The translations under genes were made by a program, and so were the position numbers. Of a DNA stretch of 64,000 nucleotides, positions 1 through 64,000 are shown one piece after another; position 1 is the stretch's first letter, and every line of letters starts with the position of its first letter. Under the pieces are notes generated by a model. That model was not told the DNA's origin. It ran no database searches and saw nothing but the letters and a program-made list of their open reading frames with translations. Source of the DNA: Onthophagus taurus (lineage: Eukaryota; Arthropoda; Insecta; Coleoptera; Scarabaeidae); contig NC_091972.1 of assembly GCF_036711975.1 (NCBI RefSeq), forward strand, positions 28,215,001-28,279,000, read 5' to 3'.

Positions 1-11
1 TTGCCAAGAAT

Positions 12-203
12 TTGCTAAAATATCCTTCAGAAATCACAGCTCAATTTTTCGTAGGGCTTGGAAAAAACGCCGTTCAGTTAGCCATAGGTCTCTTCACGGA
101 ACACTGTAAGGTAAATAAGCACCTTCACAATTTGAAGCTTGCTAACTCGGATATTACATCCGAAATGTTTAAAATTCGCGAGTTCAACACATTTGAACAA
201 TAA
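12..203 (+). pseudogene. Non-LTR retrotransposon RNase H tail fragment
   Basis: The 63-residue open frame contains a VGLGKNAVQLAIGLFTEHC stretch followed by KVNKHLHNLKLANSD. This matches the pattern after the RNase H domain of insect I/R1-type non-LTR retrotransposons (LxTGHCxLNxHLHxLGLxxS). The C..C residues normally following are lost, so it is a short decayed remnant cut by the window start. No start codon is meaningful here. Family assignment is inference from pattern only. Confidence 0.5.
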
Positions 204-349
204 TCTGCTGAACCATTCTATTGTATACATAAGCATTGTGAATCAACTGATACATGGCTAGAATATTGGTAAGGGAAGCAAATTTCAACAGGTTTAACAC
301 TGTATGATGCTTTGAAGGATAGCTGAAACCGATTTTTTTTCAGTGGTAG

Positions 350-560
350 TTAAAACAATCATTACTTCTATGACATTTCCGCTAATGACTTGTTCCGTTG
401 AAAGTTTTAGCACATTGAGGTGACTGAGGATGTGTCAAGTCTATAACTAATGACCAGCGATTGAGTGTAGTGTGCATGCTAAGTGTTCTTCGAAAGAAGG
501 TGAAGAATAATGATCAAGTTTGTCATGATGTGGACAAATATAGAGAGTAAAGAGAATATG
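350..560 (+). pseudogene. hAT transposase C-terminal dimerisation remnant
   Basis: Reading through stops and frame changes gives TFPLMTCSVESFSTLR and then DQRLSVVCMLSVLRKKVKNN. This is the order seen at the C-terminus of ZMYM1/DUF4371-type hAT transposases (a SxERSFSTLK motif, then DRLSGLxMLSxHR). Several stops interrupt it, so it is a dead copy. The hAT remnant at 3550-4650 stops just before this motif; the two could be parts of one broken element, but orientation and distance do not prove it. Confidence 0.5.
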
Positions 561-638
561 AAATGACCGATAATGGCCACTTATGGTCACATATGCTCTA
601 CAAACGAACATCTAAAACATCAGTACTATACGCTAGGA

Positions 639-1082
639 GCTGAAAGTTGATGCAAGAGGCAAAAAGCTAAAGCAACTGAGGCGGAGCATTTAGTGAAGTA
701 TACTCTACCACTTCATCCATATGTAAAAAAATATGTACTGGCAATTTATGAAGACATATCTCAAGATAATTTGCTAGTCAGTTGTTTGCAAAGTCACACT
801 CAGATTTGTAACGAGTGCTTTAACTCGACGGTTTGGAGATTGACCCCAAAGCACCTACATTCCGGCTTGAAAATAGTCGAAATTTCTGCTTATATAGCAG
901 TTAGCCTGTTTAGTGAAGGATCCAGTGCCATTTCAGAAATAATGAATAAACACCAAATTATTTGGCAAGGGCGATGTAACGAATCGCTGTCCATAGAAGC
1001 TCGGAAAGAAAGGCTGGCGAAGGAAAGTTCATTTTGTGAAGAAACGGAGGTTTTATTGTACAGTCCTGGAATTGCAGACTAG
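639..1082 (+). pseudogene. Mutator-like transposase-domain protein fragment
   Basis: The frame opens with AES, a stop where Trp is expected, then CKRQKAKATEAEHLVKYTLP. It continues with SHTQICNECFNSTVWRLTPKH, SGLKIVEISAYIAV and a basic C-terminus. Insect proteins annotated as Mutator-like transposase domain proteins share the ESWCKxQ, TQNxNESFNSxVWxxxPK and VExAxxxAxxxFNEG order. Only the C-terminal third is present, with at least one in-frame stop near 649. The first ATG at 693 is internal to the homology and is not a real start. No TIR was found. Confidence 0.5.
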
Positions 1083-1172
1083 CCGGGAAATCATTGGAAA
1101 TAGAAAATAATCAGTTACTAGTCGAAACTTTAAACGCGATTTTCTCAAAACTACGGTTTTATAATTCTTGTA

Positions 1173-2822
1173 CAGGGTGGGCAAATTTGGGTGTTATTAT
1201 AGGCTATCTCAGAAACTATAAGAGATACGAAAAAAGTAAGTGCCATGTCTCGGTCTCTTTTTTCGACACTAATTCAATCTCGCAAACATCAAACCTCTAT
1301 TTTCTTTTGTTTTTAAGTTATAGCTAAAAAGTCAAATTTTCGTAATTTCAAAAAATGCTCATATTTCAATTATTTTTCAAATTATAGGAATGGGGTTGAT
1401 ACGTTCTTAAGGCACTTTTTTAAGTGGAATATACTGCCGTTGAAAAGTTTTAAATATACTTGATGATTTTTGAGATACAACACAAAGTTGTGTTTTTTTA
1501 AATACAAACTATACTTAATTATGATGTTAAAGAAAAGAGCATATTTTTAGCTTTCCAATGATGTATCGCATGTATGGTGTATTTGCAGAAAATAAGCGTT
1601 AATTTTCAATTCGAAAATAGTAAGCGCTAATGTTCAAAATTTTGATTATAGTAGGCGGGTCCGGACAGTAAATACTACCTAGTGGCTATAATATATGGTT
1701 TTGCGCGAATAAGACAGAATAAAGTTGGTTTTGTACAATTATTCAGGATAAGTTGGTTTTGTACCAACGGATAAAAACTTTGAATAGTTTATTTAAATTT
1801 CTCAGCATCTTATCCCTGAATTTGTTCAACAATAAAAAATGATTAGCAAGTAAAGTTTGTTTATTAAAAATATAAGAAATGTATTAATTAATGAATAATT
1901 AAATATGGACAACTTCAGGAACTAAAGAGTCATAAACTGTCATCTTTTTCTACTCAACTTACTAGTTGTAAGATTAGAACAGTTCGGTATCAATGAATGA
2001 AATTTCGGTAGTATTTTCCCAGTTTTCCCCAAACATAAGATGTAGAAGTTTTTTGATATCAGCAATCTTTTGTTTTAAAATTGGGTGAGATAGAGGAAAA
2101 TTAGGAATCATAAACTGGGAGCGGACTTTCCATTGAAACACCGTTTGAATGGGGATATGAAGGCTTATGTATCATCTTCAAAGGGAACTCCAATATATTC
2201 TGTATTTAATTTTATCGTTTTATTTAAAGATAATGCGGAACTTCTTAAACGGGAAACTGGTTTCGCAAAATTCATGAATGAAATGACAAGTAAACTCACG
2301 TTGCTATAGCAACTAAGTAGTATGTAGCGTTTTCCTCGCCTACTATAATTAAAAATTTGAATTTAAATCTTTAATATTTAAAAAATTGAAAAATAACGCT
2401 TATTTTCCGCAGAAACATCATGCGTGTGATACATCATTGGAAAGCTAAAAATATGCTCTTTTCAGTAACATCATAATAAAGTATAGTTTTTATTTAAAAA
2501 AATACAACTTTATGTTATATCTCAAAAATTATCAGCTATGTTAAAAATTTTTCAACGGCAGTATATTCTACTCAAAAAAGTGTCTTAAGAATGCATTAAA
2601 CCCATTTCTCTAATTTCAAAAATAAATGAAATATGAGCATTTTTTGAAATCACTAAAATTTGACTTTTTGGCTATAACTTAAAAACAAAAGAAGATAGAG
2701 ATTTGGTCTTTACGGGATTGGATTAGTCTCGGAAAAAGAGACCGGGACATAGCACCTAGTTTTTTTGTATCTCTTATAGTTTCTGACATAGCCTATAATA
2801 ACACCCACATTTGCCCACCCTG
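1173..2822. mobile_element. Foldback element with about 500-bp inverted repeats, TA flanks
   Basis: CAGGGTGGGCAAATTTGGG at the left end is matched by its reverse complement at the right end, and both ends are flanked by TA (1171-1172 and 2823-2824). The arms, roughly 1173-1690 and 2330-2822, are near-perfect inverted copies around a unique centre of about 640 bp. There is no coding region. TA target duplication and a CAGGG terminus fit a non-autonomous Tc1/mariner-type foldback. A truncated second copy lies at 24265-24752. Confidence 0.8.
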
Positions 2823-2826
2823 TACA

Positions 2827-3545
2827 CCATATCTCAAAAATTACTCATCCCATCTTCTTGAAATTTGAAACACATATAAATAGTGAAGTTGTTTTCTATT
2901 TGAAACTAAAAAATTATATGAATTATTAAAAGAAAGTGCTTTTTTGTTGAATAATTCATCAATGAATTAGTATTTGAATTTAAATTTTTTCATTTATGAA
3001 TGTTAGAAACAATTTATATGTATTCCCAAATAATTCTAACCACTGTAACGAACCCTAGACTGTTCAAAGCGAAGCAACCCGCGCCGTAACCTTCCCTAAG
3101 GCAATAGCTATATGCCGTCCATTTTTTAATTTTGAATATTGTGAACATATATTTTTACAATATATAACATGAGTAAGTGTAGTGAACAAAATGTTTGAAA
3201 TTAATTACGTCTTAATGAAAAAAATGTTGAAAACGCACTTATTTTTGCGAGTCTAAATGTATCTCCTCCCTTAAGAAATGAAGTACGGACTAAGTTCTAG
3301 TGTTTATATAAAGGACAATTTACAGTGCAGAAAGTGAATAGTAAAATTTATGCTTAAATAGATAATAATGGAAAAACGAAAGTCCACTGAGGGTTCCGAT
3401 CCTCTTAGGTGGCTCGGACGTGTTGTAAATAAGCATACGCGTTTCATGATAGTGATTAATACATTAATAGTGAAAATTAAAACGTCTTCGTGATTATTGC
3501 ATGAGAGCCCAAGAGCACGAGCTGATGTGTCTTGTTCTGGCTCTT
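2827..3545. other. Unassigned AT-rich spacer
   Basis: No open frame with recognisable similarity is visible. A short GC-richer patch around 3380-3430 (GGTTCCGATCC) recalls a pol III B-box but has no matching A-box, so it is not called as a SINE. Confidence 0.5.
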
Positions 3546-3549
3546 GATA

Positions 3550-4650
3550 AATGCGCTTCAACGACTAATGCAGATTACATTAAATTTAGCTGAAAATAAT
3601 ATGGCTTTCAGAAGATCTTCTGATAAATTATTTACCTCAAATAATGGGAAATTTCTAAGGATCGTAGAATTATTAGCAAAGTTTGACCCTGTCATGGAGG
3701 AGCATATTAAATAAGCAATAAATAAATATACAAAATGAATTGATAGAATTAATGGCATTGCAAATTAAATCCACAATATTATCCCACGTAAAGAATTCAA
3801 AATATGTATTTTGCAATCATAGCTGACTGTACGCCTGATATAAGCAGATATGAGCAACTCTCCCAAACATTAAGGTACACTGACATAACAGAGGACAAAA
3901 ATTAAGAATCCCGAATCGAAAGCGTTAAGGTGGTTAGATAACAACTTCATGACGTCCATGATGCTTTAGTGTCTTTGGCTGAAGATACGATCCTACGACA
4001 TCACACGAAGTGACAACACTTGCAACTTTAACTTTACAATTTCTCTTGTAACACGGTACTATGTTCTTTTTTAAATCAATGTTGTATGCAAAGCAAGTCA
4101 ATTACTCAATATCGACTTCGTTCATTTTACAGATATACTTAAAAAACATTGTTCGTATTTGGAAAATTAGCAACAAATAGGTTTCGAACAAGCTTTTATA
4201 ACAGCAACTGAACTAGCGTCAGAACTAAATGTACAGCCAACTTTTAAACTCCAAAAGCCAACCGGGCGAAGAGGCTCGTGATGAATCAATAAATGACCCC
4301 AAAAAATATTTGAAGTACAATTCTTAATAATCTCTTAAACATGGTACTTATGTCTACAAACATTTTGGCATTTTTTGTTTGACATAAAAGAAAATCAAAA
4401 TAAAGAACAACTGTTGACTCATGGTTCTGCGCTGCAAAACAAAACTAACATTCAACTCTAAATCACATATTAATGGAGACTTATTGTGCAACGAAATCTT
4501 GAGTCTGCAACATTACCTGAAAGACAACCCCTATCAAATTTTATTGAATTTGATCAAAAAGCACCTGGTGTTGACTAAGAGTTGTTTCCTAACACCTGGA
4601 TAACTCTGCGTATTCTGCTAACAACACCAGTAACAGTTGTAACTGGATAA
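3550..4650 (+). pseudogene. ZMYM1-like (DUF4371) hAT transposase, decayed
   Basis: Fragments appear in family order across three frames. AFRRSSDKLFTSNNGKFL and ELLAKFDPVMEEHIK lie at about 3600-3714. QNELIELMALQIKSTILSHV follows at about 3735-3795, then DCTPDISRYEQLSQTLRY at about 3825-3880. FITATELASELNVQPTFKLQ is at about 4190-4250, and a C-terminal FPNTWITLRILLTTPVTV at about 4590-4640. This is the DUF4371 plus hAT C-terminal layout of zinc-finger MYM-type-1-like proteins, an insect-wide transposon family. Many stops and shifts make it non-functional. It ends just before the expected ERSFSTLK motif. Confidence 0.75.
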
Positions 4651-5128
4651 CAAATTTTAGTTTAATGTCTTTACTTTACACATTTATTTTGAGTCTGCTT
4701 CGGTTATGAGAGTTTAATTTAAACACAAAGTGTACAATTACTCCGGTCGCGAGTTTAACCGATGAGAGTTTGCTTAACTTCTAATTCTATTCTATCTACT
4801 TATTCCTATTACCTACGTCGACGGTCGAATTGCTGTCGTCAACAATATACGATATTTCCTTTCTTTGGCGTAAGATTGCATATGGTTTAATTTATAGAAT
4901 TTATAGATATTTTTCCATTACACATTCTTTGATATCAAAAAAATTTGAATCGCTGACATATTTTTTCCGTTTATATAAAAACTGTGTTGGGAATAAAAAC
5001 TTTAAATAAGTTCTTCATGCGTCTACTTATTGTTAGTAGTAGTACCTATTGGTAGTAAAGAAAAGTCAAGTAGAACAGTAAGAAATAAAGGGCGCCAAAA
5101 AATATCTTGCCCGCGGCGCTCCGATGCC
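4651..5128. other. Unassigned spacer before the Harbinger element
   Basis: AT-rich sequence without similarity to a known coding or repeat family that I can see. The last 30 bases become GC-rich (CCCGCGGCGCTCC) up to the TAA target site of the Harbinger insertion. Confidence 0.5.
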
Positions 5129-5333
5129 TAAAGGTGCATCTCCACTATGCCGACCGGCAAATCCGCAGTGGTGGGGACATCCTATGCGGCCTTGCCGATC
5201 AGCAGACCGGCATGCCGATTCGAACCCGACTCTTGTCGGTTTTTATCAAAGAAAACCGGGCCGATGCGAGTAGTGTGTACGTACTGACCACCGACACATC
5301 ATTTTTATCAATTCATTAAGAGTTTAAATCAAC

Positions 5334-7083
5334 ATGAAGTGGACCAATTCTGATACAATAATTCTTATTGATATGTACCGCGAGCGTACAAATCTATGGG
5401 ATTGCAATTCAGCAGATTATAAGAATAAAAATAAGAGGCATGATGCGCTTTTAGAAATTGCTGTTTTATTTGGAGTGGAAAGGACTGAAGTTGAAAGAAA
5501 AATTAAAAATTTATTGAGCCATTTTTCAAGAGAAATTAAAAAAGAAGATGAATGTAATAAGTCTGGCACTGGTTCAGATTCTTCCTATAAAAGCAAATGG
5601 TTTGCCTATAAAAGTATGGAATTTCTTAGGGATAGAAATAAACCAAAAAAACTAGAGATACAGAGGTAAGTTAATTTTATATTTACTAAGTGTATAGAGT
5701 ACAAAATAATTTATTAGTTGTGCTTGCGCTGAAATGGTAAATCTCCTTCCGGTTAATTAAAATATTCCTTAAACTCGTTTCTCACAGCTTGTGTTGCATT
5801 TGTGCTCCCTCGAGGTATTTTTGGAATACTCATCATTTGGAAATGCGCAACATCTTGTCTCCATAGTCCTGCAGTAATATCTCCAGTATCCGTAGATTCT
5901 AAATCAAAGCATTCTTTGGGGCTGTAAAGATTTTTTGATCTATTTTTCCTTAAGTAATTATGTAAATGTATTAAAGTCAATGTTATTTTCGTTGCTGTTT
6001 CCCGTTGTAATAGTATAGGTTTTCTTAGTATTCGAAAAACTGAACTCAATATTCCAAACGCGTTTTCCGAAACCCTTCTTACCCTGCTTAATCGATAGTT
6101 AAAAATCCTTGTTTTAGATCCTTTGTCTTGTAATCCCGGAAAAGGTTTCATAATATTACATGATAGTGGAAAAGCGTCATCTCCAACAAAGACAAATGGA
6201 ACTTCCACGTGCCGTCCCGGTAAAACTAGGGCTTAAGGCAGATTCAATGTGCTCTCTTCAAGACATTTCTTGAAATGTGTTGCATTAAATACGCCACCAT
6301 CTGATATTCTTCTTTGAGAACCAACGTTTGCATATATAAAGTTGTAATTTGCATCAACCACTGCAAATAGTACAATGCTGAAGAATGACTTGTAGTTAAA
6401 AAAATCGGAACCACTATTCAGAGGAGCTTGTAGAGTTATGTGCTTCCCATCCATTGCACCAACACAATGTGGAAAATTCTATTTATCCTGGAACTCTCGG
6501 GCTATAATCTCCCAATCTCTTTCATTTTTTGGCATCTGTAACGAAAAATTTCTTTCAGATTAAGGAAACACTTCAACAAGAAGATGAGACAATAGAAGAA
6601 AATTCAATACATGCACCAACAGAAGAGAATCCACCTACACCTGCATCTTCTACATCACCTTCAAGTAGATCTTTTAAAAGAAAACGAGAATCTCCATCTA
6701 CTACGCCTGTACTACACGAAGCCATGAACATTTTAAGGTCATTAAACACAAAGAAGCAGGAAAAAGATGAGTTCGCAATATTTGGCGAGCAGGTTGCCAT
6801 CAAAGTCAGGAAATTACCATGCCCTCATGCTCGATTTATGGTACAACATATAACCGCTAACACTCTCTTTGAGGCGGAAATGGGAAAATACGACAAACCT
6901 TTTTTTGGGTCACAACAATATCATTACCCACAACCCCAACCAATGGTTCATGCAAACTACTCAACAAATTTAAGACCTCCAACCACATCTACTACTCCTT
7001 CAGAAGCGCATTTGATTTCGGACACAATGTCTTCCACAACGTCAGTAACAGATGATATTGATTCAATTTTGTGCCAATTATAG
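5334..7083 (+). pseudogene. Harbinger MADF/BESS (Myb/SANT-like) protein, two exons
   Basis: Exon 1 (5334-5665) begins MKWTNSDTIILIDMYRER and is a MADF/Myb-SANT-like DNA-binding domain of about 100 residues. Its donor is AG|GTAAGT at 5666. Exon 2 (6559-7083) follows a TTTCTTTCAG acceptor and encodes an acidic/Ser-Pro linker, a basic patch (RSFKRKRESPS) and a BESS-like C-terminal helix (DEFAIFGEQVAIKVRKL). The spliced frames disagree by one nucleotide. One extra A in the 7-A run at about 5644 would bring them into phase, which suggests a 1-nt deletion there. The protein normally helps the transposase bind and enter the nucleus. The transposase catalytic exon lies wholly inside its intron. Confidence 0.8.
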
Positions 7084-7618
7084 AGTTTTTTATTTTCTTA
7101 TTTATGAATAAATTATAAAAAAATCTCATTGTATTTCTTACCTTAACATAATCTCGAAGTGAGTGTATTTATGCTTCACAAACGTCCGGTACAGTTCTTG
7201 AAATAACTTGCTTTGAAATTTTAAAAGTATACATAAGAGAGTGGTAAGAATCTCCTGTAGCAAGAAATCGCAATGTTACTGCTAGACGTTCGCTAGCTGG
7301 TATGGCTTGTCTAAATTTTGTATCGTTCTTGGTAATTTTGGGTCCTATCATATTTAGTAAATCTTCAAAATCCGAACTCGTCATTCGAAAAAAGTTTATG
7401 AATCCAACATCACTTCTATATTCTAAGTTTATATTATCAGCGTCGTCCAATATTAATTCTTTTATTAAATCACTTCCCCGATATTTATTTCTGTTTCGAA
7501 GGCTTGGTCGAATCCAAAATCTTCTCTTAAATTTCGTGCGTTTTTTAACAACACATTCACTAACAATAATTGCAGCAGCAGCAGCTGCTAATAAAAGTTG
7601 GTCTTCCTCATCACTCAT
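5753..7618 (-). pseudogene. HARBI1-like Harbinger transposase, two exons
   Basis: Exon 1 (7618 down to 7142) starts MSDEEDQLLLAAAAAA and contains the helix-turn-helix region (SERLAVTLRFLATGDSYHSL). Its donor is GTTAAG|GTAAGA. Exon 2 starts at 6535 after TTACAG and carries MDGKHITLQAP (first catalytic D), RRISDGGVF (second D) and RVSENAFGILSS (E), ending at 5753. Three in-frame stops break it: after VPDVCEA near 7170, at a Trp position near 6480, and between LP and ALVLPGR near 6230. No frameshift is needed otherwise. The intron (6536-7141) holds exon 2 of the MADF gene. Confidence 0.88.
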
Positions 7619-7760
7619 TTTCAGGGATAAATAAACGCAAATAGAATCGGGTGTAAATAGTCCGGCACGTACTCACTTTCTGTGTTGTGAGGACGTTAAC
7701 TAAAATTTCAGCGATTTGCCGATCGGTATTGCCAATCAGCATAGTGGAGATGCACCTTAA

Positions 7761-8090
7761 GGCCGGCATTGTTATGCTTAGTGTTGCTTAGTACACTTCT
7801 TTAACAATATAACTAGCAGTAGATCTCCTCATTCGGAATGTACAATGATGATCAGTTAAGGAGCACCCAGTTGCTATCTAAAATAATATTGTTATAAATA
7901 CAATGTAAATTTCATTCCGTGAGAAATATCCTTCGGAAGAGTGGCACGTTGAAGAGAAAATTAAAATAGCATATCTGTTCGATCTTAGTTTTCTTTAATT
8001 TAGTTGAATTGCCATAAAAAAAGAGAAAACGTAAAGGATAGATTTGCCATAAAAGATCGTTAGTCTCGAAGTTCAAGAGCAATTTTGGTG
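7761..8090. other. Unassigned spacer
   Basis: No gene, repeat or motif recognised between the Harbinger element and the MITE cluster. Confidence 0.5.
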
Positions 8091-8093
8091 TAA

Positions 8094-8706
8094 GGGTCGA
8101 TTTACATCAGACGTGCAAGAATTCTAATTCTTGATTCTCATTTTTTGCTGGTTGATATTTTGGTGTAAACACTAAAAACGCGCTTTCGTTTACACTATAA
8201 AGGTGCATTTAACCAAACGAACAAAGAGCTAGAGCTAGAACAAGAGCATTCTTTCTTGATCTTTTAGTGTAAACGAAATCGCGTTTTTAGCGCTTACACC
8301 AAAATATCAACGAGCAAAAATGAGAATCAAGAATCAGAATTCTTGCACATAGATGTTTAGATCAGCCGAACGAATGCTCATTCGGCTAGAACACAAGAAC
8401 GCTTTGAAGAGACCACTCCGATGAGCGAGCACATCCGAACACGCAAGAAGGCTCTAAGTAATTGTTCGCACGCTCTAATGCCGTTTACATCAAGCGATCG
8501 AACATTTCTAGAATATTTTCTAGAATCTTTGAGAACATAGACAGAACAACGAAAGAATGTTCTACATCTGTTTACACTAAAAGAATATGATAGAGTGGGG
8601 ATAGAATGAGCATTCGCTCGTCTGATGTAAATCGGCCCTAAGATCAAGAAAGAATGCTCTTGTTCTAGCTCTAGCTCTTTGTTCGTTTGGTTTAAATGCA
8701 CCTTAA
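8094..8706. mobile_element. Two interleaved foldback MITEs with TAA flanks
   Basis: One pair of ends is GGGTCGATTTACATCAGACG at 8094 and its near-reverse complement ending at 8638, with TAA at 8091-8093 and 8639-8641. A second pair is AGGTGCATTTAACC at 8201 and its reverse complement ending at 8703, with TAA at 8198-8200 and 8704-8706; its arms match for about 66 bp. A third inverted pair lies inside (about 8115-8198 versus 8263-8350). The TAA duplications and AGGTGCAT terminus resemble the nearby Harbinger. The pairs overlap rather than nest. Open frames here are by-products of the repeats. Confidence 0.75.
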
Positions 8707-11177
8707 CATCTTAGTATTTTTCAATACTCATACATCTATCAATGAACGGTTTTCAAGCTGCAGTTACTTAGATGTAACTTCAAAGGGTTGCAACTTTTTA
8801 GAGGATCATCATATTGTTAGGAAATAGATTAACAATTAGTTGCTTTTAACTGGTAGATAAGTTGAAAAAAGCAAGAAATATTAATTACTGTATAAGAAAC
8901 TTAGAATTATTAATCAAAAAGGTGTGTGAATTTGTATTATAGCTAGTAGTTATCACATATTTTTCTGTTCTATATTTTTACTTTCCAGTGAAATTAACAA
9001 AGTATTCCATAAAATACGTTCAACAAGTTTTAATATACCATTCAAAGCATCTTTCCCTTTAAAATTCTCGCCAATTTCAAGCAGATGCAATATTAACCTA
9101 ACCGTCCACCCAAGGAGTTACTCAGCGCGAAAAGTTGAACTGAAGTGTTCTGAAATGAAATTAACTTCGAGATAATTAAATTCTTCTTGTAATGTATATT
9201 AATTTTAAAACGTTCTCCTACTTTTCGTTTAACATTCATAGTGCTATCCAAAAGAGAACTCATAACTTTTACATTTCTAACTAATATATTTCCTGTTCAG
9301 ATTTTATTAAAAATTTTTTAATTTTGTTTACAATATCCTTTTAATAATGTTGTAGAAAAAGGAGGAAGTGACTCAACATTATTAATAATCACAAGTTTAG
9401 TACAATTATGTATAGAATGGTAGAATAGTACATAAATTACGAATTTATTATCTCCGTTACTTCAACAATGAATATTATACGGTAGCCAATCTGCACCGGA
9501 TGCGTAATTATAAATAGTAATTATTGATGAAAACGGGTTCCGAATCGACGCGGTTAAATTACAATTTAAACCTAAACGATCGGACCGTTTTGCAAATAAT
9601 TAATAAGAGGCGGTCATCACTTTCGACAACGGTGTCCATTTTAATAACACGTTCCACCAGGTTCTACTCGATCCAACCCAACTATTCTTGTGACGCATTC
9701 GCGTATTATTCCACAACTCTTCTTTAATTATAAATTAAACGGCGACCTGTACTGGGAAAATTATCGATGGATATAGAGAGAAATAACGGAATTTAATAGC
9801 GTATAGTCCTATGTTATTTGATAAAGTAATACTGAAAACCGTTATTATAAATTACTTGGAATCTTCGATCAAAGATTCATACATTCCATTGTAAATGGAA
9901 ATGAAATAATTGATTACAATGTATTCTTAAATACAATTATTATTTATTTATTATTTATGAATACATTTATTTTTCTATTGTTATGTGGGTGTTGGTCAAA
10001 CCAAATAAAAGACAGTTTTCTTCTGCTTATATTAACTTTAACTTTATTTCCAGCACTCTTCGTGTAACGTACCCGTTCGATCAGTAATTACAATAGATTG
10101 AATAGTTATTGATGATAGATGATTTTGCATTCAATTGACCCCCTTTTGTGTCTTACATTATGTTTTATAATTGTTCCGGACACGTGATTGTGACGATTCA
10201 ATCGACCAATCCCAGAATGACATATAAAATAATGAGTTCAAGACCATCGATATCAGAATCAGCAATTTAGTAATAAAAACAATTATAGTAACCAATTCTG
10301 ATGCCATTGCTATTTTACACAATTTAGTAAACAATTAATTATATAAACAAACATCTATGAACTAGAAAATATTATAAACAATTCTATTAAATTGAAGGGT
10401 GTAAAGTATAAAGGGTGCTTTACAACACTATTACAACCTTTTCTATTAGGAACCAAGTCGTAATGCGGTAGAAAGTGTTCGTTAAATCTAAATATTTCTT
10501 TTTGTTTCTAATTCCGGACATTCTTTGATAATTAGTTTGAAGGAAAATATTCATCTCAGATGTAGAACTATAAAATCGTTCTAATACTTCTCACGAAGGA
10601 TTACTAAAACCAGAATAACTTCGTACTTTAAACAGCAGAGTCTTTAGCTCCATAATAAGAATTAGTGTAGAACTGACAACTTTACTACCGCCGTATTTGC
10701 GTGAATTACTAACAGTGTCATGGTATGGACCACGTGAGTTTATTACAAAAGCTAAACTATTATATAATGTATGAGTGGTAGTCAAATCACACTGGCTAAC
10801 TCGTGACATCTCGCCTATGTAGCACTATTATGGAAGGGGGAGTCAAACATCCAATTATCATAAATGTGATTATACCATCTACTGTTCAGCATGCCGATCG
10901 CACATAATTTTTTATTGGTGTGGAGATTCGAAAATGTTATGCAAAACAATCAAAATCTGAGATATGTAAATTATTTGTTCGATTACATAGCTCTACAACA
11001 AAAAAATTTTCGCAGTCATGATTAGACTTCTGCGCAACTTTTTCGCGCATAGAAACATCACGTGATCCCTACTCTCAGACTCCTTGCTCCGCAGAATCTG
11101 GATAAGTTGTCATGTGTTAATATTTTGTTTCAATTACTGAATGTCCATTCTAATGTATTTGTCTTGTCTTTTAAAAC
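8707..11177. other. Long unassigned region
   Basis: No coding sequence or repeat family recognised in about 2.5 kb. Around 9480-9770 and 10560-10810 the composition is more balanced and CpG is commoner than in the surrounding AT-rich sequence. That would fit unique host non-coding DNA rather than a transposon, but nothing specific supports a function. Confidence 0.45.
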
Positions 11178-12826
11178 ATGAGTTCCTCACGAAGAAAGTG
11201 TAAATAAAGTAGTGATTTATTTTGTTATATTTGCGGTATTTATATAACAAAAAAACAAAAAAGAAATATCACAGACTTTATCGAGGAGACTTATGCTGAA
11301 TATTTCGGTTTTAAAATGGACAAACTAGATAAATCATGGGTTTCTCATAAAGTTTGTAAGTCCTGTGTTGAGTCTTGACGGTTGTGGAAAAAAGGAGAAC
11401 GTTCTGGATAAGACTTTGGTATTCCTATGATCTAGATGGAGCCTAAGGATCATTTCGATAATTGTTACTTTTGCGTAGTAGATGCTAAAGGTTTTAGTCG
11501 AAATCAAACGTGGAGATATCCAGACTTACAGTCTACAAAATGTCCAGTTTTACACAGTGAAAATCTCCGTCGGCCTATTTACATTTCAAAAGTAATGTCC
11601 TCAGATACAATGATGTTGCCAAATTCATAGAAATCGGGACAGTTTAGCAGTGGAAGCGAATGGGAGGGTGAATCATCTACACCGAAGTTATTTTCTCAGT
11701 GATTTAATACGTGATCTCAATTTATCAAAACAAGGATCAGAAATGTTAGCTTCAAGATTGAAAGAAAAAAATTTATTGGCTCCAACAGTAACAATTACAA
11801 CATACAGAACGCGAAGAAAGTGAGTTATTACAATGTAATGATATTGCGAAGCTGCTTCTAGACATGGGTTTAAAAGAATACAAACCTACTAAGTGGCGCC
11901 TTTTTATTGACAGTTGTAAAAGAAGTTTTAAATGCGTCTTGGTGCACAGTGGAAATAAATTTGCATCAATTCCAATTGCCCATTCAACAAAACTCAAAGA
12001 AAAATATGAAAATGTAAAATTTGTTTTAGAAAAAGTTAATTACTCGGAGCATCAATGGCCGATCTGTGTGGATTTGAAAATGGTTAATTTTTTACTTGGT
12101 CAACAAAGTGGATACACGAAATACCCTTGCTTCATTTGTATGTGGGACAGTAGAGCAAAGCAACTTAATTGGGAACAAAATGTTCAAAATGGGCCTGTAA
12201 GAAATTCTTTAACTGTAGGTAAAGCCAATGTAATAAGGGAGCCGTTGGTGAGCAGAGACGAAAGCATACTTCCAACATTACATATTAAGTTAGGAATGAT
12301 AAAGCAATTTGTAAAAGCGTTGGACAAGGAAGGAGATTTTTTTAATTACATTTGTAGAAAATTTCCGAAGCTTAGTACGGAAAAGGTAAAAGGTGGAATA
12401 TTTGATGGTCCTCAAATAAGGCAATTGAAGAAAGACACAGATTTTATTAAAGTTATGACTGTTCCGGAAAGTAAAGGTTGGAAAAGTTTTGTGTTGGCAG
12501 TCGAAAATTTCCTAGGTAACCATAAAGCACCAAATTATAAAGAAATTGTACAAAATATGCTGACAAACTTTCAGACTCTAGGAGCAAATATGAGTATCAA
12601 GTTACACTATCTCCGCAATCATCTGGATATTTTTCCGGATAATTTAGGAAATTATAGTGAGGAACAGGAAGAGCGATTCCATCAGGATTTAAAATTTATG
12701 GAGGAAAGGTATCAGGGTCTATGGGATTGTCACATGATGGCAGATTACTGCTGGTCTTTAAAAAGAGATTGTCCCCTGAAAAATTATAAAATGAAAGCTC
12801 ATAAAAGGTGTTTTATGGAAATATAA
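11178..12826 (+). pseudogene. Multi-copy insect protein family of unknown function, copy 1
   Basis: The product starts at an ATG at 11178 (MSSSRRKCK), with CYICG and later CKSC zinc-ligand pairs, then WMEPKDHFDNCYFC. After stops and shifts between about 11205 and 11860, a 320-residue open frame (11864-12826) follows. Its core runs WPICVDLKMVNFLLGQQSG, YPCFICMWDSR, IFDGPQIRQL, and the diagnostic SEEQEERFHQDLKFMEERYQ. I recognise this as a protein widely multiplied in insect and cnidarian genomes, usually unnamed; copy number suggests it is carried by a mobile element, but no terminal repeats were found here. Not intact: at least two stops upstream. Copy 2 is at 41906-42815. Confidence 0.6.
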
Positions 12827-12829
12827 CAC

Positions 12830-14440
12830 ATGTTTTCGGCATTTTCCTCTCTATTTACTTCGATGTATACTAATTTTTCAAAACAAAACTGACATTATAA
12901 ATATATCTGTTATTTTGTTTCTTGTTTTCCGATTTTTGTAATGTAAAATGAAACTAAAGATTTAAAAAAAAAAAACGAGGGAAAATCTTACAAAGTCATT
13001 GATAGTTTCATGAATTGTGAGCATAAATATATCCAAAATCAATCTTATATCTAGGGCAACAAAACCACCGTAGACCAGCGTTATTTGTGCGTTCACTAAT
13101 ATGTATATTTCATAAACACGTTAACCTTGAGGTTCGACACAAGTATAATGATAACACGTTAATGTTTAGGGGTGAGATAGGTTTATCAAAGTGAGAGAGT
13201 CATAAAAGCCATAAGTCAATGGCAAATGTAAACAAGCAAAAAATGAGCAAAATGTAACAAGAAAGAAAATATCAATTTGAAGCATCTTCAAGTTGATTTG
13301 GAAAATTTATGAATCGCAACAACTTGGTGCATCGATAGAAAACAAAAATTTCACAATAGCTGGCAGAGTATTTGCACGGGAAGATACAAAACTTCAAAAA
13401 ATTTATGATGCAGAAAAGAAAGTTATTTATTGGACCAAATTGGCAATATCAATTAAACGCCTGTAATTATGGACATGATTGGCAACAGAACAGTTGGACA
13501 GTTCTGTAGCCAATCATGTCCATAATTACAGGCGTTTAATTAACATTGCCAATTTGATCCAATGATAAAATAAAACATTTAATTTTAACTATTGACAATG
13601 AAAAAACAGGTTTACTGTTGTGCTTTCTTGTGTGTTAGACGGTACTAAATTGGACCCAATGATATATAATATTGGATTGCATTTACAGCTGCTATTGTAG
13701 CAAATGTTGTGAGTGAATTTGCATTAACAGTTGCTGATAAATCCTTAATTAATTTAATCAGTTCTGTTTGCAGAATATGTAGAGCTGCAGCATCCAATTT
13801 GTTAAATTCTATGTCATCAAGTTAGAAAGAGGAGGCGCTTAATGACTCCCAAACATTATCGGCTATAGATAACAAATTTTGCAGTTTTTGTTAGCGCGAA
13901 GATAGAAGGGCCACAGAAATAGTTAAATTTTTCAAAGTTGATTACGTCGAGTGTCTGATTCTTCAAATCACTTCATATATTTATAAAATTTTAGGTATCA
14001 ATTTAAAACAACGATTCACTTTTTATGGGCAATTTTGTATATTAATATTTTTGTTTGTAATAAGAAATCGTGACAACCAAGTATCCTGGATTTAAAAAAA
14101 AGATAATTTGATAATTTAATAAAAATGCCTGTCGTCACGACCGAGATATCATACTCTTCGGCTGTCTGTCTCCTGGAACTTATTTCCAGCGCAAGGTTAT
14201 CTTTGAGGCCTCCCATATATTAATTATCTGTGTTATTACCTGTTGTTTGGCTTTTTTGTAGTCCACGATCGGGTTGAGGTCCAATAAAAGGCTTCCTCAC
14301 TGCCTCTTCGACCGTCTTTTCATTGCCTTCAATGTCTGTGTGACCTAAAACCCACTATAGAGTAATTTCATTACCCCTGGCAAGTTTTCTCAGATTACTA
14401 ATCTGCGTACATTAATTGACGTCTTGCCGTCTTAAGGGAC
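12830..14440. other. Unassigned region with one large palindrome
   Basis: No gene recognised. The only clear structure is the hairpin at 13431-13563. The sequence from 13590 to 14220 shows no coherent open frame or familiar motif. Confidence 0.45.
13431..13563. repeat. Near-perfect palindrome, arms about 54 bp
   Basis: The left arm begins TTGGACCAAATTGGCAATAT and ends ATGGACATGATTGGC. The right arm is its reverse complement with a couple of mismatches. The loop is about 25 nt. The flanks carry no obvious target duplication. Confidence 0.85.
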
Positions 14441-14710
14441 GCACGCCTAATACCGAATGTTTCTAGTTTTAGACCTAGTGTTAGTTCTAATGCTAGTGTT
14501 AGATCTAGTTGCAGTTGCTTTTCAGCGTTAAATTGTTGTGTATTTTTCATTGAACTAAAACTAGAACTAACACTAGACTATTTATAATCGGGTTTAGCCG
14601 TGCGTCTATAAGACGGCTAAACCCAAAACTTTCTAGTTCTAGGTCTAGTGTTAGTTGTAATGCTAATGTTAGTTCTTATTTTAGTTGTTATTCAACATTA
14701 TATACGAACG
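14440..14710. repeat. CTAGTGTTAGTTCTA-type repeat units with a hairpin
   Basis: Two direct units (about 14459-14530 and 14627-14700) share CTAGTGTTAGTTCTAATGCT-like sequence. A reverse-oriented piece lies at about 14553-14580. Between them GGGTTTAGCCGT and ACGGCTAAACCC (about 14589-14623) form a 12-bp stem. The same junction, CGGCTTAACCCGAAAG followed by TTTTTAGTT, recurs at 39241, so this is a dispersed repeat family. Confidence 0.6.
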
Positions 14711-15522
14711 GGCCTACGAGATGTGCATCTGTTCCCGGGATGTAGCAGTCCTCCTAGATTCTATCGTCACAAAGGGTTCGTAGCATATTTAAAAAATAAA
14801 AGGTTCCGTTATCCATCGGAACCTTTGGTTGCGAGGAATTTGAGTGAACGGCTGTATCAATCACTGGAACATGTCATCAAAGCAGTCAATAAAATCCGAA
14901 ACAGCTCTTTAAATGACAGATTATTTAATCAGCTTTGTGTTATTAATGACGAAGATTTCATTCGATTGTTGTTTCATACAGAAGTGTGTTGGCTATCAAG
15001 AGGTACTTATTTGACTCGTTTTTACAATCTGTTTTTAACCCTGTGATAGTATTTTTGGAAAACAAAGACACAGAATTGCTCGACAACCTAATCACATCAA
15101 ACTATGATATCGCGTACTTGGCAGACTTGTATAAATTGTTTAATGATATCAATCTCCAACTTAAAGGTGATGACTTAAACTTGATTAAAACAAAAAATGT
15201 CGTTGCTGCTTTCGTAGCCAAACTGCTTTTACCTAAGAAAAATATTGGCAGACGTGAGTTCCACAATTTCCCTAATTTATCACTGGCATTTTTTAACAAC
15301 GACGATTTCCTTGTTTACTGCCAATATTTGGAGAACCATCACAGTGATTTCCAAGAACTATTCCAGGACATTTTAAAATTGGAAATATCAGATTGGGTGT
15401 TGGATCTTTTCTCAGATGTTAACACAACAGGATCATCCCAGCTGGAAGAAGAACTAATAGTTTAGCAATTGTAGATTCAATATTCATCGTTCAATATTGA
15501 TAGAACTATTAAAACTCTAGGT

Positions 15523-17425
15523 CAGTGGTATTCAAACATTTTGGCTGCATGACCCCAAATGGTACACAGAGGTGACATGCCGACCCAAACTTAAAATAAT
15601 AATTTAATTCTAGTTGTTCCAAAAATTGGGAGAGGTATTATTATATCAAGAAGATGTTAATTTGTTTTTATTTTTTTTGTTTCATACATAGCAAATATAT
15701 TATGTTAAAACAAGTACCTACAATAAACAGAATATCAACTCTGCAGTTAACAAATATTAGGTTCAAAATCAACATTAACGATTTATAACTATTAAAATTA
15801 TAATATGGCGTACACGTAGGAACTTCATCAAAAATCAATACAAAAGAAAAATATTTAATGAGATCTGTGAGCCTGTTTCTTATTTACAAGTGCTGATATA
15901 TCTGGCTCTATTTTGCTCAATTTGAGTCTTAAAGGTGGCTCTATTGCTATTTTGTTTCGGTATTTCGATTTTAGGTAGAGAAATTGGGAAAATCCCAACT
16001 CGCACATATAAGATGACGCAAATGGTAATAATACCTTCAGAGCTTCATCAGACAGTTCTGGATATTCATTTCGAACTTTAAGCCAAAAATTGCTCAATTT
16101 AAGTTCTTTGAAAATTAATTTTAATTCTCCATCAGATGATAACTCAATTAGTTTTTCACTAAAATGAAATGACACATTTTGGGGTAATTTAAATTGAAAG
16201 GGATTTCGAATCTTGACTGGATTCGAAAGAAGTTAGAAAAATCTTCCGAAAAATAAGTACTAAATTGACATTTTAAATCTGTCAAGTGAGATGTTATATC
16301 TTTAACAATCGATTGAATAACTTTGAACTTGTTTTCTATAACAAAACATTCTAATGTTGGAAATGCTGCAAAATTATTCTCCTTGCAGTATGAGCACCAC
16401 AAATCTATTTTTTTTGTAAAGGCTTTAATTTTATCATTGGCCACTAATATATTTAATTGTTCACCTTGAAGACTTAAATTCAACTCGTTTAATTTGAGGA
16501 AAATGTCACTTAAGTAAGCTAACCTACATAGCCATTCTTCATCGGTTAAAAAGATTGTAAATTTTTTGTCTTTATCATTATCATTTAAAAACACAAACAC
16601 TTCTTCTTTAAGTTCAAATAGTCTCGTTAGAACCCTACCCCTCGAAAGCCAACGAACCTCTGTATGTAAAAGAAGATGCTGATGCTCACTACCCATTTCT
16701 TTGCATATGTGCGCAAAAATCCTTGAGTTCAGAGGACGCGCCTTTATAAAATTTATTATTTTAACTCCAGTATCTAAGACAGACATTAAGTTCGGTGGCA
16801 TGTTTTTCGATACAAGCGCTTCTCTATGAATCATACAGTGAACCCATGTTACATTGGGTGAAACTTCTTTGATTCGGGCTAGAAGTCCGCTGTATTTTCC
16901 AACCATGGCACGAGCTCCATCACTGCACACACCCACACAATTTTCCCAAGAAATATTGTTTCCCGTGATGTAAGAGTTTACCGATTTAAAAATTTCTTCA
17001 CCCGTAGTTCTTTGTAGTTCCTTGCAAAAAAGAAAGTCGTCAACTACTTCATTTTTGTATTCATATTTTGCAAAACAAATTAGTTGTGCAGCATTTTGGC
17101 AATCCGTAGATTCATCCAATTGAAGACTAAAAAATTTACTTTTTCGAATTCTCATTATAATTTCGTTTTCCACATTTTCTGCCATTTCAAATATTCTGCG
17201 GCTGTTGTATCCGAGAGTGGTATTTGAGATAATTGTTGCATTTCCTTTTCGCCAAACATAATGGCTGCTATATCTTGGGCTGCTGGAGCAATTAAGTCTT
17301 CAGCAATTGTGTACGGTTTGCCAGATTTTGCTATACGATAGCTCATTATTTCATCCACCTTGCGACCCCGAAAAAACTTTTCGCGACCCCATTTTGGGTC
17401 GCGACCCATAGTTTGAATACCACTG
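15523..17425 (-). mobile_element. hAT transposon with perfect 8-bp target duplication
   Basis: The ends are CAGTGGTATTCAAAC at 15523 and its reverse complement ending at 17425. Both are flanked by CTCTAGGT (15515-15522 and 17426-17433), an exact 8-bp duplication diagnostic of hAT. GTCGCGACCC/GGGTCGCGA short palindromes sit just inside the right end. At 1903 bp it is short because the 5' coding part, including the BED finger, is absent. Confidence 0.93.
15855..17409 (-). pseudogene. hAT transposase (ZBED5-like), N-terminally truncated
   Basis: Reading down from 17409: RIAKSGKPYTIAEDLIAPA, then ENEIIMRIRKSKFFSLQLDE with the first catalytic D in LDESTD. CVGVCSDGARAMVGKYSG carries the second D and WVHCMIHREAL follows. 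LLHTEVRWLSRGRVLTRLFE, LNELNLSLQGEQLNILV, and a C-terminal LPFASSYMCELGFSQF dimerisation region complete it. Two frameshifts (near 17175 and 16165) break a reading frame that is otherwise open. The BED zinc finger expected at the N-terminus is absent because coding starts about 16 bp inside the terminal repeat, so this is an internally deleted copy. Confidence 0.88.
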
Positions 17426-17470
17426 CTCTAGGTTAACGAAGAAGCTATATTTTTTATTAAAATATATTTC

Positions 17471-17517
17471 GGTGCAACAAGTTTCGGAATAACTTATTCC
17501 TTCATCAGGCACGACTG
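17471..17517 (-). ncRNA. Hammerhead ribozyme-like motif, left arm
   Basis: On the minus strand GTGC-CTGATGA-A-GGAATA..TATTCC-GAAAC-TT-GTT-GCAC reproduces the three-stem hammerhead order: stem I GTGC/GCAC, core CTGATGA, stem II GGAATA/TATTCC, GAAA, a two-pair stem III AC/GT, then the cleavage-site T. One extra A follows CTGATGA relative to the textbook core. It is the inverted twin of 17973-18018. Confidence 0.55.
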
Positions 17518-17972
17518 AAAGTACATTGTGTAATTTAATTAATTAATTAAACGGAAAATATACAATTAAGTTACCGTCAAATTAAAAGAGTTGGAATTTG
17601 TAAAACCATATACGTAATCGGATTGAAAACTGGAGAATTAACAAATATTCCAAAACCATCACATGTGAAATTTAGAAACTTAAAATGTTTTTCGTAAAAA
17701 CCAAAAGTTAAAAATTTAAAATCCTGAAGGGCGTGTTATAATATATTTATAATAAATTCTGAAAATTTCAAGGTTAGTATAAATATTTCTAAAAAAGTTA
17801 TTATGACTCACGTGTTTCATCGTTAAAAAAGTCAAATTATTGACTTTTGTTTGAGTTTTTTTGATGGTTTTGTGATGGTTTTGAAATATTTGTTAATTCT
17901 CCAGTTTTCAATCCGATTGCGCATGTGGTTTTATAAATTCCAACTCTTTTAACTTACACAATGTACTTTCAG

Positions 17973-18018
17973 TCGTGCCTGATGAAGGAATAAGTTATTC
18001 CGAAACTTGTTGCACCGA
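17973..18018 (+). ncRNA. Hammerhead ribozyme-like motif, right arm
   Basis: Stem I 5' strand GTGC is at 17975-17978, CTGATGA at 17979-17985, one extra A at 17986, and stem II at 17987-18001. GAAA is at 18002-18005, stem III C-TT-GT at 18006-18010, the predicted cleavage base T at 18011, and stem I 3' strand GCAC at 18012-18015. Minimal stem III is the form reported for Penelope-like elements. The extra base means activity is uncertain. Confidence 0.55.
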
Positions 18019-18388
18019 AATAAATTTTAATAAAAAATATAGCTTCATCGATAACCTAGAATTTTAATAGTTCTATCAAGAACTAATAGAACTGATAACA
18101 AATAAGGAAATAAAAATCAAATTTAAAAACGGCTACCAAGAATTTTGGCCAATACCGCAATTGTACCGTGGGTTGTGGTCGATTGTTCAACGATTTTTGA
18201 TAGCATTTCCATCGTCGTATTTGTGTGAACATGGATTTAGTGCTGTGGCAACTCTAACTAAGAAAAGAAATCGTTTACATGTTACGGAACGCGGCGACTT
18301 GCGGTTATTTTTGACTAAATTTGAGCCTGATATCAACAAACTTGTTAAAAAAACATCAGATTTATCCTTCACATTAGATTGGTTTTAA

Positions 18389-20682
18389 AATTTAAATTGG
18401 AATATTTGTTTCAATTTGCAGAAAAGTTTTGCTAAATAATGTTTCCAAAGTTGCGTTTTATTGGTCTTAACAGTTCGTTACTGGAATATACTAATAATAA
18501 TAATTGCATAGCTATTTTCTAGTTGAGATAAAATTAAAATTTAAGGGGGGCTAGAAAATATTTGATTCTCAAAGTGGGCGGTAAAATAAATTAGTTTGAA
18601 AAAGTCTGGTTTAAAGTCTAAATTAAAAATTTTTCATGTATCGGACTTTTGGCTATAATGACTTTTACGTATTAGTGCGTTGTATCGAGGGTTTACTCTT
18701 TGTTTTATTTTGCATTATTTTCTTCAAATTCTAGGCTTATTAATTCTGGAATATGTAGCAAAAAAGGAAGATAACAAGATGTGATATTAAATACTCAACT
18801 CTAAATGGTTAACTCATATAAAATATTCAAAATGGGGTACAAGTTTTAATAAAATCGGTTATTTTCGGCAAGATACAGAGCAACAATATAGCATTAAATC
18901 TTTGGCCATAGAATACGTGACAAACGTTACAAAGTAATTAATAATAAAATTGGTAATATACAAGAGTGCACTTCGATTAAACTTTTTTGCACGGAAGTCA
19001 AAATCACTTTAAAAATCTAATATAATTAGGGTTAGATTTATCAAAATAAATATTATTAAGGTCAATTCCAAATTTGCACATCGTTATGTAATCAAATAAA
19101 CAATCCATAATAAAATTAATTTATGATTTAAACCTCCGTTGTCATCGTTCAATAACCCATAACGAAACGCAGTCGTTTCGAAATCCCATAGCGACACCAC
19201 CACGCTCGACAAATTCTCACGTCCTCATCTCCGTCCATATAGAAAATATGTGCGTGTAGTGCGGTTTTTCTAGGGGATTCCCTAGTGAACGTAACGTTGT
19301 TCGCAGGGGAATCCCGGTGAAAGGGCGAATTGAAAGGCAGCGCGCGGAGGCGGCACGTGGCGTCGCGAACTCTCCGTCACGTGCCGACGCCGTAATCTTC
19401 GTGTGCGGACGTCGGCGTCCCGTTTCCCACAGAGTTTTTCCGCCCCAGCGCGGTGACCGACCCTCAATTTACGCAAGGTCCGGGCTTTGACGATGTAATT
19501 GCATTCAGGGCGCAGAAAAAGTTTCAATACATACAAGGGGAACGTTTAGTTTGTTGATTCGTTGCGTAACCGATGGTTACCGAAGAGCCACTACTTAGGT
19601 ACTATTCAAATATTGGTAAAGTAAGCAGAGAGAATATCTTTGATGATGGCGGTTTGTTGATTACAAACATTTTCAAACAATGTTGAAGTTTCGTTTACTT
19701 ATGGCATATGCGGAAAATTGGTTAACTTTAAAAACATAAGGAGTTAAGAGATTACAAAATAGATGTAAAGCCAAAAATTTGTGACACTAATATTCGTTCC
19801 AATGATTTAAAAAGAATTCTAAGAGATTAAGAAATTCTTTCACAAAATGTAGTAATATATTTTAAGAGATTTTATTATTGAAAATGCAATAGGTTTCTAA
19901 TTTTTGTCTAATTTTCAAATTTTGATACGTAAATGATGTATTTAATATTATTAGTACACTGAGATTGTTTCGCTTTTGTATATGAATGTATTTTATTCAG
20001 TTTACCGAGTAATAAATTTGCTATTTAATCAACAAGCGTTCCCTAATTGAACGTTTACTGATAGGTAGCACGAAGGGCAAATCAAATTAAACGTTTCGCC
20101 GGAGTAAAGTTGTATCCAGAAGTGAATGGGACAGAATTATACAGCTCCGTTTTAATTAGAGAATCAAATTGCCGTTGCACATACACCCACTCTATAATTT
20201 TGTTACATCACGAAATTCTATTACTGTAACGAAATTTGTACACTTCGCCTGTTTAAACACGATTATTATTTATTATTTTTTCTTCACAGATTATAACAAC
20301 AATCAAAAACGTAAAATTGTTAGAGTATTGTATGTTTTGGAATTTGATAAAACAACGCCTTTTTAATCTATTCACATTTCGTTTTGTTGCTACCGGAGCG
20401 GCCGGAGTGGGACGAAAGTGAAATAGGGTGGACATGGGTGTTTTTTATTTTTATACCATGCTCTTCTTTACAGATTGTTGCTACCATAAACTATAAAATG
20501 TTAAACCATAAAATAATTGAGTCATATACAGTGTGTTCATAATACACACATTAGTGTTGTACAGGTGGTCGGTAATAAATTGACCATAGAGTAACTACAA
20601 ATTCGATTTTCATTTAAAATGAAAATAATACCAAAAATGTATTGGCAAAATATTGCTATTATATAATATTGCTTATATAATA
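18389..20682. other. Unassigned region containing a CpG-rich patch
   Basis: No coding sequence recognised. The 84-residue minus-strand open frame at 19282-19536 is Arg-rich and follows from the GC-rich composition; I do not call it a gene. The CpG patch is listed separately. Confidence 0.45.
19140..19560. promoter_or_regulatory. CpG-rich island-like segment
   Basis: This roughly 400-bp stretch is strikingly richer in G+C and CpG (GCGCGCGGAGGCGGCACGTG, GTGCCGACGCCG, GACGTCGGCGTCC) than the AT-rich surroundings. It holds paired CACGTG motifs at about 19355 and 19378. Such islands in insects often mark promoters or first exons of conserved genes. Neither strand gives a convincing exon, so the function is open. 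Confidence 0.3.
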
Positions 20683-20689
20683 TATATGT

Positions 20690-20850
20690 TACAGTTAAAA
20701 CGCGTTTTCGGTCAAAACTAGTTTTGACCACAAAATTCAGTTATAACTAGTTTTGACAGCAGTCTACGGTTAAAATACGTTTTGACTGACAATACTATTT
20801 TTATCTGAAAAATACCGGTCAAAAATGGTTTTGACTGAGAGCGTTAGTTA
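20690..20850. repeat. Subterminal GTCAAAACnnGTTTTGAC repeats, left end
   Basis: At least five imperfect palindromes of the type GGTCAAAACTAGTTTTGACC follow each other from the terminus inward, variously spaced. The mirror array is at 23175-23360. They are likely transposase-binding sites, by analogy with other subterminal repeats. Confidence 0.75.
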
Positions 20851-21048
20851 AAAGTATATTCACCAGTAATTGCTAGACAAAACTCTTTTTCGGTTAGAGG
20901 AGAGGGGGAGAGCAGAAGCATTAGTAGGTGAGAGATAGACTAGTGTGGATGCTTGAGCAACAGGAAAGGAAGAAAAACCTCTGCTTTTTTATGTTTTTTT
21001 TTTGCATGAAATCTTGGTTAAATAAATCTTACAGGCATCTAAACGAAA

Positions 21049-22884
21049 CTATTTATTTGCGCAACTTAAGCTATTATGGCACTTAGAATTACATAATAGT
21101 CCTTTTTTCTTACATAAATATTTATTATTGGTACAACCTTTAAAACAAACACATCTTGCATAACCTTGCCCTGTTCTTATAGAAGCTTTCCTGGCAGCAG
21201 TTCTTAAAGTAATTGTAACGTTTGGCACTTCATCACGACGGATAAATTTTTCGCTACAGCCATCAAATTCTGACCTATTAAAGAACAAGAAGAAAATCAT
21301 AAAAATAAACGCATTCTTCACAACTCACGACCATACACATTTACGTCTACTTAAGCCGATCATACACGGGTGACTGGAGTAATATATCCGAGGTTCACCA
21401 TGCAGTCATTGCTTATAGCAGACTTAATGTTACCTGTGTATGGCTGGCCTTGTATGTATGAGTATTCACCTGCCGTATAATTTGTCCAATATGCCATCCC
21501 TTGTACCAATCTTATATAGTTGCTCTGAACTCACTTCTAGTACAATTCCAATAATATTACGGAGTTCCGCCTTTCCTCTGTCCAGGTCTGAAACTGGTAT
21601 AGTAACGTTATCTCCGACATTCAATGGTGGATGTGATTGATCACTTGGTTTTTTCATTCTTTCCGCCTGCTTTGCCAAATTGTAATGAGCATCTTCCCTT
21701 GCTGTTAGTATTAATAATTCATCACTAGTATAAGGTGTGGCTCTCTCTTGATCTTTCTATACCTCAGCAATTTCGCCTTCCTTTTCTATTTTATTTCCTT
21801 CATCTTCCTTGTAATATTCGTCATTTTCTTCTCCACTTTCGTTTTCTTTATTGTGTTTCAAATTCTGATTTATTTCAGTGATTGCAACCTGCAATTGTTC
21901 TTCATCTTCTAGTTTACTAATCACCTCTAAAGGTAAATTCGATGTCATTAGTCCCACTTTTGGTTCAGATCCAAATATTGCTCGATATGGAGATTGTTTT
22001 ATGCCAGAATGAAATGCTCTGTTCTTCATAAATTGAACGAATCTGAGCCCATTAGACCAGTTAGTTGTTTTGTTGTTCTGCATCCAAGAGGTCAACATAT
22101 TTTCCACATCTTGGTTGGCTCGTTCAACAGAACCTTGACTTAGGTTATGACGCGGCTTTCCATTAACTAACTTTAATTGACGCCAGTAAGATCTTTTAAA
22201 ACTGAATTCACAAATTCTCTGCCATTGTCTGAATGAAGAATGCATGGAGCTCCAAAAGTTAAAAAAAATATCCAGCAAGTGATGCGCAACTTCTGTAGCT
22301 CTTTTTGTTTTAAGAGATCGTAAAACCACGAATTTAGTCAAATGATCTTGGTAGACCATAATAAATTTGTATTCACGGTCTGCTTGCGATTGTATGTCAA
22401 TGAGATCGACTTGGCAACGACTGTTCATTTCGATGTAGAGGATTGGTTTTGACACCAGTCCTTGCTTGCTCTTACTTTTCTTCCTCTGACATACTTCGCA
22501 CATGGATAAATATATATTGATCATTTCTTTTGTTACATTAGCACACTTCTTTGCTGTTTCATTCTTAAGTCTGTCATGGCCGCCATGTCCAATAGAAATA
22601 TGGGCAGCATCAATTATGTCGTAAATTTCTTCAGCAGGTAAAAAGTACCTCATGGGTTCATTGTTGTAACTAATTTTTTAATTCCACAAACTTTTATAAC
22701 ATTAAAACGTTTTAATCTATTTATATTGTTTTGTAGTCTTTTTTTCTGTTAATTAATATCTTCAATCTCCATTATAAATTTTTCAAAAGTTTCTTTTGTC
22801 ATCACATTAAAATGGCTATCTTTCGTTTCTTCGGTTGTTAAAAGTTTATGTAAAAATCTTTCCTTCTTCTCGTTTTCACTCATT
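21049..22884 (-). pseudogene. Ginger transposase (integrase-like)
   Basis: Coding starts at about 22884 (MSENEKKERFLHKLL), meets a stop near 22755, and shifts frame near 22655 into MRYFLPAEEIYDIIDAAH. The H2C2 finger (HISIGHGGHDRLK ... MCEVCQRKKS) and the first integrase D (VDLIDIQSQAD) follow. The second D lies in HSDNGREF, readable only in an alternate frame at about 22210, so two compensating shifts flank it. The frame returns for SQGSVERANQDVENML, carrying the catalytic E. A chromo/SH3-like segment (NVGDNVTIPVSDLDRGK, near 21620) and a Cys-rich tail (CVCFKGCTNNKYLC) end it at 21049. Structure is complete but reading is broken at several points. Confidence 0.85.
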
Positions 22885-23174
22885 TTTTCTTACAAACACT
22901 TACCGTTTATTTTCACTTACTATTTTTACTTTTTTAGGTTAACTTATAACTTGCTTAACGCTATATACAGTGCGCGTCATATGTAACCCCACAATCTAAT
23001 TTCCAAACGATTTGAAATATCGTAATGAGCAAAAACACGTCGAATTTTATTTTTTATAAATCCAAAGATTTTCTTATCAGAAACCGTTTATTACTTTTAG
23101 TTTTCCCGTAAAATAGGAAAGCTTTTGTTTTTTAAAAGGAACATCAAATTTTTATAGGATGTTCCATTTAATGT

Positions 23175-23362
23175 GAGTGGTTTTGACTGACACTCTCAGT
23201 CAAAACCCTCTTTGACCGCTATTTTTCAGTTATAAATAGTATTGACCGATATATTTATATCAGTCAAAACGGATTTTGACCGAAGCTTGCAGTCAAAACT
23301 AATTTTGAACGATTTCTATGGTTAAAACTAGTTTTGACGGAGAACGAGTTTTGACTGTAACA
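23175..23362. repeat. Subterminal GTCAAAAC/GTTTTGAC repeats, right end
   Basis: Six to eight copies of TCAAAAC or GTTTTGAC, several as palindromes, mirror the array at the left end of the Ginger element. Confidence 0.75.
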
Positions 23363-23366
23363 TATA

Positions 23367-23935
23367 CACAGCATTTAGATTGTCTTTCAGTTCATTACTT
23401 CTCTCATAAATTGAACAGTTTCAGAGAAAATGATTAAAACCTAAGCGAGTATTATGCGGAGTTTTTATGGTAGAAAATCCGCTATCACAAAAAAAAAGAG
23501 TTAACAAACAAAATAAATATAACGAATATAATAATAGTAATAAAAAATAGCAATAAGAAACTATTACACCAAACGGTAATAGAGGGTGTAACCGTGATAA
23601 CCGTATTAACACTCAAAACAACACAAAAACATTCAACACTTGAATGTTAATTGGTAAATAATTAATGCAGATTTGAAACTGTTTGTTGAAGAAAAGTAAA
23701 AACAAAAGAATAAAGAAAAACGCTTAATGAATGATGAACCAATTTCCAACTGAACAGATAACTAGTTTAATAAATACTTGAAACAAATATAATAAAAGTA
23801 GCAATAGTGGCAAACGTATTAAAACACAAAATTACACAAAAGACATACAACAAATTGAATGTTAATCAGAAAAGTATAAACAGAAAAATAAAAACAAGCG
23901 GTCAATGAATGATGGAACCAACTCAATGTTCATTC
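23367..23935. other. Unassigned AT-rich spacer
   Basis: Nothing recognised apart from two loosely similar blocks (about 23625-23720 and 23855-23930) sharing TGAATGTTAAT, AAAGTA and GTCAATGAATGATG-like words, perhaps an old direct duplication. Confidence 0.4.
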
Positions 23936-24262
23936 TAAAAATTTTCTTTCTTCTGAATCATATTCCTCGCCCTTTTCATCATGCTCCAACAATTGCTCTC
24001 TCTCCGGAAATAAATTTGATGGTTTATGTCGTGAATATCTCGGTCTAATACTTGATATAAGGGGATCTGATGATATCAAGAAGTTGTGCATTACATCTTC
24101 ATTGGCTAAGAATTTACTTTGCTTCCGGGAATAACCCTCTCGGAATTTTCTAAAATCTTTATTTCTCGCTTCCCCTGCTTCTTCTGATAATTTTCCTAAA
24201 ATTGCAAAAGGTAAAATTGAAAAATGTTTGCAAATAACCGCCCCACGAATTAATAATTTATG
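23936..24262 (-). pseudogene. Transib/RAG1-like transposase C-terminal fragment
   Basis: Translation from 24262 downward is open and reads HKLLIRGAVI, then GKLSEEAGEARNKDFRKFRE, SRKQSKFLANEDVMHNFLIS and SDPLISS. It aligns motif by motif with the intact Transib C-terminus at 53717-54139 (HKILIHG ... LSEEAQEAKNK ... NEDLFKRLLLSSDPFIS). It keeps the catalytic-E block but the second His of the H-x4-H pair is Arg. It is cut at 24262, exactly where a TA-flanked foldback begins, and the upstream exons are missing. Confidence 0.8.
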
Positions 24263-24264
24263 TA

Positions 24265-24752
24265 CAGGGTGGGCAAATTTGGGTGTTATTATAGGCTATC
24301 TCAGAAACTATAAGAGATACGAAGAAAGTAGGTGCCATGTTCCGGTCTCTTTTTTCGAGACTAATTCAATTTCAAGTTATAGCCAAAAAGTCATCAAATT
24401 TTTGTGATTTCATAAAATGCTCATATTTCGTTTATTTTTAAAATTAGAGAAATGGGGTTGATACGTTCTTAAGACACTTTTTTAAGTAGAATACACTGCC
24501 GTTGAAAAATTTTAAACATACTTGATGATTTTAGAGATACAGTACAAAGTTGTAGTTTTTTAAATACAAAATATTTGTTTGTATTTAAGAAAATAAAACT
24601 TTGTTATATCTCAAAAATTATGAGCTATGTTTAAAATTTTTCAACGGCTGTATATTCTACTCAAGAAAGTGTGTTAAGAAAGTTTTTTGAGCGATTTTTT
24701 GAAATCGCTAAAATTTGACTTTTTGGCTATAACTTAAAAACAAAAAAAGAGC
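24265..24752. mobile_element. Truncated copy of the CAGGGTGGGCAAA foldback
   Basis: It begins at a TA (24263-24264) with the same terminus as 1173-2822 and stays similar through the left arm. It jumps to the right arm after a short loop near 24570 and ends without the right terminus around 24752. The unique centre of the 1173 copy is absent. Confidence 0.8.
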
Positions 24753-24754
24753 GA

Positions 24755-25660
24755 TGTTGACCACGGTTGGTGGTTCTCAAGTAGTTAGTCTCAATTTATT
24801 GTTGAAATAATGGCAAAGGACATTACTTCGTGTTGTTTCTGTGGTACTCGTCGCTTCTGGCAAACAGGACGTTGTAAATATTCTTTCTATTGCCGACAGG
24901 GTGTGGAAATCAATGAATTTGATGTCGATCTCAACACACTTCTCGGAAGTTCAAAAACATCGCACCACAACATCACAACACGACCAACTACTAACAACAA
25001 TTCAAAATCTAACGTTAACGTGTCAAACACTTTTAAGTACTATTACGCAACAGCGACAAGACAAAAACTTTAGAAAATCAAATCAATTATTTAACTTCTG
25101 AATTTCAAAGTTTTATACCAACAAATACGTCGAAAAGTTGCACTTGTAATTGTATTCATAACTCACGAGGAAAACGTCGTTCCTAGTCTAGTAGTCATTC
25201 GAAGAATAGATCCAATTCTACGAGTTACTCGACTATTTGTTGGTATCACCGCAAATATATGTAGAGACAACGCGGTTAAATGTGAAGGAACATCTTACAA
25301 ATTTTATAATTCCTTCACCGACAAAAATAAAAATTTTAGTTCGACGTCAAAAAACTAATAAAGATTTCAAAAGAAAAGCAAAATTCTTCCAAATTCAAAA
25401 TTTTGACTAAAAATCAACCTGAATTTACGGTAAATTCTGTCAGTTCGCGACTTTTCATTTTGACAATCAAAATAACCTAAATTTTTTAATTGACACTGGA
25501 GCTGACATTTCGGTTCTACCTCACACATTATATCTGAAACGAAGGTATCAACTCAAACCTTTCTGCCGCTAATGGTACTACAATTAGTACATATGGTAAA
25601 AAAATGCTTACAGTTTCATTAAATCTAAGAAGGATATTCCTATCACTACAAAAAGTAGCC
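24755..25660 (+). pseudogene. Gypsy-type LTR retrotransposon gag-protease fragment
   Basis: Two overlapping frames (24810-25101) hold gag-like NILSIADRVWKSMN and FDVDLNTLLGSS. About 25230-25290 gives CWYHRK and a partial Cys motif, and about 25480-25530 gives FLIDTGADISVLP, the aspartic-protease active site. The order gag, Cys motif, protease is that of insect gypsy elements. Several frameshifts, no RT and no LTRs make it a dead internal fragment. Its left edge abuts the truncated foldback. Confidence 0.7.
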
Positions 25661-27083
25661 TAGTCATCACACCAACAGAAATAAACCATACCCTTAGCAA
25701 ATGTCAAACTGTTTATTTTTTCCGTCAATCTTGTGGCGATATTTCTTGTGATTCCGTTTAATCGTTTTAACATAGCAAACAAACATTTTACGCGTAGGAC
25801 GTTCTACATAAAGTTGATCCAAAATTGTTCATAAAATTCAAAAATTAATTCATGTTAGGATTGCCATTTGAAAAAATTTACTTTTAGGACTTTTCTTAAG
25901 TTCAACTTTGATATTATAATTTGAACATCCTGTATAGCATTTCGAAGAACCTTACTGATCTTTCGATAATACATAACCACCACAATATTGCTAACACAAA
26001 ATCTTTCTTTCCGGCGGTCAACGTATGTGGTTAATTAAAAAAAAATAAATAAATAAAAATAAAAAATAATTAAGTAATAGTATATTATTCAACAAGCGTA
26101 CACAGTAAAAAATAATTACATGATCCAGTACTGGTAATTTATTGCCATGGATATTCATGTAAAAAGTTACACGTATGTAATAGTAAAATAAATACATATC
26201 TAAACAAGTGCATTTTCCATTTCTATGTTTGTACTTTTCGTTTGTGATTGATGTAATTTTACTTTTTAACCCAGGTAATGTACACGTATTAACACGTAAA
26301 AATAACTATATTTATATGTAAAATTACTTGTGCTATGAATATTGTACTGCGTCTGCTATGTAATAATTCATTATTCAGCCCTGTACATTTACATAATTTT
26401 AAGCTTAAATAAATGTAAAAATACGAATGTCATTATGGAAGTTCTACATATCCAAATTTGTTTTATGTCAAAATTATGAAAGCCAATAGTTTTTCCACCA
26501 TTGTTATACTGTTTTACACTACAAAAGCATTAACAGAATAGTGGAAAAAGTGTAAACTTTTACAATTTTAACAGATGGTAAACTTGGAACACAAAAACTT
26601 TGTGTAAAACCTGTATAACAAAAATATCTAATTAGCTTAATCATTACTAATTAGTTTACTTACCTCCAGTACAATTTATAGGTTTACATTATTAAAAAAA
26701 AATAAAAACCATATATTTTAGAAAATCATATTTATTTAATTATAATAACAGTCTTACACGATAGTAAATTTTGTACTAAATTTCGACGACAAAATTGTGA
26801 TTGAATAAAACTACTAAATAGTTTCTAAATATTTTTCATACTAAATTTAGTTCTACAATCTGTTACACCATCTTAAATTTAGATCAAAATTTTGTTGTTG
26901 AAATTTAGTACAAAACTAAATTTAACTAAGTTTAACTAATTATAATTTTTATAAAATAAAAAAAAAGATACCAGTAAGTACCTAAAAAATCTAATGTTAA
27001 ATTAAAAAAATAAATGGGTGGCGCCTACCAATTTATTTTTTACTTTATTCTTTTTACAAATTTTGTTTATAAAACTTAAAATT
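25661..27083. other. AT-rich spacer with one inverted repeat
   Basis: No gene recognised. TTTTGTACTAAATTTCGACG at about 26768 is mirrored by TGAAATTTAGTACAAAA at about 26905, a MITE-like palindrome of roughly 150 bp. The rest is A/T-rich with simple TAAA runs near 26035-26080. Confidence 0.45.
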
Positions 27084-29295
27084 TTATTTTTTGAGTTTGG
27101 TTTTTTTTGAACGACTTCCATTATTTGGTGGATGAATACAAAAGAAAAATTGTTGAATAAAGTCTAAGAGTGAACTTGTTTCCTTCTGATATTCAAGATT
27201 AAAGACATAAAGCATACAAAAAGTTAAAAAAAAAAGCCTCCGTTAAGTTGACTTCTTGTAAAATTAGTTCATTTTCGAGGTATACGCCAAAATATTGATT
27301 TTCATCAGTTCCTAAAACATAAAATTAGCAAATGTACCTAATATCAAATAAATAATTATTCATAAAAATGACTCACCACTCTTAATAATACAAGGACTTG
27401 CTGTTTTACGACTTGTTTCATTTTGATCCTGCAATAATAGATAAAGAAATATTGTTAAAACTTCAAAACATGAACAAATTTCATCCCCTACTGTAGTAGA
27501 TATTGGATATAACTACATTAATATACAGTATACAAGTGATTACAAAGTATTAAAACTAAAACCCCACGTAGAACATTCAATTTGAAATCAAATTGAGAAC
27601 AATTTTTTTTTTCAATCTATGTGATCGGTTTTTGTTTTCCAGATAATCGATATTATTTGTTTTATTGATTTAGAGGTAAATGAGTTTACAATTTTGAAGC
27701 GAATATCTCGAAAACAAAAGCCGATGCAAAAAAATTCTTACATTTCAACCTGAAATTGGACATTTTACATGAGGTTTCAGTTTTGGTCATTACTTTTGAA
27801 TCACTCTGTATACTGTAACGACGTATCTTCATGGTATCTTTGAAAGTCGTTATAATCCATATCTATATTTGAACTGTTTATTTCAGTATGCAAAGAAGCT
27901 TACCACTACATCAACAAAAAAGGTTAAGTGTTCCTTAAAGTGGGTAGCAACAAGTTGCAGCGATGATAATAGTTGATCATGAATATCACCTAGTTTGTTA
28001 TTCTTGGTCTTGATATTTAATATATCTTGGACTTTTTCTGTTAAATTATTCTTTACGTCCGACAGATTGCAACCCGTTATTTTTTCAAAGTGCCAGAAGA
28101 TTACTTCTTTCTTTAACAAAACTGGCCATTCTGTTTTGATGACTTGAATACTCGGATTCTCAAAATTGTTAATAAAAGATCTTTGTTCTGCAAATGATTC
28201 TTCCATTTTTCCCCAAAATCTATCATCCATTTCCTGAGCATTTTGTAAGTAGTGCTTTACATCAGTGGATACGTTGAGTGCCTCTGGGTTCCAGTTACGT
28301 GCACACCCAGATCTGATATTCATTAACTTTCTAATTTTTGATTTTGGCATCTTTGTTGTAGGGGTAATAGATCTTTTATGTTGCCTATTTAAATAGTTAT
28401 TTCTATCAATTAATTTTGAAACTAATCCATGGTCCCCTGTGCCTATAGTCACATTATTTCTATCAGTATCTTTAAATATAAATGGATATTTTGCGATTAC
28501 TTTAGCCGCTATAATTTTAAAAACACCTATGGAAATATGCGTCGCCAAGGTTCTCATTTTATCCCACGGAATATCTAACGCATTCCACGTTTCGTAACTA
28601 ACTTGATTTCGAGTGGTTTGTGAGGCAGGCCACGATGTAGTAATAGCACAATTAGTGGTATTGTCAATGTCTTTTGTATCCGAACCTTTCTGTGAATCGT
28701 TATAGTTGTTATTATCTAGCGAAATCGTAAGTATATTGTCCTTATTTAACGTCGATTGGGCTAACGGGCTGAGTACAAGTGGAGTACTGTCCTCAAGATG
28801 AAAAGTACCAGTAAGTTCATCATCATTGAATCCACTACTACGACTTATTGTGGTTGGTAGCGAATCTGTTTCATCATTTGGATTCTTCCATTTGTCACCT
28901 TTCTCAAGTAGGATAAAAATTTCGTCCTTTAAGAGCAATAGTATTTCATCATCGTCCACCCGACTTCCATCTTTTTCTAAAACCAACATTTCTCCATTAA
29001 TTTCAAGCTTCATGGATGCTGAAAAAAATTTAAACTTACTAAATTTTGTGTAATCTACTAGATTACACTATACATTTGCCACTTTGAATTGTGGTGATTG
29101 TGGAGAATATGATATACAGTTATACAAAATAACTGACAATGAGTAAACAGTAATAAAATGCGGTCACCATAAAATGAAAAATTTTATAATACCTTTTAAG
29201 ATAAGTTGTGTATAGACGTCATGTTCATCTTTAATAAGTACTATCACGCGGTTTTCTCTTCGAAAGTCCCATACTTTGAATAAATGAGACGTCAT
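27084..29295 (-). CDS. CIDE-N domain protein, four exons
   Basis: Exon 1 (29295-29193) encodes MTSHLFKVWDFRRENRVIVL and ends KAG|GT. Exon 2 (29018-27904), after TTTTTTTCAG, completes a CIDE-N fold (LVLEKDGSRVDDDEIL, FILLEKGDKW). It then has a Ser/Thr/Asn-rich linker, a SYETWNALDIPWDKMRTL segment and a basic patch. Exon 3 (27428-27377) and exon 4 (27311-27084) follow; all donors, acceptors and phases agree. Only a 10-T run at about 27226 puts the last 50 codons out of frame by one. CIDE-N domains mediate protein pairing in DNA-fragmentation factors; in this longer, multi-member invertebrate/fish family the role is unknown. I see no TE motif in it, so it is the best host-gene candidate here. 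A 5' UTR exon may lie upstream (TTTTTATAG before 29318). Confidence 0.72.
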
Positions 29296-30407
29296 ATTTT
29301 GATCCGTCAGACAATCAGCTATAAAAATTAAATACCATTATTTATTGTAAAGTAATTGAACTATTTTAGACACTTCATAAGTCCTCCAAGCCTATTTATT
29401 TCTGAGAAACAATAAAAAATCGAAAACAAAAATACAAGACATCAATATTCGCGATTGCAATGTATCGACTGCAATTTATCTGTCGACACGTTAAAGACAA
29501 ACATCACACCACCATAAAAACACTACCATAAATTAATAAATTATATTATTCAAGCATCATAATTTTTTCAAAATACGGACATGTGGGCATTTTAAAATAA
29601 CCGATTCAACACAAAATAACTCCAGTTTACGGTAATTAAAAATGTAAATTTAAAAACATTCAAATGGGGCTGATTTGAAATAATATAGGTTAGAATTTTC
29701 TGAAATGCAATGATATAGTGGTTCCACATTGATCAAATTACTGTAACTAATACAAATACAGTGATTTGAATCTGTACTTCGTTCTTCTAGTAACCCTGTG
29801 GTGTAATTATAGCAAACCTTAAACGTCGTTAATACAAAGTTAATATGTGAAAATTTTACATGGGTAACAGCCGCCATTATATTATATAATGGCGGCTGTT
29901 ACCCACGAAGATGAAGTTGTAATCTGAGTGGGTAACATCCATTATACGCAAGTCGAATACTATACTTTATCTACAACTATTTAATTTTGACAAAAAAAAA
30001 TTAAAAAAAGGAAAAAAAAAAATAAACTTGATAGACATTTCAGACCTCAATATAAGATAGCTGTCATTTCTGTTAATATTTTATTTTTTGATTAGTAGGC
30101 CGTGTCAGAACTGTGGAATAATGGCTTCATTATTCAACACTTTGTCAGTCATGAGTAATGCGTGTCATTACCCGTCAAAAATCAAATGTATAACGAATAG
30201 ATAATTCAATAGTTGTAGATAAAATTAATTATTATTTTTTTTATATTATTTTAAATTAATTAATTATTTAATTATTGAAAGTAACGGTGTAGCTGACATT
30301 TTTGTTTAAAAAAAAGTTAATATCTCAAAAATGACTCAACTTAGAATCTAAGTATGTATAATACAAGTGGTCTAAAATTGAACAAAGATTTCAAAAATGT
30401 AATAAAA
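29296..30407. other. Upstream region of the CIDE-N gene
   Basis: AT-rich, no further coding sequence recognised. It contains a perfect 20-bp palindrome at 29861-29905. Promoter elements cannot be assigned by eye. Confidence 0.4.
29861..29905. repeat. Perfect 20-bp inverted repeat, 5-nt loop
   Basis: TGGGTAACAGCCGCCATTAT is followed by ATTAT and the exact reverse complement. It lies about 570 bp upstream of the CIDE-N start codon. Confidence 0.9.
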
Positions 30408-30655
30408 TACAGGGTGTTCCATTTTAAATATGAAAATTGTCACCACTTCTGGTGTAACCACAAATGCCACGCAACTAAAAATATTTTAGTTAAAAAGCTC
30501 GCATCAAACATCATAAGTCCGCTATATAGTAGCTTTGGTTCTCTATATAGTTTTAATGGACGGTCGTCGTGTAACATTAAATAAAAATCAATTAAAAAAT
30601 TTAACTTAAACAACCTGTATCTTCAAAACAAAGCGTTTGTCGACCTATGTTTATA

Positions 30656-32791
30656 CAGGGTGATGAGTCTGGAACACCTCAGGTGTCAAAGACTATAATA
30701 AATTTGTCGTCTTTTCGTATGTCTAATTTTTTTTACAGTGGCGTACATTTTCGGGGTCAAAGGGGACAACATTTTTTAAAATTTTTTTGTTGAGGCAACC
30801 CAAATTGGGACAACCCCAATTTTTTATTCGATAATGTGAAAGAATACATTTTTTTGAGTATCTTAGAGCAAATCTTGCATTAGGTTACATAAGAAAAATT
30901 TTGCGAGAAATTTTTTTTTTATTAATAAATCTTTGTTTTGGAGAAATTTCTAGTAGGCGTTGCAATTCCCATTTTTTGTTCCATAGCATGCAAGGCCAGT
31001 TGATTTTAAGAGATAGCTTTGTATTACGTTGCCATGTAATAATTTTATGAAAAGAAATACATTTATAAGCAGAAAAATTGATTTTATTTACATGCAAAAC
31101 AAAACAGAAAATGTCAATGAATAAGATGCTCAAACTGTTGTCCATTTACTATTTGACAGTGCCTTAACCTCTATCAATTATGTCCGGATCAATTTTTCTT
31201 ATCTCCTCCAGAATTCGTACCTTTAAATCGTCAATGTTCGTGGGTTTATTAACGTATACCTTACTTTTTAAATGACCCCATAACAAGAAATCCAGGGGAG
31301 TTAAGTCTGGGGAACGAGGTGGCCATTCTAAAAACCCACGTCGATCAATCCATATTTGTGGAAAAATATGATCCAAATACGTTAGAACGGCAAGGCCATA
31401 ATGATGTGGTGCGCCGGCCTGCTGAAACCATAGTTGTTTATCGAATTCGTCCGGTTGATCTGCATCTGGGTATATCGCTATTAGTGTTGGAATCATACCT
31501 TTCTGTAAAAATTGCAAACATCTAGCGCCCATCAAATTTTCATAAAAAAAATGGTCCCAATCTTTTGTTTCTCACTATACCAGCCCAAATATTAACTTTT
31601 CTTGGAAAGTATGTATGAGTCTCCTGCATCCACCTGGGATTCCATAATGCCCAATATCTGCAATTTTGTCGGTTTACGGTTCTACTTAAAGAAAAGGTAG
31701 CTTCGTCCGAACAAACAACATATTTCGCAATCTTTGCGGCCATTATTACACAAAATTTGCATTTATTCGCAGAATTGCAGTCGACGGTCAAAATCATCTT
31801 CTACTAGTTCTTGAATTAGTAAAATTTTATAAGGATGGAATTTATGTCGGTGTAGTACATTGAGAACAGTACTTTGAGTCAAATTCATTTGTAAACCTAC
31901 TTCACGAGAAGCCTTATGAGGATTATCAGCAACTCTTAACAAAATTTCAAGTTGCCCATCTTCATCGATTGTGGGACGACCAGATCTTGGCAAGTCGCGC
32001 ACATCCCCATGATCTCTGTATTTAGCAAGAATTTTACTCACCGTGGATCGTGATATTGCTGGGCGATCGTTATGTACTACATTAAAAAATGCGCAGACTT
32101 CCACAGTGGTTCTTCTCATATCTGTTCAATTTTAAAGAAACTTTGACCCGCTATCTCGTTAAGGAGGCATTTGCGACCCCATGTATATTAAGACTTTTCA
32201 TCTTAATTTTTGATGTATTAACCTGCCCTAGAAGTCTGTCAGCGGCTTTTTGAATCATCCTGTATATTTCCAAAGAAAATTTGATTTAACTAACGTAACA
32301 TTAAAGTAATTTTGAACGTTAAACGTTCAAAATTACCAAACAACTATTTATTTGTTTGTAAAAATATCATTCAACGTAACCATAGCTACGAACAAAGCAA
32401 AACCACTTGGATTATTTCGATAAGTTCATGCCATCGCGATAGTTTGAAAGTATTTTCAATTAGTTTCAGCACCTACTAGAAATTTTTACGAATCAAATAT
32501 TTATTAATAAAAAAAATTTTTTCGCAAAATTTTTCTTATGCAACCTAATTCAAAATTTGCTCTAAGATACTCAAAAAAATGTGTAGTTTCAGATTATCGA
32601 ATAAAAAATTGGGGTTGCCATTTAAAAAATGTTGCCCCTTTTGACCCCGAAAATGTACGCCACTGTAAAAAATATTTAGACATAGGACAAGACGACAAAT
32701 TTATTATAGTCTTTGACACCTGGAAGCATTCTTTTAAAAAGAAACTCGTTTTGAAGATATTTCAGGTGTTCCAGACTTTTTATTCACCCTG
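30656..32791 (-). mobile_element. Mariner-type transposon with about 300-bp terminal repeats
   Basis: The ends are CAGGGTGATGAGTCTGGAACAC at 30656 and its imperfect complement finishing ATTCACCCTG at 32791, flanked by TA (30654-30655, 32792-32793). Inverted similarity continues inward for about 300 bp (CGTACATTTTCGGGGTCAAA; AAAAATTGGGGTTG). The transposase is on the minus strand between them. Confidence 0.85.
31164..32119 (-). pseudogene. Tc1/mariner-superfamily transposase, catalytic D lost
   Basis: Paired helix-turn-helix sequence (STVSKILAKYRDHGDVRDL, GRPT) opens the protein at 32119. CSDEATFSLSR supplies the first catalytic D. The second site reads WFQQAGAPHH where QQDGAPxH is expected, so the D is Ala. 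The third is PPRSPDLTPLDFLLWG, about 40 residues on. Two frameshifts separate the pieces, one near 31790 and one in a T8 run near 31545. Termination follows DIIDRG at 31164. The spacing suggests a DD41D-like relative rather than classic DD34D mariner. Inactive by loss of a catalytic residue. Confidence 0.82.
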
Positions 32792-32867
32792 TATAAAGTT
32801 TTTGTGCTAATTTTAAAAGATCTATCGTCTGTTAAAGTCCTGCTACAAAAACCTGAAACACCCTGTA

Positions 32868-34009
32868 GATCGGTGGAAATTTACATTTTACTTTTATTAA
32901 TTAATATGGTCGCGCCCTTGTTTAGAGGTATTAAGCCCTCTTGAGGGGAGGGGTGCCCCACAAGTTGAAAATAACTGTTGTATAGTATAGAAAATTATAA
33001 TTTCATATAGTAATTTAAAAATGACTTGAAATTAGTTTCCACTCTACAAGAAGAAAAACTTGTCTGAAATTACCTATAAGAAGGATTTCAAAAATCACGA
33101 AGGTAGAAAATAATATTTTTGCACTAGTTTAAGTTACAAAACTCGTATAATACGTCAAAACATTAATAATTAATATTTAAATATGCTAAAGATGGCCAGA
33201 TGCTCCCAGAATAAAGCTTTGTTTTTTATTTAAAAGCGTTTGTGGTTTTGCTTTCGGAGAATGAAAAATATTATTGTCACGTTATTGAATAGATAAAATC
33301 CAATTTTGTAGCAACGACAAAACGTCAACTAGGTTGCATCATTTATAATCAAGTGGCATTTTCGTGCGGGAACAAAACAATCTCGACTCGAGTGTAACGT
33401 AATAAGCCGGTAAAAATTGAATATGTAAATTTTAAATTGGCCGAGCAGAAGTCGCGATTTTCCCCGCCCAATTTGTCGGCTAATAGGTCCTTGGGTTTTA
33501 AGAGTTTCGGTTGGGGGAGAACGAACCCGGGTTCTTAAAATATTCATCGAGAGCCTAATCTCGTCGATAAGTGGCTTATCGGTAATTTTCCGGAAGAGTT
33601 ACAATTGTAACCAGCTTATTTACGCTACAAGAATCAAACTTTTATGTACCAAGCGATTGAATCCATTATTTTCAAACATTAAATTTGATTATATAGAAAT
33701 TATATTCGTCTTTAATGTCATTTTTATGCTAGATCCTTTTGATTGTAGATAACAAGTTTAATTATACCCAATTCCATTTGGATTAGTAACAACAATAAAA
33801 TGCTAATCAATATGAGTAAAAGACAGTTTTAATGACTCATTTAACATTGTAGGATATATTGATTAAAGGTCTCTTTCATAATCAATTGATTTTATGCATT
33901 TTTTGTAAAAAACCTCATTTTATGAACACATAAAATTGTAATGGAATCCGTATAATCACTTCCGGGTGTGGAACGGTTTTGCAAAACGTTTCGGATGAAA
34001 CACTTCGTT
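32868..34009. other. Unassigned region
   Basis: No gene or repeat recognised. About 33340-33610 is less AT-rich, with sequences such as CCGCCCAATTTGTCGGC and GAACCCGGGTTC, and looks like unique DNA. No exon is convincing. Confidence 0.4.
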
Positions 34010-34483
34010 CTACATCCACGGAAAATTTCTTTTTACAAGGTGGAACTTGTCACGGTAAAACTTGCTACTGATTAAATCATTGAACATGCGTAGCGTTGTA
34101 GCCTCCAGCACAACTCCCGGCAAACCATTGAATACAACCACCACAGCGTACAGATGGTCTCTTCTATTCATCTCGTATCGGAAATTAGGAACCACCAATT
34201 GATTTCTACCTCTCGTACCATGATGGTGCAAGTCTCTCGATCGTAAAAGGTCGTTTTGTTGTTTGAAGATAAGGATACATATCTTAAGAATATATAAATT
34301 AGTAACAGTGAGTATTTTATGGTTTAAGAAGATCGGACGACAGGAGTCCATACTTTTAAGACCACAGAGGGCTCTTATTGCGCGCTTCTGTATTATAAAG
34401 ACTGATTTTACAGAAGAGGAATTACCCCAGAACTCTATTCCATATTGTAATATGCTTTGAAAATAAGCATAATACGTTAACAT
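34010..34483 (-). pseudogene. Jockey-like RT C-terminal fragment
   Basis: MLTYYAYFQSILQYGIEFWG then FIIQKRAIRALCGLKSMDSC matches the thumb and post-RT region of Jockey/CR1-type pol proteins (YxxFHSxLxYGIxFWG, xxQKRAIRxI). It ends at its natural stop. The RT palm and endonuclease are absent; it is cut at 34483 where the I/R1-like fragment begins on the other strand. Confidence 0.8.
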
Positions 34484-34974
34484 TGCCTAGGGGAAGCCCA
34501 GCACTATCGTGGAAATCACAGCTAGATAATAGAGTCAAGAAGGCTAGTGTCGCTTTCGGTCAGTGCCGAAGTACGATTGGGAAGACGGCTGTAATAAGAC
34601 CTATGCACACTTATGGTGCAGTAGTGTGGTGGTCTAAAACCTTACAGGTTACAGCCACTACTGCACTAAACAGAATACAGAGACTTGCGTGTGTGTATGT
34701 TACAGGTGCCACGCGGATGACCCCCATTGCGACCATGGAAACATGCTAAACATGCCACCTCTACATTTATATATTCAGGAGGTGGCTTATCGGTGGTTTA
34801 CCATGTCTTTTCAAGAGAGAGGAAACCGGAGAAAGTGCTGCGCTCTGGATGGAGGCGTTAATGAACACAACTCTATTGGAATGCAGCACGGACTATATAC
34901 CGGCTAAATTCATATTTTCAAGGAAACACCTCACTCATTGTGGTTCCACAGAATGTAGATGGAAATAATACAGC

Positions 34975-36258
34975 AATGGTGTGTCACGATGTGTCCAGCG
35001 TGGTGAGGATTACCACAGGTGTCCCGCAAGGGTCAGGTCTGGGGCCGTTGTTGTTTACGCTTTACACGTCACAATTTGCAAAACAATTGGAGTATTGTAA
35101 AATTAATATGTATGCTGATGATTTACAGTTATATTTTTCGTTCCCAGGTATTGATTATCATGTTGCTGAAGCTAAAATAAATAGCAACTTAAATAGAATG
35201 TATCGTGTGGCAGCTAACTATCAATTGAAAGTCAACCCAAGTAAATCCATGTATATGTGTCTCGGTAATGCCAGGGCTAGTAGCAGACCTGTGTTAAATA
35301 TACAAATGAATGGTGAAATAATCAGTTTAATTCAGGAATCCAAATGCTTAGGGTTAAGAATAGATAATACGTTTAAATACAGATCGCAGATTGGCTATTA
35401 CATCAAAAATGCTTATTCTTATTTGCGTGGACTTTATCCTCATCGAGCCTATCTTACGGTGAATCTAAAAAAGCAACTGTGTGAGTCTTTTGTTCTATCC
35501 CAGTTTAATTATATGGCGCCACTCTACCACCCGGCTGTTGATGTGGTAACTTCTAACCGCATACAGAGAGTGCAAAACAGTTGTCTGAGGTATATTTATG
35601 GTATTAGAAAATTTGATAGAGTTACTCATAAGCTAAAAGATATAAAATGGTTGTCAATGAAACAAAGAAGAGACCTTCATAGCTTATGTCTCTTCCATAA
35701 AATTATAATCTCATGTAAGCCAGAATATCTGTATAAAAAAATTAAGTTCAAACCGGCAACAAACCCATATGTTACGAGATTAAGCAATCCTATATATCCA
35801 CCAAAACATCGAACGTCTCTATTTGAAAGAAGCTTCAGCTATCACATTTACAAATCTTATAGTAAATTGCCAAGTGATATACGAACTCTGAGCTTATGCA
35901 CATTCAAAAAGTGTTTGATGCGACTGTGGTTTCAGCAGCAAGGGGGAGAATAATATCTGATGCTGGGATATTTACCATTGGCAGGTTGGAGTTTGTGAAG
36001 GCAGTATAAATTTGTGTTTTTTTTTTTTTTTGCTTTAATTGTTGAAGTATCTTATAATTCATATCATATGTTCTTTTTTCTTTTTTCTTTTATTTTCTTT
36101 CTCATGTTTTTTTTTCGGTTAATTTTTATTTTTTTCTTTGCAACCAACTGGGTTGGTATGAGCAGACTTTGTCTGGAACCCGCCCATTGTGTTCCTTCTT
36201 TAATTTATATTATGAAACAGAATGTTATTTGTATTCCGTGGAAGGCACAATAAAGATA

Positions 36259-36322
<64 letters not shown>
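34975..36322 (+). mobile_element. 5'-truncated Jockey-like retrotransposon with TTA tail
   Basis: The open frame to 35953 has TTGVPQGSGLGPLLFTLY, the catalytic MYADDLQLY, YQLKVNPSKSMYMC, and a Jockey-type C-terminus (SQFNYMAPLYHPA, NRIQRVQNSCLRYIYGI). No stop or frameshift is seen in about 320 codons, so it is young. The 3' UTR ends CACAATAAAGATATA followed by a 60-nt TTA tail. Endonuclease and the first RT blocks are missing, as with incomplete target-primed reverse transcription. Confidence 0.85.
36259..36322 (+). repeat. (TTA)n microsatellite tail
   Basis: About 21 uninterrupted ATT/TTA units form the 3' tail of the Jockey insertion. A shorter similar tail (CAATAAAGTTTATTATTATTATT) occurs near 58709. 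Confidence 0.95.
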
Positions 36323-36660
36323 ACATAAAATCTACACTGATGGTTCTTGTAGACGGACTGGTGCAGGAGCGGGAGTCTTTTCTAATGATTTACGGCTCCA
36401 TCTCACCGTCACCAAAACGCATCACCGTCAAGCAGGCGGAATTAGTCGCTATAAAATTTGCTGCTTACTATATTGTTAGCTCCAATTTCTGTGGTAAGAC
36501 CTTTACAATTTTTACCGACAGTAGACAATCTGTTTCAGCTTGGGATAAACTTACCTCTGCGCTGATTATGGATTATGGATTATGCACTGTATCTCATAAT
36601 AGTATCATATTTTATATTGAGATGATCAAAAAACTAAGACGTATAGAGTTTTTAGATTGA

Positions 36661-38539
36661 TGGAATAGAAGTACGGGTAAGTTACTATTTCGTGCTTGTG
36701 TATAGAACGACGTTATATTGTCTCTAACTTCCTTCCTCTTCAACTCATGCTTTGGATAATTTTGAACTTGCCAGCGATAAACATTACAACCGTATATAGT
36801 TTAGTATTTTCTCGTAATGTACCCTACACCTAAATGTAGAAAATGTGTCCCCACGTCACAATTTCAAATAATTTGTCGGGTTACTATAAACAAGTAGCCA
36901 CCTTAAATAGAACAACATTAGGATTCAAACTTGGATTCAACTTGAAACAATCTCTGCACACGGCGTAACTATAGTTAAAAAATAAAGTGTTAATCATATA
37001 CACTCTTTTTCTCTCATAACTCTGTATATTTAAGTTGAAGTAGTATGTATAGTTTCACCAGTTTGGACGATCGATTATATTCTCCATAATTCAATGAATA
37101 GACTAATATGAATAGACACAGGACTAGATTTGAATATATGTCATTGCCTCCCAGATACCTAGACCTAAGTATCTGTGAATATCCAATCATTTTCTGTGGG
37201 AGTATTTGATATCCTGTGTTTGAAAGAAAATTAAAAATTACCTCAGGCTTACAGGATTTCATTACCATAAGCTACATGACTTCGACTAAAATTTGGTGCT
37301 ATCAGCTAAAACCTTCAGGACTTCTAACATAAAGTAAAGTAGTGCTCTAAGTCGTCTTACAACAATACATCTGAAATATTTTCGTATAAACTTGCGCTTT
37401 AAATAAAGAAATGTGATTAATATGTTAACGTTCTTGGGTAAGTATTCCAACCTTAACATAACAATAGCAAATGAAGTGCTAGTGTATTAGCAATGCGTCA
37501 TTTACAATTTCCACATAACGTGGTGTATACAAAATGAACATATGGATAAAACACTTACTACTCTATACTGTTTTTTTTTTAAACATTTTCCTAAGACTAT
37601 AACTATCAATTTTAGTAACTTTTTTCCCTGAAATTATCAAGTAATATCAAAAATAATCTGATTTCATTACCAAAATAATATTAATTTTTGATTTTATAAC
37701 GATGTATGCAGTTTAAGGGAAATTTAATACGTCCCACGGATTTAAAGTTCATCAGCAATAGAACCTAACGCCCTCATATTTTGACAAACTTTCTTCGTCT
37801 ACTATAGGTGGAAACTTTCCAGATATAGGTTTCGAACCAATTGTAAAATAAGGTATATAATTATGACACAAATTATTTGATTTATTGCTAGAGATTAGTT
37901 TAATTTTAGAACATTTTAATTGAATAGTTTCCTTAAATAGAATAATAATATATCCACTGTTTTACTTTATTTTAATTTTACGACAATTATAAATTTTGAG
38001 TCACAAAGTCGCCATATATTTTCATTTGCATAAAAAAGCATATTTTTTTGTCTTCTGTTTAAATGCAACTCATGATTCAATCGGTTTACGTAGAGCGTCG
38101 CGACGGTGTATTTTATCATAGGTATATTCCTCATATGACTGCTCGTAGTCACGTGAGGAGGGTGATGACGATTCGAAGGGAATGCACGCGTAAGTTAATT
38201 GGCACAGGTAGTCATGCATACTTGGAGGGGTGCGTTACCTGATGTGAGTCATCCCCCACTGCTTCTAATAATACTCTTAGAGATAAAAACCAGAGATTAC
38301 AATATTTCTTAGGTTTAGTAACGGAATCAAAAATATTAATGCAATGAGAAAATAAGTCACTTAAATCTATAATAATTGTGAACTATAAAGAGTGATTCAA
38401 AATTGATTCAAATAAAAAGTCAAGATAATAAAAAGATAATTTATAAAATCTAAAATTAGCTGACAAAGAATGATAGTTATTTCTAATAGGCGATATATTT
38501 GAAATGTCTTCTCTAATAGAAATATAACTTACCTAATTT
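36661..38539. other. Unassigned AT-rich region
   Basis: No coding frame or repeat family recognised in about 1.9 kb. Confidence 0.45.
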
Positions 38540-39241
38540 TTGTTGTAACATAATGTTCAATTGAAACTATGATACTTTTGGATATTTTCAATATGTATTT
38601 TGAATATGTATTTGATGAAGTATTATAGTTTCTTTCTTTAGATTCTTTTTGTCGTATATCCTTTCTGCTCGCTGGAACAAGTGTTGCATCACTAAGCTCT
38701 TCTGCTGTGGATGCTGATGAAAAGAAGCTTGTAAATACCTGTTCGTGTGTCTTCTCCCGATACACTCCCAGTTCCATGCCCCCATATGTCTTCCTAGTGA
38801 TTAAAACATCCAGGAAAGATGATTACCTAACTGTTTTGCAGCTTCCGTTTCCATGGTAAATTTGATCATGGGGTGTTGCGAACTCAAGTAGTCAACTAAT
38901 TCTAGGAGACGCACTTTCCCATGCTGCCAAATCACAAAAGTATCATCCACATAACAAAGCCAGCTAGCTTCGGTTTCAACGGACTCTTCCTTAAATCTTC
39001 TTCCTCAAACATATCCATGTAGAAATTGGCGATTACCGATGACGGAGATGACTCCATAGCTAAAATATGTAGATCTTAAACAGTACATAACTAGCCTTGC
39101 AACACACTTCGGTATTCTCTCCAGGATGAGTTTCTGGCGAAGATCGTCCACGGCATATTTGACAGATACTCTGGTAAATGGAGATTCCAAATCGAATCCT
39201 AAAAAACATAGCATCCAAAACATCAAACCCAAATGACGCAC
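38540..39241 (-). pseudogene. Penelope-like RT fragment (clade A)
   Basis: From 39241 down: GFDLESPFTRVSVKYAVDDL, RLVMYCLRSTYFSY, then through shifts the FVMWMILLW region where a YVDDTF-like active site would be. Near 38780 come TNRYLQASFHQHPQQKSLVM and FQRAERIYDKKNLKKE. The order matches Penelope RT (SLFTxVP, YCLxSTYF, YVDD, then TNRYL.SHHPxxxK). The GMAMGSPLSP segment is deleted and stops are present. Confidence 0.7.
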
Positions 39242-39426
39242 GGCTTAACCCGAAAGTTTTTAGTTGTATGCCTCTTGTTACTTTTAGTAATAGTACTAGT
39301 GTTTATTCTAATTTTAGTTCAAATAAACTGCAAATCCTGTAAAAAAATGTAAATCTGTAGCAAAAGATAAGATATAATAAAACAATAATGTGTTTTAACT
39401 TCAGTTTCTCGCGTTTATTTTTAAAA

Positions 39427-39475
39427 TTCCTCGGTACCGGTTTCGACGCTATATTAGGTCATCATCAGCCGAATC
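39427..39475 (-). ncRNA. Hammerhead ribozyme-like motif, left arm
   Basis: It is the minus-strand twin of 40205-40252, with CTGATGA, one extra base, a short stem II, and GAAAC followed by CGGT. It lies in the inverted left arm of the Penelope-like element. Confidence 0.5.
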
Positions 39476-39593
39476 TACAAAACAATTGAATTACAAAAAA
39501 TCCTGTATGAATGAGAATAATTAAAACTATATATAAAACAATATAAAATATTATAAAATATAATTTTTTTACAAACTTACGTCAAAAATAAAA

Positions 39594-39868
39594 ACTTTCG
39601 GCCTGTTTGTCCTATGTAAAAGTTGGAATGTAGAATAACAGAACATAAAAATAAAAGTAATTCTAACATTTATAAACACAGAAACGAAACAGGTCACAAT
39701 ATAGAATATAGTAATGTTAAACTTCTACACAAATGCAGCAAAGGTTTTAAATTAGACCTTTTAGAGGCTTATGAAATTAATAAATATAAAAAGAAAAAAT
39801 ACACCCTCCTTAACGATCAAATAGATCTTAATTTTACACCCCTATTTAAATGTTTAAAAGATTTCTGA
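39594..39868 (+). pseudogene. GIY-YIG endonuclease of a Penelope-like element
   Basis: The plus-strand frame from 39623 reads ECRITEHKNKSNSNIYKHRN, ETGHNIEY, then LLEAYEINKYKKKKYTLLND, the C-terminal two-thirds of a Penelope GIY-YIG domain (conserved R, H, H and E). The expected FYIGQTGRK start is not upstream in the same strand. It is encoded on the minus strand at about 39596-39620, immediately adjacent, so an inversion breakpoint lies inside the domain. The normal stop is at 39866-39868. Confidence 0.8.
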
Positions 39869-40204
39869 AACGGCGAATTGTTAAATTTAATCTTCCCTTT
39901 TTTCTCAAACCCGTTTTTTAAAAAGTGCATTTCACAACTTGTATTATTGTATTGAGTCCTTGATTTGTGTTTCATGTCTCATGTCAAGTGTTGTCCTTTT
40001 CGTGAAAATAATTTTAAATTGTTAGTTACGTGTGAAAAAAATTTTATCTATAATGACCAAACAGATGTTTCCAATTTTAATTTAGTTTTTATTTTTGACC
40101 GTAAGTTTGTAAACAATTATATTTTATAAGATTTTATATTGTTTTATATATAGTTTTAATTATTCTCATTCATACAGGATTTTTTGTAATTCAATTGTTT
40201 TGTA

Positions 40205-40252
40205 GATTCGGCTGATGATGACCTAATATAGCGTCGAAACCGGTACCGAGGA
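40205..40252 (+). ncRNA. Hammerhead ribozyme-like motif, right arm
   Basis: Stem I TTCGG/CCGAG is at 40207-40211 and 40246-40250, CTGATGA at 40212-40218, one extra T at 40219, and a 3-bp stem II GAC/GTC. GAAA is at 40236-40239, stem III AC-CG-GT, and the cleavage-site A at 40245. Stem II is weak. The same extra base occurs in the unrelated-looking copy at 17973. Confidence 0.5.
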
Positions 40253-40310
40253 AATTTAAAAATAAACGCGAGAAACTGAAGTTAAAACACATTATTGTTT
40301 TATTATATCT

Positions 40311-41905
40311 TATATTTATTAATCTCGCAACATGGATTCTAATAATAATATGTAGCAAAAGAAGTACCCGGGCTTTCTGAATATGGTTACGAAAGTAATA
40401 CACTTATGTTTAAACAATATCATTTTTAACACGTAACCCACTAGCTGATTCCCATACCTTATAAAAGACTAATCCAATAAATAAGGAATTGTAATTTATT
40501 CCATAAATGCTTAAGATGGATATGTACAATCTCATCTCAGATATGAGTTTAGAACTACTTCTCACTGAAATTTTTTAATATTCATCAAAGGTTATAGAAT
40601 CTCAAAATCAGGCATCAAATCCTTGGATATAGTATAACACGAGAAGAGCAAAAACTTTATCTTACCCAAGCAAAACTTACCCATGCTTAAGTTGGTCCTA
40701 ATTATCTCCTTTGTAAAATATGTCTTACCTTTAGCAGATTGTTCGATACACAGTATCCACCACAAAGTCAGCAACACCATGCTTTTCTTGGTTTTATTGC
40801 ATCTGCCTTTCTGGCTGAGAAATATAGTTTAAAAAAACACGTTGATAATTATTGCTAAAAGAAAATATCAACAATCCTTGCCAAAATCAACCTATTCTGG
40901 GCCTCAAGATTTATATTTCTTACTTTCGTGCACGGATTCCGTTCATGTTCCAAATGGTGATTCTTAAATCGTTTCTACATCTTAGCGTATCATGCTTTTA
41001 AAGTTGGCTGTTGCTCTTCTCGTAGACCCGTGTTACAGATCTTGGAAAGTCTTTTCAGGTCTTAAACATAATTCATCAAATTCTCTAGTTCCTGTTCTTT
41101 TTCGAAGTAATAGCAACTCACCAGGGAGGGCTTCCATTTAGTTATTGTTGCGAATAGGTAATCGCCATAAGTGCCAATAAGTGTTAAATGTGTGAAATTA
41201 GAAATTCATCTGGAGCTGAGAAGTTTTGCGTGGGTTCTTGTTTCTATGTTATTGGAATCACCTTGAATTAACGTGAAAGTCTATCCAGATATGTCCATCA
41301 ATCAAACTGAATATATTCGAACCTATAGCTAGATATCATCAGCCGTTGCTGATGTGTACCACGTTATTTTATCAAACGTGGAAATATTGGACTATTAGAA
41401 CTCACTGATCCAATTCGTCGTTTTCTATTAAAGCCTTCTATATTATGTCACGAATCTTCTTCAGTTAATTTCAAACCTGACATTTAAAATTCAAAATTTA
41501 AATATAACTTATAAACACATATGAAATTGTACGTCAAACTTGACAAATAGGTTATAAAGTTATTTGACGACAAGGTTTTATAATGAAATGATGTAATAAT
41601 GTATTAAATCCGCCAAAAGGTTAAACAAATCTGTCAAAATTTAGGGTACCATCACCCTCAATCAACCCTTTAAAATGCCTCAATTGGTCTCAACTTGGTA
41701 TCAATTAATACCCTCGATACACTCATAACGTATACCAAATTTGGTTTTTCTAGCTTAATGTATTACGAAGATATTCAATGTTTTACAAATTTAAGACTTA
41801 ACTTTGAAAGCCTATAACTCCTCAGGGTACAACTTACTATGGAGATAAGTTGCGTTAAAGCATCTTAATTTATTGTCCTCTATGTGAATCATCCTGTATA
41901 AGACT
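40311..41905. other. Unassigned region
   Basis: No coding sequence I can name. The minus strand around 40860-41110 gives a broken Lys/Glu-rich reading without family match. GAATCATCCTGTATA near 41887 resembles a transposon terminus also seen near 32250. Confidence 0.4.
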
Positions 41906-42815
41906 TTACTTATTGTTAGTATAGTGCGGGATATGATTACTTTTCGACAATTTTTTGTATGTCTTTGGGTCGATTTCTCTGATAACACTCCAGAGATAAT
42001 CTCCCATCATCCCTGCGTCCCAGTAACCTTGATAACGTCTTTCCAATGTCATTAAATCTTGATGGAACCGCTCGCCTTGTTCGTCACTTTCCGCTCCAAG
42101 ATTGCTTGGAAAAAAATTTAAGTGCGAATGGAGAAAATGGATTTTGAGCGACATATTTGCATTTTGTTTGAAGCTAATCCACGCCGTTGCTTCTTTTGTT
42201 GTTAATGTTGACATGAATTCGTTGTCATTTATTAATTTTCTTATTTGAGGGCCAACAAATATGCCTTCTTTTAGTTTAGCGTACGATGGTTGTGGAAAGA
42301 GCTGGGTGAAATATTTAAATGCTGGGCTTTCTGGATTCAACGTTTTCACAAAGTTTTTCATCAAACCAAGTTTGATGTGTAGTGGGGCATATTACAGATG
42401 CTGGTCTCACCAAAGGCTTATTTAAGACAATGAAAGCACCAGTATCGTAATGTTCTCTAGAAGACCAGTCTTACATAATGATGGTCTCTCACTACAAAGA
42501 AAATCCCACAAACTAAGAAAACAGCAATATTTTGTAAAACCGCCTTGTAAGCCAGTAACCACAGCAATTACCTGAAAATCATAGAAATGTAAGTCAATAC
42601 TTAAAAAGTAGAAGTTAGTAAATTTGTTTACTGCGGCAATTACCTTTAAATCTACACAAACTTTCCATTCAAATGCGTTATAGTGAATTAGAGTCAAAAC
42701 GTCTGATATGCGCACATATGTTTCTTTAACATTGACGGTATGAGCAAGTGGAATAGTTGGTAGTGTGTTTTTATTATGAAGTAAAGCTGCTTTAACATGG
42801 GTGCTAAAATCCTTC
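41906..42815 (-). pseudogene. Multi-copy insect protein family, copy 2, with intron
   Basis: From 42815 down: LPTIPLAHTVNVKETYVRIS and EWKVCVDLK, then a donor GTAATTGCC and an acceptor ATTTTCAG. VIAVVTGLQGGFTKYCCFL follows, and after frame changes GIFVGPQIRKLINDNEF, SDEQGERFHQDLMTLERRYQ and AGMMGDYLWSVIRE. This is the same family as 11178-12826. The intron of about 75-80 bp lies after CVDLK and is absent from copy 1 at the matching codon. The 5' end is cut at 42815. Stops and shifts show it is not functional. Confidence 0.65.
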
Positions 42816-42821
42816 TTGAGA

Positions 42822-43078
42822 AAGGGGTGAAGAACAAGACAGTACGACTTTTCTCAGACAATCAAGCCGCTCTCCAGGCGCTGCAAGCCGTGATAACGGT
42901 GTCGTCTCTGGTTAATGATTGTAAGAGAACATTAAACACACTGAGTTATGATAACAGAGTTTCTCTGATCTAGATCCCAGGTCACTCTGGGATAATGAAG
43001 CGGCAGATGAGCTAGCACGAGAGGGCAGCACTAAAGCCTTTGTGGGGCCGGAACCAGCAGTTGGTGTAACCAGCAGGT
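42822..43078 (+). pseudogene. RNase H domain of an I/R1-like element
   Basis: TVRLFSDNQAALQALQAVIT, SLVNDCKRTLNTLS, then PGHSG and NEAADELAREGST in a shifted frame, then VGPEPAVGV. This is the second half of an RNase H domain from I/R1-like retrotransposons. One stop (near 42969) and one frameshift. It is a different copy from that at 36324-36660, since both contain the TDS/SDN block. Confidence 0.8.
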
Positions 43079-43772
43079 GGGTAATCTGTACCTTTTATTG
43101 TATACTTACCCGAATATAATGAGTACTGCATCAAATAGTAGAAGACAGAGCATACCTGAACCCAGCCAAGACGTGATGAAAGTAAGTGGAAAATTTTACA
43201 CTTTCATACTTCCCATTGGAGATGAGCGAGCTACCATCCAACGCTCGCAGTTCCTCCGAAGAAATACCTTGAGGGGTGGTACCGGAGAAGAGTTTTACTG
43301 GGTATGCACAGAGAGTCCCAGACTCCCGGCCGAAATAAACCTTACGGACATCTTTAGGCGCCAACAGTAGGCCGGGTGAAGAAATGCATTTTCCCCTCCT
43401 CTGCACACAAAAAAAAAGAACACCATCTGGAACAACATTGTTCTTCAGTCTCTTCGTCTTGAGACAGAACAAAGACATTTCTAAGTGCTACATTGTGTAT
43501 CTAAAGTTCAGATACTTCGCCATTCAGATTCTGAACGGCGAAATTCTTGCGTTCGAGTATTCAAATGATGGATGCTTATCCCCATATTGAACAAATCAGT
43601 ATTCGGCCGAACAATTGAACACAACGTGCTTAAATAGTTGACGTCGAAAGCACTGTCTTATACCCAACTGTTTCCCCTTGAGTTCAGTTTTCAACCTTAA
43701 TTGCCACTCTTCTTTAAATTCGTAAAATTTGTTCATTCCCAGTCGTCAATACCAGCAGCAATTCCTTCCAGT
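43079..43772. other. Unassigned, moderately GC-balanced region
   Basis: Short open frames occur on both strands at 43077-43590. The plus-strand reading MSTASNSRRQSIPEPSQDVM is followed by a GTAAGTGG that could be a donor. I recognise no family and do not call a gene. Confidence 0.35.
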
Positions 43773-43777
43773 CATCC

Positions 43778-44064
43778 TGTAATAACTTAATTAAGGTTCT
43801 TCTTCTTTTGGGTGTAGGGAAGATTGGTAAAGGTGACCAATAAATAATTAAAGACTGTATCGTTGTCTTAACTTCTATTTGACTTCTTTCAACTATCTCA
43901 ACTATATCTCCCACAATTAATTACACTATACTTATGCTAAACTTACTGCTTAGCACAACAAACCTGGTTATGATTGTTGTACTAACCTTATTAAATAACT
44001 TTATCTCCTAACCTACTTAATATTAATAACATTTATTTAACTTAACAATTAGTCATACCTTACA
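43778..44064 (-). repeat. LTR, 287 bp (3' LTR on minus strand)
   Basis: Termini are TGTAATAACTTAAT and CATACCTTACA. It shares long identical blocks with the LTR at 44964-45231, including TAAAGACTGTATCGTTGTCT. Confidence 0.85.
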
Positions 44065-44963
44065 CCTTCCCCGCTAAATTTAAAAAAATGTTTTGTTTAT
44101 GTAATAATAATTTTTCTTGTTCTTTCTATTATCAAAATTAACTATAGAGTCCTCAAATCATCAATACTTTAACATCTCTTCATACCTTACACTCTTGGGC
44201 CATCTTTTACCATATTCTTGTCCCTATTCTTGTAATAGCGATGCGCATCACTTTTAATAATAAATAATTTTTGATTCTTTACTTTCTACATTTTCCTTCT
44301 ACATATGTTAAAAAGGTCTGTCAACGACGCATTTAATGCTGACGCTGATCCAGGATCCCATTTTTGTAGAACTTCTTTATTCTCATTATATATAATATAT
44401 AACATTATCTTCTCAATTATTATTTTTCCTTAAGGCCTCAAATTCTGTTTCAATCATTAAAGATTATTTATTGGCATATTTCAGGTTTTTAATCAATTCA
44501 CCACACCAGGGTGATCAAGCCTTTAGTGGAGTATTAGATCAAATTTCTTGGTGTCATTTTTCCATGTTGTTTTGATGATTGAGGTAGTCAGTACGATTTA
44601 ACGTAAATAGATTTTGTTGGTGTTTGTAAATGAATTGCTTGTTTGTAAACATTCTTTGTAACAACTGTTTGTAGTTTTTTCTGTTAATATTTTTTTCTAT
44701 CTTCATCCAGTAAGAAATTGTATAGTTTCATGATGTTGATGGTGAAGTTAGCGGTGTAGGGCTTAGTCATGTGATTTTAGGCGAAAAGTATCGACTAATT
44801 GACAATCTTCCTGTTTTCTTTTCTTTTTCATCTTTATATTTTCTTTTACTTCTTTATATTTCATCTCTTCTTCATATTTCTTTTTCTTCTTTATATTTCT
44901 TTTTCTTCTGTCTTCTTAGATGTTAATTGAGTCGCGCAGGCAATCGCGCTGGCAGGATCGCCA

Positions 44964-45231
44964 TGTAATATCTTAATAATGTTCTTTTCTATTGCGTATT
45001 GGGAAGATTGGTAAAGGTAACCAATTAATAATTAAAGACTGTATCGTTGTCTTAACTTCTATTTGACTTCTTTCAACTATATCTCTTACAATTAATTACA
45101 CTATACTTGTACTAAACTTACTGCTAGCGTAACCAGGTTTGTTGTGCTAAGCCTATTAAATAACCTTATAACTCCTAACCTACTTAATATTAATAACATT
45201 TATTTAACATAACAATTAGGCATACCTTACA
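44964..45231 (-). repeat. LTR, 268 bp (5' LTR on minus strand)
   Basis: It is slightly shorter than its partner through small indels near TTGTTGTGCTAAGCC. The divergence of a few percent indicates an insertion that is not brand new. Confidence 0.85.
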
Positions 45232-45649
45232 ATCCTCTTCATGATATTCAAAGGGAATGCCCTTGCCCCTAAGGCTGTCCGGAATTTCTTCCGTTTATAT
45301 GCTCTCACAAATTCCTATTAACACAATTTTCAATTCATTTTCGCCCTAAATTTGATAATAAAGTAACTTTAATTTCAACGCTGTAAAGAGCTTTCGTAGG
45401 CGTTATAACTAATCATTATTTTTAATTTATTTTACAAATAAAAGTTCTTCTATACTGTTGGCGAATAAATCTGTGCTTCCATTTAGGCAGGTTCCTCTTG
45501 TCTCATTGCTCAAGTTCCACTTGGATGAATACATTACCTCATATAAAGAATGTTGAGATTGTAAATTAAAAACTATACTCAAAAAGAATAAAACTAACAA
45601 TAAAATAACTTTAGATCCTATATTTAACCAAACATATTATTTTAAACAT

Positions 45650-46280
45650 CAAGGTCTCATTAAAAATGCAATCGTGTGGCGTCACGACGTGAGTCAAGGG
45701 AATGCGATCACCATCGGCGCCCCTAACAGTTTGCGTGTGGCGTCATTCATCGTTGCGTCGGCGCCGCGTCGCGATGATTGGCGTCGTTCTATCGCCCACT
45801 ACATCGGTGCGTAGTACTTACTCATTTAAGGCGCCAAGTTTATATACGATTTCATAATTATTTTTAGAAAAATAAACACGCCGCCTAAAATAACGACTGA
45901 AATACATACAATAATACAAATAAAATCTGTACTTTCTTTTTGCCTTATTTTGTTTTTAACGACGACTTATTATAACAGTGATGCTTCGTTTTTCAATTTA
46001 TCACAGTGTTTTGACGTCCCCCAGGTTCGTTAGGAACACCACCCCAAATCGGACACGTTTACGACCTACTACCATCGCGTTGCAACGCATCTGTTGTGGA
46101 AACGTGGGTTGCGTGCACCGATTGTTAGGTATTGCATCCGATTCTTTCGCATGGTAACTATCAGAAAACCACCCTGCAGATTGAGCGTACGACGCGACGG
46201 CAACGCCGAGGGTGGAACGCTTAATTGCGTCCACTCGGCCGTAACCGACGACGCCCTTTGTGCGTGTTTAAAGCAATATT
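45650..46280. promoter_or_regulatory. CpG-rich segment
   Basis: Repeated GGCGTC/GACGCC words (GTGTGGCGTCATTCATCG, GTCGGCGCCGCGTCGCG) stand out from the AT-rich flanks. It resembles the island at 19140-19560 in composition. No frame encodes a recognised domain. Confidence 0.28.
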
Positions 46281-46519
46281 TTCAGAAGCAAAAAAAAATC
46301 GCTTGTTATGTGAAATTGTAGATGATTAAGAATGCAACTTTTTAATTATAAAAATTAAAAGTTATGAACAACAAGTACCATGTGGTACCTACAGTTTTCA
46401 TTATAATTACTAAATCAAATATGATTATAATAATTATTTATTACAGCCGAGAAACATTATCGACGGTTTCAAATTCGACAAAATAAGTTTCATCTAGTTT
46501 AGTATTCCTTGAAAAACCA

Positions 46520-46766
46520 GAATAAATTGAGTGCGGGAAGTTAGCCCCCCATTTTTTGATTTTTAAATTTTTCTATGTTGTTCTAGATTGTTTTAGAATT
46601 GTTCTACATTGTTCCAAAACGGCAAATAGAAAAAATAAAAACTCGGCGAGAAAAACTGAAAAAACGGGATTTTTGAGTAGCCCCCTATTTTTGGAAAAAT
46701 CAGAATTTCTTTGTTGTTCTGGGTTGTTCTAGTTATTGTTCTACAAAATCAAAATTATGGGATACA
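46520..46766 (+). repeat. Dispersed TTGTTCTAG-rich repeat, copy 1
   Basis: It contains GTGCGGGAAGTTAGCCCCCC, several TTGTTCTA words and AAAACTCGGCGAGAAAAAC, ending near ATTATGGGATACA. The inverted copy is at 61645-61892. Confidence 0.8.
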
Positions 46767-47336
46767 GCAGCGATTCCTAATAAGGGTTGCTTGGACCCCT
46801 AGGGGTCCGCTGCCACAATACTGGGGGTTCATGGCGCATTTGTAAAAAATAATGTAGACAAAAAAGTAAAAATTTAAACTACAACATACGAAATTAACTA
46901 ATTCCATACATAGATTATATTAAAGATTAATATTACTCTCAGAAGAAATATGTAACTTTTTCTAGGACATTTTGAGTATGGGGGTTGGTAATATTACTCA
47001 TTTGAGGGATTTTTATGTTTCCTATTTTGTTTCTTAGCGACTACTTTGCCGTTATAAGTTAATTCTTTTTTCTACTTCTTCTTTTAAATCTATAAGTATT
47101 TGTGTTCTTAGTGAAGATTCGCAAAATTCGTTTAAAGAAGAAATTAACGTTAGGAACACACTATACTCACGTCATGTGAGCTTTCGTGCTATTATATAAG
47201 CATGATATCATGTGATATGAAGCATAGGAGATACATTTTTGTTACACACATTTCGTACAATTTCGTGCTCATTTCATGCACACTGTTTAATATCGCATTG
47301 TTGTGAAACGATTTACAATGTATTCGATGAAGTACA

Positions 47337-47645
47337 GTAGCAATTCTTCAAGTTCTTCAGAATGGGAAGAAGATTTAGAAAATGGCTACATGCCTAGTTA
47401 TTAGTGAAAGTAAAAAGAAAAGGTCATATTGGGTACATGAAATTAACAAAAAACGAAATAATTTCGGTGAAAGTCATCGATTAGTAAAAGAATTGGAAGA
47501 ACATCCGAAAAAGTTTCATATGTACTTTAGAATGTCTAAAGAGCAATTTGAGTTTGTACATGATAGTATTAAAAATAAAATACAAAAGAAAAGTACACAG
47601 TTTAGAGAACCAATTAGTACACGGGAAAGACTGGCAGTTCGTTGA
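47337..47645 (+). pseudogene. Harbinger transposase N-terminal fragment
   Basis: The frame at 47382-47645 reads RSYWVHEINKKRNNFGESHR, FHMYFRMSKEQFEFV and STRERLAVR, the N-terminal region of HARBI1-like proteins. The likely start is upstream at about 47337 (MKYSSNSSSSSEWEEDLEN) in another frame, so a shift separates them. The catalytic exon is deleted. Confidence 0.78.
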
Positions 47646-47715
47646 AGGTAAGTAGTGATAATCTACATTCACATTTTATTAAAAAATATATTAACAATTT
47701 TGATAATATATGTTT

Positions 47716-48100
47716 TCAAAGTTTGTTGGTATAGGATGAAATTTGATGAGTAGATGCCACTGAAAAATGACTCGAACATTGTTCTCCTGTAGCAATATGG
47801 CTGTGTTGGTGAATCTTCGCTTGACAAACCGCATTACTAAAATTTAATTTTATTTTCGCTTGTTCGATCTTAGGTAAATTTTTGGTCATCCTTGCCATAC
47901 TCAAAAAAAAACATGGCCATCTCATCTAATTTCTCCAAACTAGATGATTTTGATGCTGTAGTTTTATTTTCGTATTTTCGTTTACGAAGTTCGGCATTGT
48001 CTTTTAAAATGTTGATCATCTCATATGCCGAATTTCTTTCTGCATCCCTTTTTCGTTTTCTTATAGTTTCCGTACGTTGGATTACTTCGTGGTTTTCCAA
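47716..48100 (-). pseudogene. Harbinger MADF/BESS protein C-terminal fragment
   Basis: RTETIRKRKRDAERNSAYEM, then KLDEMAMFFF and, in a shifted frame, SMARMTKNLPKIEQAKIKL, form a BESS-like C-terminus. As in the intact Harbinger it is encoded opposite to the transposase. The MADF exon is missing. Confidence 0.6.
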
Positions 48101-48613
48101 ATTTTACACATCGGATTGCGTATCTTTCTGTGTATCTTTAGGAGGATGTTCTGGTACGAGAGAATTTTAAGGAATATTTCAATTCCCGAACAGCAGGTGT
48201 CCCTTGGCAAACAGATATAGTTCGTAGAGGAAACATTGTAAATGAAAACAATTGAAAAAGAAACACAAAAAAAAGATAGCAAAAACTATCTGTAGTCATG
48301 GGACCGAATATTGTACAACACGTCATGTTGTCTTACTTTTTCTATTAGTTTTCCTTCAATTTTCATTTTTATTATAACCTCAATTTAAAACCTCTTTGCA
48401 TTCGCACGTGAGCTACGATGTGCGGATTTTGGGATAATACAATCGTGCTCTCACACGTGCTGGACATGATAGGATACCTTAAATGTAACTGCTCCTATAC
48501 ATAAGAAATAGTACGAAACAACACGCTCACACAATTGTGAGGTCATATGCTGTCACGTAAGCTCATACAACGTGAGCATAGTGTGTTTCTACCTTAAGTA
48601 ACCAAACTCAATA

Positions 48614-49215
48614 TTGACATTTTTTCAAGCAATATTTGGTGAGTATGACATTTTCGCCTTAACAGAGACATGGCTCTCTGATGATCACAGAATTGACACT
48701 TATTGTGTAACTTCTTATGATTTCTTCGTTTGTAATCGCGCCGGTCGGGGCGGGGGTGTGGCTGTGTATGTGAATTCGAATCTCGGAGCAAGTAAGGTGT
48801 CATATTTTAATTCTGGAAACATCGAATATCTGTGGGTAGTGTTTAAGCATAAAAGTGTATCTTTTGCGATTGGTGTGGTTTATCGGCAGCAGCGGGGGGA
48901 TTTTAATGGGTTTCTGAAGAAGTTTGAGGCGGTGTCGGCGGATATGTCTTGGAAATATGATAAATTATTTTGTACCGGTGACTTCAATTTGGATTACTTG
49001 GCTCTCGGCGACAGCCGTGTGATGCGTTTTACCGATATATTAGAATCGCTCCAATATTATCAAACCATCGACTCTCCCACTCGCATTACACAGACAAGTA
49101 TTGCCCTACTTGAGTTCATCATTACCAATGAGGAAACTGAGTTGAAATCTCATGGAACTTTCGATTGTGGCGACATCTCTGACCATTACTGCGTTTATTG
49201 TGATTTCCAATTTCC
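48614..49215 (+). pseudogene. Non-LTR apurinic-type endonuclease fragment
   Basis: DIFALTETWLSDD, RAGRGGGVAVYV, FAIGVVYRQQRGDF, CTGDFNLDYLALG, DSPTRITQTS and DISDHYCVY are the successive blocks of the endonuclease-exonuclease-phosphatase domain of Jockey-type pol. The frame is open for 200 residues but lacks the N-terminal N..S block. It stops at 49215, where a minus-strand RT fragment begins. Confidence 0.85.
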
Positions 49216-49216
49216 A

Positions 49217-50230
49217 GTGCCAACCCTAGTTCTCTCCATACCCATACTTCTGCGCCGTACATCATTGTGCTCCTTACCAAGCCATCAAACATAACCTTTC
49301 TTTTTCCCACGTCCCTCCCGAATGTTCTTTCTCTCCATCCCCATCACTCTGTTCGCTCCTTTTGCCATCGCCCTCACGTGCGGGAAGTAATAAGGTCGAC
49401 TCTTTCATTTACTCTATCTCTCTTCCCTGCTACCTCCATTCCTCCTTCCTTCTTCTCCCCCCATTGCAGAACTTCATTATCTTTGTTTTCTCGACGTTTA
49501 CCTCCAACCCCTTCGCCTTAAAATATGTTTCCAAGGACGTCATCATCTCCTTCATCTCCACCGCCTTTCTAGCCACAACCACCAAATCGTCCGCATACGC
49601 CAAGGCGCGCACCTTTGTTCCTCCTATCACCACCCCACCCATTTGCCCCTTCACAAGTCTCTTTTCCAAGTCCACCGTATATGTATATATTGGAAATAGT
49701 GTGGGACTAAGCGGTCACCCCTGTCTCAATCCCTTTGTCGTCCAGAATACTTTACTTAACTCTTCCCCCACTTTAACCTTGGCCATCGTCTCCATGTACA
49801 TCTCCTTTACCCTCCCTATCAGTTGTTCTGTGATACCTCTCCTCCTCATTTCTTCCCACAACTTCTGTCTATCCACGTTATCGAATGCAGCCTTCAAGTC
49901 AATAAACAATCCATACAGTTTTCCCCCCTTCTTGTTCAACTCCCTATCTACCAGGTGTTTCAGAATGTATACATTGTCAATTGCCCCTCTTCCCTTCCTG
50001 AATCCCGCCTGCTCATCCGGCAACAGTTCTCCCCTCTCCATTTCCTCTTCCAACCTCCCCAGCAGTATCTTTGCATAAATTTTGAGAGCTGTGTCCAACA
50101 GGATAATCCCTCTATAATTGCTTACCACCCTTTTACTACCCTTTTTATACAGTGGGCATATTATCCCCATCCTCCACCTGTCAACTCTAATATTCTGCGC
50201 CTTCTTGATAAGTAGCAGTAGACGAAACTG
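49217..50230 (-). pseudogene. L1-like non-LTR RT, 5'-truncated
   Basis: From 50230 down: GIICPLYKKGSKRVVSNYRG, LLPDEQAGFRKGRGAIDNVY, FIDLKAAFDNVDR, KGLRQG followed by a stop at a Cys position (near 49713), then VRALAYADDLVVVARK. A C-terminal FDGLVRSTMMYGAEVW follows. This is a distinct clade from the neighbouring Jockey pieces. The composition is noticeably more GC-rich than its surroundings. A frameshift lies near 49330. No endonuclease. Confidence 0.82.
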
Positions 50231-51359
50231 ACTTCGTTTTAGCACCACATACTCCAAACGACTTGAGATTGTACCAGAGTTTACGAGAATTATTGTTATG
50301 AAATATTAAAGAAAGGTAAGCCTTTTTTTCCCGACGGATTTCTAAGTTAGTATAGTTTCTCAAGTCTTTGTACGACTCAAAATGAGAGGGATCCCTGGTA
50401 GACTTGTATTTCGAATAGGCATTATTTCGTAAATTAATAAGAATTTTAATAGTATCGGTTATCCACGGGCGATAATTCTTTCGCAGTGTAACTGCTCGGA
50501 GTTGTGCATGAGCTCTAAATAAGGATAATATGGAATTATTAAAAAAATCTACCTTATCATCAATGGAATCAGAAATTAGAAAGTTGTGCCAGTTTAGATA
50601 GTTTAGGTCATCCAATAAGCATTGGTGGTTAAAATGCCTGAAGTCCATAAAAGTCAATGTCTGTGGAACTCCCCGAGGAATATCACTACCTAAGGTTACA
50701 TAAACCATGCTGTGGTCACCAACGTTATGAACAGGAATGACACCATGATCCTCAATAAGAGCATCATCATCCATATGAAGAAGAAAGTCAATTAATGTCG
50801 CCGAGAAGGAGGTTACACGGGTAGGTGACGTAATTATTTGCTTTAAACTAAACTGTTCAATTAAAGGAAGAAATCTGCTCCCATAAATACCACTAAAATC
50901 GAATCCATTAATGTTGAAATCACCAAGGCACAAAAATCTTTCAGATGTTGGGATCAGAGTGGGAAGTAGGTCTTCCAAGTTCATAAGAAACTGCAAAATA
51001 GAACCATTGGGACGGTACAACACTCCCACCACTGTCGGAGCAACGCCACTGGTTAACTCGACCCATAGGTATTCAATATGCTGAGAAACCATTTCTAATC
51101 GAGTAACGTAAGTTAAATTATGTCTAATAAAGAACCCAACTCCACCGCCTCCACCAAGATTTCCACAGGGTGCCACTCTAGATCGCCCAACAAAACAACT
51201 GTGATAACCCACTATAGAATAAGGAGTGATATCAGTATCCAGATATATCCAAGACTCTGATATTGCAAAAACATCAAAATCACCCAGAAGAATCAGGTCT
51301 CTTACAGCAGGAAAATGAGCAGGAAGTGACCTAACATTCAAATGACCAAACTTCATCAA
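50231..51359 (-). pseudogene. Jockey-like pol endonuclease plus linker
   Basis: It starts MMKFGHLNVRSLPAHFPAVR, then DVFAISESWIYLDTDI, GGGGGVGFFIRHNL, VVGVLYRPNGS, CLGDFNINGFD, SPTRVTSFS and NVGDHSMVYV: the complete EEP endonuclease. A linker (RKNYRPWITDTI, REKKAYLS) normally leads to the RT. The RT is missing beyond 50257, where the L1-like fragment abuts. The frame is uninterrupted over about 370 codons, so this is a relatively young copy truncated at its 3' side. Confidence 0.88.
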
Positions 51360-52612
51360 CAGTTAAGGAAAAAAAACAAAGTGCTTGTTCAAAAAAAAGT
51401 TAAAGAAGAGAAAAGGAAAAAAAAATGAGACAACACAACAAATCACCTTAGTTATTCAAAAACAAAAATAAATGCAATTCACAAAGAATGCCTTATCAAA
51501 AGCTATCAAAGTTAAACAAAATCTACTTTTAGATGCAACAAGCAGGGTGTAAATTTCAAGCGCGAAAATCTAAAAACACCTTTACAAACCTAAAAACCTT
51601 TTACAGTTTGATCACCCAAACAAGATGGCGGAATCTTTCAACAACTTCTTTGCCTCTGTTGCAAGCAATCTTGTGTCCAAAATAAATAATAACTCACCAG
51701 CTGATCTGGGTAACATACCTAAAAAGTGAACTTTTTAATATTGTTAATATTATTACACAGTTTTAAAGACAAACGGAGCTACGGTTATGATGAAACCCCA
51801 ATAAAAATAATTAAAGAAAGTATTTTATATATTTTAGCTCTTTTACGCTCTATTGTGAACAACTGCCTTGCACATGGAATATTTCCAAACTCACTGAAAC
51901 ACTCAATTATAACACCCATTTACAAAAAAGGTGACATATTGGTACCTGGTAGCTATAGATCAATTAGTATGCTCCCTTGTCTATACAAGATTATCGAGAA
52001 TGTTATTTACGTACGCTTTTTGGGGTATACAAAAGGTAATTCTTTACTCAGTGAAAGACAGAATGGGTTCGTTGAACTTTTTACTGATATTCTAGATGCC
52101 TACGAAAAAAATGAACACGTTTGTACTATAAGCTTGAATCTGTCTAAGGCTTTTGATTGTATAGATAAATAATTGTTGGTGGCCAAACTTGAGCGTTACG
52201 AGTTTAGAGGTCCTGCAAAACACATAATTACTTTGTATTTAAATAATAGATCACATACGACGAAAGTTATAAGTTACGAAGATGCTCCAGTAATATCAAC
52301 TACGAAGTATACAAGGTATGGAGTCTCACAGGGTAGTATACTGAGTCCTCTACTTTTCGTCATTTTTATTAATGACCTACTATTACACGACTTGAATTGT
52401 TATTTCACAAGTTATACAGACGATACTACCGTATCAGTCACCAGTTCAACTTTAAACGAAATGATGGATGAAGCTAGTAATACGTTGAATGCTCTAAAAA
52501 GTGGTTTGATACTAATAATCTAATAATGAACGAAGATAAAAGTGGGGTGATAGCCTTTGATAATAAATTGGTTAATAAACCATCTACAATCTATGATATT
52601 GAGGTACGACAT

Positions 52613-52640
52613 CACAGTGGTCCGAGCGGTAAGAAAACCC
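52613..52640 (+). repeat. Left Transib end: heptamer, 12-bp spacer, nonamer-like
   Basis: CACAGTG (52613-52619) equals the V(D)J recombination-signal heptamer. After exactly 12 bp comes AGAAAACCC (52632-52640), matching 7 of 9 positions of the consensus nonamer ACAAAAACC. Confidence 0.8.
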
Positions 52641-53716
52641 GATCGAAAATATTATTTTGGTGTTAGCAATTAGCTAGCTTTATGAAACTTGGCATGATTA
52701 TAAGACCAAAAGGATAATGTTGTGTCAAAATTTGAATTAAATTCTTCAACCGGAAGTAGTACTACGGAAGCAGTACTTTATTTAAATTCATACTCATTTT
52801 TTTTCATATAAATTAGGACTTTAAAGAAGAATATTACTATAAAATTTTGTGCAAAACATTAGACGTATATTACTTCACATTTTTTTGTGTAATTACGTGA
52901 TCGCAAATTCCTATCTAAATTGTTTTATAGAGGACCTATACCGGATGTCTCACGTAACTGGTTCGTTAGAACTTTTTTAGGTACCACTATTCGTAGCGGT
53001 TTGAAATTTTGACAACATGGGTTGTTCATTCGAAGCTTTCGATCTAAAATACTTTCAAGATGGCCGCCACTTCCGGTCTACCGGATGTAGACCACAACTT
53101 CGTTATTTTAAATGGAATGCTATAGTTTTTAATGCACCTTTTAATTATATTCGACAAAATAAGTTGACTTTGATAAAAGTTATTGGTACCTACCATTTTT
53201 CGTTTTCGAGTTATTTTGTTTTTAAGTTTTTCTTTGGCAAATTACTTTATGCTCTTTAAAACCTTATATCTCAGCCAACGTTCATTCAAAAAAGCTCTAA
53301 ATTGGCACGATTACTCTTGAGATGTTGACAAACAGATTGTCATTTGTTGTATTAAAGTATCTTATACAGGGTGGTCAAAAATTGAATTATCGTTTCTCCA
53401 TATTCAATGGTAAGAAAGTCGAAAATTTTAAATGGAACGCCCATATTTTTTTACCCTATCAGAAATGGAATTTGATAAAAATGTAGCAAAATTAATTGGC
53501 AGAATCAGTTGGTTAGATAGCTCAATTTTACTTAGCTTTTACTAAAAATCTTTTAAGAACTATTCGAGAATAAACTCATCGCTCTTAATTTGAAGTGATA
53601 TTGGAGACCATAATACGTAAGATTGATGCCTACTTATAGTAGAATTTTCCCATGATACTGAAATAGTCCACATACATTTCAAATTATTCGAGATAATATA
53701 AAATATTTTGTTATAT

Positions 53717-56026
53717 TCACCAACATAACAAAATTTTTCTCAATTTGTGTGAGTCTTCTTCATTTTCTAGGTCTTGTTCCTCTATATTTACTTCTTCTTC
53801 ACTTTCTTCATCATCATCATCTTCTTCTTTACCTTCCTCTTCTTCTAGAGATTTGTCCAGTATAAGTAAATTTTTCATGTCTTCATTCATATTTTTATAT
53901 CTTTCTGAACATTCTTTATAAAAGTTACTAATAAATGGATCGGAGCTCAGTAATAGTCTTTTAAATAAATCTTCATTTGTTTGAAGTCTACCACATTTTC
54001 TTGTGTGACACTCTCTAAATCTGCGTACTTGTTTGTTTTTTGCTTCTTGAGCCTCTTCAGAAAGCTCTCCAATGGGTAATAGCGACTCTTTAATTACTAC
54101 AGCACCATGAATTAAAATTTTGTGCACGCTAGTAGGCATGTAGTACCACCCATAAAGGTTAACATACTTCTCTGCGGTACTAAAGCAATATGCTTCAAAC
54201 TCATTTTCTTTTATGTTATACCCACTATTTATAATACGCAGAATAACTCCAAATCGCTGGATTAATTCCGCATCAATTCCTTCAATTAAATTCCATTAAT
54301 TAATTTCTATACAGTTACACTATAATCTAGCAACTTACCTGTAATATCTGCCGATAATTCCGGATTAGCAAAAAATCGTCGCGCAGTATTTCCATCATTC
54401 GATGTTCCATAGTTTTGAAATTTTTCTTGTATAGATCTTTTTCGATCCTCCACTTTATTTCTTTGTGCTTTGGGAATCTGAACATAAAACATCTTTAGGC
54501 ATATGTTACACATAAAGCTATGTATGATAAACTGTTTACCTTCCAAGTTTTAATTTCTAGCCTGTAGGCTATGTGAAGCAAACACTCAAAAAATCGAATG
54601 TAAGCGTGCAGAACTGACAGACCAAATTTAAAACCTTCTGGGTCTAACGTTCTTGCACGCAAATCATTAAGATTATTCATCTCTGAGATTTTTGCTTTAC
54701 ATATATAACATTTCATGCCAGATGACTCCATTAAGGAATTACAAACCTACAAAATAAACAAACAACTCAAATAAAGTTCTAAGAAAACAAAGTAGTTTAG
54801 AACCTTTCCATCAACTATCGTCAAATAAAGAGAAAAGTTTACAATTCCACAATTGAAATTGTATGGTTGAACTTTCTCTATTTGGTCCGAAATATACTTC
54901 TCTTCGCTTTTTATAATTTTATTATTTTCATGAACCCATTGCAGCCTAATTGGCCTACAAAACCGTATGGATGATGGTCGCGGATTCTTCCACACTATTT
55001 TCTTATTATTGTCTTCTAGTCGTAATGGAACTAGTGACGATAGAAATAGAGAGTCATCTTTTCCCTCAGAATTATTTTGATACTTTTGTTTGTAAGTAGC
55101 ATGACTTCCGCTACCATCAAACCCCCATTTACAATGTAACGTTAAATTACATTTTATTTCTGAACGCACGTTTGAACATTTCAATATTTTTTCACATGTG
55201 TTGTTCAACAAACTTTGCAAATCAATTTCGTAAACTGTTTCAGTAATTTTTATCCCTTCTGGGTATGCCTCTTTTTTGCATTTTAAAACGTCACAGTATG
55301 GGGGGTATAAGTCATATCCATGTCCAATAGCGGTCTCTCGAAGCTTTAAATATTGATTCTTAGTTAAATTAAGAGATATTATTAAGTTAAGAGCTTCCTC
55401 GGCAGTCAATCGAGTTTGCTCTGGTTTTTCCGATTTCCACATTGTTAACATTTTTTTTGCTCTGTTTGGAGTTGTTGTCGTTGCCTCCTTAAGCAAAGCA
55501 GCTTCAGCCGATTTCCCTTCTTCACGCAGTTTCATCGTTGTGGCAAATGATAGTTCTGCCGAAGTTACGGTCTTGCGCATTTGTTCTGTCCTTCTTCGTT
55601 TTACAATAACTGACGAAGATTCAAATTCTTTTTTGGTACGACCACGAAAACCTATTTTATGTTACAGCGAATATAGAATCATAGATCATACATTGTTTAA
55701 ATATATCATTGGTACTTACCAGAAGCACATTCAGCGGATGGTCGGTTTACAGTTCGAACACTTGGAGAAAAACTATTTTTTTTTTCAACCACTCGCTGTG
55801 TTTAGCGCGAAATTTTGTGTCGCTACGACCACAACTTTTCCAAAACCGATAATATGTACTAAAAAGCTGTTTTTCTACACACCGATGCAGGTTTTCGGTA
55901 TCCATGTTGTTAGTGGTTAAATAATAATTGTCTATCAATTTTAAAACAGTTTTTTTTTTCAATCATCGGCTGATTCCCACAAGATTTTATTCTGTCGTGA
56001 AGCGCTTCGCGTGTTATGCTCGACAT
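53717..56026 (-). CDS. RAG1-like Transib transposase, five exons
   Basis: Exons: 56026-55720, 55651-54804, 54746-54540, 54477-54339, 54279-53717. All introns are GT-AG with consistent phases, giving about 687 residues. Landmarks shared with the RAG1 core: HCKWGFDGSGSH (first D, about 55117), SLYLTIVDGK (second D, 54810-54812), CYICKAK (CxxC zinc pair), HAYIRFFECLLHIAYRLE, GNTARRFFANPE, SVHKILIHG (H-x4-H pair), and SEEAQEAKNKQVRRFRE (catalytic E, about 54045). An acidic tail follows. Only two 10-A runs in exon 1 (about 55950-55959 and 55776-55785) break frame, by plus one and minus one. The protein cuts at CACAGTG ends and moves the element; whether it is expressed is not known. Confidence 0.88.
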
Positions 56027-56047
56027 GTTGCAAGTATTTAGCGAAAT

Positions 56048-56202
56048 CTAACGTAAACTAACGCTAACTAAAGCTAATAAAAACTAACAAAAATCAACAA
56101 GCAACGATAACTAACAGTAACTAACAATAACTAACGATAACTAACAATAACTAACGATAACTAACGATAACTAACAATAACTGACAATAACTAACAATAA
56201 TA
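56048..56202 (-). repeat. Tandem 10-bp repeat upstream of the transposase start
   Basis: Ten regular units of CTAACAATAA/CTAACGATAA fill 56101-56200, with degenerate units back to 56048. On the coding strand they read TTATTGTTAG and end about 20 nt before the ATG at 56026, so they lie in the 5' UTR or core promoter. Confidence 0.85.
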
Positions 56203-57010
56203 ATCACCAACAATCCCTGCTTAGTACAAAACACTCGATTTACTTAAACCACAGATTTGATAATTAGGTTTGTTATTACTGAATGAAGACGTTACCCGTA
56301 GCAACCGGTGGACTCATGGAAGATTTGATTTTAAACGTTTTTATAAATTTAATTTTTTAATTGAAATAATAAAGGAAACTCAGTCAAATAAAATCAGGTA
56401 ACAAAATAATTAAAATGTAATTATTATTTTTATTTTTCTAAATTTTATTACATTAATGAAGAATTTAATTCAAATTTGAACATTTTTCTTAATCGTAGCA
56501 GTAAAATTAGAAGTAGAACTACTAAATAGAGTAAACTACTAAATAAATTTTTACACTTAAAATAAAAAAACACTTACGGTACTTGCGGTATAACCGGAAG
56601 AGTGGTGAAAGTGCATTTCAAATGTGTTTAGAAAATGCGAATAATATAATATAAAAACCAAAACATAGCAACAAAATAACGAAAATCATAACAAGGATAA
56701 ATAAGATCCACAATTATGTGGTAAGTAATCTTTGACTGCCAATTTTTTGGTTAAGGCGCACGTTGGCGCAAGACACAATATTTTCAAGTAGTGATATACC
56801 ATCTTGTTTTGTTTTCTAAAGTTGTGTCGTTTTCTAAAAAATTTCCTTATACAAAATAAGGTAATTGTAATAGCAATTTATTTCGCGCAGTAGCTATTAT
56901 AAAACACCAAAGACTTCATAAACTTCACTAAGAGTCTATTAATAGTTAAAATATATGTAACATTTAAAAAAACAACACTATAAAATTTTTTTTTTAATTG
57001 ATTTTCGATC

Positions 57011-57038
57011 GGGTTTTGAGTGTTTTCGGACCACTGTG
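57011..57038 (-). repeat. Right Transib end: heptamer, 12-bp spacer, nonamer-like
   Basis: On the minus strand CACAGTG (57038-57032), a 12-bp spacer, and TCAAAACCC (57019-57011), matching 7 of 9 consensus nonamer positions. Confidence 0.8.
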
Positions 57039-57362
57039 ACAGGAGATCAAGATTTTGGGTGTTCATCTTGATAGTTCTATGAAGTTTAAGTGTCACATGG
57101 AACAACTCTGTTATAAGCTATCAAAATCTATATTTGGTCTTAGAGTGATTAAAAATACAACTAACAAAAAGATTGCCAAGATTTTTTATTCTAGTAACAT
57201 CGAATCACATTTAAGTTATTGAATAATTACGTGGGGAGCATCTGTACAGTTCGGTAATGTCTGTAAACTTCAGAAAAAAGCGATAAGAGCCTGCCTAAAC
57301 ATAGGTTAAATTTATATGAAAAAGGTCCCTTGTATTCATGTGTGAAAATCTGAAATAACATG

Positions 57363-58904
57363 TTACGGTTGGAGTTGATTTTGATTTTTTTTGAGGGTTT
57401 TTAAATGATATTCAAAGCGCAATGGTTTATATTCGTTTATTTTATTGCTCGATGCAAAATTGAAAAATTGTATTTTATTTTTGTTTGAAAACATGTGGCG
57501 TGACGTCGAACTCGGAAAACCAGTTTGCGCGTGGACGATTGGTGCATTTTTCTGAAAAGAAGAGTTGAACGAAAGGTTTTGGGAAAGACGTTCGTTTAGA
57601 GTAAAAAGTTCTTACTTACCTTAGAAAAAGGGAATTTATTGAGCGATTATTCTATCCCAGTGTAGTGTGGTGTGTTTTTGAGTATTTTTGGTAAACATCA
57701 TCACCATTCGCTTATGCGGAAGTTATAACCTTTCGAAAAGAATCTGTGGAAACCGACCAACAACTAAGGTTTGTACACCATCTTGGCGTGAATTATCGAT
57801 TTATCTGGAAACAAAAATTAATTTAAATATATTTAACTCTATCTAGGTTTCAACTTATACTAGTTTTCAAGATAGTACTACTTTCGAATTTATAAAACTA
57901 CTGTTATACTAATGTTCGAGTACTCACCGTACTTAATTAATCAGGAGCAGATTAATTGGAGATCTTCATAAGTGTTTACGTCATCGCTAGCGTGGTAACC
58001 TGGTGAACCATTTTAAATTACGAATCAACTTACCTGTGTCGAGTAAACTAAGATTTTTTATTTCGGTATTATCGTGATTGTACTTACCTTATTTGTTTAT
58101 TGAATTCAACATCTGAGTTGAATAGCTTAATGATTTTTTTTTCTTTCTTCGAAGTATATCATTTATTTGATTTGGAGTATTAATTGATTTTTTTTTAGTA
58201 AATATTTTTTTGTTTTGTTTTCTTTATTTTGTTCGAGATATTATTTAATTTTTTTATGCATTTTCTTAATGTTGTTGTGAGGGGAAACATAAGCTTATGC
58301 GGACCAGAGTTATTTATTTTTGTTATTGATTTTAAAAGGTATTTTGCATTGCTTTGGAGTTTAAAATTTCTCTCAAAAATTTCTGGCGCTCAACATTTAA
58401 TAAATTTAATTCGTATTATATTTTTTTTTACATCACTGTTTTATTTACTCACACCCGTCTTCACTGAATTAGCCGTAAGCACCCGCAATAGGGTTACATA
58501 TATTTTTTTTGTGTCAAACATCCCTGTAGAAATCAAATAAATAACTAGGTTAAACTTATTTAAGACAAATATGCGATATTTACTTTGAATTTACCAACCT
58601 ATTCGCTCGACGAATTTTATAATAACCATTGAATGTCGCTTTCTTTTTTGACGCTAGGTGAGTAGTAATGAGATGTACATTTTTTGTTATTTTTGTCTCT
58701 TTACTTTCTCAATAAAGTTTATTATTATTATTAATGCTAGCCTAACAACCACATTTTTTGCAATTGTTGCTTAGAGTTTGCATGTAGTTTTATTATTGCT
58801 TGCTGTAGCTGTGCATAGCCAAATACTGTTACGATGTTAATGTTGATTGGTTTAACGTTTAAACAATTATTGCAATTTTTAGTCCTACAATAACTAAATT
58901 CTTC
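57363..58904. other. Unassigned region
   Basis: No domain recognised; the 103-residue open frame at 58229-58540 is a hydrophobic product of T-rich DNA. CAATAAAGTTTATTATTATT at about 58709-58728 resembles a non-LTR 3' end with its TTA tail, so part of this stretch may be the 3' UTR of the interrupted Jockey. Confidence 0.45.
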
Positions 58905-58908
58905 TCAA

Positions 58909-61112
58909 TCCTAGGATGCATAAACCGGCGAGATTTTAGTTACTCATAATTTTCTTAAAATAATTTCAATCGGCTTGAGCATTTAGATATGCTCTAAACA
59001 CCTCTTTATTCAATACACACTTGATTCAAAAACATTCCAGTGTAATTAGCAATCGAAAAAAAAATCGTTTCCATTAGCACCCCACACTGCTGCGCGGAAT
59101 TGTACGTGCCTATGTAAATTAAAACGTGCATTATTGTTGGATGTATAAAAGTAGGGGCAGCTGTTTTTCATTCAGTTGGAATAGAAGTTGGATTGAGTGA
59201 ACTTGTGAGATACATATGATAATGGCGTCAAAAAGGAATGTGAAAAGCGTGAGATTTGGTGACCCCGGTTATGAAGAAATATTGGTGCAGTGGGCAGCTG
59301 AATGTGATGATCTGACTTCTGAAGAAAGTGATGTGTCAGAAGCCGAGTATTCTGGATCCAGTTCTGATCATAGCGATGATAATTCAGAGGATGATGTTGA
59401 TCATATTGGTAAGCCTTTAACGAGCGGTTACATTGCTCCAAGTGGTCTGATATGGAGTTTGGAACCTCCAGCAAAAAATAAAATTCAACCACACAGCATT
59501 ATTCGGCGTGCGCCAGGACTAGCAAGGAAACATATGGCTGCAACACCAAAAGAAGCGTTTCAGTTATTTGTAACTCCAGTTATTGTACAAGAAATTGTGA
59601 ACTGTACTAATTTAGAGGGCAAACGTGTTTATGGAGCAAAAGGAAAACCATGGCAAGATGTAACTGTTGATGAATTTCTTGCATTCTGTGGTTTACTTAT
59701 TCATGCGAGGGTTGACAGAAGCTGGGATGTTCCTGCGAGAGAATTATTTTGTGATGAATTTGCCAATCCTGTATACCGAGCCACAATGTCCATATTTCGC
59801 TTTGAAGAAATTGAAGATTCGTCAGATTTGACGACAAGAGAACCCGGAATGTGCGTTTGGAAACCGATAAGTTAGCAATGGTGTCCTACATTTGGGATTT
59901 ATTCATTCAGCAATGCAAAACCTGCGTCATACCTGATACTAATGTAACTATTGATGAACAACTCGTTGGGTTTAGAGGTAGATGCACATTCGTTCAATAT
60001 ATGCCAAGTAAACCGGCAAAATATGGACTTAAAATATTTTGGATGTGTGAATCTACGTCTGGGTATGCTTTGGATGGTTTAGTTTATGTTGGTCGCCAGA
60101 TCGGTGAACCTCCACATAAAAACCTGGGGCTTGAAGTAGTACAAACTCTTGTGCGTGGCATTCATAATTCTGGTCGCAATCTCACGATAGATAATTTCTT
60201 CACTAGTGTTCCGCTAGCAACTTATCTGTTGAATAAAAATACTACTGCTGTGGCTACACTACGTCAGAATAAGCGTGACATTCCGAAAGAAATGAAAGCT
60301 TCAAAAGATCGTGTAGTCTACTCTTCATTGTTTTGTTTTCAAAATAACATATCCATGGTATTAAGCACGTAAAAAGAACAAATGCGTAATTTTACTAAGC
60401 ACCATGCACCACGACGCATCTATCAATGACGACGCTAAGAGGAAGCCTGAAATCAGCTTTCATTATAATAAAACAAAGGGCGGTGTTGACATCATGGATC
60501 AAATGGTGTCGACATACATGTGCAAGAGGCAAAGTAAACGATGGTCCATGACATTTTTCTTCAACATCATTGATGTTGCAGCACTCAATGCATATATAGC
60601 CTTTACGAGGGAACATCCAAACTACAACATAGGAGTGACTCACAAACGCAGAATGTTTTTGAAAGATTTAGTGAAGGAACTAGTGATACCACATATGCAG
60701 AGAAGATCTACGAACCCTACCCTACGGCGTACTGTCCGGGAGTGTATGAGCAGATTTATTGATATATGTAGTCCGCCAGCCGCTCAAATAAGTGCAATAA
60801 TTAAGAGAAAATGATGCTCAGTATGTCCCGCAAGTATTGATCGTAAAAGCACAATGATATGTATTACTTGTAAAAATAATATCTGTAATGAGCATAGTAT
60901 TAGAATGTGCACTAAATGCTTCTCTAATCCCTAAAAACAATAAACAATAATGTTTTTTTAACAATAATGTTCACTTTCATATTTAACCTCACGTTTGTAA
61001 CGTACATATGTATAAATAAATAAAATTTTACTTCAATAATTTTGTTTCTGTTCTGACTACACGTGATTTTATATAACGGGTCTCAGAAGCCCGGATTATG
61101 TAAATCCTAGGG
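58909..61112 (+). mobile_element. piggyBac transposon
   Basis: The right end ATCCTAGGG is followed by TTAA (61113-61116). The left end TCCTAGGATGCATAAACCGG (58909) is preceded by TCAA, a one-base decay of TTAA. The inverted termini share CCTAGGAT and CCGG words. Length is 2204 bp with one transposase gene. Confidence 0.82.
59216..60931 (+). pseudogene. piggyBac transposase
   Basis: The acidic N-terminus (SEESDVSEAEYSGSSSDHSD) is followed by EAFQLFVTPVIVQEIVNCTN and FLAFCGLLIHARVDRSWDVP. The three catalytic Asp blocks are VTIDEQLVGFRGRC (near 59952), NLTIDNFFTSVP (near 60188) and GGVDIMDQM (near 60490). Frameshifts fall near 59850 and between 60310 and 60400. After KRK a TGA at 60812-60814 is followed in frame by CSVC...CITC...C..H...CTKCF to a TAA at 60929-60931: the Cys-rich C-terminal finger that binds the ends. 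All domains are present, but the copy is disabled. Confidence 0.87.
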
Positions 61113-61116
61113 TTAA

Positions 61117-62640
61117 AATAGTTGTGTGCAAGAAACGCAATATTTGAAGTAGCATTCATTATTATTACGTCAGCAATATTCTCGCTTACAAAATACTTTA
61201 TTCCTGTTAATAGTTCAGCACTTTTTTTATTTATTGCTTTACTAGAATCGCTTTTTAAAAATAATTTTAGGAAACTAAGGCAATCTGTGCAGCAATTCTC
61301 AACATCATCTCTAAAATATGTATTGTGTGTACTAGCAAATGTTAAAATATGAAATATACTGTCGAATCCGCAAGTATTTTGAAGACTTTTTATTTTTTAT
61401 TGAAACAGATGTTAATGAAACTTACTTTTATCAACTTATGAAACAATTACTGACTGAAACTTCCAAAAACTTTAATTTGCTGCAGTGTCATAGAGTTGTT
61501 CTACTGAAAATAACAGCTCTTCCAGGTTGCTTTAGGTATAATAAGTATGTATTTGTAATATGGAATTGAAAATAGAAAAACTATGGTCACAGCAATCAAT
61601 GAGACATTTTAGTAGCTAAACCTATTTTTAGTTATAACTTCGTAATATTGTATCCCATAATTTTGATTTTCTAGACCAATAACTAGAACAACCCAGAACA
61701 ACAAAAAAATCTGATTTTTCCAAAAGTGGGGGTAGTCAAAAAAACCGTTTTTTCGGTTTTTCTCGCCGAGTTTTTATTTTTTCTATTTTACCGCTTTGGA
61801 ACAATGTAGAACAACTCTAGAACAACAATGAAAAATTTAAAAATCAAAAAATGGGGGGCTAACTTCCCGCACTCGAATAAATTTTATTCTGATTCATTTA
61901 TAATTATTTTAAGGCAGCTTTCGTATTAATGTACATATACGATAAACTTTTGCTTAAACCTTAATAATTTTTTAAACCTCTCGAACTTAAAAAGAAGATA
62001 GATATAACTTTGTTGAAAACAATATCTTTGAAATAAAAGAAAGGGGAAACTACTTGAAGTTACTTAATAAGGGATGGTCAGTGGATGATCGTCACGGATA
62101 ACTGAAAGAAGTGAAATAGCTTAAAAAGTGAGAACCCCCGTTACTATGTAAAAATATTAATGTCATTAATGATTTGTAATTTAATCTATTATGCCCATTA
62201 TTCAATTCTAGTACTAAGTGAGTTTTATACGGATGACATTTTTCTATTATCAATGCTTTGTTTGGATTACTGGGTTCAAAAGTGAACGCGAACGAGTACT
62301 GACGTATGGTAAACTAGCTTTGTGATGTTTTAATAAATCAACACGTATATTTTCATAATGCGCAAATGCTACGACATAAATAAATTATCACAAATAAAAC
62401 ATTTAATAATAAATAATTATAACATTAATTGTAATATTAAAATAAAATCAAAAAAACAAATGTGAAATATTAATGTGGCATTCTCTGAAAATGGAGTGCA
62501 ACCAATAATGTTATATTTCTATATCAAATAATGAAGAGACACTTTACAATGCTTGGGTTCAAGCTGAAAGTAGAGTTAAAAATATGGAATGTAATTATTT
62601 GTAATTATAAGCCTATTTTGCAGACTTATCAAAAAAGTAT
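61117..62640. other. Unassigned AT-rich region with a dispersed repeat
   Basis: Short open frames at 61122-61569 match nothing I know. The dispersed repeat at 61645-61892 is listed separately. The rest is low-complexity AT-rich sequence. Confidence 0.45.
61645..61892 (-). repeat. Dispersed TTGTTCTAG-rich repeat, copy 2
   Basis: Reverse complement of 46520-46766 with roughly 85-90% similarity by eye, from TGTATCCCATAATTTTGATT to AACTTCCCGCAC. Confidence 0.8.
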
Positions 62641-64000
62641 TCAATTCGATGATTTATAGAAGAATCCATGCAGAAAAAAGTGAGGAAATACAATATCAAA
62701 CTGATTAAGAACTAGCGAAAGAGACGAAGTGGATAAGAGTCTGTATCGGAAGAAATGAATAGTTCGTACCAAAAAAAGGTTATAAAGTAAAAAAAAAAAG
62801 AAAAATGTGTTAAAATTTCCTAATTTTGATGGCCTGTATCTTTGAAATTTGAAGACTTTTACTAATTTTTTTAAATGAATCGTCATCATTTTCACTCTAG
62901 TATATGTGGTAAAATTTGTTCCCCGATTCACCGAAACACTGTAAAATAAACACCGCATTTGTCAAGAGTGTCTATCTTCTCCATATGACAGTTTGAGAGT
63001 AATTTCAGAATAGAATTACTATTGGAAAAAGCCAATGATATATTATATACTTAGAAAAAATATTTTTGGATTGTAATGTAATGTTATTGAAAGGGATAGG
63101 TTTGTACATCTTAGGTTCAGTACATTTTGAGTATAATGGATCTTTCTGAAGTTTGATTTTATATAGGAATTTATCAATAATTTTATTTGGAAATTTATTG
63201 ACCATGGCAAGTTTATAGATATAGGTAAATTCTTTCATTCTATCTTCATCTGAAAGTGGGTAGTTGAGGGCTCTATTAAATAAAAAACGGAAGTTCGCCA
63301 ATTTATGAGATAATGGATGAGAAGAGTCATATGGGATTGTAGTATTAACATTAGTCGGTTTGCGAAAGATATTAAAATAGATCTTATTATCCATATTCTT
63401 AAGATGTAAGTCGTGAAAGTTAAATGATTTGTTTTTTTTTCTATTTCCAAAGTGAAATTCAAATTAGGGCGTAGCTGATTAATGTACTTATGGAAGAGCT
63501 CCAGTGAGAGGAGATCAGCATCCCATATACAAAAAACATCGTCAACATACCTGACCCAAAAGGTTATGTATTGTTTAAAAGAATTACAGTCATTAATGAT
63601 AAAAGTATTTTCAATGTGGTCGAGGAATATTTCAGATAAAAGCCCTGAGAGTGACATACCCATGGGCAGGCCTTCGTTAATCTTGTAATAATTATTATCA
63701 AAATGGCAGTAGTTCTGTGTAACAATGTGTCTCAGACTTGTGTTTAGGTGATTCACAATATTATTGTTGTTACAAAATTTTTCGAAAATATGAGATGTAA
63801 GTTGAAGAGTATATTCTATGGGGATATTATTTGAATAAAGATTTGTGACATCAAAGGAGATAAAGATTTTATTATTAACTTCAATATTCTTGGTATTATT
63901 AATGAATTGCAGTGAATTGGAACTGGAAAAACTAGGCTGGAAGTCGATTAGCTTGAAAATGTTGAACATGAAATTAGCCAACTTTGAAGTAGGGGCTTTA
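62640..64000 (-). pseudogene. Penelope-like retroelement RT (clade B), cut by window end
   Basis: From the window end downward: KIFISFDVTNLYSNNIPIE, NYYKINEGLPMGMSLSGLLS and FWVRYVDDVFCIWDADLL (YVDD catalytic site). After a frameshift near 63390 come DNKIYFNIFRKPTNVNTTIP and SSHPLSHKLANFRFLFNRAL. About 62960 gives TLDKCGVYFTVF, the linker that precedes the GIY-YIG domain, which is then degraded. The order is diagnostic for Penelope-like elements. The 5' part lies outside the window. Confidence 0.85.

Follow-up and report, generated by a model that had tools for sequence, protein, structure and literature searches.

The 4,426-bp element with inverted ends that spans positions 52613–57038 of the window, that is of the 64,000-nucleotide stretch of the Onthophagus taurus genome analysed here, is a Transib cut-and-paste DNA transposon inserted in a LINE. 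We consider it highly probable that the ends of its family, designated family A, are composed of two half-sites each and that the A/C-rich block located 12 bp inward of the heptamer is the outer edge of the inner half-site, not a conserved nonamer. Transib elements are known to be related to the recombinase of vertebrate antibody genes, and the 12-bp block had originally been read as a sharper resemblance to a recombination signal (RSS) with a bearing on the 12/23 rule. Our result argues against this tempting misreading: family A is an ordinary Transib family, in which the likeness at 12 bp is real as letters, and across those Transib families of this genome whose ends were read, it is at 22–23 bp, not at 12 bp, that an RSS-like A-rich block recurs.

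The element, its insertion site and its transposase

Transposase and ends agree in assigning the element to Transib, as had been predicted. It possesses inverted termini beginning with CACNNTG that match further ends in the genome, encodes a Transib-type DDE transposase on the minus strand and interrupts a site that is found empty elsewhere. The left flank (52400–52612, plus strand) is an interrupted LINE reverse transcriptase, and the right flank (57039–57300, plus strand) continues the same LINE. The empty site GTACGACAGGA is uninterrupted in all of its eight genomic matches (five exact over 31 bp, three with one or two mismatches; reversed control 0). A 5-bp CG-rich target duplication is found in the family, not in the window copy. 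When 48 stretches (the window and 47 others taken around pattern-matched ends for comparison with it) were inspected, 39 provided clean end pairs by substitutions alone and nine were dropped; duplications are perfect in 33 of these two-ended copies, agree at 4/5 positions in five and at 0/5 in one, the window copy. The family consensus is CGNCG. Flanked by GACAT on the left and ACAGG on the right, the window copy is without a clean 5-bp duplication, and relative to a plain CGACA duplication its flanks (left ...CGACAT, right ACAGG) have an extra T on the left and lack CG on the right.

The transposase gene contains four putative introns, all reading GT...AG by eye, and all of its parts lie on the minus strand. 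The N-terminal part (55652–56026), which includes a putative intron (55719–55652), is followed by an exon with a GRT (GRP-like) motif and the first two catalytic Asp residues (54804–55651), by two exons with putative splice sites, of which the former holds the CxxC motif (54540–54746 and 54339–54477), and by the last exon with the catalytic Glu, the H-x4-H motif and an acidic tail (53717–54279). The predicted RAG1 landmarks could all be located, i.e. the acidic residues (D 55118–55116, D 54812–54810, E 54046–54044), CxxC as CYIC (54710–54699) and H-x4-H as HKILIH (54124–54107), and they are in register with HzTransib (PDB 6pqn), which is matched by the 277-aa ORF, the last exon and the CxxC exon with E-values of 5.3e-37, 1.7e-36 and 2.4e-15, respectively. 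The three acidic residues align on those of HzTransib, given as D126, D225 and E436 in an excerpt of PMC6941560, the conversion of the 6pqn chain index to this numbering being our own arithmetic. The profile match to the solved HzTransib chain begins downstream of the GRP region. In Pfam, the last exon scores below the cut-off for RAG1 (18.1 against 25 bits) and a relative, P0022, above it (32.1 bits). The N-terminus of the window copy is distributed over two reading frames that switch at two poly-A runs (55960–55947 and 55787–55773); with its frame broken in this way, the window copy may be inactive as it stands, to judge from its sequence.

The exact 12-bp pattern identifies 79 family A ends in the genome, including the two of the window. 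Element positions 1447–4035 contain the greater part of the transposase gene, whose last exon begins in the left part kept by deleted copies; in 45 of the 47 compared stretches, no match to this region exceeds 60 bp. The exceptions are L013, whose match reaches 1609, and L028, which matches 1563–2081 at 77%; L009, which is among the 45, was taken from the wrong side and shows one end only. Thus, the majority of the two-ended copies sampled have arisen by deletion and measure about 2 kb, and the window copy is the sole sampled copy with most of the transposase gene. It is also the best-preserved gene-bearing copy among the protein matches listed: the next one, C7:21702092, is 85% identical with five stops, C3:8716795-8717427 consists of two pieces (77% and 90%) with one stop, and the further matches reach 74% and less, the search having scored 140 of 489 candidates. 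Transibs that are autonomous typically occur in one or a few copies, as a review points out (PMC4411706). A search of viral contigs for relatives returned 149 pattern stretches, none of which was confirmed.

Architecture and conservation of the family A ends

The terminal inverted repeats comprise 38 bp each (left, 52613–52650, plus strand; right, 57001–57038, minus strand). The left end reads CACAGTGGTCCGA-GCGGTAAG-AAAACCCGATCGAAAAT and the right end, in the inward direction, CACAGTGGTCCGA-AAACACTC-AAAACCCGATCGAAAAT. Comparison of the two reveals 13 identical positions (1–13), differences at all eight of positions 14–21, and a further 17 identical positions (22–38). The outer half-site of family A is accordingly positions 1–13, consisting of the heptamer CACAGTG (left, 52613–52619, plus strand; right, 57032–57038, minus strand) and GTCCGA, and the inner half-site, 8 bp away, is AAAACCCGATCGAAAAT at positions 22–38 (left copy, 52634–52650, plus strand; right copy, 57001–57017, minus strand), which extends into both the 12-bp and the 23-bp register. 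The nonamer-like blocks AGAAAACCC (52632–52640, plus strand) and TCAAAACCC (57011–57019, minus strand) occupy positions 20–28. They include two unshared positions, the first two bases of the left block differing from those of the other end, and stop 10 bp short of the inner limit of the shared block. Given identity at 1–13 and 22–38 with eight of eight differences in between, the 12-bp "nonamer" is the outer edge of the 17-bp shared block.

Scored against ACAAAAACC, the nonamer reference used throughout, both window ends reach 7 of 9 at 12 bp; the original prediction was right in this respect, also as to coordinates, heptamers and distance. Taking both ends together, the maximum is at 12 bp, with 7 and 6 at 11 bp; a weaker block at 23 bp gives 5 and 6. 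The 7/9 at 12 bp may simply be a chance likeness of an A-rich inner half-site that is itself real, an explanation that is compatible with the one we prefer and that we regard as fairly likely. In the AT-rich background of the window, the chance per end of reaching at least 7/9 is 0.25% at exactly 12 bp, 1.7% at any of 12±1 or 23±1 and 6.4% at any spacer of 8–30 bp, and 8.7% of sequences with AAAA already in place reach 7/9. In addition, the two ends are not independent observations, as they are inverted repeats with AAAACCC in common. However, shuffling the family A end sequence alone yields P = 0.0027 for the score at 11–13 bp, which speaks against chance, and the 17-bp block common to both ends is at the least a real end element.

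Conservation within the family was assessed for both spacing and sequence. At 30 loci seeded inside the element (the window's included) and chosen independently of end sequences, the 5' end spacing is 12 bp in 28 cases and 15 bp in two, which counts against our reading, although recent common descent alone would lead one to expect it. The two 15-bp loci (C11:1295862 and C11:1344265) have common flanks and may be one duplicated insertion. Among 79 distinct end sequences (39 left, 40 right; equal to the number of pattern matches by coincidence), a set that favours 12 bp because it was partly gathered with the 12-bp pattern, 73 have 12 bp, one each has 15, 10, 13 and 6 bp, and two are without an end. 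Constancy of the spacer thus holds for most copies and fails in those with 6, 10, 13 and 15 bp, all of which lie in perfect 5-bp duplications, although the spacer change may post-date insertion.

Changes relative to the window were counted with the window included and ends with indels left out. At 44 5' ends they amount to 3/308 in the heptamer (1–7), 11/528 at positions 8–19, 3/396 at 20–28, 2/440 at 29–38 and 10/968 at 39–60; at 43 3' ends the corresponding figures are 1/301, 8/516, 4/387, 15/430 and 94/946, the inner 3' positions carrying a poly-A length effect. Better conservation of positions 20–28 than of their neighbours is therefore seen in part: they are slightly better kept than 8–19 at both ends and better kept than 29–38 at the 3' ends, not at the 5' ends, and their change rate does not clearly differ from that of the heptamer. 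As the copies are nearly identical, within-family conservation decides little.

Ends of the other Transib families in the genome

At least 141 Transib matches were listed by a protein search of the genome, and many of them have open frames of 500–758 aa; ten ends of seven families were compared, i.e. family A and eight ends of six others. Both ends were available for families B (L086, duplication CGACG) and C (L087, duplication CGGCG), and one end each for families D (L088, flank CGTCG), E (L089, flank CGACG), H (CGGTG) and F (TGCCG). In families B and C the ends were ranked by end similarity and duplication; in families D and E they were placed where DNA matches to other copies stop, the left end of D and the right end of E not being assignable. 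For H and F, the choice among five and seven CAC candidates, respectively, relied on the heptamer and a CG-rich flank and was made with the A blocks visible, so that a bias is possible. Other copies begin at 9, 10 and 5 for family H (expected 10), at 10, 12, 14 and 17 for family F (expected 16; three others later) and at 11, 6, 6 and 10 for family C (expected 11; two others later), and for family B the duplication is the only support of the ends. No end was recognized in L090 and L093, and a presumed family I proved to be family H.

At 12 bp, where family A scores 7 and 7, the eight ends of the six other families score 2–4 of 9. At 22 or 23 bp, the scores are 7 and 7 in family C, 8 in H, 6 each in D and E, 5 and 6 in A, 4 and 4 in B and 4 in F; families B and F are thus without a block at this distance, F scoring 8/9 at 29 bp. 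The mean over the six families without A is 3.00 at 12 bp as compared to 2.97 after shuffling (P 0.50), and 5.17 at 22 bp and 4.67 at 23 bp, values reached in 0/2000 shuffles each. Leaving out any one family, H and F included, gives P ≤ 0.0003 for 22–24 bp and 0.45–0.77 for 11–13 bp. With the 12-bp score of the other families at background and enrichment at 22–23 bp, the claim that the 12-bp block sharpens the resemblance to an RSS is not supported.

A further Transib family, present at two places, does have a 12-spaced block at one end. The pattern CGNCG, CACNNTG, 12 bp and an AAAA block finds 41 genomic matches, 40 in family A and one other (reversed control 0). The latter (C2:29596331) recurs with two differences at C3:2900177, where a Transib transposase match (C3:2901206) follows after about 1 kb. 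Its 13-bp start occurs exactly at five places (reversed control 1), two of which have the 28-bp block within three mismatches. This family was found by searching for 12 bp and is known from one end. In favour of the initial reading of a 12-spacer signal are the heptamer, the A/C block at 12 bp and this additional 12-spaced end; the identification as an RSS is not supported.

These data also bear on whether the 12-spaced A/C block could be a real nonamer-type element of a 12/12 transposon, read by an N-terminal NBD-equivalent region, which we regard as unlikely. The 7/9 score at exactly 12 bp in both ends, the family-only shuffle and the further 12-spaced end would fit, as would the GRP motif: of the four other families with an ORF read, three have it ahead of the first catalytic Asp (the frame of L089 begins later), and the window transposase has GRT in its place. 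Part of PMC9435367 reports for Transibs an NBD equivalent with GRP, as well as symmetric and asymmetric ends. Among 54 database relatives in which KWG is preceded by more than 120 aa, 24 have GRP at this place, and an NBD profile search against solved RAG1 gave a collinear, non-significant match (best 7.7 bits, i-Evalue 15). However, the ends disagree at two of the nine positions, the shared block continues 10 bp inward, the six other families are at background at 12 bp, and copies with spacers of 6–15 bp are found in perfect duplications, with the reservation about later change made above. That each end carries both blocks, either register being usable, is improbable too: the 12-bp and 23-bp scores of family A and the single 17-bp block spanning into both registers would agree with it, yet its 22–24-bp score alone is not significant (P 0.11).

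Comparison with known systems and implications

We return to the two-half-site reading of the family A ends, our confidence in which was lowered slightly, and stays high, because the ends of families H and F had been picked with the A block in view. In the mechanism that we propose, a RAG1-like catalytic core would cut at the heptamer and insertion would take place into a CG-rich 5-bp target, while the inner half-site might be bound by the N-terminal region of GRP type, equivalent to the NBD, or by a different putative DNA-binding portion. The A/C block 12 bp from the heptamer would be the outer edge of this inner half-site, not a conserved nonamer.

The closest system is HzTransib of Helicoverpa zea (PDB 6pqn and five related entries), which has the DDE residues in register, CxxC and H-x4-H in common with the family A element, and 5-bp duplications according to an excerpt of PMC1852546 (Hztransib); in contrast, its ends show little or no similarity to the nonamer, as stated in a passage of PMC8289069. 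With the vertebrate 12-RSS and RAG1, family A shares CACAGTG, an A-rich block 12 bp on and the catalytic residues; it differs in that the shared block passes beyond the nonamer, that its nonamer is a putative one and that no RAG2 was seen, seven scanned ORFs, five of them from the element, giving no match to a RAG2-like gene. RAG-like (RAGL/ProtoRAG) transposons likewise have CAC ends, 5-bp duplications and a RAG1-like core (part of PMC7204232), and carry a RAG2-like gene, unlike the five ORFs scanned in the family A element.

The drawings of the Transib5 and Anopheles ends derive from an earlier study, reference 8 of the paper that presents them, which we take to be Kapitonov and Jurka 2005. 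Transib5 (Drosophila) and Transib2/N1–N3 (Anopheles) combine a heptamer with nonamer-like blocks at 12 or 23 bp in an asymmetric 12/23 arrangement (excerpt of PMC8355894), whereas the two ends of family A are laid out alike and hence show no 12/23 pairing. Heptamer plus nonamer-like Transib ends, symmetric spacers of 20–22 bp and some 12/23 pairs, namely those of Transib5 and four Anopheles elements, are thus known already (PMC8355894, from its reference 8, in the part available), and the A-rich block at 22–23 bp is close to this published description. There is a slim chance that family A is a working 12/12 Transib whose NBD equivalent reads the 12-bp block, with sister families at 22–23 bp; if so, the two registers of the later 12/23 rule would occur in a single genome, each in a transposon of its own. 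With its at least 141 listed Transib matches and at least two families with a 12-bp block, the genome represents a natural panel for the origin of recombination-signal spacer length.

Insertion site and internal features of the window copy

The Transib element of the window (family A, 52613..57038) splits a LINE reverse transcriptase, the flanking parts of which lie at 52400-52612 and 57039-57300, and the uninterrupted form of this LINE site is represented by 8 matches. Of the 39 family A copies with a clean pair of ends, all except that of the window show a recognisable 5-bp target duplication; in the window its place is at 52608-52612 and 57039-57043. Relative to a CGACA duplication, the left side carries one additional T, while the right side lacks CG.

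Directly upstream of the transposase start, inspection by eye revealed that units resembling ACTAACAATA/ACTAACGATA are repeated in tandem over a short stretch (56060-56190). At approximately position 56772 (element position 4160), the window copy also lacks some 200-300 bp that are present in most sampled copies.

Spacer variants and the family F end

Four family A copies (L049, L031, L015 and L050) have a spacer of 10, 6, 13 or 15 bp at one end, and their target duplications are perfect. In family F, the end at position 345 of the stretch L092 (- strand) contains the nonamer-like block ACAAAAATC (8/9), which is located at 29 bp in place of 22-23 bp.

Transib load and a further family with a 12-bp block

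The whole genome (G000, ~291 Mb) yielded at least 141 Transib transposase matches spread over many families, and several of the matches listed have open frames of 650-758 aa. The end of another Transib family was read at C2:29596331 and C3:2900177 in this genome, comprising CACAGTGGGGCAACGCCGG together with AAAAAATCC or AAAAAAATC. At this one end, an A block is positioned exactly 12 bp from the heptamer, and a Transib transposase match is found ~1 kb downstream of the C3:2900177 copy. Known from one end, this family could represent a 12/23 element.

What the first reader, a model, noticed from the sequence alone, without database searches (positions are those of the whole stretch)
52613..57038. 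Transib element whose two ends read as 12-spacer recombination signals
Both termini show CACAGTG, exactly 12 bp, then an A/C nonamer-like block (AGAAAACCC and TCAAAACCC, each 7/9 to ACAAAAACC). The transposase inside keeps the RAG1 landmarks: three acidic residues, CxxC and H-x4-H. It is established that Transib is the relative of RAG1 and has heptamer-like ends. A nonamer-like block at the same 12-bp distance on both sides is a sharper resemblance and would bear on how the signal and the 12/23 rule arose.
Basis: partly seen in the sequence, partly recalled or inferred. Interest (0 to 1): 0.88.

Follow-up and report, generated by a model that had tools for sequence, protein, structure and literature searches.

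The report
Transib ends with three AT-rich tracts
This is an ordinary, damaged Transib jumping gene, a relative of the enzyme that shuffles antibody genes; set beside 16 other Transib families in the same genome, the short block 12 letters from its tips falls on the middle one of three AT-rich patches about one DNA turn apart, and the patch that likely acts like the immune system's nonamer lies 22-23 letters in, at both ends.

Summary
Window 52613-57038 is a Transib element, and both ends read CACAGTG, 12 bp, AGAAAACCC or TCAAAACCC (7/9 to the RSS nonamer). The "12-spacer signal" reading is weak for the class. Thirty representative ends of 17 Transib families in the same genome, nearly all picked by duplication plus heptamer alone, show nonamer similarity that peaks at spacers 22 (4.87/9) and 23 (4.70/9), at both ends; spacer 11 reaches 3.96 and exactly 12 only 3.56 (shuffle ceilings 3.66 at 95%, 3.94 at 99.9%). 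Positions 20-28 are conserved above shuffles but rank 18 of 44 windows; windows from 26-29 lead. New to me: AT-tracts at about 12-15, 21-25 and 33-36, roughly 10 bp apart; 24 of 30 ends carry both the 12-register and the 23-register tract (shuffles: mean 1.9, maximum 6). [quoted passage not shown] The window copy is a poor specimen: GRT, two frame changes, damaged duplication, weakly phased ends. Ends that hold both registers suggest a testable route to 12- and 23-signals; that step is untested.

The parts
52613..57038 (-). Transib element, 4426 bp (transposase on the minus strand)
   Evidence: ends and length; HzTransib matches; boundaries shared by 40 other left ends and 37 right ends
52613..52619 (+). 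left heptamer CACAGTG
   Evidence: CACAGTG in 39 of 41 rows listed as left ends of sister copies, one row being the right end of L049
52632..52640 (+). left 12-register block AGAAAACCC (positions 20-28; AT-tract II of the class)
52643..52651 (+). left 23-register block TCGAAAATA (positions 31-39; AT-tract III, the class-wide nonamer-like position)
57032..57038 (-). right heptamer CACAGTG
57011..57019 (-). right 12-register block TCAAAACCC
57000..57008 (-). right 23-register block TCGAAAATC
55705..56026 (-). transposase exon 1 (ATG at 56026; two frame changes at A-runs; inner boundary approximate)
   Evidence: three-frame reading; tblastn pieces; homologue P0114
54800..55657 (-). transposase exon 2: GRTKK and NBD-like region, then first catalytic D (KWGFDG) and second D (VDGK); boundaries approximate
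54540..54748 (-). transposase exon 3: CYIC zinc pair; boundaries approximate
54320..54490 (-). transposase exon 4 (NDGNTARRFF); boundaries approximate
53717..54292 (-). transposase exon 5: HKILIH zinc pair, catalytic E (SEEAQEA), acidic tail; upper boundary approximate
52607..52612 (.). left target-site duplication CGACA plus an extra T (inferred from the empty site)
57039..57041 (.). right target-site duplication reduced to ACA, CG lost (inferred from the empty site)

Best explanation
Window 52613-57038 is a Transib cut-and-paste transposon whose transposase family is predicted to grip each end at the CACAGTG tip and likely at a nonamer-like A-tract 22-23 bp further in, so the A/C block at 12 bp is likely the middle one of three AT-tracts about one helical turn apart and not a 12-spacer signal. 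Shown: the ends, the transposase homology, the 5-bp duplications of sister copies, and the three-tract pattern with its 22-23 bp nonamer peak over 17 families of this genome. Predicted: the N-terminal arm of the class (GRP motif plus helices) folds like the RAG1 nonamer-binding domain. Inferred: the GRP arm enters the AT minor groove at tract III; tracts I and II lie on the same face and are touched or bent in the same complex; the DDE core then cuts at CAC with a hairpin on the flank, as PMC6941560 reports for HzTransib (passage); and the cut element joins a 5-bp target. Inferred also: both ends are bound alike, so there is no 12/23-type restriction here.
For: Ends screened by duplication plus CACANTGG (195 hits against 16 for the reversed pattern). 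17 families, 30 ends: nonamer match 4.87/9 at spacer 22 and 4.70 at 23, against a 99.9% shuffle ceiling of 3.94; A-content period 9.75 bp, reached in 0 of 3000 shuffles. Tracts II and III together in 24 of 30 ends. With one end from each of 8 hand-made groups the 22-23 register is significant in 300 of 300 draws, the 11-12 register in 118 of 300. Sister copies: 35 of 37 paired copies have identical 5-bp duplications, the other 2 differ by one base. GRP before the first catalytic motif in 94 of 109 transposases of 600 aa or more; of the 15 others, 4 had no recognisable catalytic motif to measure from. N-terminal model of L063: pLDDT 85; 13 of 17 Foldseek rows are RAG1 chains, and 3gna_A, the RAG1 nonamer-binding domain on DNA, aligns over 57 residues at 1.9 A, with the first aligned pair (model 15 on RAG1 389) setting GRP on GRP.
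Confidence: 0.7

Rival explanations
1. One reading: in this family the block at 12 bp is the true nonamer equivalent, so the element carries two 12-type signals and moves by 12/12 pairing.
For: 7/9 at exactly 12 bp in both ends, better than its own 23-register match; P 0.0015 and 0.023 by shuffles; kept in 37 of 40 left and 30 of 37 right ends of sister copies. Across families spacer 11 reaches 3.96, exactly 12 gave P 0.0185 in the first unweighted count, and positions 20-28 are conserved above shuffles. Right end L050 has lost its 23-register block yet has an intact CGGCG duplication.
Against: Weighted by family, the match at exactly 12 is within the shuffle range (3.56 against 3.66). The register takes A-runs or T-runs. 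Positions 20-28 rank 18 of 44. Sister copies are too young to show selection. L052, which lacks both blocks at the right end, also has an intact duplication (CGTCT), so intact duplications beside damaged ends may show only damage after insertion.
Confidence: 0.15
2. The phased tracts bend the DNA or leave the minor groove narrow for assembly (with or without an HMG protein) and no domain reads them as a nonamer.
For: Tract II takes A or T on the same strand, as expected for shape and not for base reading; spacing of about 10 bp.
Against: Tract III is strand-specific (A 0.79-0.85, T 0.03-0.09 at positions 34-36) and follows a GC-rich pair at 29-30, as a read motif would; the class has a conserved GRP arm.
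Confidence: 0.25
3. The A-rich blocks are nothing but the AT-rich make-up of the genome or shared descent.
For: Background A 0.39, T 0.28 in these ends; families are related; grouping into families was done by hand.
Against: Within-end shuffles keep composition and never reach the pattern (0 of 3000 for the period; maximum 6 of 30 for tracts II and III in 2000 shuffles). Positions 9-11, 17-18 and 26-30 are GC-rich between the tracts. It holds for 8 groups with one end each in 300 of 300 draws.
Confidence: 0.04

Closest known systems
Transib superfamily (Drosophila, Anopheles; HzTransib of Helicoverpa zea, PDB 6pqn)
   Same: RAG1-like DDE transposase, CAC-heptamer ends, 5-bp duplications, nonamer-like stretch at about 20-23 bp (PMC8355894 passages)
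   Different: HzTransib's solved chain starts after the NBD-like arm, and its ends, like those of most Transib families, are said to have little or no nonamer similarity (PMC8289069 passage); the three-tract pattern was not described in what I read
RSS of vertebrate V(D)J recombination
   Same: heptamer CACAGTG; A-rich nonamer-like block; two registers one helical turn apart
   Different: an RSS holds one nonamer, at 12 or at 23; 24 of 30 Transib ends here hold tracts at both registers, and the 12-register tract is a T-run in 5 of 30
ProtoRAG / RAGL transposons
   Same: heptamer-like ends, 5-bp duplications, RAG1-like transposase
   Different: protostome RAGL ends have AAA at positions 8-10 (PMC7204232 passage) and ProtoRAG a TR5 element, GCCATCTTG, at 27/31 bp (PMC8289069 passage); no second gene was noticed here, though no RAG2 search was made
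Transibs with 12/23-like asymmetry (Transib5, AgTransib2/N1-N3; PMC8355894 legend, figure not held)
   Same: family J here (L117/L118) matches best at 12 on one end (7/9) and equally in both registers on the other (6/9)
   Different: the window element is symmetric

Membership tests
Transib superfamily | transposase homologous to Transib/RAG1 core | tested here: met
   HzTransib 6pqn E 5e-37, 1e-19, 4e-15, 1e-4 for four stretches
Transib superfamily | DDE triad and CxxC / HxxxxH zinc motif | tested here: met
   present by reading and by alignment to HzTransib
Transib superfamily | terminal inverted repeats that begin with a CAC heptamer | tested here: met
Transib superfamily | 5-bp, mostly GC-rich target-site duplication | tested here: met
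   35 of 37 paired sister copies identical, 2 with one mismatch; window copy itself damaged, inferred CGACA from the empty site
Transib superfamily | no RAG2-like partner gene | not tested
   no other ORF above 126 aa inside the element apart from transposase pieces, but no kelch search was made
12-RSS | heptamer CACAGTG | tested here: met
12-RSS | nonamer ACAAAAACC 12 bp from the heptamer, as a selected feature | tested here: inconclusive
   7/9 in this element; across 17 families exactly 12 is within the shuffle range when weighted (3.56 against 3.66), P 0.0185 in the first unweighted count; positions 20-28 above shuffles but rank 18 of 44
12-RSS | pairs only with a 23-RSS (12/23 rule) | not testable with these tools
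   needs a cutting or pairing assay
RAG1-type nonamer-binding domain in the transposase | GRP arm plus three helices folded as in 3gna | tested here: inconclusive

The most novel reading that the evidence does not exclude
Each Transib end holds a nonamer site in both registers, at about 12 and at 22-23 bp, one helical turn apart on one face; the vertebrate 12-RSS and 23-RSS arose from one such end by keeping one tract and losing the other, so the 12/23 rule descends from a double grip that Transib ends already had.
Probability: 0.15. Interest if true: 0.88.

Novelty: new member of a known kind. Interest (0 to 1): 0.5.

Why it matters
Why V(D)J signals come in two lengths that differ by one helical turn is an old question. 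If Transib ends carry AT-tracts in both registers, single ends can be cut down to 12-like or 23-like forms and tested with a GRP-bearing Transib transposase, which makes one route to the 12/23 rule directly testable. The genome at hand holds at least 17 Transib families by their ends and 141 transposase matches, some of them pieces of one copy, so it also offers a ready set of natural ends.

Tried and rejected
Conservation among sister copies as a test of the block: rejected, since copies are 96-100% alike over the terminal 101 bp (40 of 58 and 40 of 57 candidates scored).

Deviant ends as proof that spacing does not matter: L080 (spacer 7 bp shorter), L052 (both blocks lost) and L049 (6 bp shorter) all have identical duplications, but the L080 and L052 forms occur once each in the genome, so they are likely damage after insertion; the L049 and L050 forms were not searched.

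Ends from other organisms: Transib loci were sought in prokaryote genomes and viral contigs; 63 and 31 stretches matched a pattern and none was confirmed. The Kapitonov and Jurka 2005 paper is not held; what I say of it rests on PMC8355894 and recall. Print searches for a phased-tract description: 20 of 97 listed; 15 of 3,492 listed, none of those 15 with Transib; listings, plus passages of eight papers. None of what I saw describes it, but figures are not held, and the alignments in figures of PMC8355894 and PMC9435367 could show it.

Single-sequence structure of the whole L063 transposase: pLDDT 34, not used. A second duplication screen (CGNTG) gave 43 against 6 and was partly a satellite array; no ends were taken from it.

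Rows dropped before the count: of the 100 places listed, 75 were read; the other 25 were copies of the window family or ends already held. Of the 75 ends and the 19 later ones, only representatives were kept: as a rule one for each family end, three for family F and two for M, whose ends I could not assign. Single hits without a partner (L096, L108, L109, L111, L129, L130, L133, L145, L153-L157, L158, L166, L177) and the variants L094, L159, L148, L122, L090 were left out. Grouping into families and into 8 groups was done by hand. A first, unweighted count on 23 ends gave peaks at the same spacers, 22-23 and 10-11, but there exactly 12 also passed (3.74, P 0.0185).
Full report
What is there. 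Window 52613-57038 is a Transib element of 4426 bp. The minus strand holds a transposase in about five exons; four stretches match HzTransib (6pqn) at chain residues 6-224, 220-282, 310-341 and 387-468, with both catalytic D, the E, CxxC and HxxxxH. Exon 1 changes frame at two A-runs, which may be real or an assembly matter.

Where it sits. The element lies in what looks by eye like a LINE reverse-transcriptase frame. It lacks a matching duplication (GACAT / ACAGG). The unoccupied form of that site, GAGGTACGACAGGAGATCAAGATT, stands at 9 places with up to 3 mismatches, 6 of them exact. So the duplication was most simply CGACA, a form seen also at L021; the left copy gained a T and the right copy lost CG.

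Its family. Forty left and forty right ends were scored, out of 58 and 57 candidates. Of 40 regions fetched, 37 gave both ends by my motif: 35 have identical 5-bp duplications and 2 differ by one base. Most of these copies are about 2.0 kb long. In the four 2.0-kb copies of one form that I compared (L024, L030, L042, L052), the window's 54051-56695 is missing and about 0.23 kb not found in the window element stands at about window 56772. In one search the window copy is the only one of its family with a whole open match to the query; the next best is 85% identical with 5 stops.

Test of the 12-bp block. Sister copies cannot tell, being 96-100% alike at the ends. But this genome has 141 matches to the transposase, many at 35-45% identity, some with long open frames. 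I therefore screened for ends by duplication plus heptamer alone, CGNCG+CACANTGG: 195 hits, against 16 for the reversed pattern. Of the first 100, which are all that is listed, 75 ends of 70 bp were read, and 19 more from a second pattern (49 hits against 1). With the window's two ends and four ends found by paired repeats beside transposases (families D and E), they give 17 families and 30 representative ends. Nothing inside position 8 (first screen) or 9 (second screen) was used to pick the screened ends; those of D and E were picked by likeness of the two ends and by duplication.

Result. The match to ACAAAAACC, weighted by family, peaks at spacers 22 (4.87 of 9) and 23 (4.70), well above the 99.9% shuffle ceiling of 3.94; smaller peaks stand at 11 (3.96) and 2 (4.16); at exactly 12 it is 3.56, under the 95% ceiling of 3.66. 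The first, unweighted count on 23 ends had the same peaks, and there exactly 12 reached 3.74 (P 0.0185). By information content the window 20-28 stands above shuffles (0.31 bits, 99% ceiling 0.18) but ranks 18 of 44, and windows that start at 26-29 rank first; leaving out the window family, or W, D and E, changes nothing of note. Six of nine or better is reached at 22-24 in 18 of 30 ends (shuffle mean 2.7, maximum 9) and at 11-13 in 7 of 30 (shuffle mean 2.7, P 0.0115).

The pattern behind it. A+T is high at 12-15, 21-25 and 33-36 and low at 9-11, 17-18 and 26-30, with a period of 9.75 bp reached in 0 of 3000 shuffles; from position 40 on the ends are AT-rich throughout. Tract II holds AAA or TTT in 27 of 30 ends, tract III holds AAA in 27 of 30, and 24 of 30 have both (shuffle mean 1.9, maximum 6). 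Tract I is weaker: AAA within 12-16 in 15 of 30. With one end from each of 8 hand-made groups, the order tract-gap-tract-gap-tract holds in 300 of 300 draws. Against it: end by end, phasing is significant in only 13 of 30, and the window's ends are among the weak ones (p 0.94 and 0.18). Families H and O lack tract III, and family J looks 12/23-like: 7/9 at 12 on one end, 6/9 in either register on the other.

What is known. PMC8355894 shows symmetric 20-22 bp spacers for some Transibs and 12/23 forms for a few, after Kapitonov and Jurka 2005 (passages; that paper is not held). PMC8289069, by contrast, says that most Transib families' ends have little or no nonamer similarity (passage). So the 22-23 bp position is not new; the co-existence of two registers in one end, over families, is what I did not find in the papers seen (passages only), with figures unseen.

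Verdict. The reading as 12-spacer signals is likely wrong for the class and unproven for this element. The likeliest working is a Transib that is gripped at the tip and 22-23 bp in, on a face marked by three AT-tracts; binding and cutting are inferred. The step from there to the origin of the 12/23 rule is a hypothesis that single-register ends would test.

Noticed in passing
L117 / L118 (G000:C2:29596326-29600794) and L124 / L125 (G000:C3:2900172-2902755): Family J looks 12/23-like: one end matches the nonamer best at 12 bp (7/9), the other at 11-13 and 22-24 equally (6/9); two copies with paired CGNCG duplications.
   Followed up: partly
window 54051-56695: Missing in the four 2.0-kb non-autonomous copies of one form that I compared (L024, L030, L042, L052), which instead have about 0.23 kb not found in the window element.
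   Followed up: partly
window 56064-56200: 10-bp tandem repeat (about 10-14 units, AACAATAACT-like) just upstream of the transposase start.
   Followed up: no
window 51726-52523 and from 57042: LINE-like reverse-transcriptase frame (by eye) split by the insertion; 9 unoccupied copies of the site in the genome.
   Followed up: partly
G000, whole genome: 141 matches to the Transib transposase, some of them pieces of one copy, several with long open frames: a Transib-rich genome.
   Followed up: partly
G000:C16:2461239-2467675: CGCTGCACACTGG recurs at multiples of 292 bp, likely a satellite and not Transib ends.
   Followed up: no
L049, L050, L052, L080, L148: Ends with lost or shifted A-blocks; the first four stand beside identical duplications; forms L052 and L080 are unique in the genome.
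   Followed up: partly
window 59216-59875: 219-aa open frame that looks to me like a piggyBac-type transposase start; not searched.
   Followed up: no
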